The translations under genes and the position numbers were made by a program. The notes below the pieces were generated by a model. It made no database searches and had not been told where the DNA came from. It saw nothing but the letters and a program-made list of their open reading frames with translations. Below are positions 1 through 64,000 of a stretch of DNA of 64,000 bases, piece by piece. Each line of letters opens with the position of its first letter. The first letter of the stretch is position 1. Source of the stretch: Deinococcales bacterium (GTDB lineage Bacteria; Deinococcota; Deinococci; Deinococcales; JAAFIG01). The DNA is taken from the NCBI GenBank assembly GCA_025352125.1, contig JANXTZ010000018.1, positions 1-64,000 of the forward strand, written 5' to 3'.

Positions 1-194
1 GAGACAGTAAATTCGCAGTTGGAATCAATGGGTATTCAACGTCTACGCGCTCGGACACGAGATGGATTTGAGATTAAGACGCATGCTTCATTGTTCGCTT
101 TGGCAGTCACAAACGGAATGTGAACTGGCAATCAGGGTAAAATATATTATCCTAAACCAGTAGTTCTATTGAGAATTGATGTGTCTAACGAACT

Positions 195-1169
195 TTAAAG
201 CGTCAAATCTGAAACTCGAGCCGTGACAATCTCAAAATCGTTGTGGCTGTCCGCAATGCTCAAAATTGGATTTTCAACCCGTGTCAAACTTTGATTTGCG
301 CTGATGCTCGAGCGACCCTCAAACACCAGATCAAAGAGTTCTCCAACCAGCATTGGATTTAAGGCGTAACGAATGTTCAGACGGTCTTGAATACCGTGCA
401 TGATGCCTCGAGCCAACCACTCCTGTCCCTCGATTTTGCTTTTCTCCGCACTCCAAGCGCCGTTCCAGGGTGCGGCATTGGCGCTGGGTTGCACAATAAT
501 TTGTGTCCCGAGTGAATCGGCTTTCTCGAGGGCACGTTCAAAAAATCCGTCATAACAAATCAGGGTTGTCACATGACCCAAAGGCGTGAGTGCCGCCGCA
601 ACATCTTCAAGCCGCCCTCGAGACAAGCCAACCAATTTTTCGAGTCCAGCCGTGAGGTTGAGCTTCGGGCTTCGCAACAAGATTTTGCCCGAAGGCGCAA
701 ACAAAAACGAAACGTTCTGCACCCGACCATCCGCCAGATGCAAACCCTTTGCCGCCTCAACTTCGACACCTGGCAGGAAGCTCGAGCCAGCAGCAATAAA
801 CGAATTGGTTTCTCGAGCCGCAATGGAGAAGGCTTTTGCGAAAACCTCGAACAAACGTGTCGCACGAGGCAATATAAAACCCGAGGCTGAAAAATTTTGA
901 AACTGCAAACCAAATTTGAGCGCCTCGAGCCACGATTCACGAGCCAACTCGAGCGCCGCATCCTGAATCTTAAAGGCAGTGACCTTGCGCTCGAGAAAAA
1001 ACAGCAGCGGCAAACCAATCAATTCGGGAAAAGCCACAAGTGCCGTTTCATGCGAATCTCGAGATTTTAATGCGAGTTTGGTCTGCCCCACAATCCATGC
1101 TTCAAAAGCCTGACTTGAAACATAAGCGTCAAGCTCGAGTTTGCTTTGCACGCCAGCCAAAAAAGCCAT
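195..1169 (-). CDS. Carbon-nitrogen hydrolase (nitrilase) family protein
   Basis: 324 aa ORF with nitrilase-like AFPELIG and LICYDGFFERAL segments and IIVQPSANAAPWNG. Confidence 0.75.
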   Translation of the reverse strand: MAFLAGVQSKLELDAYVSSQAFEAWIVGQTKLALKSRDSHETALVAFPELIGLPLLFFLERKVTAFKIQDAALELARESWLEALKFGLQFQNFSASGFILPRATRLFEVFAKAFSIAARETNSFIAAGSSFLPGVEVEAAKGLHLADGRVQNVSFLFAPSGKILLRSPKLNLTAGLEKLVGLSRGRLEDVAAALTPLGHVTTLICYDGFFERALEKADSLGTQIIVQPSANAAPWNGAWSAEKSKIEGQEWLARGIMHGIQDRLNIRYALNPMLVGELFDLVFEGRSSISANQSLTRVENPILSIADSHNDFEIVTARVSDLTL

Positions 1170-1256
1170 GTTTTAATTCTGGCACGAAAACGCGAAGCAA
1201 ACAAAACATTCATCAAACAAACAACCAAAACTCATCTGAACTGTTAGGCTGCAACC

Positions 1257-1748
1257 ATGCGCCCAGCCTTGATTGGATTGTTGGTTTTTGGATTTGTATT
1301 GACCGCCTGCGCCCCTCGAGCCTTCGAGCGTGCCAACGTCAGCTCGCAAAGCATCATCACGGATTTTCAAGCCGACCGTGGTGCGGGCAGCAGCTACAAA
1401 ATTGGTGAACCTGTCTCGTTTAGTTTTGGTGTCCGCCAAAACGGTTTTGTGACCCTGGTGACCACCGATTCGGACACCAGCACCTACGAATTGGACCGCA
1501 ACATCCCCGTTAAAGTAGGCAAGAATGTTTTGCCACCAAAAGGAGCAAATTTCTTTTACCGCATCAAACAACCCACTGGCACGCAACGGGTGTACTTGAT
1601 TTTTAGCGACACCGTCTCGCGCGGCGTGAAGTTTGAAGGAAAGCTCGAATCAGATGGTTTAGAGGCAAAAATTCAAGAGTTTTTCAATGCGGCGGGATCA
1701 AAAGCTCGAGATGTGATCGAGTCAAGTTTTGAGGTGATCAACCCATGA
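1257..1748 (+). CDS. Lipoprotein with DUF4384-like domain
   Basis: Signal peptide with lipobox LTAC; GEPVSFSFGVRQNGFVTLVTTDSD resembles DUF4384; ATGA overlap with next gene. Confidence 0.6.
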   Translation: MRPALIGLLVFGFVLTACAPRAFERANVSSQSIITDFQADRGAGSSYKIGEPVSFSFGVRQNGFVTLVTTDSDTSTYELDRNIPVKVGKNVLPPKGANFFYRIKQPTGTQRVYLIFSDTVSRGVKFEGKLESDGLEAKIQEFFNAAGSKARDVIESSFEVINP

Positions 1749-2986
1749 ACATTAAACTTGCGATTGTTTTCGGAATGCTTGCCATTGGTGTAATCTCGTG
1801 CAATACCCCGCCAGCGCCAGCCCTGGCAAAATGCACCACACCAGACATGCAGCCGGCGGCGGCGGTAACCAGCACAGCCGTTTTCAAAGCCCAAGCCAAA
1901 ATCTTGGACAGCGCCGCCATTGACGGTTACGACGCCAACAAGGTTCTTGCCCAGGACAAAGGTGTGGTTGGCGGAGATTTTATCCTCAGCGATTGCAGCG
2001 AAGGCTTGCTGCGCCAAGTAACCAGCATTTCAACTGCCAATGTTGGTGTGGATGCTCGAGGCATTGAAAAAGTGTATTTGAACACCAGCGACGCCAGTTT
2101 AGAGGATGTCGTCACCAGTGGCGATGTGGGCTTGAATTACGGTGCTCTGGATTTTAATCAAGCAGTTGTCGTCAGCGCCTTGCCAGGGGTTCAAACCCGA
2201 GCGGTCAACGGCACAATTCCATTTAACGGCATCAAAATTCCGCTTGGAACAGCCTCGAGCCTGACGGTTGGGGGTTCAATCACTCAAGCGTTAACGCCCA
2301 AGTTTGATTTGACCTTCTCTGGTGGAAAATTGCAGCACTTTCAAATCGGACTTTCCGGTAGTTTCTCGGCAACCTTGGAGGGTAAATTGGTTTCGGGCGA
2401 AAAACTGACCAATGCCGCCAAAGAATTGACGATAGCCGATTACAAGTTCACTCGAGCTTTCCTGGTTGGGATTGTGCCAGTTGTGGTTGTGATTGAACCA
2501 AAACTGATTTTGGGTGTAGGCGTTGGAACCAACAGCGCACTTCAAATGACCGCCAAAATTTCACCCACTGTCAATCTCAACTTCAATATCGAATTTACCC
2601 GCAGCGCCAAACCACAGTGGAAAATCACGCCGCCAACGGGTTCGTTCAGCGCAAATCCGTCCTTCACGGTCAATACTCCAGATGGTGGACAGGTGAAGAC
2701 ATTTGCCAAACTTGCGCTCGGCATGAAATTTTACGGCATTGCGGGACCAGAAATGACCGTCAAACCCTTCACGCTCGCCAAACTTTCAGCCAGCGATTTG
2801 TCGGCTGGATTAAATACTGGAATTACGGTGGACGGAAAAGTGGTTGCCGGTTTTAAAGTCCTGGGTCAAGGACTCGAGATTGCCTCAGATTCTCTAAGCT
2901 CGACCGATCTGGCAACCAATTACAAATGCACAAGTACCTCGTGCAGCATTTTGGTTTCAAACCCACCAACAGGACCTTTGCGTTAA
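1745..2986 (+). CDS. Hypothetical lipoprotein
   Basis: 413 aa ORF, N-terminal lipobox (VISC), translationally coupled to the upstream lipoprotein. Confidence 0.6.
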   Translation: MNIKLAIVFGMLAIGVISCNTPPAPALAKCTTPDMQPAAAVTSTAVFKAQAKILDSAAIDGYDANKVLAQDKGVVGGDFILSDCSEGLLRQVTSISTANVGVDARGIEKVYLNTSDASLEDVVTSGDVGLNYGALDFNQAVVVSALPGVQTRAVNGTIPFNGIKIPLGTASSLTVGGSITQALTPKFDLTFSGGKLQHFQIGLSGSFSATLEGKLVSGEKLTNAAKELTIADYKFTRAFLVGIVPVVVVIEPKLILGVGVGTNSALQMTAKISPTVNLNFNIEFTRSAKPQWKITPPTGSFSANPSFTVNTPDGGQVKTFAKLALGMKFYGIAGPEMTVKPFTLAKLSASDLSAGLNTGITVDGKVVAGFKVLGQGLEIASDSLSSTDLATNYKCTSTSCSILVSNPPTGPLR

Positions 2987-3031
2987 GACTCGAGTTCAAC
3001 GACTTCATATTCTTCAAACATTAAAATCGGC

Positions 3032-3091
3032 AATTGCTGTCTACCCTCATCCCTAACCCTTCTCCCAACATCAGGAGAAGGGAATTTTATT
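3032..3091 (+). repeat. REP-like extragenic repeat, family 1
   Basis: aattgctgtctaccctcatccctaacccttctcccaacatcaggagaagggaattttatt; related copies at ~29.98 kb and (inverted) ~50.65 kb. Confidence 0.75.
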
Positions 3092-3134
3092 CAATCTTTG
3101 ATTGGGCAAAATAGGCTCGAGAACGGATTTGTTT

Positions 3135-3536
3135 TCACGGCTCGTACAAAACCACACTTTCACCTTCACAGACGACCTCGCCGCGTTGATTGCGGCACAC
3201 GCAAGCCAATACAAAAACAGGTTTGTCCTCACGGATGCTCGAGATGGTCGCGGTTGCCGTGATGGTGTCGTCAATAAACGTCGGTGCACGAAATTTGAGG
3301 CTCGAGGAGAGGTAGATGCTGCCCTGACCAGGCAATTGATTGCCGATCACATTCGAGATCAGACTCGAGACGAGCGCCCCGTGCGCAATGCGCTGCCCGA
3401 ACCTCGAGTTTGCTGCGAATTCGGCGTCAAGATGTAACGGATTGTGATCGCCTGAAATCTCGGCAAACGCGACAATATCTGCCTCCGAGATGGTTTTATT
3501 GACAATGGCGCTGTCGCCAACTTTGAAATTGTGCAT
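3135..3536 (-). CDS. MaoC-like / (R)-hydratase family dehydratase
   Basis: Hydratase motif AEISGDHNPLHLD...FGQRIAHGAL; start taken at MHNFKVGD inside the longer ORF 3135..3605. Confidence 0.8.
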   Translation of the reverse strand: MHNFKVGDSAIVNKTISEADIVAFAEISGDHNPLHLDAEFAANSRFGQRIAHGALVSSLISNVIGNQLPGQGSIYLSSSLKFRAPTFIDDTITATATISSIREDKPVFVLACVCRNQRGEVVCEGESVVLYEP

Positions 3537-3590
3537 GATCGAGTTTAAACCTCGAGCTTCCCGCAAATGCGTCTTGTGGTAGATTGCACC

Positions 3591-4700
3591 ATGGCTGACA
3601 TTCAAAAAGTCTCGAGTCGGGCGGATTTAAAACGGTTCATCGAATACCCCTACCAACTCTACAAGAACCATCCGACTTGGGTTCCGCAGTTGCTCTGGCA
3701 AGAATGGGACGATCTTGACCAGGCGCGAAAGAAGAATCCATTCTTTGAACACGCTGTGGCAGATTACTTCCTGGCGCTCGAGGCTGGGCAAATTGTTGGA
3801 CGGATCGCCGCGATTCATGACCAGAGTTACAACGAATTTCACAATGAAGCGGTGGTGTTGTTCGCCTGTTTTGAAGCCGAAAGTGCCGCCGTTTCCAAGC
3901 AATTGCTCGAGACGGTCGAAGCCTGGGGGAAAGCCAAGAATCTGAATTTGGTGAAGGGTCCGAGCAAAGTCTCGCAAAACGACATGATGGGTGTGCTGGT
4001 CGAGAATTTTGATGATCCGCCGGTGGTCATGATGGTTTACAACCCGCCGACCTACGCGGGCTTTATTGAGGGTGCGGGTTACACCAAATCTGAGGACACC
4101 TTCGCTTGGCGCATGACGGTGGCGGGCGGTCTGCCAGAACGCGTCTCGAGAATTGCCGAACGGGTCAAACGCAACCTGAAAGTCAATATTCGCAAGGTGG
4201 CGCTGGGCAGCAAAAAAGCACTTGCGGCAGAACTACCGATCTTGCGCGATATTTACAACGCCGCCTGGGATAAAAATTGGGGATTTGTGCCCTGGACCGA
4301 ACACGAAATCCAACACCTCGCCGAGCAGCTTGGGCAGGTTGCCGACAAAGACCTCTGTCTGATCGCCGAGGTGGACGGCAAGCCCGCCGCGTTCAGCATC
4401 ACCCTGCCTGACATCAACGAAGCCATGAAAGGCACGGGTGGCAGGTTGTACGGCTTGGCGAAACTCTTGTTGACCAAGCCCAAGCGAATGCGTCTGGTGG
4501 CACTCGGGATTCTGCCAGAATTTCAGGGACGCGGTTTGGACGCGCTGATTTACGCCGAAACTTTCTGGCGAGGGCAGAGCAAATACAACGCCGGCGAATT
4601 CGGTTGGACGCTCGAGAGCAACGACGCGATCAACAACGGCATGAAGGCTTTGGGGGCAACGCAGTACAAGCGCTACCGAATTTTTGAAAAACGAATTTAA
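3591..4700 (+). CDS. GNAT-like N-acetyltransferase (large, ~370 aa)
   Basis: ORF 3567..4700; start at MADIQKV; acetyl-CoA-binding-like LVALGILPEFQGRGLDALIY. Confidence 0.7.
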   Translation: MADIQKVSSRADLKRFIEYPYQLYKNHPTWVPQLLWQEWDDLDQARKKNPFFEHAVADYFLALEAGQIVGRIAAIHDQSYNEFHNEAVVLFACFEAESAAVSKQLLETVEAWGKAKNLNLVKGPSKVSQNDMMGVLVENFDDPPVVMMVYNPPTYAGFIEGAGYTKSEDTFAWRMTVAGGLPERVSRIAERVKRNLKVNIRKVALGSKKALAAELPILRDIYNAAWDKNWGFVPWTEHEIQHLAEQLGQVADKDLCLIAEVDGKPAAFSITLPDINEAMKGTGGRLYGLAKLLLTKPKRMRLVALGILPEFQGRGLDALIYAETFWRGQSKYNAGEFGWTLESNDAINNGMKALGATQYKRYRIFEKRI

Positions 4701-5902
4701 GTCAGGGCATTCAGAACCTCAGTCGCAATGCGTTTGGCTCCCCCAGGCAAACCCATGCGCTCGAGTCCCGTGAGTTTTACCTGTTCACGAAAAGCTTGAT
4801 CTTGATGCGCGGCTTTTACGGCTCGAGCCAAGATTTCTGGATCAGGTTGACTGAGCGTCAACCCAACACCCAACAGGCGTTTCTGGGCTTTGGCGAAACC
4901 CTCCAAGTATTGTGGTCCTTTGGTGACAAAACCGATCACAGGTTTACCAAGTCCAACCGCCTGTTCATTGCCCGTGCCAGACGTTCCAAGCACCACGCTG
5001 GCGGCATGAAGCAGCGCCGCAAAAGCGTTCTCGAGAATCATGACCTGAATTCCAGAGCTGTGCTTTGCCACTCGAGCCACGTTGTCCACAATTTTTGCAG
5101 TTGTCCACACCCAACCTGTGGACAACTCGAGCGCATCAAGGTTGCCTGAGAACGCAGCGAACGTTTGAAATTTCGGTAGGAGCGCGGCTGTCTCGAGCAT
5201 GATGGGCAGGCTGAACAAATAATCCTTGCGCGTTCCTGGCAGCAAGGCAAGCACAGGACGACCATCCAGAATCTTCTGAAGCTCGAGTTCTGGCGTCAGC
5301 AAATCCATCATGATGTTGCCGGCAAATTTGGCATGAGGCACGCCGAGTTCACGCAACCAATCGGCGGAGCGCTCATCTCGAGTAAAGACCTTCTCAACCT
5401 GTTTCATGTACCAGCGCTCAGGCAGCACAAAACTGTCCACGGTCACTCGAGAAGTCCGCTCGAGTTTGTCGCTGGCGTTCATGCCGTCCTGGTAATAGCG
5501 ACTGACGAGTGGTTGATACTGAAAGACCCGAGGTTTTGCCACTTGGAACGCGAAGCTGAACGTCACCCACAGGGCGTAAAGATCGCCGACAACCATCACC
5601 GCATCAGGTTTTGAGTTGCGAATTGCCCAGTGTTGCTCATGCGTTTTTTGGCGCATTCCGTCGCGCCAATCTTGCAAGAACAAATCCAAACTGGTAAACG
5701 TAAATCCGCCCGAGGGCGGACTCCAACGCGGTCCAAGCACAGGTATACCAGCGTTTTCGTAAACATTGCCGCGCCCGACAATCGGCAGGGCTTCAAGCTC
5801 GAGGTCGGGGTCCAACTCGAGCATGGTTTTGGCTAAAAATGCCCCAATCGCATCCTCGCCGTGACCGTTGCTGACAAACAAGATTTTCATTCCCGCGCCC
5901 AA
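4697..5902 (-). CDS. Lipid-A-disaccharide-synthase-related glycosyltransferase
   Basis: KILFVSNGHGEDAIGA...LLPGTRKDYLFSLPIMLE...LGTSGTGNEQAVGLGKPVIGF; LpxB-related family. Confidence 0.7.
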   Translation of the reverse strand: MGAGMKILFVSNGHGEDAIGAFLAKTMLELDPDLELEALPIVGRGNVYENAGIPVLGPRWSPPSGGFTFTSLDLFLQDWRDGMRQKTHEQHWAIRNSKPDAVMVVGDLYALWVTFSFAFQVAKPRVFQYQPLVSRYYQDGMNASDKLERTSRVTVDSFVLPERWYMKQVEKVFTRDERSADWLRELGVPHAKFAGNIMMDLLTPELELQKILDGRPVLALLPGTRKDYLFSLPIMLETAALLPKFQTFAAFSGNLDALELSTGWVWTTAKIVDNVARVAKHSSGIQVMILENAFAALLHAASVVLGTSGTGNEQAVGLGKPVIGFVTKGPQYLEGFAKAQKRLLGVGLTLSQPDPEILARAVKAAHQDQAFREQVKLTGLERMGLPGGAKRIATEVLNALT

Positions 5903-6702
5903 GGCTCGAAACCAGCCTCGAGAAAATACAAACCGTGTGAGGCAACATTTTTGCCGGCTTGCGCACGGTCTTTGCTGGCGAGGACTTGTGCCACCTGACC
6001 CGACTCGAGCTTGCCCAAACCCACCTCGAGCAACGTGCCGACGATGCCGCGCACCATGTGCCGCAAGAACGATTCACCGATGACCTGAATTTCGATCAGT
6101 TGCTCGTCGGGGCTGCGTCTGACTGGAATGCTGCGCACCTCGCACGAGAACACGGTGCGCACGGTCTGGCGCTCCTCCTGCGAGGCGAACGCCGCAAAAT
6201 CGTGCTCACCTTCGAGATGTCTTGCCGCGTGACGCATCGGGGCAACCTCGAGTCGTTGCGGAACCCAGAGCGCACGGTGCCGCTCGAGGGCGCTCTGGGT
6301 GCGGGCATTCAGAATGCGGTAGCTGTACGAGCGCCAGGCGCAAGAAAACCTCGAGTGAAACAATTCTGAGGCATCCACGCATGAAAGCACTCGCACATCT
6401 TCGGGCAGTCTGGCGTTCAGGGCGCGGCGCATGACATCGGCTGGAATTTGATGCCCCACGTCCACGTGCGCCACCATGCCCAGCGCGTGAACGCCCGTGT
6501 CGGTGCGCCCCGCCGCCATCGGACGGGCGCTGACCCCAAGCGGCTCGAGCGCCTTTTCAAGCACACCCTGAACGGTGCGTTCGCCTTTGGCTTGCACCTG
6601 CCAGCCTGCAAAATTTGTTCCGTCCCACTCGAGAATCAGTTTTAAACGCCGCCAACCTTGGGGCAGCGCTGTGGGTTCTCGAGGTTCAAAATCGGGTTTC
6701 AT
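5887..6702 (-). CDS. truA: tRNA pseudouridine synthase A
   Basis: LILEWDGTNFAGWQVQ...AAGRTDTGVHALGMVAH...FLRHMVRGIVGTLLEVG. Confidence 0.93.
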   Translation of the reverse strand: MKPDFEPREPTALPQGWRRLKLILEWDGTNFAGWQVQAKGERTVQGVLEKALEPLGVSARPMAAGRTDTGVHALGMVAHVDVGHQIPADVMRRALNARLPEDVRVLSCVDASELFHSRFSCAWRSYSYRILNARTQSALERHRALWVPQRLEVAPMRHAARHLEGEHDFAAFASQEERQTVRTVFSCEVRSIPVRRSPDEQLIEIQVIGESFLRHMVRGIVGTLLEVGLGKLESGQVAQVLASKDRAQAGKNVASHGLYFLEAGFEPWARE

Positions 6703-7079
6703 TCGAGGATGGCATTCAAAGTGTCCAAGACCTCCTCGAGCAATTCATCGGAAACACGTTCAATAAATTTGAATCCTCGAGCCTGCCAGTCCAGGGTTTT
6801 GACTTGATTGGCAAGAACCACGCCGACGGTTTTTAAACCACCCTGTATTTCTAAACCACCCTGTAAAGGAATTTCAAAGGCGTAACCTTTGATTTGACTG
6901 GTGATTGGACAGGCGATCAACATTTTGGTGACCTGATTGTACTGGCTGTTCGAGATCACCAACGCGGGACGTTTTCCTGCCTGTTCATGACCTTGTTGCG
7001 GATCAAAATCGATCCAGATGATGTCGCCGCGCTCAGGAAATGCCTTCACCAAAGCTCGTTCCCGACAGCTTGACCCCAA
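6699..7079 (-). CDS. mazF: Type II toxin, MazF/PemK family endoribonuclease
   Basis: FPERGDIIWIDFDPQQGHEQAGKRPALVISNSQYNQ hallmark. Confidence 0.88.
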   Translation of the reverse strand: MGSSCRERALVKAFPERGDIIWIDFDPQQGHEQAGKRPALVISNSQYNQVTKMLIACPITSQIKGYAFEIPLQGGLEIQGGLKTVGVVLANQVKTLDWQARGFKFIERVSDELLEEVLDTLNAILE

Positions 7080-7318
7080 TCGATTTCACGGTGAATTTTT
7101 TCTGGGGTAATCCCTTGCAGCAATTCATTCAGATTTTTGCTGCTGCGGCGTTTTGAGGTCGGTTTTAAAAGCAAACCCTGTTCGGTGATCTCGAGCGTCA
7201 ATTGAGTACCCTCATGCAGCTCGAGCGTCTGAGCCAGATCTTTGGGGATTCTGAGCGCCAAAGAGTTCCCCCATTTTTTGATTTCTCCGAGCATGGTCAA
7301 CCCCCTTGGTAGATACAT
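7046..7318 (-). CDS. mazE: MazE/AbrB-type antitoxin
   Basis: MLGEIKKWGNSLALRIPKDLAQ SpoVT/AbrB fold; overlaps mazF. Confidence 0.85.
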   Translation of the reverse strand: MYLPRGLTMLGEIKKWGNSLALRIPKDLAQTLELHEGTQLTLEITEQGLLLKPTSKRRSSKNLNELLQGITPEKIHREIDWGQAVGNELW

Positions 7319-7333
7319 GATGATACCACCAAA

Positions 7334-8407
7334 TTACAAGACCTCTTTGGGCTTGCCGAAAATCATGCGCCCAAGGCTGGTCTGTGTGGCGCTGATGACC
7401 GCCACGCGCACGGTACGACCCTTCAACGCCAGACCGTCGTCGATCACCACCATCGTGCCATCCTCGAGAAACCCCACGCCCTGCCCTGGCTGCGAACCCT
7501 CTTTGACCACCGCAATGGTCAGTTCGTCGCCCGCACCAAACCGTGGCTTCAAGGCTTCTGCCAGGGCGTTCAGACTCAGGCAGGTCACGCCCTGCAAACC
7601 CGCGACCCTCGAGAGTCCAGTGTCGTTGGTCAGCACGCTCGCACCAATTTCCTGGGCGGCGCGAACCAGACGGTCATCGACCCCGCCGCCTGTGTCCTCA
7701 AACTCTCGAATCACCAACTCGAGTGTCCGGTTGGCGCGAAGTTTCTCGAGGACCTCCAAGCCGCGTCTGCCCTTGGCACGTTTTTGCGAATCGGTCTGAT
7801 CGGCAAAATACTGCAATTCGCGCAGCACAAAACCAGGCACGATCAGCGTCCCCTCCAGGAAGCCCGACTGCGCCACCTCGAGAATCCGCCCGTCGATGAT
7901 GACGCTGGTGTCCAATAATTTTTGAATGCTGGGCGCGATGGCTGGCATTCTTCGTTCAATTGCGGGATTACGCGCCGCAAAAGGCGTAAAAACATCACGG
8001 TTCAAGACCGCCACGCTGACCAAAAAAACCTCGAGCAAGGCGGTAATGAGGAGCTGAAAATACCAGGCGTAACCTGGAATGTTCGAGAGGACGTTGTTGA
8101 GAAGCACACTGATTAAGAGTGCCATGATCGTGGCGATGGTTGCCGCCAGCACGGTTTGTGGGGGCATGGTCAAGAGGGTGTTGGCAATACTTGCCACCCT
8201 TTCACGCAAAATATTGGTCAGGCGGTTGGTCACCAAGCTGGTAATCAACGCCCCCAGAATAGCAATATACGTTTGGTTTAAACCGTCATTGACGAGCCTT
8301 TGGGCAATCAAATAACCCAGTAAAGCACCCAGGGCAATCAGGACAAAACGAATCAAACCGTGCAACGGGTCAAAACCCTCCAAACCGGTTTTCATGGTTT
8401 GCCCCAC
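7334..8407 (-). CDS. PIN/TRAM domain membrane protein (YacL-like)
   Basis: N-terminal TM segments, PIN domain [23 protein letters not shown]-terminal [20 protein letters not shown]. Confidence 0.85.
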
Positions 8408-9738
8408 AAGAAACGCACCGCTTCTTGAACACTCTGTACACCCTCGGTTTTACCGCCCTGAACGCCTGGGGGCATGACCAGGCGAGTCAAACCCACCCGA
8501 CTGGCTTCGCTGGCACGCCTGGCGGGTTGGGTGACGCTGCGCACCTCGCCAGCCAGTCCGACCTCGCCAAACACCGCCACGCCCTCGGGAACTGGTTTCA
8601 TCATGACGGCACTGTACACCGCGAGGGCAATTGCCAAATCCAAACCAGGGTCAGAAAGCCGCATTCCACCCGCCAGGTTCACGTAGACATCCAACCCCCC
8701 CAAAGAGAGCTGCAATCGGCGCTCGAGCACCGCCAGCACCACATCCACCCGACGCGCATCCAAACCCACCGCCACGCGTTTTGGAGCAGGATACGGGGTT
8801 TTGGCGGCAAGCGCCTGCACCTCCAAGAGCAACGGGCGCTGACCGTCCATCGTTGCCGCCACAATGCTGCCAGGCACACCCACAGGACGTTCCGCCAGAA
8901 AAGCCGCGCTGGGGTTGTCAACCGCCTTCAAACCGTGCTCGAGCATGTCAAACACGCCCAGCTCACCGACGCTCCCAAAACGGTTTTTGACGCTTCGGAG
9001 CAAGCGGTAATGCCCGACCGACTCGAGCATCAAGACCGCATCGACGATGTGCTCCATGACTTTGGGACCGGCGACGTTGCCGTCCTTGGTGACATGCCCG
9101 ACCAGCACCATCGCCGCACCCGTCTCTTTGGCAGCTCGGGTCAAACGCGCCGTGGATTCGCGCACCTGCGCCACGCCACCGGGCGAGCCGCCATCGTCGG
9201 TTTGCACCGTCTGAATCGAGTCCACGATCACCAGTTTGGGTCGTTCCAACTCGAGCAGCGCCGTGATGCCGTCGGCGTGAACGTCGCGGGTCATGAGAAT
9301 ATCGCCCTTCACGCCCAAGCGATCCGCCCGCAAACGCACCTGCTCGAGCGACTCCTCGCCAGCGACATACAAGACTTTTTCGTCCAACAATGCCAGATGG
9401 TCGGCAACTTGCAGCAAGAGCGTGCTTTTGCCGATGCCAGGTTCGCCACCCAACAAGACCACGCCGCCAGCCACCCAACCGCCGCCCAACACACGATCCA
9501 ACTCGCCAATGCCCGAACTGCTGCGCGGCTCTTCAGAACTTTTGACGCTCGAGAGACGCGTCACGGCGCTGCTTGGCACATTGCTGCGAGCGCCAAAGCC
9601 AGACGTGCTCTTGCTGCTGGGTGCAGTGACAATCTCTTCAAACGAATTCCAAGCCGAGCACGACGGGCAACGCCCCATGCTTTTGGCGGTGGTGTAGCCA
9701 CAAGAATTGCATTTGAATTGCACCAAGACTTTCGCCAC
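8392..9738 (-). CDS. radA: DNA repair protein RadA/Sms
   Basis: C4 zinc finger [18 protein letters not shown], Walker [16 protein letters not shown] motif, Lon-like C-terminus. Confidence 0.95.
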
Positions 9739-9872
9739 GTTTGACTCCTGAGCTTCATTCTAAAGGGTCGGGGTCTTTTTGAACGGGACACCATCACAGT
9801 TTGAAGTTCAGCGTTGTTAATAAGCCATCATGCCATTCTCGAGAACAACTTTAAATCGTACACTCGAGGCTC

Positions 9873-11675
9873 ATGAATACCGTCGTCAAACCCCCAAGAG
9901 TTCAGATTCCGGTGCGCCAGTATTTTGGGCTGCTCGAGGAATATTTAAAACCGCAACGCGCCAGCGTGATTCTAATGGCGGTGTGTTTGCTTTTCAGTGT
10001 CGGTTTGCAGCTTTTAAACCCGCAGATTGTTCGGTTTTTTATGGACACCGCGCAAAAGGGCGGCGCACAATCTGAACTGGTCAAAGCGAGTGCCGTGTTC
10101 ATCGGTGCCTCTTTTTTTCAGCAGGTTTTGAACGTGGCTGCCACCTACTTCAGCACCCGAGTTGGCTGGACGGCAACCAACGCACTTCGGGCGAATCTGG
10201 CAGAGCACTGCCTGAAACTTGATCTCTCGTTTCACAAAGCCCGCACCCCTGGCGAGTTGATCGAACGGGTGGACGGCGATGTCAGCACTTTGGCGGCGTT
10301 TTTCTCCAACCTCAGCATTCATCTTGGCGGCAATGTCTTGCTGCTCTTGGGCGTACTGGTTGTCATGACCCTCGAGGATTGGCGAATTGGCGCAAGCCTG
10401 AGCGTGTTTTCGATTCTGGCAATGCTGGTCTTGGCACGGGTGCGCAACCTTGGCACGCCGTACTGGAAGGCGGTGCGCGAGCAAAACGCGACCTTCTTTG
10501 GTTTTATTGGCGAGCAACTTTCGGGCACTGAGGACATTCGATCTTCGGGCGCGACGCAGTACGTGATGCGCAGTTTTTTTGAGCGCCTGAAAACCTGGTA
10601 TCCGGTGGTCTGGCGCAGCAACATGCTCGGTGGCAGCATGTGGGTGGTGTTTGAAATTTTGATGGCGTTTGGAACGGCACTTGCATTTGGGGTCGCCGCG
10701 CCGCTCTATCAGAACAAGGTGATTTCGCTTGGTACAGTCTATCTGATTTATCAGTACACCAGACTGCTCGCCGAACCGCTCGATCAGATTCGCAATCAAC
10801 TCCAGGAATTGCAACGCGCCGATGCGGGCATCTCGAGGGTGACAGAACTGCTGGCGACCAGCTCAAAATTGATTGATGGGCAGGGCGCGAACTGGTCTGA
10901 ACGGGCGCTCGAGGTCGAGTTTCGTGGGGTGCATTTTGGGTATGAAGACGATGTCAAACCCGACCCATCCGAACAGCCTGAACATCTGGAGAAAGTGCTC
11001 GAAAATATTTCGTTTAAGCTCGAGGCTGGGAAAGTCTTGGGTTTGCTGGGTCGCACTGGCAGTGGCAAAACCACCTTGGCGCGTCTGCTGATGCGATTTT
11101 ACGACCCGCAGCACGGCGAGATTCGCTTGAACGGCATTCCACTGACCAGCGCGAAACTCGATCAGGTGCGCAGTCGGGTCACGCTGGTAACGCAAAATGT
11201 CGAACTTTTTCAAGCCAGCATCCGCGAGAACCTGAGTTTTTTTGACCCAAGCGTAAGTGACACCCGAATCTGGGCGGCGCTCGAGGAGCTGGGCTTGCAC
11301 GACTGGGTGCGTAGGCTTCCCAGGCAACTCGATGCCGAACTCTCGAGCGCGAACCTGAGTGCAGGCGAGGCGCAACTGCTGGCGTTCACGCGGGTTTTTT
11401 TGCGCAACCCAAGCGTCATTATTCTCGACGAAGCCAGCAGCCGTCTCGACCCCGCCACCGAGGCACTGCTCGAGCGTGCCGTGACCAAATTGCTGACGGG
11501 TCGCACCGCCATCATCATCGCGCACCGATTGCAAACCATTTTGCGCTCTGACAAAATCTTGATCCTTGAAGATGGAAAAATGCTCGAGTACGGCAGCACC
11601 AAAATTCTCGGCAACGATCCAAACTCGAGGTTCGCGCAACTCAGGCGCACGGGATTGGAGGAGGTGCTGGCATGA
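9873..11675 (+). CDS. ABC transporter permease/ATP-binding protein
   Basis: Walker A GRTGSGKTT, signature LSAGEAQLLAFTR, ILDEASSRLD; N-terminal TM domain. Confidence 0.92.
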   Translation: MNTVVKPPRVQIPVRQYFGLLEEYLKPQRASVILMAVCLLFSVGLQLLNPQIVRFFMDTAQKGGAQSELVKASAVFIGASFFQQVLNVAATYFSTRVGWTATNALRANLAEHCLKLDLSFHKARTPGELIERVDGDVSTLAAFFSNLSIHLGGNVLLLLGVLVVMTLEDWRIGASLSVFSILAMLVLARVRNLGTPYWKAVREQNATFFGFIGEQLSGTEDIRSSGATQYVMRSFFERLKTWYPVVWRSNMLGGSMWVVFEILMAFGTALAFGVAAPLYQNKVISLGTVYLIYQYTRLLAEPLDQIRNQLQELQRADAGISRVTELLATSSKLIDGQGANWSERALEVEFRGVHFGYEDDVKPDPSEQPEHLEKVLENISFKLEAGKVLGLLGRTGSGKTTLARLLMRFYDPQHGEIRLNGIPLTSAKLDQVRSRVTLVTQNVELFQASIRENLSFFDPSVSDTRIWAALEELGLHDWVRRLPRQLDAELSSANLSAGEAQLLAFTRVFLRNPSVIILDEASSRLDPATEALLERAVTKLLTGRTAIIIAHRLQTILRSDKILILEDGKMLEYGSTKILGNDPNSRFAQLRRTGLEEVLA

Positions 11676-13438
11676 GCAGCAAGCCCATGAGCACCTGGCA
11701 CGTCATAAGGACCATGATCTGGCAACAGGGCGCGTTGTACGCCTTGAACACGCTGATGTGGGGATTGGTCTTTACGATTCCGCTACTGGAGGGCTTGATC
11801 GCTAAACTCTTTTTTGACACCCTCGAGAAACGTCCGCTCGAACTGAACATCACTTCAATCATTGCGCTGGTCATGGTGGTCGCCGTCGCTCGAGCCTTGT
11901 CAATTGTGGGTGGCATGGCTGCCGACATCCCCTGGCGGTTCCGCATCAGTGCGTTGCTGCGCCGCAACCTTCTGGCACACATCCTCGAACGTCCTGGCGC
12001 ACGGGCGCTGCCCGTCAGCGTGGGTGAAGCCATCAGCACGCTTCGGGACGATCCTGGCATGGTCGAGGAGATCAGCGATTGGACGCTTGATGTCAGCTCT
12101 CGGGTGGTTTTTTTGGTCGTTGCGCTCATCATTTTGTTTTCGATCAATTCTCGCATCACCCTGCTGGTGTTTGTGCCGCTCGCCATCGTCATGAGCCTGA
12201 CGTATTTCTACGGCAGCAAACTCGAGAAACTGCGCGAACAGAGCCGTGAGAGCACTGCCAAAGTCACGGGCGCTCTGGGCGAGATGTTCGGCGCGGTGCA
12301 GGGCATTCAGGTGGCGGGGGCGGAAGCCAGGGTGATGGCGCACTTCAAACGCCTCGGCGATGCGCGACGCGCGGCACTGCTGCGAGATAGCGTTCAAACC
12401 CAGGTTTTAAACGCGATTTACGGCAATGTGGTGCAATTCGGCACAGGCTTTATTTTGTTGCTCGCCGCCTCTGGAATGCGCGAAAAAACCTTTACCATCG
12501 GCGATTTTGCGGTCTTTGCCAGTTATCTCGAGCGTGTGGCGCACACCACCGAATTCTTTGGACATTTCATGAGCACCATGCGCCAAACGGGCGTCAGCAT
12601 CAAACGCATGATCGAACTCTTGCAGGGTGCAAATCAAAACAAACTGATCGAACCACATCAAATCCCACTTTCGGGCAGCACTCCCGACCTCGAGCCTCGG
12701 GTCAAAACCGAATCTGATACTTTGCAACACCTTGAAATTCGTGATCTCGGTTTCGAGTTTGAGGGTGGCACACGAGGCATCAAGAACATTAATTTGACGC
12801 TCGAGCGGGGCAGTTTTACGGTCATCACTGGGCGCATCGGTTCGGGCAAAACCACCCTGCTTCGCGCCATGCTGGGGCTTCTCGAGCCGCAAACCGGTTC
12901 GGTGCTTTGGAACGGTGTTTGTGCCAGTGCACGAGATTTAATCCCGCCCAGGGTTGCCTACACCTCGCAAGTGCCAGTCTTGTTTAGCGGTACGCTGCGC
13001 GACAATATTTTGCTGGGGCTTCCAGACGATCCCAAAAAACTCGAGCAAGCCGTCAAAAACGCGGTGCTCGAGCAAGACCTGCTGGGCTTTGAGTTTGGTT
13101 TTGAAACCAAAATTGGCAGCAGGGGCGTCAAACTTTCTGGCGGACAAGTCTCGAGGACTGCCGCCGCCAGGATGTTCGTGCGGGAACCAGAATTGCTGGT
13201 CTTTGATGACCTCTCAAGCGCTCTGGATGTCAACACCGAATCGCAACTCTGGGACCGGGTGTTTGAGCACTCGAGCGAGACGACTTGCCTGGTCGTTTCA
13301 CACCGCAAGCCAGCTTTGAAACGCGCCGACAAGATTGTTGTGCTTGAGAATGGTTGCATTACAGCAGTCGGAAAACTCGAGGAGCTTCTGAAAACCAGTG
13401 GCGAGATGCGCCGGTTGTGGTCGGGCGAACTCGAGTGA
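11672..13438 (+). CDS. ABC transporter permease/ATP-binding protein (partner)
   Basis: Walker A GRIGSGKTT, signature LSGGQVSRTAAARMF; ATGA overlap with preceding gene. Confidence 0.92.
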   Translation: MSSKPMSTWHVIRTMIWQQGALYALNTLMWGLVFTIPLLEGLIAKLFFDTLEKRPLELNITSIIALVMVVAVARALSIVGGMAADIPWRFRISALLRRNLLAHILERPGARALPVSVGEAISTLRDDPGMVEEISDWTLDVSSRVVFLVVALIILFSINSRITLLVFVPLAIVMSLTYFYGSKLEKLREQSRESTAKVTGALGEMFGAVQGIQVAGAEARVMAHFKRLGDARRAALLRDSVQTQVLNAIYGNVVQFGTGFILLLAASGMREKTFTIGDFAVFASYLERVAHTTEFFGHFMSTMRQTGVSIKRMIELLQGANQNKLIEPHQIPLSGSTPDLEPRVKTESDTLQHLEIRDLGFEFEGGTRGIKNINLTLERGSFTVITGRIGSGKTTLLRAMLGLLEPQTGSVLWNGVCASARDLIPPRVAYTSQVPVLFSGTLRDNILLGLPDDPKKLEQAVKNAVLEQDLLGFEFGFETKIGSRGVKLSGGQVSRTAAARMFVREPELLVFDDLSSALDVNTESQLWDRVFEHSSETTCLVVSHRKPALKRADKIVVLENGCITAVGKLEELLKTSGEMRRLWSGELE

Positions 13439-13440
13439 TT

Positions 13441-14715
13441 TCAGGGCAATTGGTCATGGTCTACCCTCATCACACGGTTTTGCTTGCGGGCGTTTTCGGC
13501 GGCGAAAACCATCAAATGACTCTCGAGGGTTTGGGATGCCCCCGACAAAATATATTCAGGGTTGTTTTCAGTCAGTGCACTGACAAACGCCCGCATGATG
13601 TTCTCGTCGCCGCCGCCGTGACCGGATAAAATTGAACCGTCAGACTCGAGTTCGGTACTGACAGTTGTGGTTTCCCTGGTCAGAAAATCGTATATTTCCA
13701 GAATATTTCCATTTCCGTACAATTCGGCTTTTGTACCAAAAATTCGTGTCTCACGGTCGCGCGGTTTGGTGAAGGCGGTCATGGTGAAACTGGCGGTGAC
13801 ACCGCCCTCAAACTCGAGATTGACGACCTGATGATCGACCACATCGTTGTCAAGACCGCCGTAAACGCAGCGCCCATAGTCCCCAGTTCGCAGCGCCGCC
13901 AGAATCCCCGCCTCGCTGATGTCGGTGGTGATGACATTCAGTGGCCAGTCGGTGTTGCCCTCCTCGAGATTCTCAAAGTAAAAGCGCTTGGCATCGTAGG
14001 CGCAGACATGGGCAACGCCGCAATCCAGGCAACGGTCTGCCGCACCGATGGGACGAAACTCCTTTTTAAAGTGACTGAGGCTGCCAAAACTCGAGACGGC
14101 AACGCAGGGCTTGGCGACAATGTAACTCAGCCAATCCAGGTCGTGACACGATTTTTGCAACAGCATCGAACTCGAGCGTGCCTCGTTGTGCCAGTTGCCT
14201 CGCACGAACGAGTGCGCCTGATGCCAGAAGCCCACAGGCTCGAGGTGTTGCACCGAAATGATCTCGCCAATCTGTCCAGAATCCAGAATTTTCTTTAATA
14301 ACCTCGTGTACGGCGTGTAACGCATGACGTGACAGACCGCCAGCATCACGCCAGCCTCGCGCACGGCTTGGACAATCCGCCGACAATCGCTTTCACTGGG
14401 ACCCATGGGTTTCTCGAGCAGCAAGTGATAACCGTGTTTGGCAAATGCAATGGCAGGTTCGGCGTGAAGTGCGTCGGGCGTGGTGATGATGATGCCGTCG
14501 GCAAACTTTGGGCGCGTCAGCCAGGTGTGCCAATCGTTGGTGACGTTTTCGGGCGAAATTTGATGCCGATTCACCATGTGATCGCGGTAAAAATCCCTGG
14601 GTTCGGCAACGCCCACAATTTGTACCTGATCTGGATACTCGAGCGCGTACTGGGCATAAATCGCACCTCGAGAACCCGCACCGACCACCGCCAGTTTGAT
14701 GGGCGCGGGCTTCAT
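13441..14715 (-). CDS. Gfo/Idh/MocA family oxidoreductase
   Basis: VVGAGSRGAIYAQYA...LLLEKPMGPSESDCRRIV. Confidence 0.88.
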   Translation of the reverse strand: MKPAPIKLAVVGAGSRGAIYAQYALEYPDQVQIVGVAEPRDFYRDHMVNRHQISPENVTNDWHTWLTRPKFADGIIITTPDALHAEPAIAFAKHGYHLLLEKPMGPSESDCRRIVQAVREAGVMLAVCHVMRYTPYTRLLKKILDSGQIGEIISVQHLEPVGFWHQAHSFVRGNWHNEARSSSMLLQKSCHDLDWLSYIVAKPCVAVSSFGSLSHFKKEFRPIGAADRCLDCGVAHVCAYDAKRFYFENLEEGNTDWPLNVITTDISEAGILAALRTGDYGRCVYGGLDNDVVDHQVVNLEFEGGVTASFTMTAFTKPRDRETRIFGTKAELYGNGNILEIYDFLTRETTTVSTELESDGSILSGHGGGDENIMRAFVSALTENNPEYILSGASQTLESHLMVFAAENARKQNRVMRVDHDQLP

Positions 14716-15671
14716 GTCAGCACCACCACCTTGGTCAAATGGCGCGGTTCGCGGGTGTTCAAGCCTTTGTGTTGCGCGACGCGTTCACCCAACCATTGCA
14801 GGGTTGGCAGGGCGATCAATCCGCGCAGGCTCGAGGTTGTTGACAACTCGAGACTCAAATCTCCAGCCCCGCCAAAACCGATGACCTTCGCGCCTTTTTC
14901 ACGCAGTTCACCGACCAGTTTTGTTTCCTGCTCGAGCGTCTGGAGGCTGTAGAGCATGACGACCACAGAGCGTTCATCAATCAATGAAATTGGACCGTGA
15001 CGATACTCGAGCGGATGGTACGCCTGGGAGAACGACAGGCTCATTTCCATCAGTTTCAGTGCGCCCTCATTGGCAATGCCGTACAACGCGCCGCCGCCCA
15101 GGTAAACAAAATGCGAGCAGTGTTGAATCAAACCATCAAAATTATTTTTGTGCTGCTCGAGCAGGTGTTGCGCCTCTTGAATTTGCTGGTTTGTGATTCT
15201 TTGTCCAGCCAATGCCAGACCGATCAGCAGCATCAAGCTGGCGCTGGTGGTCATGACGATGTCCTCGAGCGGATGCGTGGGCGCGTAAACGCAAACCGAG
15301 CTGACCTTGGCAAGCTCGCTGTTCGGTTCGCAGGTGATGCCGATCACACGTTCACCAGCAATCAGGCTGGCGTTGGCGGCGCCAACGGTTTCGGTGGTGC
15401 TGCCGCTTCTCGAGAGTGCCAGCACTTGCACTTTGACATCAGGAATATAACTGCGGCGGCGCAAATGCCACTCGCCAGACGGCACGGCAATCGCGCCGTG
15501 GTCTGGACTCTGATTCAGTGCCGCCGCGATGCTCTGCGCCAGATAATACGATGTGCCGCAACCGATCACGGCGACGGGTCCAGGCTCGAGTTGCGCCGCA
15601 CCGAGGTCAAGTTCCAGCGCCTGTTGCCAGTACGAAAATTGCTCGAGAATGGTTTGTTCGGTGGCGTTCAT
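14712..15671 (-). CDS. SIS-domain sugar isomerase/deaminase (GlmS-C / AgaS-like)
   Basis: VIGCGTSYYLAQS...SRSGSTTETV...PLEYRHGPISLI; start at MNATEQT inside ORF 14712..15794. Confidence 0.85.
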   Translation of the reverse strand: MNATEQTILEQFSYWQQALELDLGAAQLEPGPVAVIGCGTSYYLAQSIAAALNQSPDHGAIAVPSGEWHLRRRSYIPDVKVQVLALSRSGSTTETVGAANASLIAGERVIGITCEPNSELAKVSSVCVYAPTHPLEDIVMTTSASLMLLIGLALAGQRITNQQIQEAQHLLEQHKNNFDGLIQHCSHFVYLGGGALYGIANEGALKLMEMSLSFSQAYHPLEYRHGPISLIDERSVVVMLYSLQTLEQETKLVGELREKGAKVIGFGGAGDLSLELSTTSSLRGLIALPTLQWLGERVAQHKGLNTREPRHLTKVVVLT

Positions 15672-16618
15672 GGTGTGTTCCTTCCAAGGTCTTGATGAAT
15701 TTGCTTCAACCAACTTCTGTCCACATCCCAACTCGCGTTTTGTGCGGCGCTGAACAGTGCTCCCGCCAATGGACTGGCTGCTGGCTCGAGCCAAGTTCCA
15801 AGGGTTGACAATCGGTGCTTCACCGTCTCCCTGACCATCAGGCTTTTAAAAACGCTGCCCGCACAACTGAAACTGGTTTGCTCGAGTTTGAGTTGTTTTT
15901 GCGCCGCCAGCCCCAATTGACTCAAATGTTGTGCCGCCTCGAGCAAGACATGTTTTGCCGTCAAGTTGCCCAAACCCGCCAGCTTGTCCACCACTTTTGC
16001 CAGCGCCGCAATTTTCGGGCGCGGATGAGAGAGGGCGTAAAACCAGGAGATCAACTCGCCCTCTTTGATGCCGACGTGCTCGAGCAAGCCCAGACGAAAT
16101 TCCGCGTCCAAAAGTCGTCCATCGATGGTCCAACTCAGTTTTTGCAAGGCTTGAAGTCCGATCCAGTGCGCACTGCCCTCGTCGCCAAAGCCCTCGCCCC
16201 ATCCGCCAACCCGAGCCACCTTGTGTTTGGTGTTTTCGCCCCACGCCATCGAACCTGTCCCCGCCAAAACCAGCACCCCAGATTCTCCCGCCAGTGCGCC
16301 AGCAAATGCCACGGCAACATCATTTTGCACCCCGCAACGTTCACCCGCCCAACCTCGAGCCGCTTCGAGTTGTAAAGCCGATACCGTGTCCGATTCACCG
16401 TAACCTGGCATTCCAAAACTCGAGAATGCAATCTGATCTGGTGGTAATAAAACTTGATCGAGGATTTTTGTCAGCTCGATTTGCCATGCGGGGTTGTCAA
16501 ACGGATTGATGCCCGCACCCGCAATCACCTGTCTCACCGTGCCAGTTCGGTTGGCGACGGCGAGCACGGTCTTTGTGCCCCCGCCATCAAGCCCCAAAAT
16601 CCATTCAGGCATGAACAA
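15668..16618 (-). CDS. BadF/BadG-type ATPase, amino-sugar kinase-like
   Basis: WILGLDGGGTKTVLAVANRTG...VLAGTGSMAWG...RVGGWGEGFGDEGSAHWIG. Confidence 0.88.
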   Translation of the reverse strand: MFMPEWILGLDGGGTKTVLAVANRTGTVRQVIAGAGINPFDNPAWQIELTKILDQVLLPPDQIAFSSFGMPGYGESDTVSALQLEAARGWAGERCGVQNDVAVAFAGALAGESGVLVLAGTGSMAWGENTKHKVARVGGWGEGFGDEGSAHWIGLQALQKLSWTIDGRLLDAEFRLGLLEHVGIKEGELISWFYALSHPRPKIAALAKVVDKLAGLGNLTAKHVLLEAAQHLSQLGLAAQKQLKLEQTSFSCAGSVFKSLMVRETVKHRLSTLGTWLEPAASPLAGALFSAAQNASWDVDRSWLKQIHQDLGRNTP

Positions 16619-17480
16619 CCACCCCTAACAATGTTTCAATGTTCTCGAGTTTGACCACGCCTGCCGTAAGCTCGAGACATGCCGCCGCGCCGCAGGCGCT
16701 GGCGTAACGCAGGGCATCCTGAATTGATTTTCCACGCTCGAGGCTGAATAAAAATCCCGCCAGCGTCGCGTCGCCCGCACCAACTGGATTCAAGACTTTG
16801 ATCTCGCTCGAGGTTTGAACAAGCGTACCTTCAGTTCCAACATACTCGAGTCCATTCGCGCCTTTGGAATGCAGTACCCGCGTGCCAAACTTCTCGAAAA
16901 TTTCAAATGAACTCAGTCCCAGTTGCTCCAGTTCGCTTTGATTTGGTTTAACCAGATACGCCCCGTTCTCGAGCGCCACCTTTAACGCCGCGCCCGAGGT
17001 GTCCACCACAAGCTTGTGGCGGGCACTCAAACGTTTTACAAATGCCCCAAACTCGAGCATGTTCAGACCTGGCGGCAAACTTCCCGAAAGCACCACAACT
17101 CGCGCCGAGGCTGGGATCAACGCCTCGAGTTTGAGGAGATCACTCGGCGTTAGGTTTGGACCTGATTCGTTGATTTCTGTTGCTTCTGTGCCGTCCAAAA
17201 TCGCCTGACATTCTCGGGTTTCACCGTCAACAGAAAGTACAAAACTTGAAATGTTCTGCTTTTGAAGTAAATGCTCGAGCTTCGAGCCGTTACTTCCAGC
17301 CGTGGGCAGAATCACGCAAGCCTCCGCGCCCAAGCTGACCAGCACCGACGCCACATTCACACCCTTGCCGCCCGCGCGTTCAAACACACGAACGGCACGG
17401 TTCAAATCACCCACCGCAAGCCTCGAGCCTAACTCGAGCGTGCGGTCAATGGCAGGATGTAAACAAATCACCGCAATCAT
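16605..17480 (-). CDS. PfkB family kinase (1-phosphofructokinase/tagatose-6-phosphate kinase-like)
   Basis: GGKGVNVASVLVSLG...NPVGAGDATLAGFLF; start at MIAVICLHPAIDRT. Confidence 0.88.
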   Translation of the reverse strand: MIAVICLHPAIDRTLELGSRLAVGDLNRAVRVFERAGGKGVNVASVLVSLGAEACVILPTAGSNGSKLEHLLQKQNISSFVLSVDGETRECQAILDGTEATEINESGPNLTPSDLLKLEALIPASARVVVLSGSLPPGLNMLEFGAFVKRLSARHKLVVDTSGAALKVALENGAYLVKPNQSELEQLGLSSFEIFEKFGTRVLHSKGANGLEYVGTEGTLVQTSSEIKVLNPVGAGDATLAGFLFSLERGKSIQDALRYASACGAAACLELTAGVVKLENIETLLGVVVHA

Positions 17481-17494
17481 AAATCTCCGAAAAG

Positions 17495-18778
17495 TTATTT
17501 GAACTCGAGCACCTTGGCTTGCTTCAAGAGCACATCCATGTCGGTGCTTGCCTTTTTGATCGCATCCTCGAGCTTGCCGTTCCCCGTCCACGCCAGGTTG
17601 AAGGCGGTGTTCATGGCACCCAACACCTCGGGCAAATTGCTGACCAATCGCACGTCAGAATTGATGATCACGCCTGTTTTCAGTTGCTCGAGGATCACCT
17701 CGGCGTTGCGTCCAGGCAAGGATTTGCTGTACTGGCTCTTAAAGGCATCTGCATTGGTGGCAAGCAGACCGTTGTTGGAAATCAATTTCTGGGCGTCAAC
17801 GGCGGTGGTGACGTAACGGGCAAACTCGAGCGCGCCAGCTTTTTCTTTCGCGCCTTTGGGAATCACCAGCGCGTGGGCGCTGCTGCTGGCTCTGGGTTTG
17901 TCGCCCGCTTTTAAGGTTGGGAATGGGGCGTAGCTCCAGTTCAGTTTGGGGTTGCCGTTCAGCACGCCAGTCATCCAGGTGCCTTCAATGTAAATGCCCA
18001 TCTGTCCAGCCAGGAAAATCTGGTATCCCGCCTGCGTGACCTCTTTGGTAGACGGCGCAACGTGGTATTTGAAAATCAGATCGTAAAGCTTTTGCGCCGT
18101 GCTTTTAAAGCTCGAGTCGAGGTTGGCAACGTAGCCTGTGGCGGTTTTTTTGATGATCGTTGTCCCGCCAAAGGTGTAAAAAAAGCTCATGCCGTACTCG
18201 AGGTCAATCTGCAAATCTTGCCCGTTGATGCCCCAAATTTTTTTGTTGCCGTCCATGAAGGTCAGTTTTTGTGCGGCAGCCAGCATTTGATCCCAGGTCC
18301 AAGACTTGGTTGGGACGGGCACGCCACGTTTTTTGAACAAATCACGGTTCACGTACACGCTGACCGCCTGCGGTCCCAGCGGAAAACCGTAAACCTTGCC
18401 CGAACTGGTTTGGTACGGCGCGAGGGTCGCGGCGGGAATCACTTTCTTTTCGGCAGCCGTCATGTCCAGAGGCTCGAGTGCCCCCTGCGAGACGTAAAAT
18501 GGCAAGTTGTTCAAATCCATCCACATCACGTCAAAGGTCACGCCGCCAGCCGTCATGGCGGCGGCTTTTTGCCAGTACGCGTCCCAGGGAACAATGTTGT
18601 ATTTGACCTTGATGTTCGGATGGCTGGCTTCAAAGGCTTTGATCACCTTTTCGTCCACCGGACGCCGCGATTCGTCCCAGGTGGCGTATTGAATGGTCAC
18701 AGGCGAATTCTGGGCAATGGCGGCAGCCACCACGGCAGCACCAGCCAGCGCGAGCGAGAGTACGAACACTTTTTTCAT
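17495..18778 (-). CDS. Sugar ABC transporter substrate-binding protein
   Basis: Signal peptide; FDVMWMDLNNLPFYVSQGALEPLD typical of family 1 SBPs. Confidence 0.9.
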   Translation of the reverse strand: MKKVFVLSLALAGAAVVAAAIAQNSPVTIQYATWDESRRPVDEKVIKAFEASHPNIKVKYNIVPWDAYWQKAAAMTAGGVTFDVMWMDLNNLPFYVSQGALEPLDMTAAEKKVIPAATLAPYQTSSGKVYGFPLGPQAVSVYVNRDLFKKRGVPVPTKSWTWDQMLAAAQKLTFMDGNKKIWGINGQDLQIDLEYGMSFFYTFGGTTIIKKTATGYVANLDSSFKSTAQKLYDLIFKYHVAPSTKEVTQAGYQIFLAGQMGIYIEGTWMTGVLNGNPKLNWSYAPFPTLKAGDKPRASSSAHALVIPKGAKEKAGALEFARYVTTAVDAQKLISNNGLLATNADAFKSQYSKSLPGRNAEVILEQLKTGVIINSDVRLVSNLPEVLGAMNTAFNLAWTGNGKLEDAIKKASTDMDVLLKQAKVLEFK

Positions 18779-18832
18779 ACGACCTCCTGGGGTTGCGGCT
18801 CGGGCTTTTGAAACCCGAGGTTGAGAGTTTGC

Positions 18833-19681
18833 TTAGCCTTTCACGCCACTGGTGATGGCGGCATCGGTTAAATAACGCTGCAAGAAAATATAGGCGACAA
18901 TCGTGGGCAGCACCGACAGGGTTGCGCCAGCCATGAGCACTGGAACATTGACCGAGAACTGGTTTTGCAGGTACAACAAACCAACCGGCAGCACCATTTT
19001 TTCTTCGGATTGCAGCACAATCAGTGGCCACAAAAACGATTGCCAGTTGCCCAGAAATGCCAGTAACCACGCCGCCGCCAGTGCTCCGCTCGAGGTTGGC
19101 AAGGCGATGTGGCGCAGGGCGGTGAACCAACTGCCGCCGTCAATCAAGACGCTCTCCTCGAGCGACTTGGGCAGGCTTCTGAAAAATTGGTAGAGCATGA
19201 AGACGCTGAAGCCGTTGGCGATGCTCGGCACGATCAGCGCCATGTAGCTGTCATACCAACCGAAGGCGCGAATCAGCAAGAACACGGGAATAATGGTGAT
19301 TTGCCAGGGCACGATCATGCTCAGCAAATGCGTCCCAAACCAAGTGCTCTTGCCTGGAAAGCGCAACCTTGCAAAAGCATAAGCCGCAGGAGCGCCCGTC
19401 AAAATATTCAGTGATGCGATCAAAAACGAAGTCCAGAACGAATTCCAGAACATCCTCAAAAACGGAATCGTATTGAACAGACCCTTGAAATTTTCGAGCG
19501 TCCAGGTTTCGGGCAACAACGTTGGTGGCCAGCGGTACGCCTCGTCTGGGGTTTTGAACGCCATGGTGATCATCCAGTAAAACGGCACGAAAATCAATAT
19601 GCTGCCCAGCGTCAAAACGACAACAATGCTCCAACGTTCGCGCCTGGCTTTGGGCGCAGGATTATTCACGGAGTTATTCAT
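18833..19681 (-). CDS. Carbohydrate ABC transporter permease (MalG type)
   Basis: Six TM segments with EESVLIDGGSWFTALRHIALP EAA motif. Confidence 0.9.
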   Translation of the reverse strand: MNNSVNNPAPKARRERWSIVVVLTLGSILIFVPFYWMITMAFKTPDEAYRWPPTLLPETWTLENFKGLFNTIPFLRMFWNSFWTSFLIASLNILTGAPAAYAFARLRFPGKSTWFGTHLLSMIVPWQITIIPVFLLIRAFGWYDSYMALIVPSIANGFSVFMLYQFFRSLPKSLEESVLIDGGSWFTALRHIALPTSSGALAAAWLLAFLGNWQSFLWPLIVLQSEEKMVLPVGLLYLQNQFSVNVPVLMAGATLSVLPTIVAYIFLQRYLTDAAITSGVKG

Positions 19682-20603
19682 AGTGCACCCAGGATTTTTG
19701 CAAGCGCCACTGCAAGACGATCAAGACCACCAACGCCAGAGACAGCAACCAAGCCAGTGCGGTGGCGTAACCCATTTTGAAATAGTTAAAACCGGTTTTG
19801 TAGATGTACATGGCTATCGTCATGCTCGAGTCGCCAGGACCGCCTTTGGTCATGACCAGCACTGCCTCGAAAACTTGCAGGCTGCCGATCAATGACAAGA
19901 TTAAAACCAAAAAAATCGTCGGGCTGATCATCGGGAGGGTAATGTGCCAGAACAAACGCAGTGGTTGAGCGCCATCAATTTGCGCCGCCTCATAGAGTTC
20001 TTTGGGCACGTTGGCGAGTGCCGCCATGAACAAGATGATGCTCGAGCCTGCGCCCTGCCAAACGCTGTAAATCGCAATTGCGGTCAAAACTGTATCGGGC
20101 GAGTCGAGCCAGGCGGGTCCTTGAATGCCGAGCAAATTGAGTGGCAAGTTGATTGGTCCCTGGGCGGTAAACAAGACTTTGAACAGCAGCGCGGTCGCCA
20201 CGCCAATCGTGACCATCGGCAGGTAGTAAAGGGTGCGAAAAAAGGTTTTGACTTTCTCGAGCTTCAAATTTTGAATCAGCGACGCGAGCACAATGGCGAC
20301 CACCAAACCCAACGGCACAGAGATCACGGTAAAAATCAAAGTGCGTTCAATCGATTCGATGGCTTTGGAATCGCCAAGCGCCTGTTTGTAATTCTCCAAA
20401 CCAGTCCAGTTGGGTAAGCTGAGTCCGCCCCAATCGGTAAACGAAATGCCGAAGCTGCCCAGAATCGGCAAAATGGCAAAAACCAAAATCCCCAGGGTGC
20501 TCGGCAGAATCAGCGCCAAGCCCCACATGGCTTCTTCGCGGCGCAGGCTCGAGCCTTTGCTGCGGTGTTTGTCGGGTGTTTTTGTGGCGGTTGAAGCGGT
20601 CAT
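19674..20603 (-). CDS. Carbohydrate ABC transporter permease (MalF type)
   Basis: TM segments, ELYEAAQIDGAQPLRLFWHITLPM EAA motif; start at MTASTATK inside ORF 19674..20672. Confidence 0.9.
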   Translation of the reverse strand: MTASTATKTPDKHRSKGSSLRREEAMWGLALILPSTLGILVFAILPILGSFGISFTDWGGLSLPNWTGLENYKQALGDSKAIESIERTLIFTVISVPLGLVVAIVLASLIQNLKLEKVKTFFRTLYYLPMVTIGVATALLFKVLFTAQGPINLPLNLLGIQGPAWLDSPDTVLTAIAIYSVWQGAGSSIILFMAALANVPKELYEAAQIDGAQPLRLFWHITLPMISPTIFLVLILSLIGSLQVFEAVLVMTKGGPGDSSMTIAMYIYKTGFNYFKMGYATALAWLLSLALVVLIVLQWRLQKSWVHYE

Positions 20604-21385
20604 GCCATCCCTCCCTGAGTTGAAGAAACAAGCTGTAATCCAATACCCAAAAGTTTTAATCTTTTTGACCAAGCCGTAGCCAACCTCGAATCCGTGATGA
20701 CCTGCGTGATCCCAGACAAGCCGGTCACACGGTACGGTGCGCTGTGACCAAATTTACCCGAGTCTAGCAGCAAAATGCGTTGCTTGGCTCGCTCGAGCAT
20801 TTTTCGGTTGATGCTGGCTTCATTCGCGTCGAGCGTTGCCAGGTTTTCACTTTTGTCAATCGCGGTCGCGCCCAAAAACAGTTGATCGCACCAGAATTCT
20901 GCCATCAGTTTTTCGGTGTAGGGTCCGACGCTCGAGAGGTTGTCGCTGCGCAAGCTGCCGCCCAACAAAATGACTGTAACCTGTGGCACACCGACCAGTT
21001 CTTGCGCCAATGCCAGACCATTGGTGATCACGGTCAAAGGCATCGGCTCGAGACGGACGGCTCTGGCGAGTTGCAAAACGGTGGTGCCAGAATCCATCAA
21101 AACCGTGCCGCCAGGTTTTAGAAGGGCATGGGCGGCGCGACCGATGGCGCGTTTGATTTCAATATTTTCACGTTCGCGCAACCCAAAGGCGACCTCGAAG
21201 CTGCTCGATTCTGCCAGCCGAGCGCCGCCGTGCGTGCGCTGAACCACACCCTCAGACTCGAGTTTGCAAAGGTCGCGGCGCACGGTGGCGGGCGAAGACT
21301 TGGTGATTTCAACCAGCGTTTTGATGCTCAGTACACCACGGGCGAACAGGTGTTCTTGAATGGTTTTGAGTCGCTGCTCGAGCAT
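20600..21385 (-). CDS. DeoR/GlpR family transcriptional regulator
   Basis: MLEQRLKTIQEHLFARGVLSIKTLVEITKSSPATVRRDLCKLESEGVVQRTHGGA. Confidence 0.92.
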   Translation of the reverse strand: MLEQRLKTIQEHLFARGVLSIKTLVEITKSSPATVRRDLCKLESEGVVQRTHGGARLAESSSFEVAFGLRERENIEIKRAIGRAAHALLKPGGTVLMDSGTTVLQLARAVRLEPMPLTVITNGLALAQELVGVPQVTVILLGGSLRSDNLSSVGPYTEKLMAEFWCDQLFLGATAIDKSENLATLDANEASINRKMLERAKQRILLLDSGKFGHSAPYRVTGLSGITQVITDSRLATAWSKRLKLLGIGLQLVSSTQGGMA

Positions 21386-21639
21386 GGCGCGTCCTTTGGG
21401 TTTGATTGATGGCAGGTTACTCAACAAACCACAAAATGTCAATCAAACACGATCAAATAACTGATTGCTTGTGATTAAATCTCTGGTGACTTTTTGATCT
21501 CGAGACAGATTCAAATCCATGCTCGGGTCAGGCTCACGACAGACCCATAAGGAAAATGAGGATCAAATCTTTGGTGGTATCGTAAAATGGACTTGTAGCG
21601 TACGAATTCAAACTGTCGCTCGAGATAAACGGGAGAAGC

Positions 21640-22524
21640 ATGGTCGGTGTCGGGCAATTGGTGGTTCAACTTCAAGGCAGCGTGGTCAATACCCTGGCAT
21701 TGCAGCCAGGCGTTTTGAGCATTGGGCGCACCCCAGAAAACGATTTGCCGCTCAATCTGCCCCTGGTTTCCAAACGTCACGCCGAACTGAACGTCACCGA
21801 ACAGGGCGTGCTGATCACCGACCTCGGCAGTCAATACGGGACGTTTGTGGCGGGTTACAAACTGGTTGCCAATCAACCGTATCCGCTCATCAAGGGCGTG
21901 CTGTTGCAAATCGGTCCGTTTAAAATGACTTACCGCGATTCAATCAGCCAGATTGTTGAAGAGGTTCCCGTCTCCGAAGAGAAACCAGAACTCGAGTTTG
22001 ACCTGCTCGAGCCGCACGACATTGCCCCGCGTCCAAAGCACCCAACGCCTTTTGTCTTGAGCGATGTTGCAATGTACACCCAAGACCTGCCCGTGATTTT
22101 TCAAGAGTCGGACTTCATGAACCGCTTCATGAAAATTTTTGAGACTGTCTGGGAGCCGCTCGAGTGGCGCACCGACGCCATCGAATTTTATTTTGACCCG
22201 CGCACCGCCCCAAGTGAGCTTCTCGAGTGGCTGGGCGGCTGGCTGAGCATTCAGGTTTACTCGAGGATGCCTGAACGCCGCAAACGCGAACTCGTAGCCG
22301 AAGCCATGACCCTGTACCACTGGCGCGGCACAAAATACGGGCTGGAGCGCATGATCGAAATTTGCACGGGTTTGACGCCCGAAGTGATCGAAGACCCCAA
22401 GGAGGCGTTCGTTTTTTGGGTCAAATTAACCAAAAAACCCGAGGCGTTGACCCTGGATTTGATGCGCGACCTGATCGAAACCCACAAGCCGGCACACACA
22501 TTATTTAAGTTTGACCTTGCCTAA
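21640..22524 (+). CDS. FHA domain fused to phage-tail-protein-I-like domain (CIS component)
   Basis: N-terminal FHA (LSIGRTPENDLPLNLPLVSKRHAEL...DLGSQYGTFV); C-terminal ...FMKIFETVWEPLEWRTDAIEFYFDPRTAPSELLEWLGGWLSI as in CIS tail proteins. Confidence 0.85.
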   Translation: MVGVGQLVVQLQGSVVNTLALQPGVLSIGRTPENDLPLNLPLVSKRHAELNVTEQGVLITDLGSQYGTFVAGYKLVANQPYPLIKGVLLQIGPFKMTYRDSISQIVEEVPVSEEKPELEFDLLEPHDIAPRPKHPTPFVLSDVAMYTQDLPVIFQESDFMNRFMKIFETVWEPLEWRTDAIEFYFDPRTAPSELLEWLGGWLSIQVYSRMPERRKRELVAEAMTLYHWRGTKYGLERMIEICTGLTPEVIEDPKEAFVFWVKLTKKPEALTLDLMRDLIETHKPAHTLFKFDLA

Positions 22525-22731
22525 AACTCGAGCCTGTAAAGACCTTAAATTTCAAATCCTCAACTCAAGAACACGTGTTTATGTGTATGCACAGGCTATT
22601 TCTTGGCACAAAAACTTTGTTAGAAGCTGGTTTGGCAATCCAAAAAGAACCGTTCATTTTTAAAACCGAAGTCTGACGTACACTGATGTAAGACCTGAGC
22701 CATTGAGGCACGAACTCGGAGTATCGGCGCA

Positions 22732-25700
22732 ATGAACAACGTGACAAGCGAAAAACTCATCGGTAAAAACATCGGTCCTTACACGCTCGAGGATGCCTTG
22801 CGCCCTGGGAAAACGGGGCAGACCTTTCGCGCCGTTGCCGACAAGACCCTGATTATGGTGGCACTGAAAATCTTGCACCCGCAGGGCGGTGCGAGCCACG
22901 AGTTTCAAAATCAATTCTTTGCCGAACTCGAGACGCTGGTGTCGCTCGAGCACAACCACATTGCGCGTGTCTTAAATTACGGCGAGGATCAACACTTTCA
23001 CTATCAAGTCACGGAATGGGTCAACGACGGCTCCTTGAGCACCTGGTTGCAGCGCCAGACCCGCGACGGTGCGAGACCAGATTTGCGCATGGCGCTCGAT
23101 TTCATGCGCCAAGCCAGCGACGGTTTGGCGTTTGCGCACCGCAAGGGCGTGGTGCACGGCGAAATCGAACCCGAAAACATTTTGCTGCAAGCCACGGCGG
23201 GCGGCTCCTACCGCGTCAAGCTCTCGGACTTTGCCATCGCGCGGCTGGTCGCCAACGCCTCCGCCCAAGCCAGCAACGACGACGCGGGTCCGGTCAACTC
23301 GCCCAAGTACATCTCGCCGGAACAGTGCATGGGCAAGGAGGGCGACGAGCGCAGCGACGTTTACTCGCTGGGTGTGGTCATGTACCACGTCTTCACGGGT
23401 CTGGTGCCGTTCGAGGTGCGCAACCTCGGCGAGGCAGCCAACAAGCACGTTTACGATCAACCCACACCCTTGCGTGACATTCGCCCCGAACTGCGCCCCG
23501 ATCTCGAGGCAATAGTCATGCGCTGCCTGCGCAAAATGCCGGTCGAGCGCCCCAGCGCCGAAGAAATCCGCGACACCCTGCAAGCCATCCTCGACGATCT
23601 GTTTCCCAGCCTGAGCGTCACCCGAGCCTTTGACCGTAATGAGCGCCCCAGGGTCACACCGGTCATTCCAGCGCCGACAGGTCGCTCGGACGCGCCGCGC
23701 ATCACAGTCGTGGACGCCCAAGGGCAGGTGCTGCAAGTCCTCGAGTTGAGCGGTCAACCGCTGACCATCGGGCGCGAGGTCAGCAACACCCTGACCCTGG
23801 CAGCCGACACCGTCTCGAGGCATCACGCCCGCGTCGAATTTGACGGGCGTGAGGTGCTCGTGACCGACCTCTCGAGCAGCAACGGTTCGATGCTGATCGG
23901 CTCGAGCCTGGAAAACGGACGCCTACCCAAACTCGAACCCACCGTCTGGTCCTGGCTCGGCGTGCTGCAAATCGGCACGTACTGGCTCAAACTCGAGCAA
24001 CCCTCGGGCGCGGCGGGGGCAAACCGCATTGCGGTGGCGCTCGAGCGCGATGTTTTAAGTTTGATTCCAGGGCAAGCCATGACCCTCAAAGTCACGCTGG
24101 CGAACCTTGGCACGCTGGTTGACCACCTGGATTTGACGGTTGACGGCGTGCCGCCGCACTGGGTGATGCCGCAGGACGCGCCGATACAACTCAATCCCAA
24201 CACCCAAGCCAGCGCCATCATGACCATTGTGGTCCCAAGGGTCAGCGAATCGAGGGCGGGCAAATACCGCGTGATCGTTCGCGCCAAAAGCACCGAACTC
24301 GAGGATGATGCGGGCGGCGCGGCGAATGCTCTCTGGACGGTGCAGGGATTTGCCCAGTCCAGCCTGGCGGTGCGTCCCAACAACCTCAATTCCAAACGCA
24401 AGGCGGTTTTTAACACCGTCATCAAAAATGAGGGCAACATACCCGTGCGTTACGTGGTCAGCGCCGAGGACGACAGCACCAAATTGCAATTCAAATTTGA
24501 TGAAACCAAACCCAAACTGACCTTCCCACCAGGCGCAAGGGGAGTGCTGTTAAAATATTTCAACCTGATCACCTACCCGTTTCAAATGATTGCCCGTTCC
24601 GCCTTTGAAGCCTTCGTCGGACCCACCATGCGCCGAGCGCAAATGTACGCCCAGGACTTGAAAGGCTTGACCGGAGCCGACCGCGAGGACGACCCGAAAA
24701 AACGCAAACAATACCTCGAGCCGCCGCGCCCCAGCTCAGAACCCATCGACCTCGAGCCTGGCGAGAGCGCCCCAGTCAAACTTCGCGCCTGGGCGGCGTG
24801 GCGACTTGTCGGACGCCCGGTGCAGCGCCCGTTTGTGGTTGTGGCGGACGCGCTTGAAGTTCCAGAAAGCCAGGTGCTCGGCAACGTGATCGCGGCTGCC
24901 AGACCCAAAGACGCCATTGGGCAGATGACCCATTTTGGTTTGATCCCGTACTGGGTCATCTGGGCGGTGGCGACCATCTTGGCGCTGGTCTTGTTCCTGA
25001 ACATGCGCAAACCCAACATCGAACTGGCGCTGCTGGGCAACACGCCAAACGTCAAGCAGGGCTTCACCATTGTTTGCCCCAAAGCCGATGCCGCCGTCAA
25101 CGCCACCATCGGACGCAAGGGCGGCATGAACTATCAAAAACTGAGTTTTAAAAACGGCAAATGCGGCATCAATTCGGGCACGAATTTTGTTGAGGGTTTT
25201 GCCGAACCCAAAGGACTCCTAGAACCCGACACGTACACGGTGGTCGCCAGCAACAGAATCAATCTTTTTGGCTGGGGTGAGGCTCGAGCCGATTTGACCA
25301 TCACACCGATTCGTCCCAAAAGCCTGCCGCCCAGCCTGACCGTGACCGTGCTGCCCTCCGGTGGCAAGGCGGTCAAGGGTGCAGACGGACAGGCGCTGTT
25401 CACCCTGCAATGCCAGACCAGAAATGTGCTCAAATACCAATTGACCACCGCCTCGGAGGTCAAAGACATGGACAGATGCAACGGTTACGCCTTCAAGCTC
25501 GATCAGAGCGGCGATGTCACCGTGACCGCTTTTGGCGCTGACGATGCCACACCGCCGAGCATCAGCCGCAGCTTGAAACTCAAGGTCATCGCCGCCCAAG
25601 CCAATGTCGCCCTTACCGTCAGTCCAACGCAGATCATCAAGGGACAGGGACAAGAAATCACGCTCAACTGGGCGACCTCAAATGCCAGCAACATCAGAAT

Positions 25701-26673
25701 CTCGGGAACCGACAACACCAACTTTTCAGACCTGGCGAGTGCCGCCTCGCAATTGATTGCCGAACCGAGCCGCGCCGGGACCTACACCTACACCCTGACC
25801 GCCGTCAACGACGACGGATTACAAGTTGCCACTCGAGCCACCCTGACGGTGAGCGACGCACCACCACCAGTTGTTGCCCCGCCACTTCAAAAACCTGTGC
25901 CCGTCCGTCCAACGCCATCAGTGGCGACACGTCCAACACCACCACGTCCGCAAGTGCCAACCACACGTCCGCAAACGCCCACCCCACAACCGCAACAACC
26001 ACAGCCGCAAACGTCAGTCAGCCCACCACCAGCCGTTGTTGACCCGGGCGAATTGTGGTACATGAATTTCGGCACGATGCGCCTGTGGAATAAAGACGAT
26101 ACCTTGACCGGAGACGTGAACGACCTGATCAGCTCCAAACAAAACCAATTTAAACTCAAACTCGAGCGAAAAACTGAGAAACTGATCAAGTATCTGGGTC
26201 TGTTTGGTGCCAAAAATTTGACTTTGAACTTTAGAAACAACCAAACCACCGTCAATGGAACGTCTTTGGCTTACGGCGAGTGGTGCGGCGCCAAGGAAAA
26301 CGTCGAATTTGCCGACGGTTGCAGTTTCGCTGGCGATTGGAATGTCAAAATTATCGGCATTACCCCAGCCAACAATTGCAAATTGACGCTTCAGCGCGTC
26401 AACGAGAACGTTTATGGGCAGATGTGCGAGGGTGAGGGCACACTTTTGATCAAAGGAGGTTCGTTCAGTATTCCCAAATTTTCGGACAAGCAAACCGTTA
26501 TTTCAGACGCGATCTTCGATTCGCACAACAAAGAAGTCGGATCGCTGCGAATGGACATCTCGCACTATGATTCCAACCAATTTATGGGTCAGATGACCAC
26601 CTATAACGACAAGGTTCAACATGTTTTCTGCGGCTGGAGAGACGGCAATCCGATTCCTCCAGGCTGTCAATGA
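22732..26673 (+). CDS. Ser/Thr kinase-like (probably pseudokinase) + FHA + TM + Ig-like/Pro-rich protein
   Basis: 1313 aa; kinase fold (VALKIL, SPKYISPEQCMGKEGDERSDVYSLGVVMY), FHA (LTIGREVSNTLTLAADTVSRHHARVEF), TM WVIWAVATILALVLFL, Pro-rich linker. Confidence 0.85.
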   Translation: MNNVTSEKLIGKNIGPYTLEDALRPGKTGQTFRAVADKTLIMVALKILHPQGGASHEFQNQFFAELETLVSLEHNHIARVLNYGEDQHFHYQVTEWVNDGSLSTWLQRQTRDGARPDLRMALDFMRQASDGLAFAHRKGVVHGEIEPENILLQATAGGSYRVKLSDFAIARLVANASAQASNDDAGPVNSPKYISPEQCMGKEGDERSDVYSLGVVMYHVFTGLVPFEVRNLGEAANKHVYDQPTPLRDIRPELRPDLEAIVMRCLRKMPVERPSAEEIRDTLQAILDDLFPSLSVTRAFDRNERPRVTPVIPAPTGRSDAPRITVVDAQGQVLQVLELSGQPLTIGREVSNTLTLAADTVSRHHARVEFDGREVLVTDLSSSNGSMLIGSSLENGRLPKLEPTVWSWLGVLQIGTYWLKLEQPSGAAGANRIAVALERDVLSLIPGQAMTLKVTLANLGTLVDHLDLTVDGVPPHWVMPQDAPIQLNPNTQASAIMTIVVPRVSESRAGKYRVIVRAKSTELEDDAGGAANALWTVQGFAQSSLAVRPNNLNSKRKAVFNTVIKNEGNIPVRYVVSAEDDSTKLQFKFDETKPKLTFPPGARGVLLKYFNLITYPFQMIARSAFEAFVGPTMRRAQMYAQDLKGLTGADREDDPKKRKQYLEPPRPSSEPIDLEPGESAPVKLRAWAAWRLVGRPVQRPFVVVADALEVPESQVLGNVIAAARPKDAIGQMTHFGLIPYWVIWAVATILALVLFLNMRKPNIELALLGNTPNVKQGFTIVCPKADAAVNATIGRKGGMNYQKLSFKNGKCGINSGTNFVEGFAEPKGLLEPDTYTVVASNRINLFGWGEARADLTITPIRPKSLPPSLTVTVLPSGGKAVKGADGQALFTLQCQTRNVLKYQLTTASEVKDMDRCNGYAFKLDQSGDVTVTAFGADDATPPSISRSLKLKVIAAQANVALTVSPTQIIKGQGQEITLNWATSNASNIRISGTDNTNFSDLASAASQLIAEPSRAGTYTYTLTAVNDDGLQVATRATLTVSDAPPPVVAPPLQKPVPVRPTPSVATRPTPPRPQVPTTRPQTPTPQPQQPQPQTSVSPPPAVVDPGELWYMNFGTMRLWNKDDTLTGDVNDLISSKQNQFKLKLERKTEKLIKYLGLFGAKNLTLNFRNNQTTVNGTSLAYGEWCGAKENVEFADGCSFAGDWNVKIIGITPANNCKLTLQRVNENVYGQMCEGEGTLLIKGGSFSIPKFSDKQTVISDAIFDSHNKEVGSLRMDISHYDSNQFMGQMTTYNDKVQHVFCGWRDGNPIPPGCQ

Positions 26674-26692
26674 TTGAACAGAAAGGACTTAA

Positions 26693-27160
26693 ATGAAAAA
26701 ATTATCAATTTTACTGATGTGCTGCCTCTCTTTTGTGGCGTGTACCCCCATTCCTGTCGAAATCGTGGAGGTGGTTGTTTTCCCAGTGGTCTTGCGGGCG
26801 GAAGCCGTCCGGGGAGACACTGGCAATAAAGCCGGCGGTTACATCCTGGTCAAAGGCTATTCCAACGAAAGAACCAAAATCTCTGTGACCATCGCCGATC
26901 TCGCGCCAAAATCGGTTCATGCGGGTCAAATTCGTTACGGTGAGTGCGACGACAAAACCACCAAAACCTTCCTGCCGCTCAGCACCCTGCAAGCCAACGA
27001 ATACGGCGACGGTTTTGCCGAAACCGAGCTTCCAACCAAAAAATTTGACGCCAACAAAGCCAAAAAAGAACCACTGATCGTGCTTTACTTTCAACGCGGC
27101 GAAACCGACCCCAAAGGCATCGGCGACCCCATCGTGTGTGGCGACCTGAAATACCGTTAA
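26693..27160 (+). CDS. Hypothetical lipoprotein in CIS locus
   Basis: 155 aa, N-terminal CLSFVACTP lipobox. Confidence 0.55.
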   Translation: MKKLSILLMCCLSFVACTPIPVEIVEVVVFPVVLRAEAVRGDTGNKAGGYILVKGYSNERTKISVTIADLAPKSVHAGQIRYGECDDKTTKTFLPLSTLQANEYGDGFAETELPTKKFDANKAKKEPLIVLYFQRGETDPKGIGDPIVCGDLKYR

Positions 27161-27253
27161 AACGTGTCTCTCGAGCCACCCGCGTCAGAAAACTCGAGCC
27201 ATCCAGCATCAGCCGTCACCCGAGCAACACCGCATTCAAAATGGAGGTTTGGT

Positions 27254-27925
27254 ATGAGCTTAAACAAGGCACGGATCATCAATCTTGACGGCACGACCCC
27301 CAACGTGGAGTGCATGTTCAACCCCAAAGAGTACACCTTTGCCAAGTCAAACTCCTGGGGCAAGGGCGACGAGACTGGACCGCAAAAAAATGCCGGCGAG
27401 ATCACGTTTTCTGGCGGCGAGGGCGCGACCCTGAAACTGCAATTGTTTTTTGACACCTACCACCAAGCCAAAGGCGGCGGCAGTGTGCAAGATGTGCGCG
27501 ATCACACCAACGGTTTGTGGTTGCTGATGCGGGTTGATGATAGCCTCAAAGACCCAAAATCCAAACACGGTCGCCCACCGTTCGTCAAATTTTTCTGGGG
27601 TTCGACCTGGTCGTTTGACGGCGTGATCGAAAGTATCTCTGAGCAATTTACGATGTTCATGCCCGACGGCAAACCAGTCAGGGCAACCGTCGATGTCAGC
27701 TTCAAACAAAAAAGCGACGATCAAGCCCTGCCGTGGACCAACCCAACCTCGGGCGGCATTGGCGGCGAACGCATGTGGACGATCAAAGACGGCGACACCC
27801 TGGCACGGATCGCCCATGTGACGCTGGGCGATTCCTCGCAGTGGCGCAAGATTGCCGACATCAACAACATCAAAAACATCAGGCGTTTGACCCCTGGAGA
27901 AGCCCTGGTGATTCCCGTTGTCTAA
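27254..27925 (+). CDS. LysM-domain CIS tail/baseplate protein
   Basis: FNPKEYTFAKSNSWGKG...C-terminal LysM WTIKDGDTLARIAHVTLGDSSQWRKIADINNI. Confidence 0.85.
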   Translation: MSLNKARIINLDGTTPNVECMFNPKEYTFAKSNSWGKGDETGPQKNAGEITFSGGEGATLKLQLFFDTYHQAKGGGSVQDVRDHTNGLWLLMRVDDSLKDPKSKHGRPPFVKFFWGSTWSFDGVIESISEQFTMFMPDGKPVRATVDVSFKQKSDDQALPWTNPTSGGIGGERMWTIKDGDTLARIAHVTLGDSSQWRKIADINNIKNIRRLTPGEALVIPVV

Positions 27926-29570
27926 GCCCTCGAGCAACGTGGTTCACTTTCTGGTCGAGATTGACGGCAGCGTCAACGCCGACCTTCAGATGAAACTGCG
28001 CGACATCACGATGGAGAGCACCATTCACCTGCCCGATGTCGCCGTGGTTTCGTTTCACGATAAAGGCATGAAATTGGTGGACAGCGGCTTGTTTGAAGTC
28101 GGCAAATCCTTGAAGATTCTGTCTCGAGAGAACAACAAGGACAAACGCATTTTTGACGGCGAGATCATTCAGGTCGAACCTCAATTTAGCTATCCCAACA
28201 TTTACATGACCGTGCGGGCGTTTGACCGTCTGCACCGCCTGAACCGCGGCAAGTACACCCGCGATTTTCAGAACATGTCCGATGCAGACATTGCCAAAAA
28301 AATTGCTGGCGAGATGAAACTCGGCGCATCAAAGATCGAGTCCACCTCACCGATTCACCCTTACGTCTTTCAGGACAACGAGACCAACCTCGAGTTTTTA
28401 CAAAAACGCGCCGAAGGTATTGGTTACACCGTGTATGTCCGCGACAAAGATTTGCATTTTGAAAAACCACAAAAGAGCGACATTGATGACGAGATCGAAC
28501 TGAACTGGGGGCAGGACGGTTTGATGGACTTTCAACCGCAACTGACCACGCTCGATCAGCACACCGAATTTGAGGTGCGTGGCTGGGATTCGGACAAGAA
28601 AAAAGCCATCGTCGCCAGGGCAACAAAAGGCGAAAGCCAGCCCGAAATTTCGGAAACCGACAACACGGGTCAAGCCCAGAAAGCCGGCGGCAAAGCCGTG
28701 CAGGTCTTGTCCACCACGATTCGCAACCAATCCGTTGCCGATCAACTCGTCAAAGCCGAAGCCAACCGCAACTCGGGCGGTTTTGTTCAAGCCGAGGGGA
28801 CTTGCGGCGGCAACCCGAGCATTGTGGCGGGTGCAAAAATCAACATTCCCAACATCGGCGACAAATTTAAAGGCACCTACGTCGTGACCCACGCCACACA
28901 CCGTTACAACACCAGCAAAAGTTACACCACCGACTTCAGCATCAGCGCCCAACACACCAACACCCTCATGGCGATGCTCGAGAATGCAGGCGGCGAAAGC
29001 GGTAGCCGTGCCGGTTTTATGGTTGGCATTGTCACCAATTGCGATGACCCCAAAGACCTTGGACGCGTGAAAGTCAAATACCCAGCCCTGAGTGAGGACA
29101 AGGAAAGCGATTGGGCGCGGGTGGTCGGCATCGGTGCGGGCAAGGGACGCGGTTTTGAATGGATTCCCGATGTCAATGACGAGGTGCTGGTCGGTTTTGA
29201 ACAGGGCGATATCCACCTGCCCTACATCATGGGCGGTCTATGGAACGGGATTGACACGCCGCACAAGAAAAAAGGCGATTACCTCGACGGTGGGCATGTG
29301 GTCAGGCGTTACATTCAAACCAACAACGGCAAATCCGAGGACAGCCACCTGATTATCATTGACGACTCGAGCAGCACGCCTGGAATTACCATCACCGACT
29401 CTAAAGGCAACATCATTCACATTGACACCAAAGAGAACAAAATTCAGATTCATGCCAAAGGCGACGTTGAAATTAAAGCCGACAAGAACCTCGAGTTGAA
29501 AGGTCAGAACGTCAAAATCACTGGCGAAACCGAAGTTTCAATCAAAGCCCCAATCATCAACATTGGTTAA
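27918..29570 (+). CDS. VgrG/gp5-gp27-like spike protein
   Basis: 550 aa; DNETNLEFLQKRAEGIGYTVYVRD (phage late control D) and OB-fold VGIVTNCDDPKDLGRVKVKYPALSEDKESDWARV. Confidence 0.92.
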   Translation: MSKPSSNVVHFLVEIDGSVNADLQMKLRDITMESTIHLPDVAVVSFHDKGMKLVDSGLFEVGKSLKILSRENNKDKRIFDGEIIQVEPQFSYPNIYMTVRAFDRLHRLNRGKYTRDFQNMSDADIAKKIAGEMKLGASKIESTSPIHPYVFQDNETNLEFLQKRAEGIGYTVYVRDKDLHFEKPQKSDIDDEIELNWGQDGLMDFQPQLTTLDQHTEFEVRGWDSDKKKAIVARATKGESQPEISETDNTGQAQKAGGKAVQVLSTTIRNQSVADQLVKAEANRNSGGFVQAEGTCGGNPSIVAGAKINIPNIGDKFKGTYVVTHATHRYNTSKSYTTDFSISAQHTNTLMAMLENAGGESGSRAGFMVGIVTNCDDPKDLGRVKVKYPALSEDKESDWARVVGIGAGKGRGFEWIPDVNDEVLVGFEQGDIHLPYIMGGLWNGIDTPHKKKGDYLDGGHVVRRYIQTNNGKSEDSHLIIIDDSSSTPGITITDSKGNIIHIDTKENKIQIHAKGDVEIKADKNLELKGQNVKITGETEVSIKAPIINIG

Positions 29571-29862
29571 AGGAGTTTTCATGCCCCCCGCCGCTCGAGC
29601 CACCGACACGCACATTTGCCCCAACGGAGTACCAGGCGTCTTGCTGCCGCCCGTTGGAGCGCCGTCAAGCGTCAAGATTGGCGGGTTGCTGGCGGCATAC
29701 GTCACCACCCCAGCCACGCCCTGCGCCCCAGGTCCAAACACGGTGATCAAAGGCTCGAGCAAGGTCAAGATTAACGGGATGCCCGCCGCCCGAATCGGTG
29801 ACAAGACCGCGCACGGCTCGACCATCACCACAGGGTTTATGACCGTGATGATCGCCGATTAA
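29563..29862 (+). CDS. PAAR-domain spike tip protein
   Basis: PPAARATDTHICP...SSKVKINGMPAARIGDKTAHGSTITTG. Confidence 0.9.
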   Translation: MVKGVFMPPAARATDTHICPNGVPGVLLPPVGAPSSVKIGGLLAAYVTTPATPCAPGPNTVIKGSSKVKINGMPAARIGDKTAHGSTITTGFMTVMIAD

Positions 29863-29900
29863 ATTTGAGACACGAAAATCAGCAATTGTTCTACCCTCTC

Positions 29901-29975
29901 TTGACCATAGACGTGCACCTCTCTTGATCCCAAGCGTGCACCTGACGGGCGGGATCGCTAACGGGCATGGTCGCT
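29901..29975. repeat. Nested pair of 36-bp palindromic elements (outer copy split by an inner copy)
   Basis: Outer = ttgaccatagacgtgcacct (29901-29920) + aacgggcatggtcgct (29960-29975); inner = ctc + ttgatcccaagcgtgcacctgacgggcgggatcgct (29921-29959). Confidence 0.85.
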
Positions 29976-30098
29976 CACCCTCAACCCCTCTCCCAACATC
30001 AGGAGAGGGGAGTTTTATTGCGTTCCGCGTGTAGCTCGAGGATTTTTCTTCTCCCACTTGTGGGAGAAGGTGGCGAGGAACGAGCCGGATGAGGGTTT
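29976..30098 (+). repeat. Composite REP-like repeat (family 1 + family 2)
   Basis: caccctcaacccctctcccaacatcaggagaggggagttttatt ... cttctcccacttgtgggagaaggtggcgaggaacgagccggatgagggt. Confidence 0.75.
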
Positions 30099-30140
30099 CA
30101 AGTGCAGAATTTTTATCCAAATTGGCGGTGGCTCGAGATT

Positions 30141-32138
30141 TTAAAGCAATGTAATGCGGTGAACGTCGGACACCACCACGCCATCTCGAGAGAGGCTGAG
30201 ACGTGCTGGCACCGGACGCGGGACTTCGTTTGAGCCTGGTTCGCGCACCAACAATTGAATCTCTTCAACAAATTCGACCCCAGGTACGCGTTGCAACAGC
30301 GCATTGACCTCGGAGATGTGCAAATCGCGCCCGAACATCCAACCGTCATGTTGCGGACCGCCAATAAACGGATTCAGATACCTGTAAAGTGCTTTTTCGG
30401 CGTTGCCGCGCACCTCAATGGCGATGGCGGGATCGCTGGCGCGTTCGGTCAGGCGCAATTTGGCGTTGACACTGACCCAAGTCAGTTGCGGCGCTCGAAT
30501 CTCGAGACTCGAGCCGAGAACGCGCTTGTCATCCAGATGCGATTTGAGCGCCGAACGCAACTCGGCGGACAGGGTGAAATCGTCAATCGTCATGCGTTCT
30601 TCAACGTTTTCGACCTCTGGCAAGACCACCAAGACCACCTGCCCAGGTTTGGGATCGTTGCGCCCAGCTTGCTCGGACGGCGTGACGCACTTGCTTCGCG
30701 CCACCCCCGCCACCTGCGAAGCCAGATACTCGAAATCGTCTGCCGTGACCGCCCGAGTGCGGGTGCGCAACGATTGCGGCGCACGAAGTTTTGCCTCCTC
30801 GAGACTCTGGGCGTTCGCGCCACCAACGGCGGCGAGACGGTTGATGATCCGCGACACATACGGAATCGAGGATCGCAAGACCGACAACGCGCCCTTTGGA
30901 ACGTTGCCAATCACGCCGCCGCCGTGCTGATACCTCGAGAACCTGAGGCTGGCGTTCTTGCTGGGAATTTTACCGAACAGGTACACGCTGTTGTCCGATT
31001 GCAAGAGCGTTGGTCCGAGCGTGACCGTACCGTCTTGCGCGTCCAGGGTGTAATGCGGATCGCCCTCTTTTGAATCGGCAAAATCGGCAACTTCAGACCA
31101 GAATTCTGAGGTTTCGCCAGGCTCTTGGACAATCAAAAAGTCTTTTGACGGGTCGCGCGACAAAATCGGGGTTCGAGACAGTTGGAATGCTTGCCCTGGT
31201 GTGCCCTCAGACTGCCCCAGTTGCTCTTGGCGCACCGTGACCGCATGTCTGGCGTTGACCGTTCCCCCTCGAGATTCTATGACCATCTGCTCGAGCAGCG
31301 GCGAGACCTTGTACGTGCCACTGCTTGGGGTGGGATTGGTCAGGCGCACCCGCAACCAGTACGCCGTCAAACCCTGAAACGCGCCGCGCTCCATTTTGGA
31401 GAGGTGCAAAATCACATCGCCAGGGGTGTTAAAACCACCCGTCGCATCAAACTCGACCTCGCACGTGACCCACTTGGCAATGTTGCCCTGCCAGACCTGC
31501 CACTCAATCGGTGGGTCTCGCGGGTCAACGCCCGCACCACCCGCGACATCGACCTGCAACGACAATGCCAGCACGTGCATCGAATGGTCTTCCTCGAACG
31601 CAATGTAAAACGCGTCGCCAGGCGTTGGGTCGAGCGAAAACATGACCAACCGATTGCCAGCCAACTCGAGTGAGCGCAAATCGTGCTTCAGCCAAGCCTG
31701 CTCGCCGCCCAGACGCACCGACTGCGTGAGTGCCCCCAAAATTGCAGGCGGACGAATCACCAAGGTTTCCTCGGTGCTGAAAATAATCGCCTCGGAGGTT
31801 TCGGTCCGCACCGTCGCCACCTCCGTCCCCTCGAGCACCGACACCACACCATCCTGCGCCGCCGAGAGGTAAAACGTGACCGGCGCAACCGCCGCCCTTG
31901 GAGGCTCGAGCTTGACGCCAATCAACTCGAGAAACTTGACGTACATTTTGTCCGGCACCTGATTGACGCGGTAAAGAAGCATGTCGGTCATCCAGGCGAA
32001 CAGTTCAATCAGTGCCACGCCAGGGTCAGAAACGTTGTGATCCGTCCATTCGGGCGTGTAACGCGGAATCAGACGCTTGGCTTGATCGACGATTTCCTGA
32101 AATTTTCGGTCATCGAGGTTGGGGGTCGGTAACGGCAT
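30141..32138 (-). CDS. Baseplate J/gp47-like CIS protein
   Basis: LIPRYTPEWTDHNVSDPGVALIELFAWMTDMLLYRVNQVPDKMYVKFLELIGV; putative baseplate assembly protein family. Confidence 0.9.
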   Translation of the reverse strand: MPLPTPNLDDRKFQEIVDQAKRLIPRYTPEWTDHNVSDPGVALIELFAWMTDMLLYRVNQVPDKMYVKFLELIGVKLEPPRAAVAPVTFYLSAAQDGVVSVLEGTEVATVRTETSEAIIFSTEETLVIRPPAILGALTQSVRLGGEQAWLKHDLRSLELAGNRLVMFSLDPTPGDAFYIAFEEDHSMHVLALSLQVDVAGGAGVDPRDPPIEWQVWQGNIAKWVTCEVEFDATGGFNTPGDVILHLSKMERGAFQGLTAYWLRVRLTNPTPSSGTYKVSPLLEQMVIESRGGTVNARHAVTVRQEQLGQSEGTPGQAFQLSRTPILSRDPSKDFLIVQEPGETSEFWSEVADFADSKEGDPHYTLDAQDGTVTLGPTLLQSDNSVYLFGKIPSKNASLRFSRYQHGGGVIGNVPKGALSVLRSSIPYVSRIINRLAAVGGANAQSLEEAKLRAPQSLRTRTRAVTADDFEYLASQVAGVARSKCVTPSEQAGRNDPKPGQVVLVVLPEVENVEERMTIDDFTLSAELRSALKSHLDDKRVLGSSLEIRAPQLTWVSVNAKLRLTERASDPAIAIEVRGNAEKALYRYLNPFIGGPQHDGWMFGRDLHISEVNALLQRVPGVEFVEEIQLLVREPGSNEVPRPVPARLSLSRDGVVVSDVHRITLL

Positions 32139-32325
32139 TGGAATAATAGTTTAACGTCAAACAGATGAGGGAAGTTGAAAATCGAAAGGAACAGTAAAAC
32201 GAACGCCTACAAAACCAGTAAGGCATCTCGAGCATTGATTTTTTGGTTTTGGCGGTGTTGGTCGAGAGTTTGCCGCTCGAGGCATTGAAAAAACCACAAT
32301 TTAGAATCTGCGCTATACTTTTTCC

Positions 32326-32889
32326 ATGAGCCGTCAAGCCCCAGAACGCAGCGTCTCGAGCTTCGAGCATTTTCTCGAAATTGAAGAGCACAGCCCCGCT
32401 CGACACGAATTTGTTTATGGCAACTTATTCATCAAGGCTGGCGGTACAGACAGGCACGACCATGTAGGCGGTGGCTTGTACGCACGGTTGTTCCTAGAAT
32501 CTTCAAAACAAAACTATCGGGTGTACAAAAGCGACCTTCTGATTCGCACACCAGAAGACATTGGATACTACCCAGATGTTTTCGTGCTGCAAGACTCGAG
32601 TTTTGACAGCCCCCGCGTCAAACGTTGCCCAAACATCGTGATTGAAGTCTTATCGCCCAGCACCTAAAGCATAGACCGAGGCGAGAAACTGCGAAATTAC
32701 CGCAGCATCCCAAGTCTCGAGCAGTACGTGCTTTTAAGCCAAAACGAACCCCTTGCCGAAGTCTATTCAAAACACAACGGCACTTGGCATCACGAGATTT
32801 TACAGAATGATGCGGTGCTGGAATTCTCAAGCATCGGGTTGCCGTTGGCGGTGTTATATGAGAATTTACCACCCGAGATTGGGAATTAG
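32326..32889 (+). pseudogene. Uma2 family endonuclease disrupted by an in-frame TAA
   Basis: ORF ends LSPST*(taa) and the same frame continues SIDRGEKLRNYRSIPSLEQYVLLSQNEPLAEVYSKHNGTWHHEILQ...ENLPPEIGN*. Confidence 0.85.
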
Positions 32890-32941
32890 AACATTTGAAT
32901 CTTGAAACTATTTTGACTCAAGTCGCGTAGAGTAGAACTAT

Positions 32942-33298
32942 ATGAAAGCTTTTGTCATAATTGTTCTGAGCATTCTTGTTGGGTTAGTAGCAACTGCCAC
33001 AAACCAATTTTTGATAGCTGGGATTGCTGGACTGTTTGCATTTTGGGGAGCATATTTGCAATATTTCGAGTTAAAACCATTTGAGTTTCGCTTCACTGAA
33101 GCAGACTGGAAAGAAACAGAGGATGCTTATTTCCACCTTGATATCCCACGGCACAATAAATTAAACCCAACAATTAAAGTTTTCGTTGGCAGCGCCTCAA
33201 ACGTTCAAGAAGCTGATTGTGAAATCCAAAAAATAGAAAACGACATATTTCGTGTTGAAGCAAGACCAGCATTTTCGGGCAAGGTTGTCATCAGGTAA
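32942..33298 (+). CDS. Hypothetical small membrane protein
   Basis: 118 aa ORF with N-terminal TM segments. Confidence 0.45.
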   Translation: MKAFVIIVLSILVGLVATATNQFLIAGIAGLFAFWGAYLQYFELKPFEFRFTEADWKETEDAYFHLDIPRHNKLNPTIKVFVGSASNVQEADCEIQKIENDIFRVEARPAFSGKVVIR

Positions 33299-33414
33299 TT
33301 TTGTTTCTTGAGTGCCAATACTCGAGAATTGCTTTCGGTGTCTTTAAATTTGCTGGCATGGTCACAATCCTTTTGGTCTGCAATGATATAATTCTCTAAC
33401 AGAAGTATATCGAG

Positions 33415-33741
33415 GTGCGTATGCAAACACAAATCTTGTACCCACATATTGAAACTCGAGCTGACGGTTCTGCCGTGATTGTGCCTTCTGGTTTTAAGGT
33501 GCGAATGCTGGTGCAAGCATATTTGACTGTCGGTTTGAACGCGGCAGCCTTGCATGACATGTACCCAGATTTGACGATGGGACAGATTCATTCGGCATTG
33601 GCGTATTACTGGGATCATCAAATGACGGTGGATGCTCAGATTGCCGCCGCGAATGCCCACAGCGAGAATTTTATGCGGCAAAATCCAAGCACTTTAACTC
33701 GAGCCAAACTCGAGAAACGGGCACGGCTTCAAGTTATTTGA
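33415..33741 (+). CDS. DUF433 domain protein (putative antitoxin)
   Basis: VPSGFKVRMLVQAYLTVGLNAAALHDMYPDLTMGQIHSALAYYWDH. Confidence 0.75.
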   Translation: MRMQTQILYPHIETRADGSAVIVPSGFKVRMLVQAYLTVGLNAAALHDMYPDLTMGQIHSALAYYWDHQMTVDAQIAAANAHSENFMRQNPSTLTRAKLEKRARLQVI

Positions 33742-34066
33742 GTGGCAAATACTCGAGCCGATTTTGCAATTCTTCAAACGTGCAACACTGCGCGATCAAC
33801 TCGAGTTCTTCGATAATCTGACCGTAAGACAAGGTTTGTTGTTTGCTGTAAACAATGCCTGTAAACGTTTGTTGGTCATGCAAACGTTCGCTGGCAATCA
33901 CAAAAAAGTCTTGATCTTGGGTGTACAAAATGCATCTCAGTTCAAATGCCCGATCCAGCAAATCCGAATCGGGCATTTCATGGTTTTGATCCTCTTGGAC
34001 GGTAACGACTTTGATTCCTCGAGCACGAAGTCCTTTACTGATGGCTTCGGGAATGTGGACATCCAT
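33734..34066 (-). CDS. DUF5615 PIN-like protein (putative toxin)
   Basis: MDVHIPEAISKGLRARGIKVVTVQED...DSDLLDRAFELRCILYTQDQDF. Confidence 0.8.
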   Translation of the reverse strand: MDVHIPEAISKGLRARGIKVVTVQEDQNHEMPDSDLLDRAFELRCILYTQDQDFFVIASERLHDQQTFTGIVYSKQQTLSYGQIIEELELIAQCCTFEELQNRLEYLPLK

Positions 34067-34193
34067 ATAAAACGCGATTCGTTCAGGGATTCAGTTGGTT
34101 TCCTTGTTCGCTTGCTCGAGTATCAAAAAGTCACCCCAGTGCGTGGATTTTTAAGCGCACCAGGGTGTGGATATCTTCAGATTTTACAACGCA

Positions 34194-37154
34194 CTACCCG
34201 CACTTTGAATACCCGCAACTTTGGCATTTCAAACATCCCTCTTCCCGCACCAAGTTCGGACTCGAGCAACTCGGGCATTTCTCGCCTTTCATTTCCACCG
34301 CCTGCGAAAGCTTAAACAGTGGCGTGTCGCTCGAGTGTTCTGGTGCTGCGCCTTCCAGAATCGGGTAGAGGAGTGGTTGCTCGGCTGGTTTCACGCCGCC
34401 TGTGCTGCTGGTACTCTCGAGCGCCACCGCGATCAGGTCGGCTTTGCTTGCGACCAGTCGCCCGTTGTAACTGCCGTACAACCCACCGTTGATGCCGCGC
34501 AAGGTTTTCTGAATCGCTTCGGCTGGCACGCCGTATTGCAGCGCAATGCTGACCACGCGCCCCAACGCTTCAGAATCCGCGTTGGCTTCGTCGCCTGCGC
34601 GTCCAGAAACCACCACGACTTCCATCGGTTTGCCCTCGAGCGTGTTGGTGGTAATCAAGAATGTGCGCTTACTTCCCGCGCCCAAGTCGGTCAGTTTCAC
34701 CATGTCGGTCACACCCGTCAAACGCGTTGGTCGCTCGAGGATCGGTTTGCCCGGTTGAAATTTGGGCGAGGCTTGCCAGGTGTGGTTGTCGCCCGATTCG
34801 GTCAGTTCTGGCGCAATCTCGAGTTTGGGTATTTCCTCTTTTTTCTCGTCTTTGCTGACGCTTAAAACCTGGAATTGACGGCTGCCGTCGCGGTAGACCG
34901 TAATGCCCTTGCAACCTGTTTTGTACGCCTCGAGATACGCCGCCTCAATCTCTTCGACGGTGGCGCTGTTGGGCAGGTTGATGGTTTTGCTTAAGCTGTT
35001 GGCGGCATAACCTTCGCGGTCAAAGGCTTTTTGCACCGTGCCCTGCATCCGCACATGGTCGAGCGGCGCGATGTCGTGGGCGCAAACGAACACGTCTTGC
35101 ACGACTTGCGGTACAAAATCCAGTCCGACGCAAGAGCCGTGATTGCCGCCCAGCGCTTCGGTGACTTTTTCCCAGTCCCAACGTCCGTCCCTGGCATATT
35201 GCGGGTGCGCTGGAAATTGCTCGAGCAATTCCTGAAAGAGCGGCGCGATCAGGGCTTTGTAATCGCTGCCGATCTTGCGCCAAATAAATGGTGAAAACAC
35301 GGGTTCGATGCCGCTCGAGACACCCATCAGCATACTGGTCGTGCCCGTTGGTGCAACCGTCAAAACCGCAACGTTGCGGCGCGGCGCATGAGGGATTTTT
35401 TCCTGGTAACGCTCGAACACTGGGTAGACCCCACGCTCGAGTCCCAAGTTTTCGGATTCGCGCACGGCTTCCTCGCGCATGGTGCTCATGATCTGGTCGA
35501 TCATGTCGCGCCCGTCCTGGCGGTCGTAACGCAAGCCCATCAAAATCAGTGCGTCTGCCAAGCCCATCACGCCCAGACCAAGGCGGCGCAAGTCCTGGCT
35601 TGCCACGCGGTTGTCTGGAAGCGCGAATTTGTTGACCTCGAGCACGTCGTCGAGGAAGCGGGTGCAGTCGCGCACGTCGGAACGGAATTTTTTGAAGTTG
35701 AACGTACCTTTTTCGACGTAGGCGGCGAGGTTGATCGCCCCCAAATCGCACGGCTCGCCCACAGTCAATGGAATCTCGCCGCAAGGATTTGTGCTTTTGA
35801 TCTGGTACCGTTCACCAAGGTTTTTGAGCGCACTGAATTCATTGATGCGGTCATTGAAAATCAAACCTGGTTCGCCCGTGCTCCAGGCATGGGTGGCAAT
35901 TTCACGCCACAACCAACGGGCGGGAACGCCACTAGCGTACAATGGCACACCTTTCGCGCCGTCCAGCACTCGAGTCTCGAGCGTTGGAATCTTGCCCGCG
36001 TATTCTCCTTCAAGTTTCACAATATGGTATTTGGCGCTCACCTCGAGCGGTGAAATATTCCAGAGTCCGTCTTTCTCGAGGGTTTGAATGAAGTGTTCAG
36101 TGGCAAGGATTGAAATGTTGAAGGTGCTGATGTCGCCTTCGCTGCTTTCACGGTCGAGGTCTTTGGCAGTCAAAAAGTCCAGAACGTCGGCGTGGTCGAT
36201 GCTGATGGTTGCCATCCCAGCGCCCCTGCGCGTACCTCCCTGACGCACCACACGCAATACTGGCGCGTAACAGTAACGCAGGGTGTTGACTGGTCCCGAA
36301 GTTTCTGCACCCAGATTCGCCCACTCGAGAAAGTTATCAAAAATCTCGAACAAAAACGAGACAGGTCCGCTCGAGCTTCCGCCCGAACCCTTGATCTCTG
36401 CGCCCTCGGCTCGCAAGCCCGTCAAATCAATCCGTGGTTCGAGGTTCATCTTGGCTTGTTCGGCAACGATGCGGGCTGCGTCGATAATGCCGCCCATGTC
36501 GTCGTGAATAATTTCGACACCTTCGGGCAGTTCTGGCACAATCGTCACGCCGTATTGACGCGCCAGGCTCGAGAGTGCGGGACCGACGACGCCGTAAATG
36601 GCTTTGGTCCAGTTGCGCACGGTGGTGGGTTGTTTTGCGCCGTCGGGTTGGGTCGGCGGGCGCATCAAGCCCTTGATAAAATCTTCGACGTCAAGGTGGC
36701 TGGCGCTCATGTACGCCCAGCCGCGCACGCCTGCGTCACGGCGACTGCTGGCGGCTCGAGGTGGGTACACGTCCAGGTTCACGCCGTTGCCACCGCCGAC
36801 TTTGGTGACCAGTGCCAGTTTTTTGGCGACCTCCATCACGCCCTCAAAACTCGAGGGATCGTGGTCGGTTGCGCCCTGCACGAAGCAATTTAAGACGTTG
36901 CCGTGTTGTGTGCCAGCCCCCGCCAGCACACGTCCGCCTGGGCAGAAACGCTTGCTTGCCATCAGGTCGTAAAATTGTGTACCCCATTTGGTGCGCAGTT
37001 CGCTCGATTTTTCGCCGCCCGCAACCCAGTCGGCAACGCGGCGGAACATGCCGAACACGTCTTTGTCCGACTCGAACATGTACTGGCGTTTTGCCATCGA
37101 TTGCGCGTGGGCGTCGAAGTGGTAGGCGGTTTGTGGTTCGAGCGATAGTGTCAT
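34194..37154 (-). CDS. nrdJ: Adenosylcobalamin-dependent ribonucleoside-diphosphate reductase
   Basis: CPGGRVLAGAG...GGGNGVNLDVYPPRA...NPCGEIPL...C-terminal CPSCSSPNLVREEGCLKCQSCGYSKCG; start at MTLSLEPQ inside ORF 34194..37367. Confidence 0.93.
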   Translation of the reverse strand: MTLSLEPQTAYHFDAHAQSMAKRQYMFESDKDVFGMFRRVADWVAGGEKSSELRTKWGTQFYDLMASKRFCPGGRVLAGAGTQHGNVLNCFVQGATDHDPSSFEGVMEVAKKLALVTKVGGGNGVNLDVYPPRAASSRRDAGVRGWAYMSASHLDVEDFIKGLMRPPTQPDGAKQPTTVRNWTKAIYGVVGPALSSLARQYGVTIVPELPEGVEIIHDDMGGIIDAARIVAEQAKMNLEPRIDLTGLRAEGAEIKGSGGSSSGPVSFLFEIFDNFLEWANLGAETSGPVNTLRYCYAPVLRVVRQGGTRRGAGMATISIDHADVLDFLTAKDLDRESSEGDISTFNISILATEHFIQTLEKDGLWNISPLEVSAKYHIVKLEGEYAGKIPTLETRVLDGAKGVPLYASGVPARWLWREIATHAWSTGEPGLIFNDRINEFSALKNLGERYQIKSTNPCGEIPLTVGEPCDLGAINLAAYVEKGTFNFKKFRSDVRDCTRFLDDVLEVNKFALPDNRVASQDLRRLGLGVMGLADALILMGLRYDRQDGRDMIDQIMSTMREEAVRESENLGLERGVYPVFERYQEKIPHAPRRNVAVLTVAPTGTTSMLMGVSSGIEPVFSPFIWRKIGSDYKALIAPLFQELLEQFPAHPQYARDGRWDWEKVTEALGGNHGSCVGLDFVPQVVQDVFVCAHDIAPLDHVRMQGTVQKAFDREGYAANSLSKTINLPNSATVEEIEAAYLEAYKTGCKGITVYRDGSRQFQVLSVSKDEKKEEIPKLEIAPELTESGDNHTWQASPKFQPGKPILERPTRLTGVTDMVKLTDLGAGSKRTFLITTNTLEGKPMEVVVVSGRAGDEANADSEALGRVVSIALQYGVPAEAIQKTLRGINGGLYGSYNGRLVASKADLIAVALESTSSTGGVKPAEQPLLYPILEGAAPEHSSDTPLFKLSQAVEMKGEKCPSCSSPNLVREEGCLKCQSCGYSKCG

Positions 37155-37221
37155 GGTTCTCCCCTTGTGGTTGATCGCGCCGATCACGGCGTTTGAATGT
37201 GTCTTTGACTTTGCACAACAA

Positions 37222-37245
37222 TAAAAAAGCACCGTCGAACGGCGC
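37222..37245 (-). terminator. Rho-independent terminator/attenuator in the nrdJ leader
   Basis: Minus strand GCGCCGT-TCG-ACGGTGC followed by TTTTTT. Confidence 0.7.
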
Positions 37246-37258
37246 GGGTCGTGTGAAA

Positions 37259-37360
37259 TTATCTTGTGAAGCCCGAGTTGGTGTTGTTGAGCCTGCTTTG
37301 AGCGGTGTTGATCGGTTTCTCGAGCATCGTGATCTCCGCGAGACGACCCTGGAATGCCAT
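37259..37360 (-). CDS. Candidate 33-aa leader ORF upstream of nrdJ
   Basis: ATG..TAA reads MAFQGRLAEITMLEKPINTAQSRLNNTNSGFTR, directly between a sigma70-like promoter and a terminator hairpin. Confidence 0.35.
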   Translation of the reverse strand: MAFQGRLAEITMLEKPINTAQSRLNNTNSGFTR

Positions 37361-37399
37361 GTGGCATATGACCATATCTAGTGCGTCCGCATAAAAATA

Positions 37400-37427
37400 A
37401 TACTACCTATTGGGTGTTGCCTGTCAA
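37400..37427 (-). promoter_or_regulatory. Sigma70-like promoter upstream of the nrdJ leader
   Basis: Minus strand TTGACA (37427-37422), 16-nt spacer, TAGTAT (37405-37400). Confidence 0.6.
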
Positions 37428-37662
37428 GTGCGGGTGGTGTTTCGTCTGGAACGTAACACTTGAGGCTCGGGTGTCAAAAACCCGATGCCAGACACCAAAC
37501 TCGTGGATTAAATCACAAAAAACTTGTGGGGCACGTTACCCTCAAGGTTTTCATGCACATCATTTTGCAACATGGCTCTTGTCGCTCGAGACCAACAACC
37601 CAGTTGCACTTGTCGCATATCTTGAGAGACAGGTTTTGAAGGTCAAACAATTTAGGGAAAAT

Positions 37663-38709
37663 CTACTGACTCAACCATGCGCTCAACAGCTTCAAAGCCG
37701 CACTCAAGTCATCTTTGTGCACGGTCTCCTGAACGGTGTGCACATAACGGCTTGGCAAGGACAATGTGATGCTTGCCACGCCCGAGCGACTGCGCTGAAT
37801 CGCGCCCGCGTCCGTGCCGCCGAGGGGCAGAACCTCGAGTTGGTATTTTATTTTTTTCTTGTCGGCAAGATCGGCAAATTCCTCGACCAGCCAGTGCGTT
37901 GCGACCATGCTCGAGTCAAAGACTTTGATGCCCACACCGTCGCCCGTCACGGTCACGGATTCCTCGTTGCCAACGCCTGGAATGTCCACGGCAAGTGTGG
38001 TGTCCAAGCCTATGCCAATGTCAGGTTCGATGCCGTGTGCCGCAACCACCGCGCCGCGCAAACCAATTTCTTCCTGGACGCTGAAAACCGCATAAATATC
38101 GTCCTTGTGTTGTTTGCCCTGCAAGGCTTTCAGCGTCTCGAGCAGCACAAACACCCAGATTCGGTCATCGAGGCATTTGCCCGCAACATACGCGCCGACC
38201 TCACGGAAGGTTTGGGTCAAGCCCACCGGATCACCAATGCGGACTTTTTCTTTGACTTCATCGGCGCTCAAACCCGTGTCCACAAAAAATTGTTTGATCT
38301 CAGGATTTTTGGCGCGTTCCTCAATGCTCGAGATGTGCACCGGACGCCCCGCAGGTTGCAAAATCCCTGGCAGATCGCCGTCTTTGCTGCACACCACAAC
38401 CTGACGGGCGAACAGGTTGCGGGCGTCAAAACCACCGAGCTGTTGCACCCGCAAGAAACCCTTGTCGTCAATAAATTTCACCATGAAACCAATCTCGTCC
38501 ATGTGCGCCGAGAGCATGACCTTGCGCACGACAGCGTTTTTCTTGGGTTTGACCGTGGCACGTTTCAGGGCGATCAGATTGCCGAGTGCATCCTCACGGA
38601 TTTCGTCCACAAGCCCTTTTAACTCGAGCCTCACGATCTCGCGCACGCGCTCTTCGCGCCCAGGAACGCCAGTCACCTCACTCAAGACTTTCAACAATGC
38701 AATGTTCAT
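37663..38709 (-). CDS. M42 family metallopeptidase
   Basis: LSEVTGVPGREERVREIV...MLSAHMDEIGFMVKFID...VFSVQEEIGLRGA...PLGGTDAGAIQRSRSGV. Confidence 0.92.
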   Translation of the reverse strand: MNIALLKVLSEVTGVPGREERVREIVRLELKGLVDEIREDALGNLIALKRATVKPKKNAVVRKVMLSAHMDEIGFMVKFIDDKGFLRVQQLGGFDARNLFARQVVVCSKDGDLPGILQPAGRPVHISSIEERAKNPEIKQFFVDTGLSADEVKEKVRIGDPVGLTQTFREVGAYVAGKCLDDRIWVFVLLETLKALQGKQHKDDIYAVFSVQEEIGLRGAVVAAHGIEPDIGIGLDTTLAVDIPGVGNEESVTVTGDGVGIKVFDSSMVATHWLVEEFADLADKKKIKYQLEVLPLGGTDAGAIQRSRSGVASITLSLPSRYVHTVQETVHKDDLSAALKLLSAWLSQ

Positions 38710-38771
38710 TGCCACCATGATACTGCGAACTTGTCCACCAAATTTCGGGTATCACGACAATCTTGTGACAG

Positions 38772-39416
38772 TTGCCCTCGAGTACAGTTTTGACCTTGCA
38801 CAGCGTTAAGATACTTCATACCAACTGGGAGGTGTGGGCTTTGAGTAAAACGCGATTGGAAGCTTTCAGCGACGGGGTCATTGCGATCATTATTACGATC
38901 ATGGTGCTCGAGTTGAAAATGCCGCACGGTGAAGACTTTGAAGCACTCAAGCCCTTAATTCCAGTGTTCTTGAGTTATGCCATGAGTTTTATTTTTGTTG
39001 GCATTTACTGGAACAACCACCATCACACCATGCAGGCTGTGGAAAAAGTCAACGGTAAAATCTTATGGGCGAACCTGCACCTGCTGTTTTGGCTGTCGTT
39101 GATTCCGTTTGCCACGAATTGGTTGGGCGAAACTGGATTTGCCTCTCGTCCGGTTGCCGTCTACGGTGTGGTGATGCTGATGTGTGCCATCGCATACACC
39201 ATTTTGGTGCTGGCGTTGATCGATCTTCACGGTAGCGATTCAAAACTTGCTCGAGCCATTGGCAGTGACGCCAAAGGCAAAATCTCGTTGCTGTTTTACA
39301 TCATTGCGATTCCGACGGCATTTTACAACAATTGGATTGCGCTTGCTTTGTACCTCTCGGTTTCGGTCATCTGGTTTTTACCGGACCGCCGCATCGAAAA
39401 TGTGCTGAAAAATTGA
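38772..39416 (+). CDS. TMEM175/DUF1211 family potassium-channel-like membrane protein (start probably ~38840)
   Basis: Hallmark RLEAFSDGVIAIIITIMVLELK. Confidence 0.88.
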   Translation: MPSSTVLTLHSVKILHTNWEVWALSKTRLEAFSDGVIAIIITIMVLELKMPHGEDFEALKPLIPVFLSYAMSFIFVGIYWNNHHHTMQAVEKVNGKILWANLHLLFWLSLIPFATNWLGETGFASRPVAVYGVVMLMCAIAYTILVLALIDLHGSDSKLARAIGSDAKGKISLLFYIIAIPTAFYNNWIALALYLSVSVIWFLPDRRIENVLKN

Positions 39417-39441
39417 GTTTTGAAAGGATCGAGTTCAAACT

Positions 39442-40134
39442 TTGGCTTATGATGACACCATGACAGCATTCAAAACAAGCAAGAAAGCTCTTTTTGTCTG
39501 GGGCGGCTGGGAGGGTCACGAACCCAAACAATGTGTCGATTTGTTCGTCCCAATCCTTGAGGCTGAAGGTTTTGAAGTCACCATCTCCGACACGCTCGAC
39601 ACCTACCTCGAGACTGAATTCATGCAAAGCCAAGATTTGATCGTGCAGGTCTACACCATGAGCACCATCACAAATGAACAAGAACGCGGCTTGCTCGAGA
39701 CGATCAAAGCTGGCACGGGTTTTGCGGGCTGGCACGGTGGCATGGCGGACGCGTTTCGCAACAACCCCGAATACCAATTTATGGTCGGCGGTCAATGGGT
39801 GGCGCACCCTGGCAACATCATTGATTACACTGTCAATATTTCTTCGAGCGACCCGTCCTCGAGTGACCCGATAGTGGCGGGATTACAAGATTTTGTCATG
39901 CACTCGGAGCAATACTACATGCACGTTGACCCAGGCAACGAAGTCCTCGCCACCACGACCTTCAACGGCGAGCACTGCGAGTGGATTACGGGCACGGTCA
40001 TGCCCGTGGTCTGGAAGCGACGCTGGTGTGCTGGGCGCGTGTTTTACAGTTCACTCGGGCATGTGCACAGCGATTTTGACGTGTTTGAAGCTCGAGAAAT
40101 TATGCGGCGCGGAATGCTCTGGGCGGCACGGTAA
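39442..40134 (+). CDS. ThuA-like (trehalose-utilisation) domain protein
   Basis: [13 protein letters not shown]...[34 protein letters not shown]...RVFYSSLGH. Confidence 0.88.
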
Positions 40135-40196
40135 GAGCGCAATACACCATTGCAAGTATGTCTTTGACGCTGATCGCACCCATAAAATAAACCCAA

Positions 40197-41075
40197 ATGA
40201 ATGATCTTTTTGGTGTTCTCGAGCAATATGGTTTGTCTGATGTGCGCCTTCAACCCCTTGGTGACACCGAAAACAGCAATCACAAAGTCAGCACGGCAAC
40301 GGGTGAGCATTACGTTTTGCGTCAACACCGTTCCACGCACAGTCTCAATGCGCTCGAGTCTGAAATGCTGCTGCTCAATCACTTGCATCAACACAATCTC
40401 GAGGTTCAACGCCCCGTGCCATTGTCTGACAGAAATTTCATTTGCTCGAGTAAACTTGGGCGCTTTTCCTTGCTTTCCTGGATTGATGGGGAGGTGCTCG
40501 AGCGTATCAATGAAATTCAAACCGAAACGGTTGGCGTTTTGCTGGCACGTTTTCATAAGGTTGCTCGAGATTTCACGCCACCCGCAGGCTTTGAACGCCT
40601 GCAATACGACAGCCAATATCTCGAAGATACCTTGAATGAATTGCGTGCAATTGATTGGTTGCAGCCCGACATGGCGTTGTTTGAGCACAGCATGGTTCGA
40701 GCGCAACAGATTTTTGATGAGCCAAACATTCCCAAAAGTTTGATTCACGCCGACTTGCACCCAGGAAACATGGTCTGGCAGGGTGAAAAAGTTGCCATGA
40801 TTGACTTTGACTGTTGCGGCTTTGGACCTGTTTCTTATGACATCACCACCACGTTTGGATACCTTGAGACTGAAACTCGAGACGCATTTTTGCGCGGTTA
40901 TGAAACGATATTGCCTCTGCCAGCAGGCTTCTTAGAAACACGCAAACTGTTCACGATTGCTGAGTGGCTGACCAATTTGGCGTTTTTGGCATCTCGAGTT
41001 CAAGACCGTGAATACGTTGACACGATTATGCTTCCAGGGTTGCGTGAACAACTGCCCAAAATCCTCGAATCTTGA
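40197..41075 (+). CDS. APH/homoserine-kinase-like phosphotransferase
   Basis: LIHADLHPGNMVWQGEKVAMIDFDCCGFGPVSYD. Confidence 0.88.
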   Translation: MNDLFGVLEQYGLSDVRLQPLGDTENSNHKVSTATGEHYVLRQHRSTHSLNALESEMLLLNHLHQHNLEVQRPVPLSDRNFICSSKLGRFSLLSWIDGEVLERINEIQTETVGVLLARFHKVARDFTPPAGFERLQYDSQYLEDTLNELRAIDWLQPDMALFEHSMVRAQQIFDEPNIPKSLIHADLHPGNMVWQGEKVAMIDFDCCGFGPVSYDITTTFGYLETETRDAFLRGYETILPLPAGFLETRKLFTIAEWLTNLAFLASRVQDREYVDTIMLPGLREQLPKILES

Positions 41076-41111
41076 AAGCGTGAATCTGGCTTCTCGAGTT
41101 AAGCTTGGGAT

Positions 41112-42272
41112 ATGAACCAGAATTACGATGACCTGACAGCCGAAGACATTTACGACCTGGATTCGATCAAATGGAATTACTTTGAGCGCGACGTGCTGCC
41201 GTTATGGGTTGCGGACATGGATTTCTTGCCCGCGCCAGAAATTCTGAGCGCGTTAAAGGCACGGCTCGACACCTGGTTGGGTTACGGAAGCATGTCAGGC
41301 AATCCCAAGCTACTGGGTGGCATTGTGGCGCACATGGCGGGATTTGGCTGGACAGGTTTGGAACCCAAAAACATTTGGCTGGTTTCTGGGGTTGTGCCGG
41401 GCATGTACGCCAGCGTTTTGGGACTCTCGAGCGTGAATGATGAGATCATCACCCAAACCCCGATTTACCCGCCGTTCATGGGTTCGATCAAAGACCACAA
41501 CCGCACCATGCTCGAGAATAAAATGTTGATTGCGGACAATCAATGGATCATTGATTTTGACCACCTCGAGACGCTGGTCACGCCAGGTACACGAATTTTG
41601 ATGATCTGCAACCCGCACAACCCAACAGGACGGGTTTTTACCAGATTTGAACTCGAGAAACTGGCGGCGTTCGTTTTAAAGCACCGCTTGTATGTCATCT
41701 CCGACGAGTTGCACGCCAACCTCATCCTCGAGCCTGGAGCGACACACATTCCATTTGCCTCGCTCAGTCCAGAGATTTCAGATCGCACCGTGACCATCAC
41801 CGGACCGTGCAAAACCTTCACCACCGCAGGCTTGGGCATTGGCGCGGTCATCAGTACCAACCCTAAATTGCTCGAGCGGATTCAAGCCGCCACCAAGGGT
41901 TTGATGGGACACCCGAACATCATGTCTGAAACGGCTTGGCTTGCAGGACTTGAGGCTGGAATGCCGTGGCTCGAGAAAACAAAAACCTACCTGCAGGCCA
42001 ACCGCGAATTCTTGGGCGCGTACCTGCGCCAACATCTGCCAGAAGTGAAGTGCATTCTGCCCGAAGCCACCTACCTCGCGTGGATCGACTTTAATGCCTA
42101 CGCGCAAGCGCCAGAAGTTCAAAAATTCTTGCTCGTGACTGCCAAGGTTGGACTGAACGAGGGCACGAACTTTGGTGCGGATTGCACGGGCTTTGTGCGG
42201 CTCAATTTTGCCACCAGCCGTCAAGTTTTGACCCAAGCCTTGGAGCGAATTCGAGAAGCCATTAAGGGTTGA
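41112..42272 (+). CDS. PatB/MalY-type aminotransferase (putative C-S lyase)
   Basis: PLWVADMDFLPAPEI...QTPIYPPF...CNPHNPTGRVFT...VISDELHANLIL. Confidence 0.9.
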   Translation: MNQNYDDLTAEDIYDLDSIKWNYFERDVLPLWVADMDFLPAPEILSALKARLDTWLGYGSMSGNPKLLGGIVAHMAGFGWTGLEPKNIWLVSGVVPGMYASVLGLSSVNDEIITQTPIYPPFMGSIKDHNRTMLENKMLIADNQWIIDFDHLETLVTPGTRILMICNPHNPTGRVFTRFELEKLAAFVLKHRLYVISDELHANLILEPGATHIPFASLSPEISDRTVTITGPCKTFTTAGLGIGAVISTNPKLLERIQAATKGLMGHPNIMSETAWLAGLEAGMPWLEKTKTYLQANREFLGAYLRQHLPEVKCILPEATYLAWIDFNAYAQAPEVQKFLLVTAKVGLNEGTNFGADCTGFVRLNFATSRQVLTQALERIREAIKG

Positions 42273-43287
42273 GTAGCAATTTTGACATCTCTCGAGAGAC
42301 TGTTTCCAACGGTGAATGGTCTTGATTGCAGAACAAAATAATGGTCAGTTTTTCGCCTGGGTATTTGATGAGCACCGTGCGATACCCTGGCAACTCGCCC
42401 GTATGAATGTATCGTTTGCGTCCAAAACGAGTGTCAATAAACCAACCATACCCATAACCGCCCAAACCAGGCTTGAAGACTTCGCCATTCTCTCGAGCAT
42501 CCATCAATTCACTCCAACGGTACAAATCGTCCAGGGTGCTGACCAAGGCGGCATCACCTGCTGGTGGCATCAATGCCAGTTTCGGAATAATGGTCCAATT
42601 TTGCGTGTACCCGCTTGAGACTCCAGTCATTCCAGCCTCGAACATGCCCGTATTTTTCAACCCCGCAGGTTTGATAACAAGCTCATGCACGGCTTGATTA
42701 AATGGCATTCCAGAAACCTTTTCAACGATGCTCGAGAGCAGCACATAACCTGTGTTGGAGTATCGAAATCGTGTGCCTGGTCTAAACTCGAGATTGTTTT
42801 TTCGAGCTTGTAATAAAATTCTTTCGGTTGCGTCTTTTCGTGTCATAAACTCGAGATAGGCTTTTGAATACAAGCCCAATTTCTCTTCGTAATCTGGAAT
42901 GCCCGAAGTGTGACGCAGCAAGTGCCCCACTGTGACGGCTTGCCAGGTTTTAGGGCATTGCTCGAGATACGCGCAAATCGAAGTTTTGAGTTTTAAACTA
43001 TTTTGATTTCGAAGTTTTAAGACTGTCATTGCCGTGAACATCTTCGAGATCGAAGCCACATGATGCCGCGTCACGGGCGTGAACGGAATGCGTTTTGCTC
43101 GGTTGGCAAAACCGTAACCTTTGCGCAGTAAGATTTTCCCACCTCGAGCAATCAGCACCGCACCAGAAAACCTTCCAGAATTTGTCAACCTCGAGAGCAT
43201 CGCATCAATCTCGAGGCTTGGGTCATTGGAACTTGCCAAAACGCCAAGGCTCAAAAAAATCAACAGACAAGCCAAAACAACTTTCAT
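42262..43287 (-). CDS. Beta-lactamase-family serine hydrolase
   Basis: Signal peptide; HVASISKMFTAMTVLKL (SxxK), YSNTGY (YxN). Confidence 0.88.
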   Translation of the reverse strand: MKVVLACLLIFLSLGVLASSNDPSLEIDAMLSRLTNSGRFSGAVLIARGGKILLRKGYGFANRAKRIPFTPVTRHHVASISKMFTAMTVLKLRNQNSLKLKTSICAYLEQCPKTWQAVTVGHLLRHTSGIPDYEEKLGLYSKAYLEFMTRKDATERILLQARKNNLEFRPGTRFRYSNTGYVLLSSIVEKVSGMPFNQAVHELVIKPAGLKNTGMFEAGMTGVSSGYTQNWTIIPKLALMPPAGDAALVSTLDDLYRWSELMDARENGEVFKPGLGGYGYGWFIDTRFGRKRYIHTGELPGYRTVLIKYPGEKLTIILFCNQDHSPLETVSREMSKLLLNP

Positions 43288-43312
43288 GGTTTTATCTTGG
43301 CACACCCGAGCA

Positions 43313-44734
43313 TCAATTGATTTTCGCGTACAAACCTTTAAACCGCCCGTAAGCTTCCTCGAAATTTCCACGTGGGTCAGCGACCAATTGCGGTTTTGGT
43401 GCAAACTTTAACGTATCTTCGCAACTCGAGAACACGCCGCTTGCCACACCCGCCAGCAATGCCGCACCCTTGGCGGAAGCACTGGAAATTTCGCTGGTGT
43501 AAAGCGGGCGCTGCAAGGTGTCAGCCAGCAATTGTCGCCAGAGTTGAACCCTTGTGCCACCGCCAGCAAGCCGCAAGCTTGGGACTTCAATTCCAGTCTC
43601 GAGCAGCGCCTCAAAGCCGTCACGCACTGCAAATGCCACGCCCTCAAAGGCGGCTCGCATCAGATGCCCTCGGGTGTGTGAAAGCGCCAATCCAACCCAC
43701 GCCCCTCGAGCATTCGGATTGAGGTGCGGTGTGCGTTCGCCCATCAGGTACGGCAAAAAACTCAGACGATTTGTATTTTCAACCGCAAACGCCTCGAGGT
43801 AGGCGGTTTCCCAGTCCAAACCGAGCATTCCCCGCACCCATTCGAGCGCCAATCCAGCGTTTTGCATGGCTGCCATCGCGTACCAACCTTTGGGTGTGAC
43901 AGCACGGTACAAGTGCGTGCGCAAGCTGCTGTCAATAATCGCGGCATCTCGAGGGGCGACAATTTGCGCCCCCGAACCAATTGAAAGTTGCACCATTCCA
44001 GGTTGCAGGATGCCACTGCCGAACATTGCCGTTGGCGTGTCGCCGCCACCCATTGCAACGGGAATTCCTGCCCGTAAACCCAGTTGGCTGGCTGCGCCGC
44101 TCGTGAGTGTCCCAGCAATTTCACTCGAGCCTTTCAACGGCGCAAATAACTTTTGGGGAAGCTCGAGTTTTTCCATAATCTCAAACGCCCAGTCGTCTCG
44201 CTCGAGGTCGTAAAGCAGGGTGCCGCTTGCGTCTGAAGGCTCACCAAAGGCTTGTTTGGTCAGTTGAAAGCGCAGCCAGTCTTTGGGTTGAAACGCCCAA
44301 CGCGCAGTTTTGAGAATCTCAGGCTCATGCCTTTTTAACCACAACAAACTTGCCCCCGCCATGCCCGTGACCAGCGGATTTGCCAGCCGTTGCAAGGTTT
44401 GAGGCTCGAGATTTCTGTACTGTTCTATTTCTAAACTCGAGCGTGTGTCAGCCCACAAGATGGCGTTTCGCAAGGCTTGACCGCTTGCATCGGACAGCAC
44501 CACGCCGTGCATCTGACCCGAAAAACCAATGGCATTGATTTTATTTTCGTGACCAAGCTCAAAGGTTGCCGCGCGCGCCGCAGTCCACCAGTCGTTGGGG
44601 TTGGATTCCGCCCAGCCAGCTTGCGGCGCATGAACGGTGTAGGCTCGAGTTGCCTCGGCAACAATTTGAGCGTTTTCGTCAAGTAAAATTGCTTTTAGTG
44701 AACCCGTTCCCAAATCCAGACCAAGCAGCATCAT
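43313..44734 (-). CDS. xylB: Xylulokinase-like FGGY kinase
   Basis: LLGLDLGTGSLKAILLDE...GFSGQMHGVVL...RTPHLNPNARGAWVGL...RLAGGGTRVQLWRQLLAD. Confidence 0.9.
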   Translation of the reverse strand: MMLLGLDLGTGSLKAILLDENAQIVAEATRAYTVHAPQAGWAESNPNDWWTAARAATFELGHENKINAIGFSGQMHGVVLSDASGQALRNAILWADTRSSLEIEQYRNLEPQTLQRLANPLVTGMAGASLLWLKRHEPEILKTARWAFQPKDWLRFQLTKQAFGEPSDASGTLLYDLERDDWAFEIMEKLELPQKLFAPLKGSSEIAGTLTSGAASQLGLRAGIPVAMGGGDTPTAMFGSGILQPGMVQLSIGSGAQIVAPRDAAIIDSSLRTHLYRAVTPKGWYAMAAMQNAGLALEWVRGMLGLDWETAYLEAFAVENTNRLSFLPYLMGERTPHLNPNARGAWVGLALSHTRGHLMRAAFEGVAFAVRDGFEALLETGIEVPSLRLAGGGTRVQLWRQLLADTLQRPLYTSEISSASAKGAALLAGVASGVFSSCEDTLKFAPKPQLVADPRGNFEEAYGRFKGLYAKIN

Positions 44735-44778
44735 TCACCTCGAGAATATTTTGCAAAGTAAATCATTTGAAAATCAGA

Positions 44779-45798
44779 TTACTTCTTTTTGGCTGGCGGC
44801 GCACAACTCCCGCGCCGAATCAAAGTGCCTGGGAAACGTTTGCGCACCACGCGTTTCAAATCGCGGCTTTGAATCGCATCGATCACGATTTTGGCGGCGG
44901 CAAGACCCATGTCCTCGATGGGTTGAATAATCACGTCGAGCGGTGGGTCTACCAGACTGGTCCAAGAATAATCGTCGAAGGTCAAAAACGAGACATCTTC
45001 AGGAATCCGCAATTTCAGTTCCCTGATGGCTCTAAACGCACCGGCGGCTTCGTTGCCGGTCATCGAAAAAATGGCGGTGGGCGGCTCGGGAAGGCGCAGC
45101 AACTCGAGCGTCAAATTGTACGCACCCTCCTCGCTCAAGGTCGCGCCGTGTTGATAGGCTTTTGGCAGGCGCAAGCCGAGGGATTTCATGACGTTTGGAA
45201 AAGCCTTGCCGCGTTCGTCTTGCAGTTTTTCGGCGTCGAACACGGTCAATGCCGCAATGCGCTTGTGACCCAAATCGTGCAGGTAACGCACACCCATTTG
45301 CACACACTCGGCATTCTCGAGGAGCACATGTCCAAACGGGCTGCCAGCCAGAAAGTGATCAATCTCGAGAATATACGTCCCCTGTTCAAAAAGGCGCTTT
45401 AAATACTCGAGGTTGCCCGAACCGAACGCCGAGCGCACGATGAGACCACTAACGCGGTGTCCGTGAAACATTCGCAAGTTTTCAAGCTCCAAGTTGCTGT
45501 CGTATTCGTTGTCAGCAACGATTAAGGCGTAACCTCTAGCGTGCACGGCTTTGGCAACCGTGCGGGTGAGTTGGGCAAAGAACGGTTCGATGATGTTACC
45601 GACCATCAAGCCGATGGTGTGGCTGTGACCGCGCCGCAATGCCCCCGCCGTGCGGTCGGGTTCGTAATTGAGGTCGTTAATGGCTTTGGTGACACGCTCG
45701 AGCGTCGCTTTGGTCAAGAGTTGCGGTTCGTTGATGGCACGTTTTGCAGTTGTCGCAGAGACTCCAGCCCTTCTGGCAACATCGTGAATATTGGTCAC
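44779..45798 (-). CDS. LacI family transcriptional regulator (GTG start)
   Basis: MTNIHDVARRAGVSATTAKRAINEPQLLTKATLERV HTH; LacI effector domain. Confidence 0.92.
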   Translation of the reverse strand: MTNIHDVARRAGVSATTAKRAINEPQLLTKATLERVTKAINDLNYEPDRTAGALRRGHSHTIGLMVGNIIEPFFAQLTRTVAKAVHARGYALIVADNEYDSNLELENLRMFHGHRVSGLIVRSAFGSGNLEYLKRLFEQGTYILEIDHFLAGSPFGHVLLENAECVQMGVRYLHDLGHKRIAALTVFDAEKLQDERGKAFPNVMKSLGLRLPKAYQHGATLSEEGAYNLTLELLRLPEPPTAIFSMTGNEAAGAFRAIRELKLRIPEDVSFLTFDDYSWTSLVDPPLDVIIQPIEDMGLAAAKIVIDAIQSRDLKRVVRKRFPGTLIRRGSCAPPAKKK

Positions 45799-45964
45799 GT
45801 GAGCATTCTAACCACAAGGGCTTTACAAATGTAAGTTTGATCGTGTAGAGTTCTGGACACGTGACCATTTAGAAGATTCTTGAATTCCTGCATTTTGCAT
45901 GGCTCGAGAAACCAAATTTTTAGTGTAGTTTTGTTTTTGACGAAAATGGACACGTGACCATTTA
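45792..45964. promoter_or_regulatory. Three CACGTG-centred candidate LacI-family operators
   Basis: tggtcacgtgagca (45792-45805, over the lacI start codon); tggacacgtgaccattta at 45854-45871 and identical at 45947-45964. Confidence 0.75.
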
Positions 45965-46068
45965 AAGATTTTAGCCAGGTTTCTCGAGGGGGTGAAATCA
46001 CCAGCGCCACAATTGGAAGTCTCAAATCGGTAACAAAAAGTCCTTTCAAGCAAAAAACAGGAGATCAG

Positions 46069-47433
46069 ATGAAATCAAAAACTTGGATCATTGGTGCAGG
46101 CTTGGCAACGAGCGCCGTTGTTGCCGCCATCGCAACCGCCGCGATTGCACAGGGACCCGTGACAGTCACAATTGCCACGGTCAACAACTCGGACATGAAA
46201 ACCATGGAAAGCCTGACTTCGGTTTTTGAAGCCGCCAATCCAGACATCAAACTCAAATGGAATGTGCTGCCAGAGAACGAATTGCGCCAAAAAGTCACCA
46301 CCGACATTGCCACGGGTGCGGGCAGCTATGACGTTGCCACCATCGGCACATACGAGGTGCCAATCTGGGCAAAAAACGGTTGGCTAAACTCGGTGGATGA
46401 TTTGTTCACCAAGAACGCCAGCATCAAATCAAGTTATGACCTGAACGATATTCTGACGCCAGTCAGACTCGGTCTGTCCTACAACAAAACCCTCTACGCC
46501 CTGCCGTTTTACGCCGAATCGAGCATGACGTTTTACAACAAGGCTGCCTTTGCCGCCAACAAGCTGACCATGCCGGTCAAGCCAACCTGGAATCAAATTG
46601 CGGGCTTCGCCGCCAAGCTGCACAAGCCACAAAATGGTTTTTACGGCATATGCCTGCGCGGACTTCCGGGCTGGGGCGAGAACATGGCGGTTTTCACCAC
46701 CATGGTTAACACTTTCGGGGGACGCTGGTTTGACCCACAATGGAACGCAACTGTTGACTCACCAGCTTGGAAAGCGGCTTTAACCTTTTACGTCAACCTC
46801 CAAAAGAAGTACGGCGCTCCTGGTTCGACGGGCAACGGCTTCACCGAAAACCTGACCTACATGAGCCAAAACAAGTGTGGCATGTGGATTGACGCCACCG
46901 TCGCCGCAGGCTTCTTGAAAGACCCCAAGCAATCCAAGATCGTGGACACCGTCGGCTTTGCCAACGCCCCAACCGGTCCTGGCACACCAAAGGGCAGCAA
47001 TTGGCTCTGGTCATGGTCACTCGCCATTCCAAAGTCGAGCAAAGTTGCCGATGCCGCCTTCAAGTTCATCACCTGGGCAACCAGCAAGGAATACATTGCC
47101 CTGGTCGCCAAGACCAACGGCACATGGGCGAGCGTTCCTCCAGGAACCCGCAAGAGCACCTACGCCAACCCAGAATACCAAAAAGCCGCCGGTGATTTCG
47201 CGGGCATCACGCTCGACTCGATCAACCGTGCTGACCCAACCAATGCCACCAAAGACCCAGTGCCTTACGTCGGCGTGCAATTCGTTGGCATTCCAGAATT
47301 CCAAGCTTTAGGTACACAGGTCGGACAGTACATTGCGGGCGCACTCGCAGGTCAATACAGTGTGAGCCAAGCGCTCAAGCTTGGACAAGCCGCCGCGACC
47401 AAAGTCGCCAAAGAGGGCGGTTACAAGAAGTAA
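46069..47433 (+). CDS. Sugar/polyol ABC transporter substrate-binding protein
   Basis: Signal peptide; YDVATIGTYEVPIWAKNGWLNSVDD...LPFYAESSMTFYNKAAF. Confidence 0.92.
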   Translation: MKSKTWIIGAGLATSAVVAAIATAAIAQGPVTVTIATVNNSDMKTMESLTSVFEAANPDIKLKWNVLPENELRQKVTTDIATGAGSYDVATIGTYEVPIWAKNGWLNSVDDLFTKNASIKSSYDLNDILTPVRLGLSYNKTLYALPFYAESSMTFYNKAAFAANKLTMPVKPTWNQIAGFAAKLHKPQNGFYGICLRGLPGWGENMAVFTTMVNTFGGRWFDPQWNATVDSPAWKAALTFYVNLQKKYGAPGSTGNGFTENLTYMSQNKCGMWIDATVAAGFLKDPKQSKIVDTVGFANAPTGPGTPKGSNWLWSWSLAIPKSSKVADAAFKFITWATSKEYIALVAKTNGTWASVPPGTRKSTYANPEYQKAAGDFAGITLDSINRADPTNATKDPVPYVGVQFVGIPEFQALGTQVGQYIAGALAGQYSVSQALKLGQAAATKVAKEGGYKK

Positions 47434-47441
47434 CCCTTCTT

Positions 47442-47486
47442 GCTCGGGTGACACGATCCTCCTCCTCACGGTCGTGACACCCGAGC
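47442..47486 (+). terminator. Hairpin after SBP gene (partial terminator / mRNA stabiliser)
   Basis: gctcgggtgacacga...tcgtgacacccgagc, 15-bp stem with one A:A mismatch, then cttttc. Confidence 0.7.
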
Positions 47487-47614
47487 CTTTTCGGGCAGGT
47501 TAGAACAGTTCTAATCTGCCCCACAACAATTTGCAAAATAAATATTGCCTCGAGATGGTGGTTGTTTGAGGCTCGAGAGCTGGCTTTTATTGCCCAAAAA
47601 ATACAAGAGACAAA

Positions 47615-48553
47615 ATGAATTTGAGGTCAAACATGACAGCCCAACCCAGCACAACCAAACTGAGTAAATCATCTGGGCGCACCTCGAGATTGCCCGCGCT
47701 GTTGTTGTTGCTGCCCGCGCTGGGGTACTTGATTTTGACGACCCAAGTGCCGTTCATCATGACGATTTATTACAGCCTGTTCAGGTACTCTCTGGTCGAT
47801 CCGTTCAGGCGTCCATTCATCGGACTCGAGAATTACTTGACGCTGTTTACCGATCCTCAGTCTGTTCCAGTGCTGGTCAATACCTTGGTGCTGGTTTTGA
47901 GCGTGATTGCCATCACGGTGGTGTTCGGTGCGGCGCTGGCACTCTTATTTAACCGCAAATTTTTTGGTCGCAACCTCGCCAGAACCTTGCTGATCGGACC
48001 GTTTTTTGTCATGCCCGTCGTGACCGCTTTAATCTGGAAAAATTCACTTTTAAATCCGGTGTTCGGCTTGTTTGGCGTGGTGTCTCGAGCCTTCGGGGTG
48101 ACGGCAATCGACTGGTTGGCGCAGTTCCCAATGCTCTCGATCATCATGATGGTCACCTGGGAATGGACGCCATTTGCCATGCTGATCTTGCTGACCAGCC
48201 TGCAATCCCTGCCCATCGATCAGCTCGAGGCGGCAAGGCTGGATGGCGTCAACAATGTTCAAGAGTTCTGGTACATCATTTTGCCCCACTGGACGCGGGC
48301 GTTTGAAGTGGTGGTGCTTCTCGAGGCAATATTTATTTTGCAAATTTACGGCGAGATTTACATTGCCACCAGCGGCGGTCCTGGCACGGCGACCACCAAC
48401 CTGCCATTTTTCATTTTTCAAAAAGCCTTCGGTGAGTACAGCATCGGCATGGCATCGGCGGCGGGTGTGATCGCCGTGATTCTGGCAAACATCGTGACCG
48501 CCCTGTTCTTGCGCCTGGTCAACCGCAATGTCAACGTGAAGGAAGTGAAATGA
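47615..48553 (+). CDS. Carbohydrate ABC transporter permease
   Basis: TM segments; IDQLEAARLDGVNNVQEFWYIILPH EAA motif. Confidence 0.92.
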   Translation: MNLRSNMTAQPSTTKLSKSSGRTSRLPALLLLLPALGYLILTTQVPFIMTIYYSLFRYSLVDPFRRPFIGLENYLTLFTDPQSVPVLVNTLVLVLSVIAITVVFGAALALLFNRKFFGRNLARTLLIGPFFVMPVVTALIWKNSLLNPVFGLFGVVSRAFGVTAIDWLAQFPMLSIIMMVTWEWTPFAMLILLTSLQSLPIDQLEAARLDGVNNVQEFWYIILPHWTRAFEVVVLLEAIFILQIYGEIYIATSGGPGTATTNLPFFIFQKAFGEYSIGMASAAGVIAVILANIVTALFLRLVNRNVNVKEVK

Positions 48554-49410
48554 TGACCGCAGCGAGACGATCAAGCCCTCAGAAACCCCCGAGCCACCCG
48601 TGGCGCATGTTTCAAAACGTTTCCCTGGGTTTGCTGGCATGGTTGATTGCCCTGGCGTTTTTCTTCCCCATTTTGTGGATGATCTTCAGCGCCTTCAAAA
48701 CCGAAGACCAAGCCTTTGCCACACCGCCCATCATTTTCTTCCAGCCCATATTCGACAATTTTGTCAAAGCCTTCGCCAAGTACGGACACGCGCTCTTAAA
48801 TTCTTTGTTGGTCGCTTTCGGCTCGACAATTCTTTCATTTGTGCTCGGTTTGCCCGCCGCGTTTTCAATGGTTTTTTATCCCACCAAACGCAGTCGAGGC
48901 ACGCTCTTGTGGTTTGTCTCAACCAAAATGATGCCGCCCGTCGGTGTGATCGTACCCTTGTACCTGATTTTCAAAGACCTTCATCTGCTCGACACCGTTT
49001 GGGGTTTGACCCTGATGTACACCACCATGAACATGCCCCTGGTGATCTGGATGATGCACTCCTACATCTCCGAAATCCCCAGCGAAATTCTCGAGGCTGC
49101 CAAGGTGGACGGTGCAAGCCTGATGCAAGAATTCTTCAACATTGCCATGCCACTCGCCACACCAGGCATTGCTTCGACCGCACTCTTGTGCCTGATTTTT
49201 GCCTGGAACGAAGCTTTTTTTGCCCTCAACCTGACCAACGTCGATGCCGCGCCGCTCTCGGTGTACATCAGCGCCTTCAAGACCTCCGAAGGTTTGTTCT
49301 GGGCTGGGCTTTCCGCCGCCGCAACATTGGTGATTCTGCCCGTGATGGCGTTCGGTTGGTCGGCACAACGACAATTGATTCAAGGCTTGACCATGGGAGC
49401 CGTGAAATAA
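48550..49410 (+). CDS. Carbohydrate ABC transporter permease
   Basis: TM segments; SEILEAAKVDGASLMQEFFNIAMPLATPG EAA motif. Confidence 0.92.
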   Translation: MMTAARRSSPQKPPSHPWRMFQNVSLGLLAWLIALAFFFPILWMIFSAFKTEDQAFATPPIIFFQPIFDNFVKAFAKYGHALLNSLLVAFGSTILSFVLGLPAAFSMVFYPTKRSRGTLLWFVSTKMMPPVGVIVPLYLIFKDLHLLDTVWGLTLMYTTMNMPLVIWMMHSYISEIPSEILEAAKVDGASLMQEFFNIAMPLATPGIASTALLCLIFAWNEAFFALNLTNVDAAPLSVYISAFKTSEGLFWAGLSAAATLVILPVMAFGWSAQRQLIQGLTMGAVK

Positions 49411-50432
49411 TGCAAACAATGCGTGCCGCCGTCATCACCGAAAAATACCATCTCGAGACTCGAGAAATCCCCACGCCCGAAGTTTCTGCTGGGGAGGTGC
49501 GCATTCGGATTGCCGTGACCGGCGTGTGTGGTACAGATTTGCACCTCTACGGCGGTCATTTCGGCGCGGTCTTTCCGCTCGTGCCAGGGCATGAAATTGC
49601 TGGCGTGGTCGATCAGGTTGGCGCTGGCGTGCGCTACCTCAAAGAGGGTGATCGGGTCGCGCTCGACCCCGTGATCTCCTGCGGCGCATGTCACCATTGC
49701 CGCCGAGGAATGCGTCACCACTGCGAAAATTATCAAGCTTTGGGCGTCACCAGGGCGGGCGGCTTTGCCGAATACGTGATCGCCCCCGAAAGCAATGTCT
49801 ACCCCGTCGGAAATCTTGATCTCGAGGTTGCCGCCTTCGCAGAACCCTTGGGCTGTATCGCCTGGGGCATCAAACGTCTGCAACCCGAACCCGCCAGCAA
49901 GGCGCTTCTGTTCGGCACTGGACCAATCGGTTTGTTGCTGATGCAGGCATTGTTGGTGTCTGGTATTTCTGAAATCACCGTGGTTGAACCCAACGCGGAA
50001 CGTCGCGCCCTCGCCATGCAGCTTGGCGCAAAACTCGCACTCGAGCCTGGTAAAGACTTAATCACCCAACTTTTTGACCTCGAGCCTTACGGCTTTGATG
50101 TTGTCACCGAAGCCACAGGCGCTCCCGCCGTGATCTCGCAAATGCTGCAATACGCCACCCCAGGCGGTAAAATCTTGTATTATGGGGTCGCTCCAGACGA
50201 TGCCAAAGTCGAAATCAGTCCTTATGAAGTCTTCAGGCGCGACCTGACCATTCTCGGCAGTTTTTCACTGCTCGGCACAACCCCGATTGCGCTCGAGTGG
50301 CTGTCCAGTAGACGGGTGCAAGTCAAGCCGCTCATCACGCACCGATTGCCAATCGAACAACTCAAACTCGCGCTCGAGTACAAAGACCACCCTGGCATGA
50401 ACGGTTCGCAAAAAGTTTTGATTGTTCCATGA
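49410..50432 (+). CDS. Zn-dependent alcohol/polyol dehydrogenase
   Basis: ATG overlaps preceding TAA; VTGVCGTDLHLYGG...PGHEIAGVVDQVG...CGACHHCRRGMRHHC; part of ORF 48600..50432. Confidence 0.92.
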   Translation: MQTMRAAVITEKYHLETREIPTPEVSAGEVRIRIAVTGVCGTDLHLYGGHFGAVFPLVPGHEIAGVVDQVGAGVRYLKEGDRVALDPVISCGACHHCRRGMRHHCENYQALGVTRAGGFAEYVIAPESNVYPVGNLDLEVAAFAEPLGCIAWGIKRLQPEPASKALLFGTGPIGLLLMQALLVSGISEITVVEPNAERRALAMQLGAKLALEPGKDLITQLFDLEPYGFDVVTEATGAPAVISQMLQYATPGGKILYYGVAPDDAKVEISPYEVFRRDLTILGSFSLLGTTPIALEWLSSRRVQVKPLITHRLPIEQLKLALEYKDHPGMNGSQKVLIVP

Positions 50433-50526
50433 TTGAATGATTTATAAAATAAAATATATAATTTACGAATGAATAGAATCAAAATCTCGAGCAAAATGCC
50501 CAAAAATGAATTTTACTTTGCCTGAA

Positions 50527-50695
50527 GCCCTCACCCGTCTCGCTGCGCTCGCCACCCTCTCCCGCTTGTGGGAGAGGGTACTAGAATTCCAAAGTAATAG
50601 GGCGTTTGGTTTCTCAAGCCTCCCTCGAGCCACACAACACAGCACCAAAGCTCCCTTCTCCTGATGTTGGGAGAACAGGATGAGGGTAGAGAGTA
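50527..50695 (-). repeat. Composite REP-like repeat, inverted relative to the 30 kb copy
   Basis: ccctcacccgtctcgctgcgctcgccaccctctcccgcttgtgggagagggt ... ctcccttctcctgatgttgggagaacaggatgagggtaga. Confidence 0.75.
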
Positions 50696-50726
50696 CAATC
50701 ATCCCAATTTCAAAAGGAGTCATACA

Positions 50727-51482
50727 GTGAACACACCCAATTTTAACCTCAGCAATCAAATCGTGATCGTCACTGGCGGTGGGCAAGGCATCGGTTTTGA
50801 AATCGCCCAAGCCATGCAGGCTTCAGGAGCGCATTTGGTCATTGCCGAAGCCAACGCAAGCACTGGCGAAGCCGCAGCCCACAAACTCGAGGGAGATTTT
50901 ATAGCAACTGATGTCACAGACTCGAGCAACGTGAAAAGCATGGTGCAGGCGGTCATGAAAAAGCACGGCAGAATTGATTGCATCGTCAACAACGCTGGAA
51001 TTTGCCGAAACACACCGTCCGAAGATGTTTCAGATGATGAGTGGCGTCTGGTCATGAGCGTGGATTTGGACGGCGTGTTTTACTGCTGCCGTGAAGTTGG
51101 CAAGCACATGCTGACGCGTGGCGCGGGCAGCATTATCAACATTGGTTCGATGTCGGGCAGCATTTCCAACCGACCACAACCACAATCGGCATACAACGCC
51201 GCCAAAGCTGGCGTGATTCACTTAACCAAATCTCTGGCTGGCGAATGGTCGCCGCGTGGTGTGCGTGTCAACAGCATCAGCCCTGGTTACATCGGCACAG
51301 CCATGACCAAAGCGGCGCTGGAAAACCCCGAATGGCGTGACATCTGGCTCTCGAGCACCCCAATGGGACGCTTGGGCGAACCTGCCGAAGTCGCCGCCAT
51401 AGCCGTGTTTCTGGCAAGTCCAGCCTCGAGCTTTATGACCGGCAGCGACGTGGTGGTTGACGGGGGCTATACGGTATGGTGA
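50727..51482 (+). CDS. SDR family oxidoreductase (GTG start)
   Basis: RBS aaaggag; VTGGGQGIGFEIAQ, NNAGI, YNAAKAGVIHLTK. Confidence 0.9.
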   Translation: MNTPNFNLSNQIVIVTGGGQGIGFEIAQAMQASGAHLVIAEANASTGEAAAHKLEGDFIATDVTDSSNVKSMVQAVMKKHGRIDCIVNNAGICRNTPSEDVSDDEWRLVMSVDLDGVFYCCREVGKHMLTRGAGSIINIGSMSGSISNRPQPQSAYNAAKAGVIHLTKSLAGEWSPRGVRVNSISPGYIGTAMTKAALENPEWRDIWLSSTPMGRLGEPAEVAAIAVFLASPASSFMTGSDVVVDGGYTVW

Positions 51483-52552
51483 TTCCCCAAACCATGCGCG
51501 TTGCGGTCATGCACGGCATCCGAGATGTGCGCCTCGAGAATTGGAACGTTCCGACCCCAGGTGCAAAAGATGTGCTCGTCAAAATTCAGCGTGTCGGCGT
51601 GTGCGGCAGCGACGTGCATTATTTTACCGACGGTCATATCGGGCGTTATGTGGTCGAAAAACCGCTTGTGTTGGGTCACGAATCGGCGGGTGTGGTCGCC
51701 GCCGTCGGTATCGAGGTCTCGAGCCTCAAAGTCGGTGATCGGGTCAGCCTCGAGCCAGGCTATCCGTGCCGAAGCTGCTATCACTGCAAGCGCGGGCGTT
51801 ACAACCTCTGCCCAGACATCACGTTCATGGCAACGCCACCCGTGGACGGTGCATTTGCCGAATACGTCGCGTGGCCATCTGACTTTGCCTTCAAAATCCC
51901 CGATGCCATGAGCCTTGACGCCGCCGCGCTGCTCGAGCCTCTGGCGGTGGGCGTCTGGGCGGTACAACGCGCCCAAATCGGCATGGGTGCAAGCGTGGCG
52001 GTCTTTGGCGCGGGACCAATCGGCTGCACCACCCTGCAAGCCGCCAAAGCCGCAGGCGCAACCACCATCATCGCCATTGACCTCGAGCCGTTCAGGTTGG
52101 ACCTGGCAAAGCAACTTGGGGCAACACACACCATCAACGGACGTGATCCAAATGTACTCGAGCAAATTCGTAACATCACATCGCCACTCACGGGCTTACC
52201 AGGCTCGAGCGCTGGAGTCGATGCGGCGTTTGAAACGGCTGGCTCGCTGCACACTTGCCGCATGACCATCGAAGCCACAAGATCAGGTGGGGTGGCAATA
52301 CTGGTTGGGCTACCACCAGACCCGCTCGTGTCGCTTGATATCGTCGCCGCCGCCTCTCGAGAGGTTGATATTCGCGGGCAGTTTCGTTACGCCAACTGTT
52401 ACCCCGCCGCGCTCGAGTTGGTGGCGCAAAACCGTGTGAACTTGGATGCGATGATTACGCACCGATTTGGGTTGGAGCAGGCACATCAGGCGCTCGAGTT
52501 TGCGGATAAAGAAAAGAAAACCTCAATGAAGGTGATGGTTGAATTTGATTGA
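51476..52552 (+). CDS. NAD(P)-dependent polyol dehydrogenase (sorbitol/xylitol DH-like)
   Basis: VGVCGSDVHYFTDGHIGRYVVEKPLVLGHESAGVV...PGYPCRSCYHCKRGRYNLC. Confidence 0.92.
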   Translation: MVIPQTMRVAVMHGIRDVRLENWNVPTPGAKDVLVKIQRVGVCGSDVHYFTDGHIGRYVVEKPLVLGHESAGVVAAVGIEVSSLKVGDRVSLEPGYPCRSCYHCKRGRYNLCPDITFMATPPVDGAFAEYVAWPSDFAFKIPDAMSLDAAALLEPLAVGVWAVQRAQIGMGASVAVFGAGPIGCTTLQAAKAAGATTIIAIDLEPFRLDLAKQLGATHTINGRDPNVLEQIRNITSPLTGLPGSSAGVDAAFETAGSLHTCRMTIEATRSGGVAILVGLPPDPLVSLDIVAAASREVDIRGQFRYANCYPAALELVAQNRVNLDAMITHRFGLEQAHQALEFADKEKKTSMKVMVEFD

Positions 52553-52561
52553 GGCTCGAGG

Positions 52562-52897
52562 TTATTCGACGGCGTAATCTGTCAGTGAACGCAAGAACGG
52601 CGAATGAAACGCAATAACCAGTTCTGATTTTTGTGCTCCGCGTTCCTCGAGTTGTGCCAAAAAATTTTCTTCCGTACCGTTGTACTCGAGATTGACCTTG
52701 CCATTTTTGATCCACAAATGCACCAGCACACCAAAATGACGCTTTTGGTGTTCCCAACCAATCATGACCAATTGATAATGTTTTGAATCCCGATCAACGA
52801 TCAATTGCACAGGCGTCCCATTGCCACGGTTAAGGCAATCGCGGTAATCGCCGAGTACGTCAATCACAAGGTTCTCTAATTCTAATACTCGATCCAT
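52562..52897 (-). CDS. XisI family protein
   Basis: QLIVDRDSKHYQLVMIGWEHQKRHFGVLVHLWIKNGKVNLEYNGTEENFLAQLEERGAQKSELVIAFHSPFLRSLTDYAV. Confidence 0.85.
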   Translation of the reverse strand: MDRVLELENLVIDVLGDYRDCLNRGNGTPVQLIVDRDSKHYQLVMIGWEHQKRHFGVLVHLWIKNGKVNLEYNGTEENFLAQLEERGAQKSELVIAFHSPFLRSLTDYAVE

Positions 52898-53022
52898 TGG
52901 GTTAACTCCTCTGCCAAGGATTTGTCTTCAAATACCAAACGCAGTGGATCATGGGTGATGTTCCAACCCGCTTTTTTAAGGCTGGCAACCACTGCATCAT
53001 GAATCAAATCTTTTCGAGCCAT
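52882..53022 (-). pseudogene. Remnant/miniature XisH (46 aa, core missing)
   Basis: MARKDLIHDAVVASLKKAGWNITHDPLRLVFEDKSLAEELTQWIEY*; matches XisH N-terminus then C-terminus, overlaps xisI start. Confidence 0.65.
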
Positions 53023-53132
53023 TTGTTTTCAGTTTAACTCGAGCTTGGAGCTTGTGCCAGAATTTACGATGCAATTCAAACTCGAGCGTTGACCATGCCA
53101 AAGTCGTTTGTTCTTGGCAGAAATAACAAAAT

Positions 53133-53372
53133 TTGCTAAAATTAGTTATGAACATTTCTTTAACCCCCGAACTCGAGCATTGGATTCAACAAAAAGTAGA
53201 ATCTGGGCATTACCAAACCTTAAGCGAAGTGGTACGCGAAGCCTTACGCACGCAAATACAACGCGAGCAACAACGTGACGAATTACGCGCCTTGATTGAA
53301 GAGGGTTGGGCAGAAGTTGAGACTGGAAAAACCATCAGCTTGGTTGATCTGAAAAAACGGATCAAGCCTTAA
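53133..53372 (+). CDS. ParD/CopG-like antitoxin (no adjacent ParE)
   Basis: MNISLTPELEHWIQQKVESGHYQTLSEVVREALR ribbon-helix-helix. Confidence 0.8.
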   Translation: MLKLVMNISLTPELEHWIQQKVESGHYQTLSEVVREALRTQIQREQQRDELRALIEEGWAEVETGKTISLVDLKKRIKP

Positions 53373-53429
53373 GCATGATTCTAAGCTGTGAAGCAATCTC
53401 GAGTTGAAATCATAAACAAGTGCTAGAAT

Positions 53430-53648
53430 TTGGGCATGACGACCTTTATCATTCAAGCTTTTTGGGACGACGAAGCCAACGTTTGGGTGGCTGAAAGTTC
53501 GCAAGTCCCAGGGTTATGCACGGAAGCTGCAACGCTCGAGCTTTTAAGCGACAAAATCCAGGTTATGATTCCAGAATTGCTCGAGAATATTCCTGCAAAT
53601 GCCAGGGTGCATCTCGAGGCACACCGTGAAATGACTTTGGTTGCGTAA
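53430..53648 (+). CDS. hicB: HicB-like antitoxin (DUF1902)
   Basis: IIQAFWDDEANVWVAESSQVPGLCTEA; start probably MTTFIIQ at 53436. Confidence 0.75.
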   Translation: MGMTTFIIQAFWDDEANVWVAESSQVPGLCTEAATLELLSDKIQVMIPELLENIPANARVHLEAHREMTLVA

Positions 53649-53843
53649 ATGGCAGATTACACGCCAGACCTGAAACAGCTTTTAAATGCTGTCGGTTGTA
53701 CTTTCGTGCGCTATGGCAAGGGCGACCACGAAATTTGGTTTAGTCCAATTACGCAACGTCGATTTGTTGTGGATGGCAGTATTCTCTCGAGACACACGGC
53801 GAATGGTGTTTTAAAACAGGCGGGATTGCCCAAGCACTTTTAA
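53649..53843 (+). CDS. hicA: HicA-like toxin
   Basis: LLNAVGCTFVRYGKGDHEIWFSPITQRRFVVDGSILSRHTANGVLKQAGL. Confidence 0.8.
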   Translation: MADYTPDLKQLLNAVGCTFVRYGKGDHEIWFSPITQRRFVVDGSILSRHTANGVLKQAGLPKHF

Positions 53844-53942
53844 GAACGTATCTCGAGGTTTAACCATGCCAAAGCCGTTAAACGATTGGGAAACCACCCG
53901 CAGCCATCACCGCGTTATCAATCTCGAGCGTTGATGCAAAAC

Positions 53943-55898
53943 TTAAATCGTATCGCTTGGCATTTCTGCAATGATTTTCATGGTTTGCACGCTGACTGTA
54001 CAAACGCGTTTTAACAAATCTATAACGTGGTCTTTGTAATCCCGAAAGCGGTAAGTGTTAAACCGTTCTTTGATGGTTGGGTCTTTGGGCGTGCTTTCTT
54101 TGTAACGCTCGAGAATCCATTCCAGGGCGCTGCGGTTGCCCAGTTTGTAGCCCCAAGCTTCGGGCGGAATGCCGCGCAGTGTGGTCAAACCGTCGAGCAC
54201 AATTTCGTTTGTGTCTTTGTCGGCTCGGAGTTTGGCTTTGAGCAGCCGTTCCAGCGCCTCTTCGTTTTCCGTGTCCAGTTTTTCGGTGATAACCTCGAGC
54301 TTGTAGGGTTTGGCAGTTTCAAAGTCCAGGTGCAGCGTTAAAAGTTTTTTGCCCCAGTCTGCCCAAGTCTTAAAATTGTCGTAGTACGGAATCCGAGGGA
54401 ATTCTTGACGCAAGTTGAGCGCGTACTTTTCGCGGTACGCCGGGTGGTGCAGCACCGCGTAAACGTAATGAAAAATTTGTTCTTGAGAAATGGTTTTGTT
54501 TTTGTAATGTTCCCGAAAAGCGTTCAGTGCAAAGTTAGTGATATTCTCGAGGCGGTTGCCATTGTCATAACGGTAAAGCGGTAAGCATTGCGAGTCACCG
54601 TTAAAGTGCAGGTCAACAAGATATTTGGATGCCAAAGCGCTAAAAGGTTTATCGGACACATCAAAGGCGATCAGAAGATTTTCAGAATTCAAGTTTGATC
54701 CAAACATTTCAGTATGATTTGAAGTCAAACGATCTGATAAAGATTTATTCCCGTAAAATCGTGTCAAACAATAGGGACGCTCGAGATAAGGAACGATTTG
54801 GCTTCTCGAGTATTTTAGTTTTTGCCATTTTAAGAGATTCGCTTTTAGTCCCGAACTCCATTTGATAGACAAGTCCAAAAGTGCGTCAATCGCATTTTCG
54901 CGCTCGGATTTGGTTTGTGATTTTATGCTGTCTATAACGTGCAAAACTTTGTTTTGATCATTGTTAAAAGTGTCGATAAAGTAACGCATTTTCTTTTCTA
55001 AAATACCCAAATCTAAATCGAAAACCCACTCGTCACGGTTTGTAGAAACTCCAAGCGAGTACAGTTTAAAAATCGCATTTTGATCAACAGCACGGTCAGA
55101 ATTTTTTGCTTCATCTGTTGCAACTGGAATAAAATCACTCCAATCGTTTTCGGTTTGCCCTAACCAGTGATATTTCGCATCTGGACGAATCTGTTCAAAC
55201 TCGATATTTTCAAACTTAATGCTCCGCAACCAATCTAATTTCTCGAGACTCGTTTCCATCTCCTCACGGCGCACGTACTCGATTACCGCCGCCGATTTCT
55301 TGCTGGGTTTACGAACCAAAAACGCGATGGCAACACCCGTCTGAATGCCAAAAACATTGTTTTTTGTTCCCGATAATTTCGGGTTGGCGCGAACATCACC
55401 GCCCAAATCCACCAGGTAAATATGACTGAATTCTTCGGCGGCAATTTTACGAAAACCGTCGAAGGTTTTAGAGTCAATAAAACTTCGGTTCATGACAAAC
55501 GCAATAATGCCGTTGTCTTGCAACCGGTCTGTTGCCCAACGCACGAACCTCGAGTACATGTCATACGCTTTGGTTTTTTGAGCGGTACTGGCGGCAATAT
55601 AAGTTTCTTTAATGCGCTTATCAACTATTTCGTACTCACGGTTTTTGTTGTTGTCGTTCTCGTTTTGTTGATTCGCACGGTACGGCGGGTTGCCAATCAC
55701 CACATGAATGGCGCGTTTGTTCTGCCTTTGAATCCGCTCGAGGTTCTCTTCGGTTAAACTGGTAAAAAGGTCGCCCTGAGCGTCTTTAATGCCAAAACCA
55801 GTGTTATCGAGGGTGTCTACCAAAACGATGTTCTGAAATTCTTTGTACGCACCCATTTTTTGGGCGTAAGTCGCTTCAATGTTCAGGTTGGCAATGTA
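53943..55898 (-). pseudogene. 5'-truncated type ISP/IIG-like restriction-modification protein
   Basis: YIANLNIEATY...FQNIVLVDTLDNTGFG...VVIGNPPYRANQ (adenine MTase motif IV NPPY); N-terminal helicase/nuclease part absent, cut at IS630 TA site. Confidence 0.85.
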
Positions 55899-55924
55899 AC
55901 AGCGATGTTTGGCGTGGTTGAGAA

Positions 55925-56893
55925 TCACACGTCATAACCACACCCAGCGAACCAACCCCGCACCAACACGCTAGAAACCAACTCATGAACCAAACCAATC
56001 CCAACCAGCAACTCATCCACACGACGAGCCGCTAAAGATCGTAACTTCTGCTTCAACCACGAAAACAAACTCTCAATAGGATTGAAATCAGGACTGTACG
56101 CAGGCAAAAACACTAAACTACACCCAGCCTCAACAATCAAAGCTTTGACCTCAGCCCGTTTATGCGCCGCTAAATTATCCAAGACCACCACCTGACCTTG
56201 CTTCAGATTTGGCACGAGGACTTCTTGAACAAAAGCCACGAACACATCCCCACTCGTCCCACCAGCGATAACCATGTCCGCGATCACACCCTCGAGTGAA
56301 ATCGCCCCAATCAAGGTTTGCGTTTGACCTCGTTGCTTTGGTGCAATCCCATAAGCTCGTTGACCTCGAATCGCTCGAGCGTACAAGCGCGTGAAGGCTG
56401 TGTGCGTGCCTGTTTCGTCAACGAACACCAAATCTTTTGGCTTGAAAGCTCCGATCATCTCAAGCCAGATCAATCGAGCAAATTCGTCACGTTCACTTGG
56501 TTGAATTGTTTCTTGACCATGAACACGCACCTAACGGGCATGGTCGCTTTTTTTGATACTGATTTGCAGTCGTTTCAAAGCCCGTTGCATGGTTGGTATG
56601 CTGACTTCAACGCCAGTGGTTTTGTTCCAGGTTTGGCAATGTTCTTCGAGGGTTGCGTCGTTGTTGGCTTGAACTTGGGCGTGTAAGGTAGGGGCGTATT
56701 CGTCGCTGATTTTTCGTGAGTTTGGTGGTTTTTTGGTTGGTTTGAGGTTGTTCAAGTCGCGGTTTAGTTGTAAGAATCGGTAGACACTGGCGATGCTGAC
56801 GATGAAACGTCTTGCTGCTTGTTCGGGTGTGTTTTTGTCGTGTTTAACGGCTTGGACGATGCGGGTGCGTAGGTCGAGACTGATGGGATTCAT
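55925..56893 (-). pseudogene. IS630 transposase split by an in-frame TAG carried by a 39-bp insert
   Basis: ORFs 56531..56893 and 55925..56530 share one frame: ...ISIKKSDHAR*VRVHGQETIQPSERDEF...; DDE residues in VDETGTHTAF, VVLDNLAAHK, LPAYSPDFNPIESLFSWLK. Confidence 0.85.
56513..56548. repeat. Third copy of the 36-bp palindromic element, inside the IS630 transposase
   Basis: ttgaccatgaacacgcacctaacgggcatggtcgct; 36/36 alignable with the outer copy at 29.9 kb. Confidence 0.85.
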
Positions 56894-57455
56894 TCTTTAG
56901 TATACTTGATTCTCAACCAACATGAAAAGAGCGGTTACTGGTCAAAAATAGCTGTGGCGGCAACTTTTTGGCAGTCACCCATTCATTCCTAGCCACAATT
57001 TAGCGCTCGCTTGAGTTTTGCCTTGTCCTTCAAACAGAGCTTGTTCCCATCCGTTCAATCACTCGTCCGCACCGGGTTGACTCGGAATGACCCTAAAACC
57101 TCAAACAACCCGCGTTTAGATGTTTCACTTATTGATGATAAGAACCGACCTTGTCATACACCATGATGTCCGTCAGTGTGAGGATATTCCCTAAATTTGA
57201 TTGCCCGAGTAACTTGCGCAACGACGTTCGATAGCCACACCGCCACGGGTTGAGGTGTACCTTTCATGTCTGACTTCAGCGTCTGAGACAAAGATTGTGG
57301 CGATTGCTTTGGTGAAAATCAAGCAGATTGATGCACTTGTGTAGGTTTTTGCTTATAATTCGATTGGTTTCATGACCCTGCGCATATCGAGTATAAAACC
57401 TTCACCTGAAAATTCAACAATTCCAGCTACGGAATAAGGGGCAAAGGAGTCAGCC

Positions 57456-58562
57456 ATGAACTCGAGTCGTCTGCACTTACTTTGGATTGCTGGAATATTG
57501 CTCTCGCTGATCGTGAGTGTCAATGAGGCGAGAAGCCCTCAACTTCACGTCCCAGCAGGATTTTCAGTGCAGACCTACGCCAGCGGACTCAAGGGCGTTC
57601 GGTTGATGGCGCTCGCACCGAATGGTGATTTGTTCGTGAGCGAAACCAGAGCAGGACGGGTGCTTGTCCTGCCTGACCGCAACCACGATGGACGACCAGA
57701 TCGGGTGCTGACCTTCGCCGCTGGTTTGAATCGACCACACGGCTTGGCATTTCACGGCGGCTACCTGTACGTGGCAAACACCAATGCGGCGCTGCGTTTT
57801 GCCTATCAATCTGGTGATCTCAAAGCCCGCACTCGAGGTGTTCGACTGGTGAGCCTTCCAAGTGGTGGCGAGCACTTCACCCGCACTTTGGTCTTTGGTT
57901 CAGATGATTTGATGTACGTCTCGACTGGCTCGAGCTGCAATGTCTGTGAGGAATCGAACCCACAACGGGCTTCAGTCTGGGTTTATGACGCCAACGGGCA
58001 ACACGGGCGGCGCTTCGCGAGCGGATTGCGCAACGCTGTCGGCTTGACCTGGTTTCAGGGTCAGCTTTACGCCAGCGCCAACGGACGCGATTACATTGGC
58101 GATAACTTGCCCCCAGAGGCGTCGTACAAACTTAAATCTGGCGGCTTTTATGGCTGGCCATACTGCTATCCTCAAGCAAACGGTCTACAAGTTTTTGATG
58201 CGCGTTTTGGCAAGCAAAATCCAAAAATCTGCAATGCGGCTCAAAAGCCTTTTGCGACCATCACCGCCCATTCGGCTCCGCTCGGCTTGAGGTTTTACAC
58301 GGGTTCAAACTTTCCGGCGTCCTATCAAGGGATGCTGTTTGTGGCGCTGCACGGTTCCATGAACCGCTCGAGCAAATCGGGTTACAAAGTCATCGCGCTC
58401 AACCCTAAGACTGGACAAAGCCAGGATTTTCTGAAGGGCTTTCTGGCTGGTCAAACGACCCTGGGACGACCCGTGGATGTGATCGTGAGCGCCGACAGCG
58501 CACTTCTGGTCAGCGACGATTTCAATGGCGCGATCTATCGCATCAGCCACACCAAAAATTGA
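57456..58562 (+). CDS. Secreted sorbosone-dehydrogenase-like / PQQ-type beta-propeller protein
   Basis: Signal peptide; GFSVQTYASGLKGVRLMALAPNGDLFVSETRAGRVLVLPD...GLNRPHGLAFHGGYLYVANT. Confidence 0.88.
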   Translation: MNSSRLHLLWIAGILLSLIVSVNEARSPQLHVPAGFSVQTYASGLKGVRLMALAPNGDLFVSETRAGRVLVLPDRNHDGRPDRVLTFAAGLNRPHGLAFHGGYLYVANTNAALRFAYQSGDLKARTRGVRLVSLPSGGEHFTRTLVFGSDDLMYVSTGSSCNVCEESNPQRASVWVYDANGQHGRRFASGLRNAVGLTWFQGQLYASANGRDYIGDNLPPEASYKLKSGGFYGWPYCYPQANGLQVFDARFGKQNPKICNAAQKPFATITAHSAPLGLRFYTGSNFPASYQGMLFVALHGSMNRSSKSGYKVIALNPKTGQSQDFLKGFLAGQTTLGRPVDVIVSADSALLVSDDFNGAIYRISHTKN

Positions 58563-58576
58563 GACCGTGAACCCAC

Positions 58577-59509
58577 TCAGTGCAGATTGGTCTTCAAAAA
58601 AGCCGTTGCTCTCGAGATCAACAACGCGTCAGATACCCCTTGAAAGGTATGTTCAGCTTTGGCGTAGGTGTAACACGAGACTTGCTTGCCAAGCGCTTTG
58701 AGCTTCTGGCACAACTCGAGCGACCAGGCAAGCGGCACTTGGGTGTCGTGCCCACCGTGGTGGATGCTGACGGCTGCCTGAATGCGATCCAGAAAACCGC
58801 TGGGTGAAATCTGGGCGAACAGCGCCGGCGCGGCTTTGAGTTCCGCCAGACCTCGAGTTCCACCCGACAAAACCGTCGAGATGCGCTGAAAGTTCCGTTG
58901 TTCATCGCCGCTCATCGCACCGTAAAGCACGGCAGCCCGAATGCCAGGGTCTACGGTGATGACCCGCAGGACAATCCCGCCACCCATGCTGTGCCCAAAA
59001 AGTCCAATCAATTTCGGATTGGCTCGCTCGAGAGCGCCAGGTTGACCGGCATGGGCGCGAAGGCTGGCGATCAAATTCAGAACATCCAGCGCGTAACCCA
59101 CCCGAAACAAGGGGTCAGGTTTGCCCTGTGACCGCCCATGACCGCGCAGGTTGGGGTGAAGCACCACAAATCCCGCTCGAGCCAGGGCATCGGCGTAATG
59201 GGTGGTGTAGGGCAGTGTACGGTAGGTGTTCGGGTTGACGTAACCGTGAATCACGATCACCATCGGGTGCAAACCCTTGGTGTTAGGCACATCCATAAAC
59301 CCGTACTGTTTTAAGCCCTCGCTGTTCCAGTGCACCAGTGAGCGTGTAAAACTTCGGTTTTGTTCGAGCACTCGCTCGATGACCAATGTGCCACCTTCGT
59401 AGGAACGACTCGAGAGTGCCTTGATGCTGAGATCACCTTGGGTTTGAGCGCTGACCAGGCCAAGGACCAAAATCAGCATGACCAGAAAGTGCGGGACGGG
59501 TTTCATCAC
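58577..59509 (-). CDS. Secreted alpha/beta hydrolase (S9/dienelactone-hydrolase-like)
   Basis: Signal peptide; VIVIHGYVNPN...GLFGHSMGGGIVLRV...IHHGGHDTQVPLAWS. Confidence 0.88.
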   Translation of the reverse strand: MMKPVPHFLVMLILVLGLVSAQTQGDLSIKALSSRSYEGGTLVIERVLEQNRSFTRSLVHWNSEGLKQYGFMDVPNTKGLHPMVIVIHGYVNPNTYRTLPYTTHYADALARAGFVVLHPNLRGHGRSQGKPDPLFRVGYALDVLNLIASLRAHAGQPGALERANPKLIGLFGHSMGGGIVLRVITVDPGIRAAVLYGAMSGDEQRNFQRISTVLSGGTRGLAELKAAPALFAQISPSGFLDRIQAAVSIHHGGHDTQVPLAWSLELCQKLKALGKQVSCYTYAKAEHTFQGVSDALLISRATAFLKTNLH

Positions 59510-59877
59510 ATAAGTCTAGCGCTTTAGAGATAGGATGACGCACTAAAAACATCTACAAATCGGGTGGGTTGTCAAGAGGCATATTGCAATTTGTGGCATG
59601 GTGATGACCATAATGGTAAATCGTACGTACTACACGGCTGCCGGCAGCTCTTATTTGGGCATGGTGGTAAAGGCTGGTTCTGGATTGATTATGGCAAGCT
59701 TCATCTTGGTTTGATGGTGTCAACGTGAAGGTATCTCAGATTCTTCATTAGGGCTTCATGTCCACTCCACCCGTTTGATGTCTGCTCTGCACGTGGACAA
59801 TCGCTTTTTAGCATGAAGTTCGCGCTTGAAAGCAACCATCAAAACTACGATTCAGGTTCAGGAATTTGAGGAGTGCC

Positions 59878-59973
59878 ATGTCAGATCATGAAGTTTTTAA
59901 AATCCACCTTGTGAGCGACAGTACGATTGCGAAGTTCACGCTCGAGACACAGAAGTTTGCCCTTGAACGCTGA
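59878..59973 (+). CDS. Candidate 31-aa leader ORF coupled to the glycosidase gene
   Basis: aggagtgccATG start; [31 protein letters not shown]; stop lies 11 nt past the in-frame TTG at 59963 of the next gene. Confidence 0.35.
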   Translation: MSDHEVFKIHLVSDSTIAKFTLETQKFALER

Positions 59974-62563
59974 AATTGCGCGGCTTGACCGTGATCGCCT
60001 CGGCACTGAATCTTGGAAACAATGGGGTTCATACCTTGCCGAACGCGCTTGGGGCACGGTGCGCGAGGATTACAGCGATTCGGGACAACCCTGGCAGAAC
60101 TTCACCCACGATCAGGCTCGAGTCAGGGTGTACCGTTGGAACGAGGACGGTCTTCTGGGCATCAGCGATGACCACGGGCGTTTGTGCCTTGCGCTGGCGG
60201 TCTGGAACGGACACGACCCCATTCTTAAGGAACGACTGTTTGGTCTGGGCGGCACGGAGGGCAACCACGGCGAGGATGTCAAGGAGTATTACGCTTACCT
60301 CGAGAACACCCCGACCCACTCGTACATGAAAGCCTTGTACAAATATCCGCAACTCGAGTTTCCCTATGCCAGGTTGCTGGAGGAAAACCAAAAACGCTCT
60401 AAACAGCAGCCTGAGTTTGAACTGATGGACACGGGTGTGTTTGATGAAGGTCGGTACTGGGATGTCGAAGTTGAATACGCCAAAAACACCCCTGATGATG
60501 TTTTGATGCGGATTACGGTACACAATCGCGGTTCAGAGGTCTGCGAGATTCATGTCCTGCCTGCCCTGTGGTTTCGCAACACCTGGTCTTGGGGCAACAA
60601 ACCCGAGCATCACAGCATCAAACTCGAGGCTGAAGACGTTTTGAGGGCAGAGCATCCTCAACTCGGCTCGAGATTTTTGCATTTTGAATCCGCCGCAAAT
60701 GCCCTGTTCTGCGAGAACGAAACCAATTTGCAAAAACTGTACAACGTGCCAAACGCCTCGAGCACCGCCAAGGACGGTATCAACGATTTTGTGGTGCATG
60801 GAAACCTTGCGGCGGTGGATTCAATTCAAGGCTCGAAGGCGGCACTTCATCACAAATTATCGGTTGCGCCTGGCGAATCGCAAACCGTGCGGGTGCGCCT
60901 GAGCAACACAAAACTCGAGCAAGCATTTGAAGACTTTGAAGCGGTTTTTACAAAACGTCAACTCGAGTGCGACCAATTTTATGCCGAGTTGCAACTGGCT
61001 TCAAACTCGAGCGACGAGAAATTGGTGCAGCGTCAAGCCTTCGCGGGGATGCTCTGGAGCAAACAGTATTACCGTTACGACGTGCGCCGCTGGCTGAGAG
61101 GCGATCCCGCCCAACCCACGCCACCCCAATCGCGTCAGAGTGGTCGCAATGCCCAGTGGAATACCTTCAACAGCAACGATATCATTTCGATGCCGGACAC
61201 CTGGGAGTACCCCTGGTTTGCCAGTTGGGATTTGGCGTTTCACACCCTGCCCCTGGCGATGCTCGACCCCGAATTTGCCAAGGCGCAATTGATTCTCTTG
61301 ACCCACGAGTGGTTTCAACACCCGAACGGGCAACTTCCCGCCTACGAGTGGAATTTTTCCGATGTCAACCCGCCCGTTCACGCCTGGGCGACCTGGCGCG
61401 TCTACCAGATCGAACGCCAAACCACGGGGCGCAGTGATCGCGGTTTTCTGGAGCGGGTGTTTCACAAGTTGCTGTTTAATTTCAACTGGTGGGTCAATCG
61501 CAAAGACATTGAGGGTCACAACGTTTTTCAGGGCGGCTTTCTGGGACTTGACAATATTTCGGTTTTTGACCGCAGTCATGCGCTGCCAGGCAAGGGCAAA
61601 CTCGAACAGTCCGACGGAACAGCCTGGATGGGCATGTACTGCCTGAACATGCTCCAAATCGCCCTCGAATTGGCACTGGAAAATCCAGTCTACGAGGACA
61701 TTGCCACCAAATTCTTCGAGCATTTTTTGTACATTGCCTTGGCACTCGAGAATGCAGGCATGTGGGATGAGATTGATGGTTTTTACTACGATGCCCTGCG
61801 CCTGCCAGACGGTTCGCAGAATCGTCTCGAAGTGCGGTCGATGGTGGGTTTGATGCCACTGGTGGCGGTCATGACCCTTGAAGCAAACACCCTGCAACGC
61901 TTGCCCGTCTTCAAAGCCCGCATGGACTGGTTTCTCGAGCATCGCCCAGAATTGGCGAACCTGGTCTCGCATTGGAATCAACCAGGGCATGACGAACGAA
62001 GCTTGTTGTCCTTGGTGAGAACCCACCGCATGACTGCCCTGCTCGAGAAGATGCTCGACGAACAAGAATTTTTATCCCCTCACGGCATTCGTTCGCTCTC
62101 GAAATTTCACCTCGCGCATCCGTTTGAAATGAGCATGGACTCGCAAAATTTCCGCGTGGATTACGAACCCGCCGAATCCAGCACCGGCATGTTTGGCGGC
62201 AATTCAAACTGGCGCGGACCAATCTGGTTTCCGATCAATTTCTTGTTGATCGAGGCACTCGGGCAATTTCACAGGTATTACAACGACGGTTATAAACTCG
62301 AGTGCCCGACGGGTTCTGGGATTCAACTTGATCTCAAAGCAGTATCTGTAGAACTCTCAAACCGACTCTCGGGTTTGTTTGTGCGTGATGCCAACGATTT
62401 ACGCGCCGTCTTTGGAACCCGTCAGATCATGCAGCAAGACGCGAACTGGCGAGACCTAATCCCGTTCCACGAATACTTTCACGGCGAGACGGGCGCGGGG
62501 CTTGGCGCATCGCATCAGACGGGTTGGACTGGATTGATTGCGGCATTGCTGCAAAAATCCTGA
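59963..62563 (+). CDS. MGH1-like/GH63-related glycoside hydrolase
   Basis: ORF 59927..62563; [43 protein letters not shown]...[24 protein letters not shown]. Confidence 0.85.
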
Positions 62564-62636
62564 AACTCGAGCTACCATCTTTACCCCAAGTTGGACGTAT
62601 AACTTGCTCCAGGAACGAAATTGAAAGGAAAAAAAC

Positions 62637-63419
62637 ATGACCTTAAAACTCGAAGGAAAAACCGCCATCGTGACCGGCGGCTCAGGTGGTCTAGGCTCAT
62701 CATTTTCACTGGCACTCGCGGCGGCAGGCGCTAACGTCGGCGTGGCATTCATCGGCAATCCCGCCCCTGCCAAGGCGCTGGTCGCCCAAATTCAGGCACT
62801 CGGCGTGAAATCAATTGCGCTCGAGGCGGACATTACCGATCCAGCCGCCGTCAAAGCCATGTTCAATCAAGCCGACACTGAACTTGGGATTGTTGATATT
62901 CTGGTCAACAACGCTGGCATTGATGGCGTTCGCGCTCGAGCTTGGGAGGTGGACGCCGCCAAGTGGCGCAAGACGCTCGAGGTGAATTTGTTTGGGGCAT
63001 TTCACTGTGCCCAGGAAGCCCTCTTGAGAATGGTGGTACGGCGGTCCGGGGTGGTCATCAACATCACCAGCGTTCATGAGGTCATTCCTTGGGGCGGTTA
63101 CAGCGCCTACACAGCCTCCAAAGCGGGTTTGGGCATGTTAACCAAAACCTTGGCGCAGGAGGCTGCCGAGTTTGGTGTCCGTGTACTGGCTTTGGCACCG
63201 GGCGCGATTCAAACCCCGATCAACCAATCGGTTTGGAGCGACCCGAACGGACTGGCGGATTTGAACAAAAAAATCCCGATGGGGCGCATGGGACAACCCG
63301 ATGAAATCGCCAAAATCCTGGTGAATCTCGCCAGCGACGACTCGAGTTATCTGACGGGCACAACCGTGTTTGTGGATGGCGGCATGACCTTGTACAGCGA
63401 CTTCTCGCACGGTGGTTGA
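62637..63419 (+). CDS. SDR family oxidoreductase (FabG-like)
   Basis: AIVTGGSGGLGSSFSLALAAAGANV, NNAGIDG, YSAYTASKAGLGMLTKTLAQE. Confidence 0.9.
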   Translation: MTLKLEGKTAIVTGGSGGLGSSFSLALAAAGANVGVAFIGNPAPAKALVAQIQALGVKSIALEADITDPAAVKAMFNQADTELGIVDILVNNAGIDGVRARAWEVDAAKWRKTLEVNLFGAFHCAQEALLRMVVRRSGVVINITSVHEVIPWGGYSAYTASKAGLGMLTKTLAQEAAEFGVRVLALAPGAIQTPINQSVWSDPNGLADLNKKIPMGRMGQPDEIAKILVNLASDDSSYLTGTTVFVDGGMTLYSDFSHGG

Positions 63420-63512
63420 AACCTCAACGCTTCATCTTCACTCCATGCCAGTCACGCAAGATGATCCAGGCACGAGGGAATGCAAACCAATCGAGACCAC
63501 CAGGAGGAAGTT

Positions 63513-63830
63513 ATGAGATTGAATTCGACATTGCTCGGCATGACATTGGCACTCGGCATCATTGGCGCAACATTTGCCCAAACCACCCCAACCACTCCAC
63601 CAGCCGCACCCGCGGCTCAAGCCCCAGCGCTCAGTTGCGCCGTGACCGCACTCAACGTCAGCACGGTAACGCTCGCCGACTTGCAAAAGAATCCGGGGAT
63701 CAACGCCAAGCTGGCGGCGACCATTGTGAAGGCGCAACCGTTCAAAGACGAGAAGGATTTGATCAAACGCGTCAAAGGCATTGGCAATAAAAACATCATC
63801 AAGTTCCGCCCTTGCTTTTTATACAAATAA
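63513..63830 (+). CDS. Secreted helix-hairpin-helix (ComEA-like) protein
   Basis: Signal peptide, Pro/Ala linker, LADLQKNPGINAKLAATIVKAQPFKDEKDLIKRVKGIGNK. Confidence 0.7.
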   Translation: MRLNSTLLGMTLALGIIGATFAQTTPTTPPAAPAAQAPALSCAVTALNVSTVTLADLQKNPGINAKLAATIVKAQPFKDEKDLIKRVKGIGNKNIIKFRPCFLYK

Positions 63831-64000
63831 TTCTTTCTACCTCCGTATCCCAACGCGAAGCAGAGCGCTGTGAGGATATTTTCTTGGGATGTTCGACATT
63901 GCGTTCCAGCTCTTCGTGCACACTCTACTTGCCATATATAAATCGTTAATGGCGTGAACAAATGATCGGAGCGCAACGTGAAAAACCAATCTTTTGAACC

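Follow-up and report, generated by a model that had tools for sequence, protein, structure and literature searches.

A short hairpin that lies inside another copy of itself, with a third copy further along the same stretch of Deinococcales DNA (64,000 nucleotides, hereafter the window), raises the question of whether it is a mobile element and, if so, of what kind and how it moves. The earlier note had read the nested pair as a 36-bp palindromic element inserted into its own kind. When the inner segment (CTCTTGATCCCAAGCGTGCACCTGACGGGCGGGATCGCT, 39 nt) is excised, the outer copy is rejoined as CTCTTGACCATAGACGTGCACCT followed by AACGGGCATGGTCGCT and matches the lone copy, so that the reading of self-nesting stands; its start point of 29901 does not, as the outer copy begins at 29898 (CTCTTG...) (Table 1). 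The motif GCACCT-N0-2-ACGGGC occurs twice in the window with 0.02 occurrences expected, which places the element far above chance. By translation, the lone copy puts an in-frame TAG into an IS630-like transposase and the gene is broken. A further match reported by the element finder at 3088 was discarded as a false positive. Just 5′ of the nested element, at 29581-29862, lies a gene for a PAAR-like protein.

Table 1. Element copies and associated features in the window
Feature	Position	Strand	Basis
Outer element, 5′ half (unpaired foot CTCTT, stem GACCAT, spacer, GCACCT to the insertion point)	29898..29920	+	sequence
Inner nested element, stem GATCCC/GGGATC, between outer CACCT and AACGGGC	29921..29959	+	sequence; covariance model E 8.2e-10
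Outer element, 3′ half (AACGGGC, stem ATGGTC, GCT)	29960..29975	+	sequence
Dispersed palindromic host repeat CACCCTCAACCCCTCTCCC...GGAGAGGGGAGTTTTATT; family members insert repeatedly at its 5′ edge, ACCC^T	29976..30017	+	sequence
Element-free copy of that host repeat (empty site)	3048..3089	+	empty-site search
Third element copy, stem GACCAT/ATGGTC, antisense in an IS630-like transposase gene	56510..56548	+	covariance model E 9.1e-10
Reading frame of the IS630-like transposase that the 56510 copy disrupts	56201..56893	-	translation

Family size and distribution

The family is far larger than the three copies from which the earlier note had worked. A covariance model built on 18 copies gave at least 143 matches in the source genome (G000; 4.53 Mb, 84 contigs), which is a lower bound because 150 candidates only were scored. 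In pattern searches of the same genome, GYGCACCTRACGGGC was matched exactly eight times against none for the reversed control, and CACCTRACGGGC with at most one mismatch 148 times (58 of the 148 exact) against 58 for its control. The element is carried by all four genomes of its family and by seven of the 112 genomes of its order, spread over three families. Among the matches listed when the genome collection was scanned with a pattern, all came from Deinococcales MAGs except one contig of a Kapaibacterium MAG (L099), which is probably a misbinned Deinococcales IS3-type element, being IS3-like and as rich in CTCGAG as these genomes. By eye, CTCGAG appears strikingly frequent in sequences of the source genome and of its relatives.

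Plasmid sequences searched with the locus gave no match, and nor did Rfam covariance models run against the window; the impression that the element matches no known family has held. We conclude that this is a real and mobile element, specific to its lineage and with a structure under selection.

Structure of the element and covariation of its stem

The element is about 37 nt long (36-40 nt). Its 5′ foot (TTCTT or T(G/C)TCTT) is fixed and unpaired and leads into a stem of about 6 bp whose first base is G and whose sequence is free to vary yet nearly always complementary; next come an A-rich spacer or bulge on the 5′ side only and a constant mini-hairpin at the apex, GC-A-CC-(TNNC or TNC)-GGGC. 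The 3′ end consists of the complementary stem and then GC, the element stopping two bases past the stem; the 5′ end shifts by one or two bases among subfamilies. The apical loops of 194 distinct elements include TGAC (92), TAAC (31), TTC (18) and TCAC (13), and are almost always T-NN-C or T-N-C, so that the opposite strand reads GNNA or GNA. Sequences of the GNNA and GNA type form very stable DNA mini-loops, and their presence on the opposite strand is suggestive only.

The elements use 42 distinct 5′ stems, and stem pairing reached 87%, compared with 57.5% when partners were shuffled between elements, in a set for which the finder demanded at least four pairs. With copies selected by the core only, and no stem requirement, pairing was 86.9% versus 64.6%, and 105 of 145 copies paired at 5/5. 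In a model-fitted alignment, 142 stem cells had changed on both sides compared with 49.6 ± 5.1 after shuffling, and 93.8% of cells were paired compared with at most 56% once the partner was slid, although the core-only test weighs more because such an alignment leans towards structure. Together, the two-sided changes and the fully paired copies bear out the selected hairpin with covarying stems that had been proposed from three copies.

Compensatory changes show that the fold matters, as it would for a hairpin of use to the chromosome (a terminator, an mRNA stabiliser or a protein-binding site) whose duplication is incidental, and many copies do adjoin other hairpin repeats. Such a role nevertheless strikes us as improbable: copies have entered MurI, tRNAs and transposase genes and are distributed patchily within one order, as fits a selfish element, and the lack of an Rfam match in the window likewise counts against it. 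Conservation of orthologous positions between species, which would favour such a role, was not noticed for any copy.

Evidence for mobility

The element is mobile. What had been proposed from a single nested pair is now carried by nested events, by the size of the family, and by sites that are both empty and occupied within one genome. The nested events number 33, of which 25 are in the source genome and eight in other genomes; they reach up to three deep and all lie at one site, CACC^TRACGGGC.

Polymorphism between empty and occupied sites, a check put forward in the earlier note, is present in the source genome itself, both in IS1-like copies and in a host repeat. In the IS1-like insA gene, contigs C84 and C34 carry the empty site GGTTTCGCCCCAGAC, and contigs C18, C19, C20 and C65 have identical flanks and an insert of 38 nt; the same 38-nt insert is found on C4 in a diverged lineage. 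The ends of this insertion are ambiguous by 3 nt (CGC), with no longer duplication. The dispersed host repeat, CCCTCATCCCCRACCC^TTCTCCC...GGGAGAAGGG, is occupied in about 13 clear copies (14 rows), always at the same position, AACCC^TTCTCCC, which hosts at least five different stem subfamilies, and is empty in about 18 copies, including that at 3048 in the window. Another copy of the repeat (L272) is occupied in its apical loop and, when compared with an empty copy (L235), gives the precise pair TTCTCTC^AACATCGAGAG.

Many copies are carried by host repeats or by IS elements present in several copies, and the hairpin could therefore be thought immobile, spread passively on IS elements or larger repeats while template switching keeps its stems palindromic. 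We judge this very improbable. It is already contradicted by the empty and occupied pairs, and these, together with the presence of different subfamilies at exactly one host position, nesting to three deep and the tRNA and MurI insertions described below, need insertion of the hairpin itself. In a JANYHH MAG, an IS-like palindromic end bears the element in about ten copies (L077, L086, L092, L100, L103, L118, L120, L137, L140 and L149), which indicates that this IS spread after the element had inserted.

Target choice and insertions in tRNA and protein genes

Judged from the known empty sites and the flanking bases, the element enters at C^N and in most cases at C^T, for which ACC^T and GC^T are frequent contexts. 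CT precedes TCTTG in 103 of 130 events in the source genome, the base after the last GC of the element is T in about 77% of cases and mostly C or A in the remainder, and the target is not duplicated except for microhomology of 1-3 nt. A tight hairpin (at least 7 bp) surrounds the junction in 11 of 98 hosts, compared with 1.1% of control SCT sites (P = 3e-8), an enrichment of hairpin loops of about tenfold over SCT controls and about eightfold (odds ratio) over local sites. Outside the nested and tRNA sites most hosts have no strong hairpin, and a loose RNA-fold test of the insertion sites gave a weak difference (50% versus 39%). No strand bias was seen relative to GC skew (30:40, P = 0.28), though skew read from 20-kb MAG pieces serves poorly as a proxy.

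In four tRNA genes the element has entered the anticodon loop in sense orientation, between C32/U33 and N34 (33/34). Three of them, Arg(TCG), Gln(TTG) and Leu(TAG, nested), belong to the tRNA array on contig C5, and Arg(TCT) on C35 is interrupted by three copies; for each, an intact isoacceptor or an alternative decoder is encoded elsewhere in the genome. The array itself (G000:C5:749-4738, L074) consists of some 20 tRNA genes, diverged and all on the same strand; many repeat isoacceptors present in the chromosome, and at least three are interrupted by the element. A tRNA-like sequence on the minus strand at L235:8050-8220, perhaps Ile(GAT), has an antisense element in its D arm.

In the MurI gene on contig C45, a nested pair adds 75 nt, equal to 25 in-frame residues. 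The insert is missing from the G001 and G002 orthologues, which align across it, and the alignment to the glutamate racemase chain 5w16_A breaks at this point; a second clear MurI was sought in the source genome and not found. Antisense 39-nt copies with the TGAC loop translate to peptides such as SDPARQVHLLGQE, and several antisense copies sit in long open frames as candidate 13-residue in-frame inserts, MurI being the one case compared with homologues. TAAC-loop copies can hold an antisense TAG, as does that at 56510. Copies in frame within proteins and copies in redundant tRNAs would, under the explanation we favour below, be the survivors that selection tolerates.

These insertions also bear on a possible mobility at the level of RNA, in which the RNA of the element would be put into the loops of structured RNAs by a nuclease and a ligase, reverse-transcribed to DNA and possibly spliced out. 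All four anticodon-loop insertions are in sense at 33/34, a classic point of RNA cleavage, loops are preferred as targets, and one variant of the apical loop is of the UUCG type, an extra-stable RNA loop. We nonetheless find this account doubtful, since the sense bias is explained by the CT in the anticodon loop and the copy in the tRNA D arm appears antisense. Splicing as a mini-intron, a candidate prompted by the anticodon-loop and IS1 insertions, was rejected as unnecessary: each interrupted tRNA has its intact isoacceptor or alternative decoder, element-free IS1 copies could give transposase in trans, and in MurI the frame continues through the insert, making its removal needless.

Search for a mover or a parent element

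The earlier note had suggested a RAYT/TnpA-REP or HUH transposase as the mover, and a Y1_Tnp search of six genomes (G000-G003, G110 and G005) linked none to the copies. The matches in the source genome are a TGA-broken IS200-like gene, one gene that lacks the HUH motif and one fragment at a contig end. Intact, ordinary IS200-type genes that differ from each other are present in G001 and G002, and G003 has a partial Y1_Tnp. No element copies lie near the Y1_Tnp genes of these four incomplete MAGs, and the element-bearing genomes G110 and G005 (58% complete) gave no Y1 match, an absence that is weak evidence because the assemblies are incomplete.

The 5′ foot and bulged hairpin resemble the ends of IS200/IS605 elements (PMC8266576), and the copies might accordingly derive from one larger IS that encodes the mover, as its MITE-like remnants or its terminal hairpins. 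We think this unlikely, and no longer element with these ends was found among the half-elements. Half-elements with stems pairing across up to 6 kb enclosed no transposase gene, the space between them holding almost only another element copy or one unrelated 43-nt insert, and neither target duplication nor terminal inverted repeats outside the hairpin are present. At L082:828-906 the core of an element is split by about 43 nt of other hairpin-like sequence (GTCGCGCCCATGG...GGAGCGA), which may represent a second family with the same target.

A model for movement and comparison with known systems

We propose, with moderate confidence, that this is a non-autonomous, REP/RPE-like element of one hairpin, which is mobilised in trans in the form of single-stranded DNA. 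In this model, the single-stranded element would be recognised through its fold, and a structure-specific nuclease acting in trans would cleave behind a C at each end, much as the IS200/IS605 or RAYT HUH enzymes do; the enzyme itself may already have been lost from these genomes. The hairpin loops among which insertions are enriched include the element's own apical loop, hence the nesting, and tRNA anticodon loops. The lack of target duplication fits the IS200/IS605 type, whereas the absence of a linked HUH enzyme, of a GC-skew strand bias and of a strong hairpin in most hosts speaks against the model. A more tentative possibility is a minimal new class of transposable element, a 37-nt hairpin homing to hairpin loops by a mechanism other than that of IS200/RAYT, such as RNA-level insertion or a new loop-specific nuclease.

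The element that we take to move as single-stranded DNA shares with REPs a high-copy hairpin of 20-40 nt, compensatory stem changes and an unpaired 5′ motif, and the TnpA-REP of S. maltophilia cleaves at CT (PMC8266576). In the excerpted text of PMC3733652, REPs are reported within genes and within other palindromes, and self-nesting at one exact loop position, present in our element, is not described. The GTAG or CGTC terminal tag of REPs is absent, the ends being 5′ TTCTT and 3′ GC on the top strand, and among the Y1_Tnp matches of G000-G003, all incomplete MAGs, no RAYT gene is flanked by element copies as in a REPtron. The element works like a REP/RPE-type selfish hairpin, with a mode of movement that we infer, yet it is not filed in the REP family because it has neither the tag nor the RAYT linkage. 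CGTC REPs likewise lack a transposase and the question of their movement is still open (PMC3733652).

With IS200/IS605 ends the element has in common a bulged hairpin, an unpaired 5′ foot and insertion without target duplication, but it has neither a transposase between ends nor a second end. It differs from MITEs in that no parent IS was found among the half-elements and no duplication beyond microhomology in the IS1 sites. The double-hairpin elements of fungal and algal mitochondria are also small mobile hairpins, but are organellar and have two hairpins.

Few mobile elements for which the target is defined and the history of insertion can be read directly would be smaller than this one. Since successive events are ordered by their nesting, and empty sites share the genome, it offers a clean system for the study of REP-like hairpin movement. 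The cyanobacterial small dispersed repeats (SDR), reportedly described by Elhai et al. in 2008 as very small and mobile without an enzyme of their own, are on that description similarly small and enzyme-less, and differ in sequence and host. Rickettsia palindromic elements measure about 100-150 bp, so that ours is smaller (36-40 nt), and it has another core and a host from another phylum. PMC3733652 describes the Rickettsia elements as palindromic, selfish and found in frame in protein genes that are likely still functional. In-frame insertion into protein genes is shared by our element, through the 25 residues in MurI and the candidate 13-residue inserts, and nested mobile hairpins are tolerated within MurI, probably an essential enzyme.
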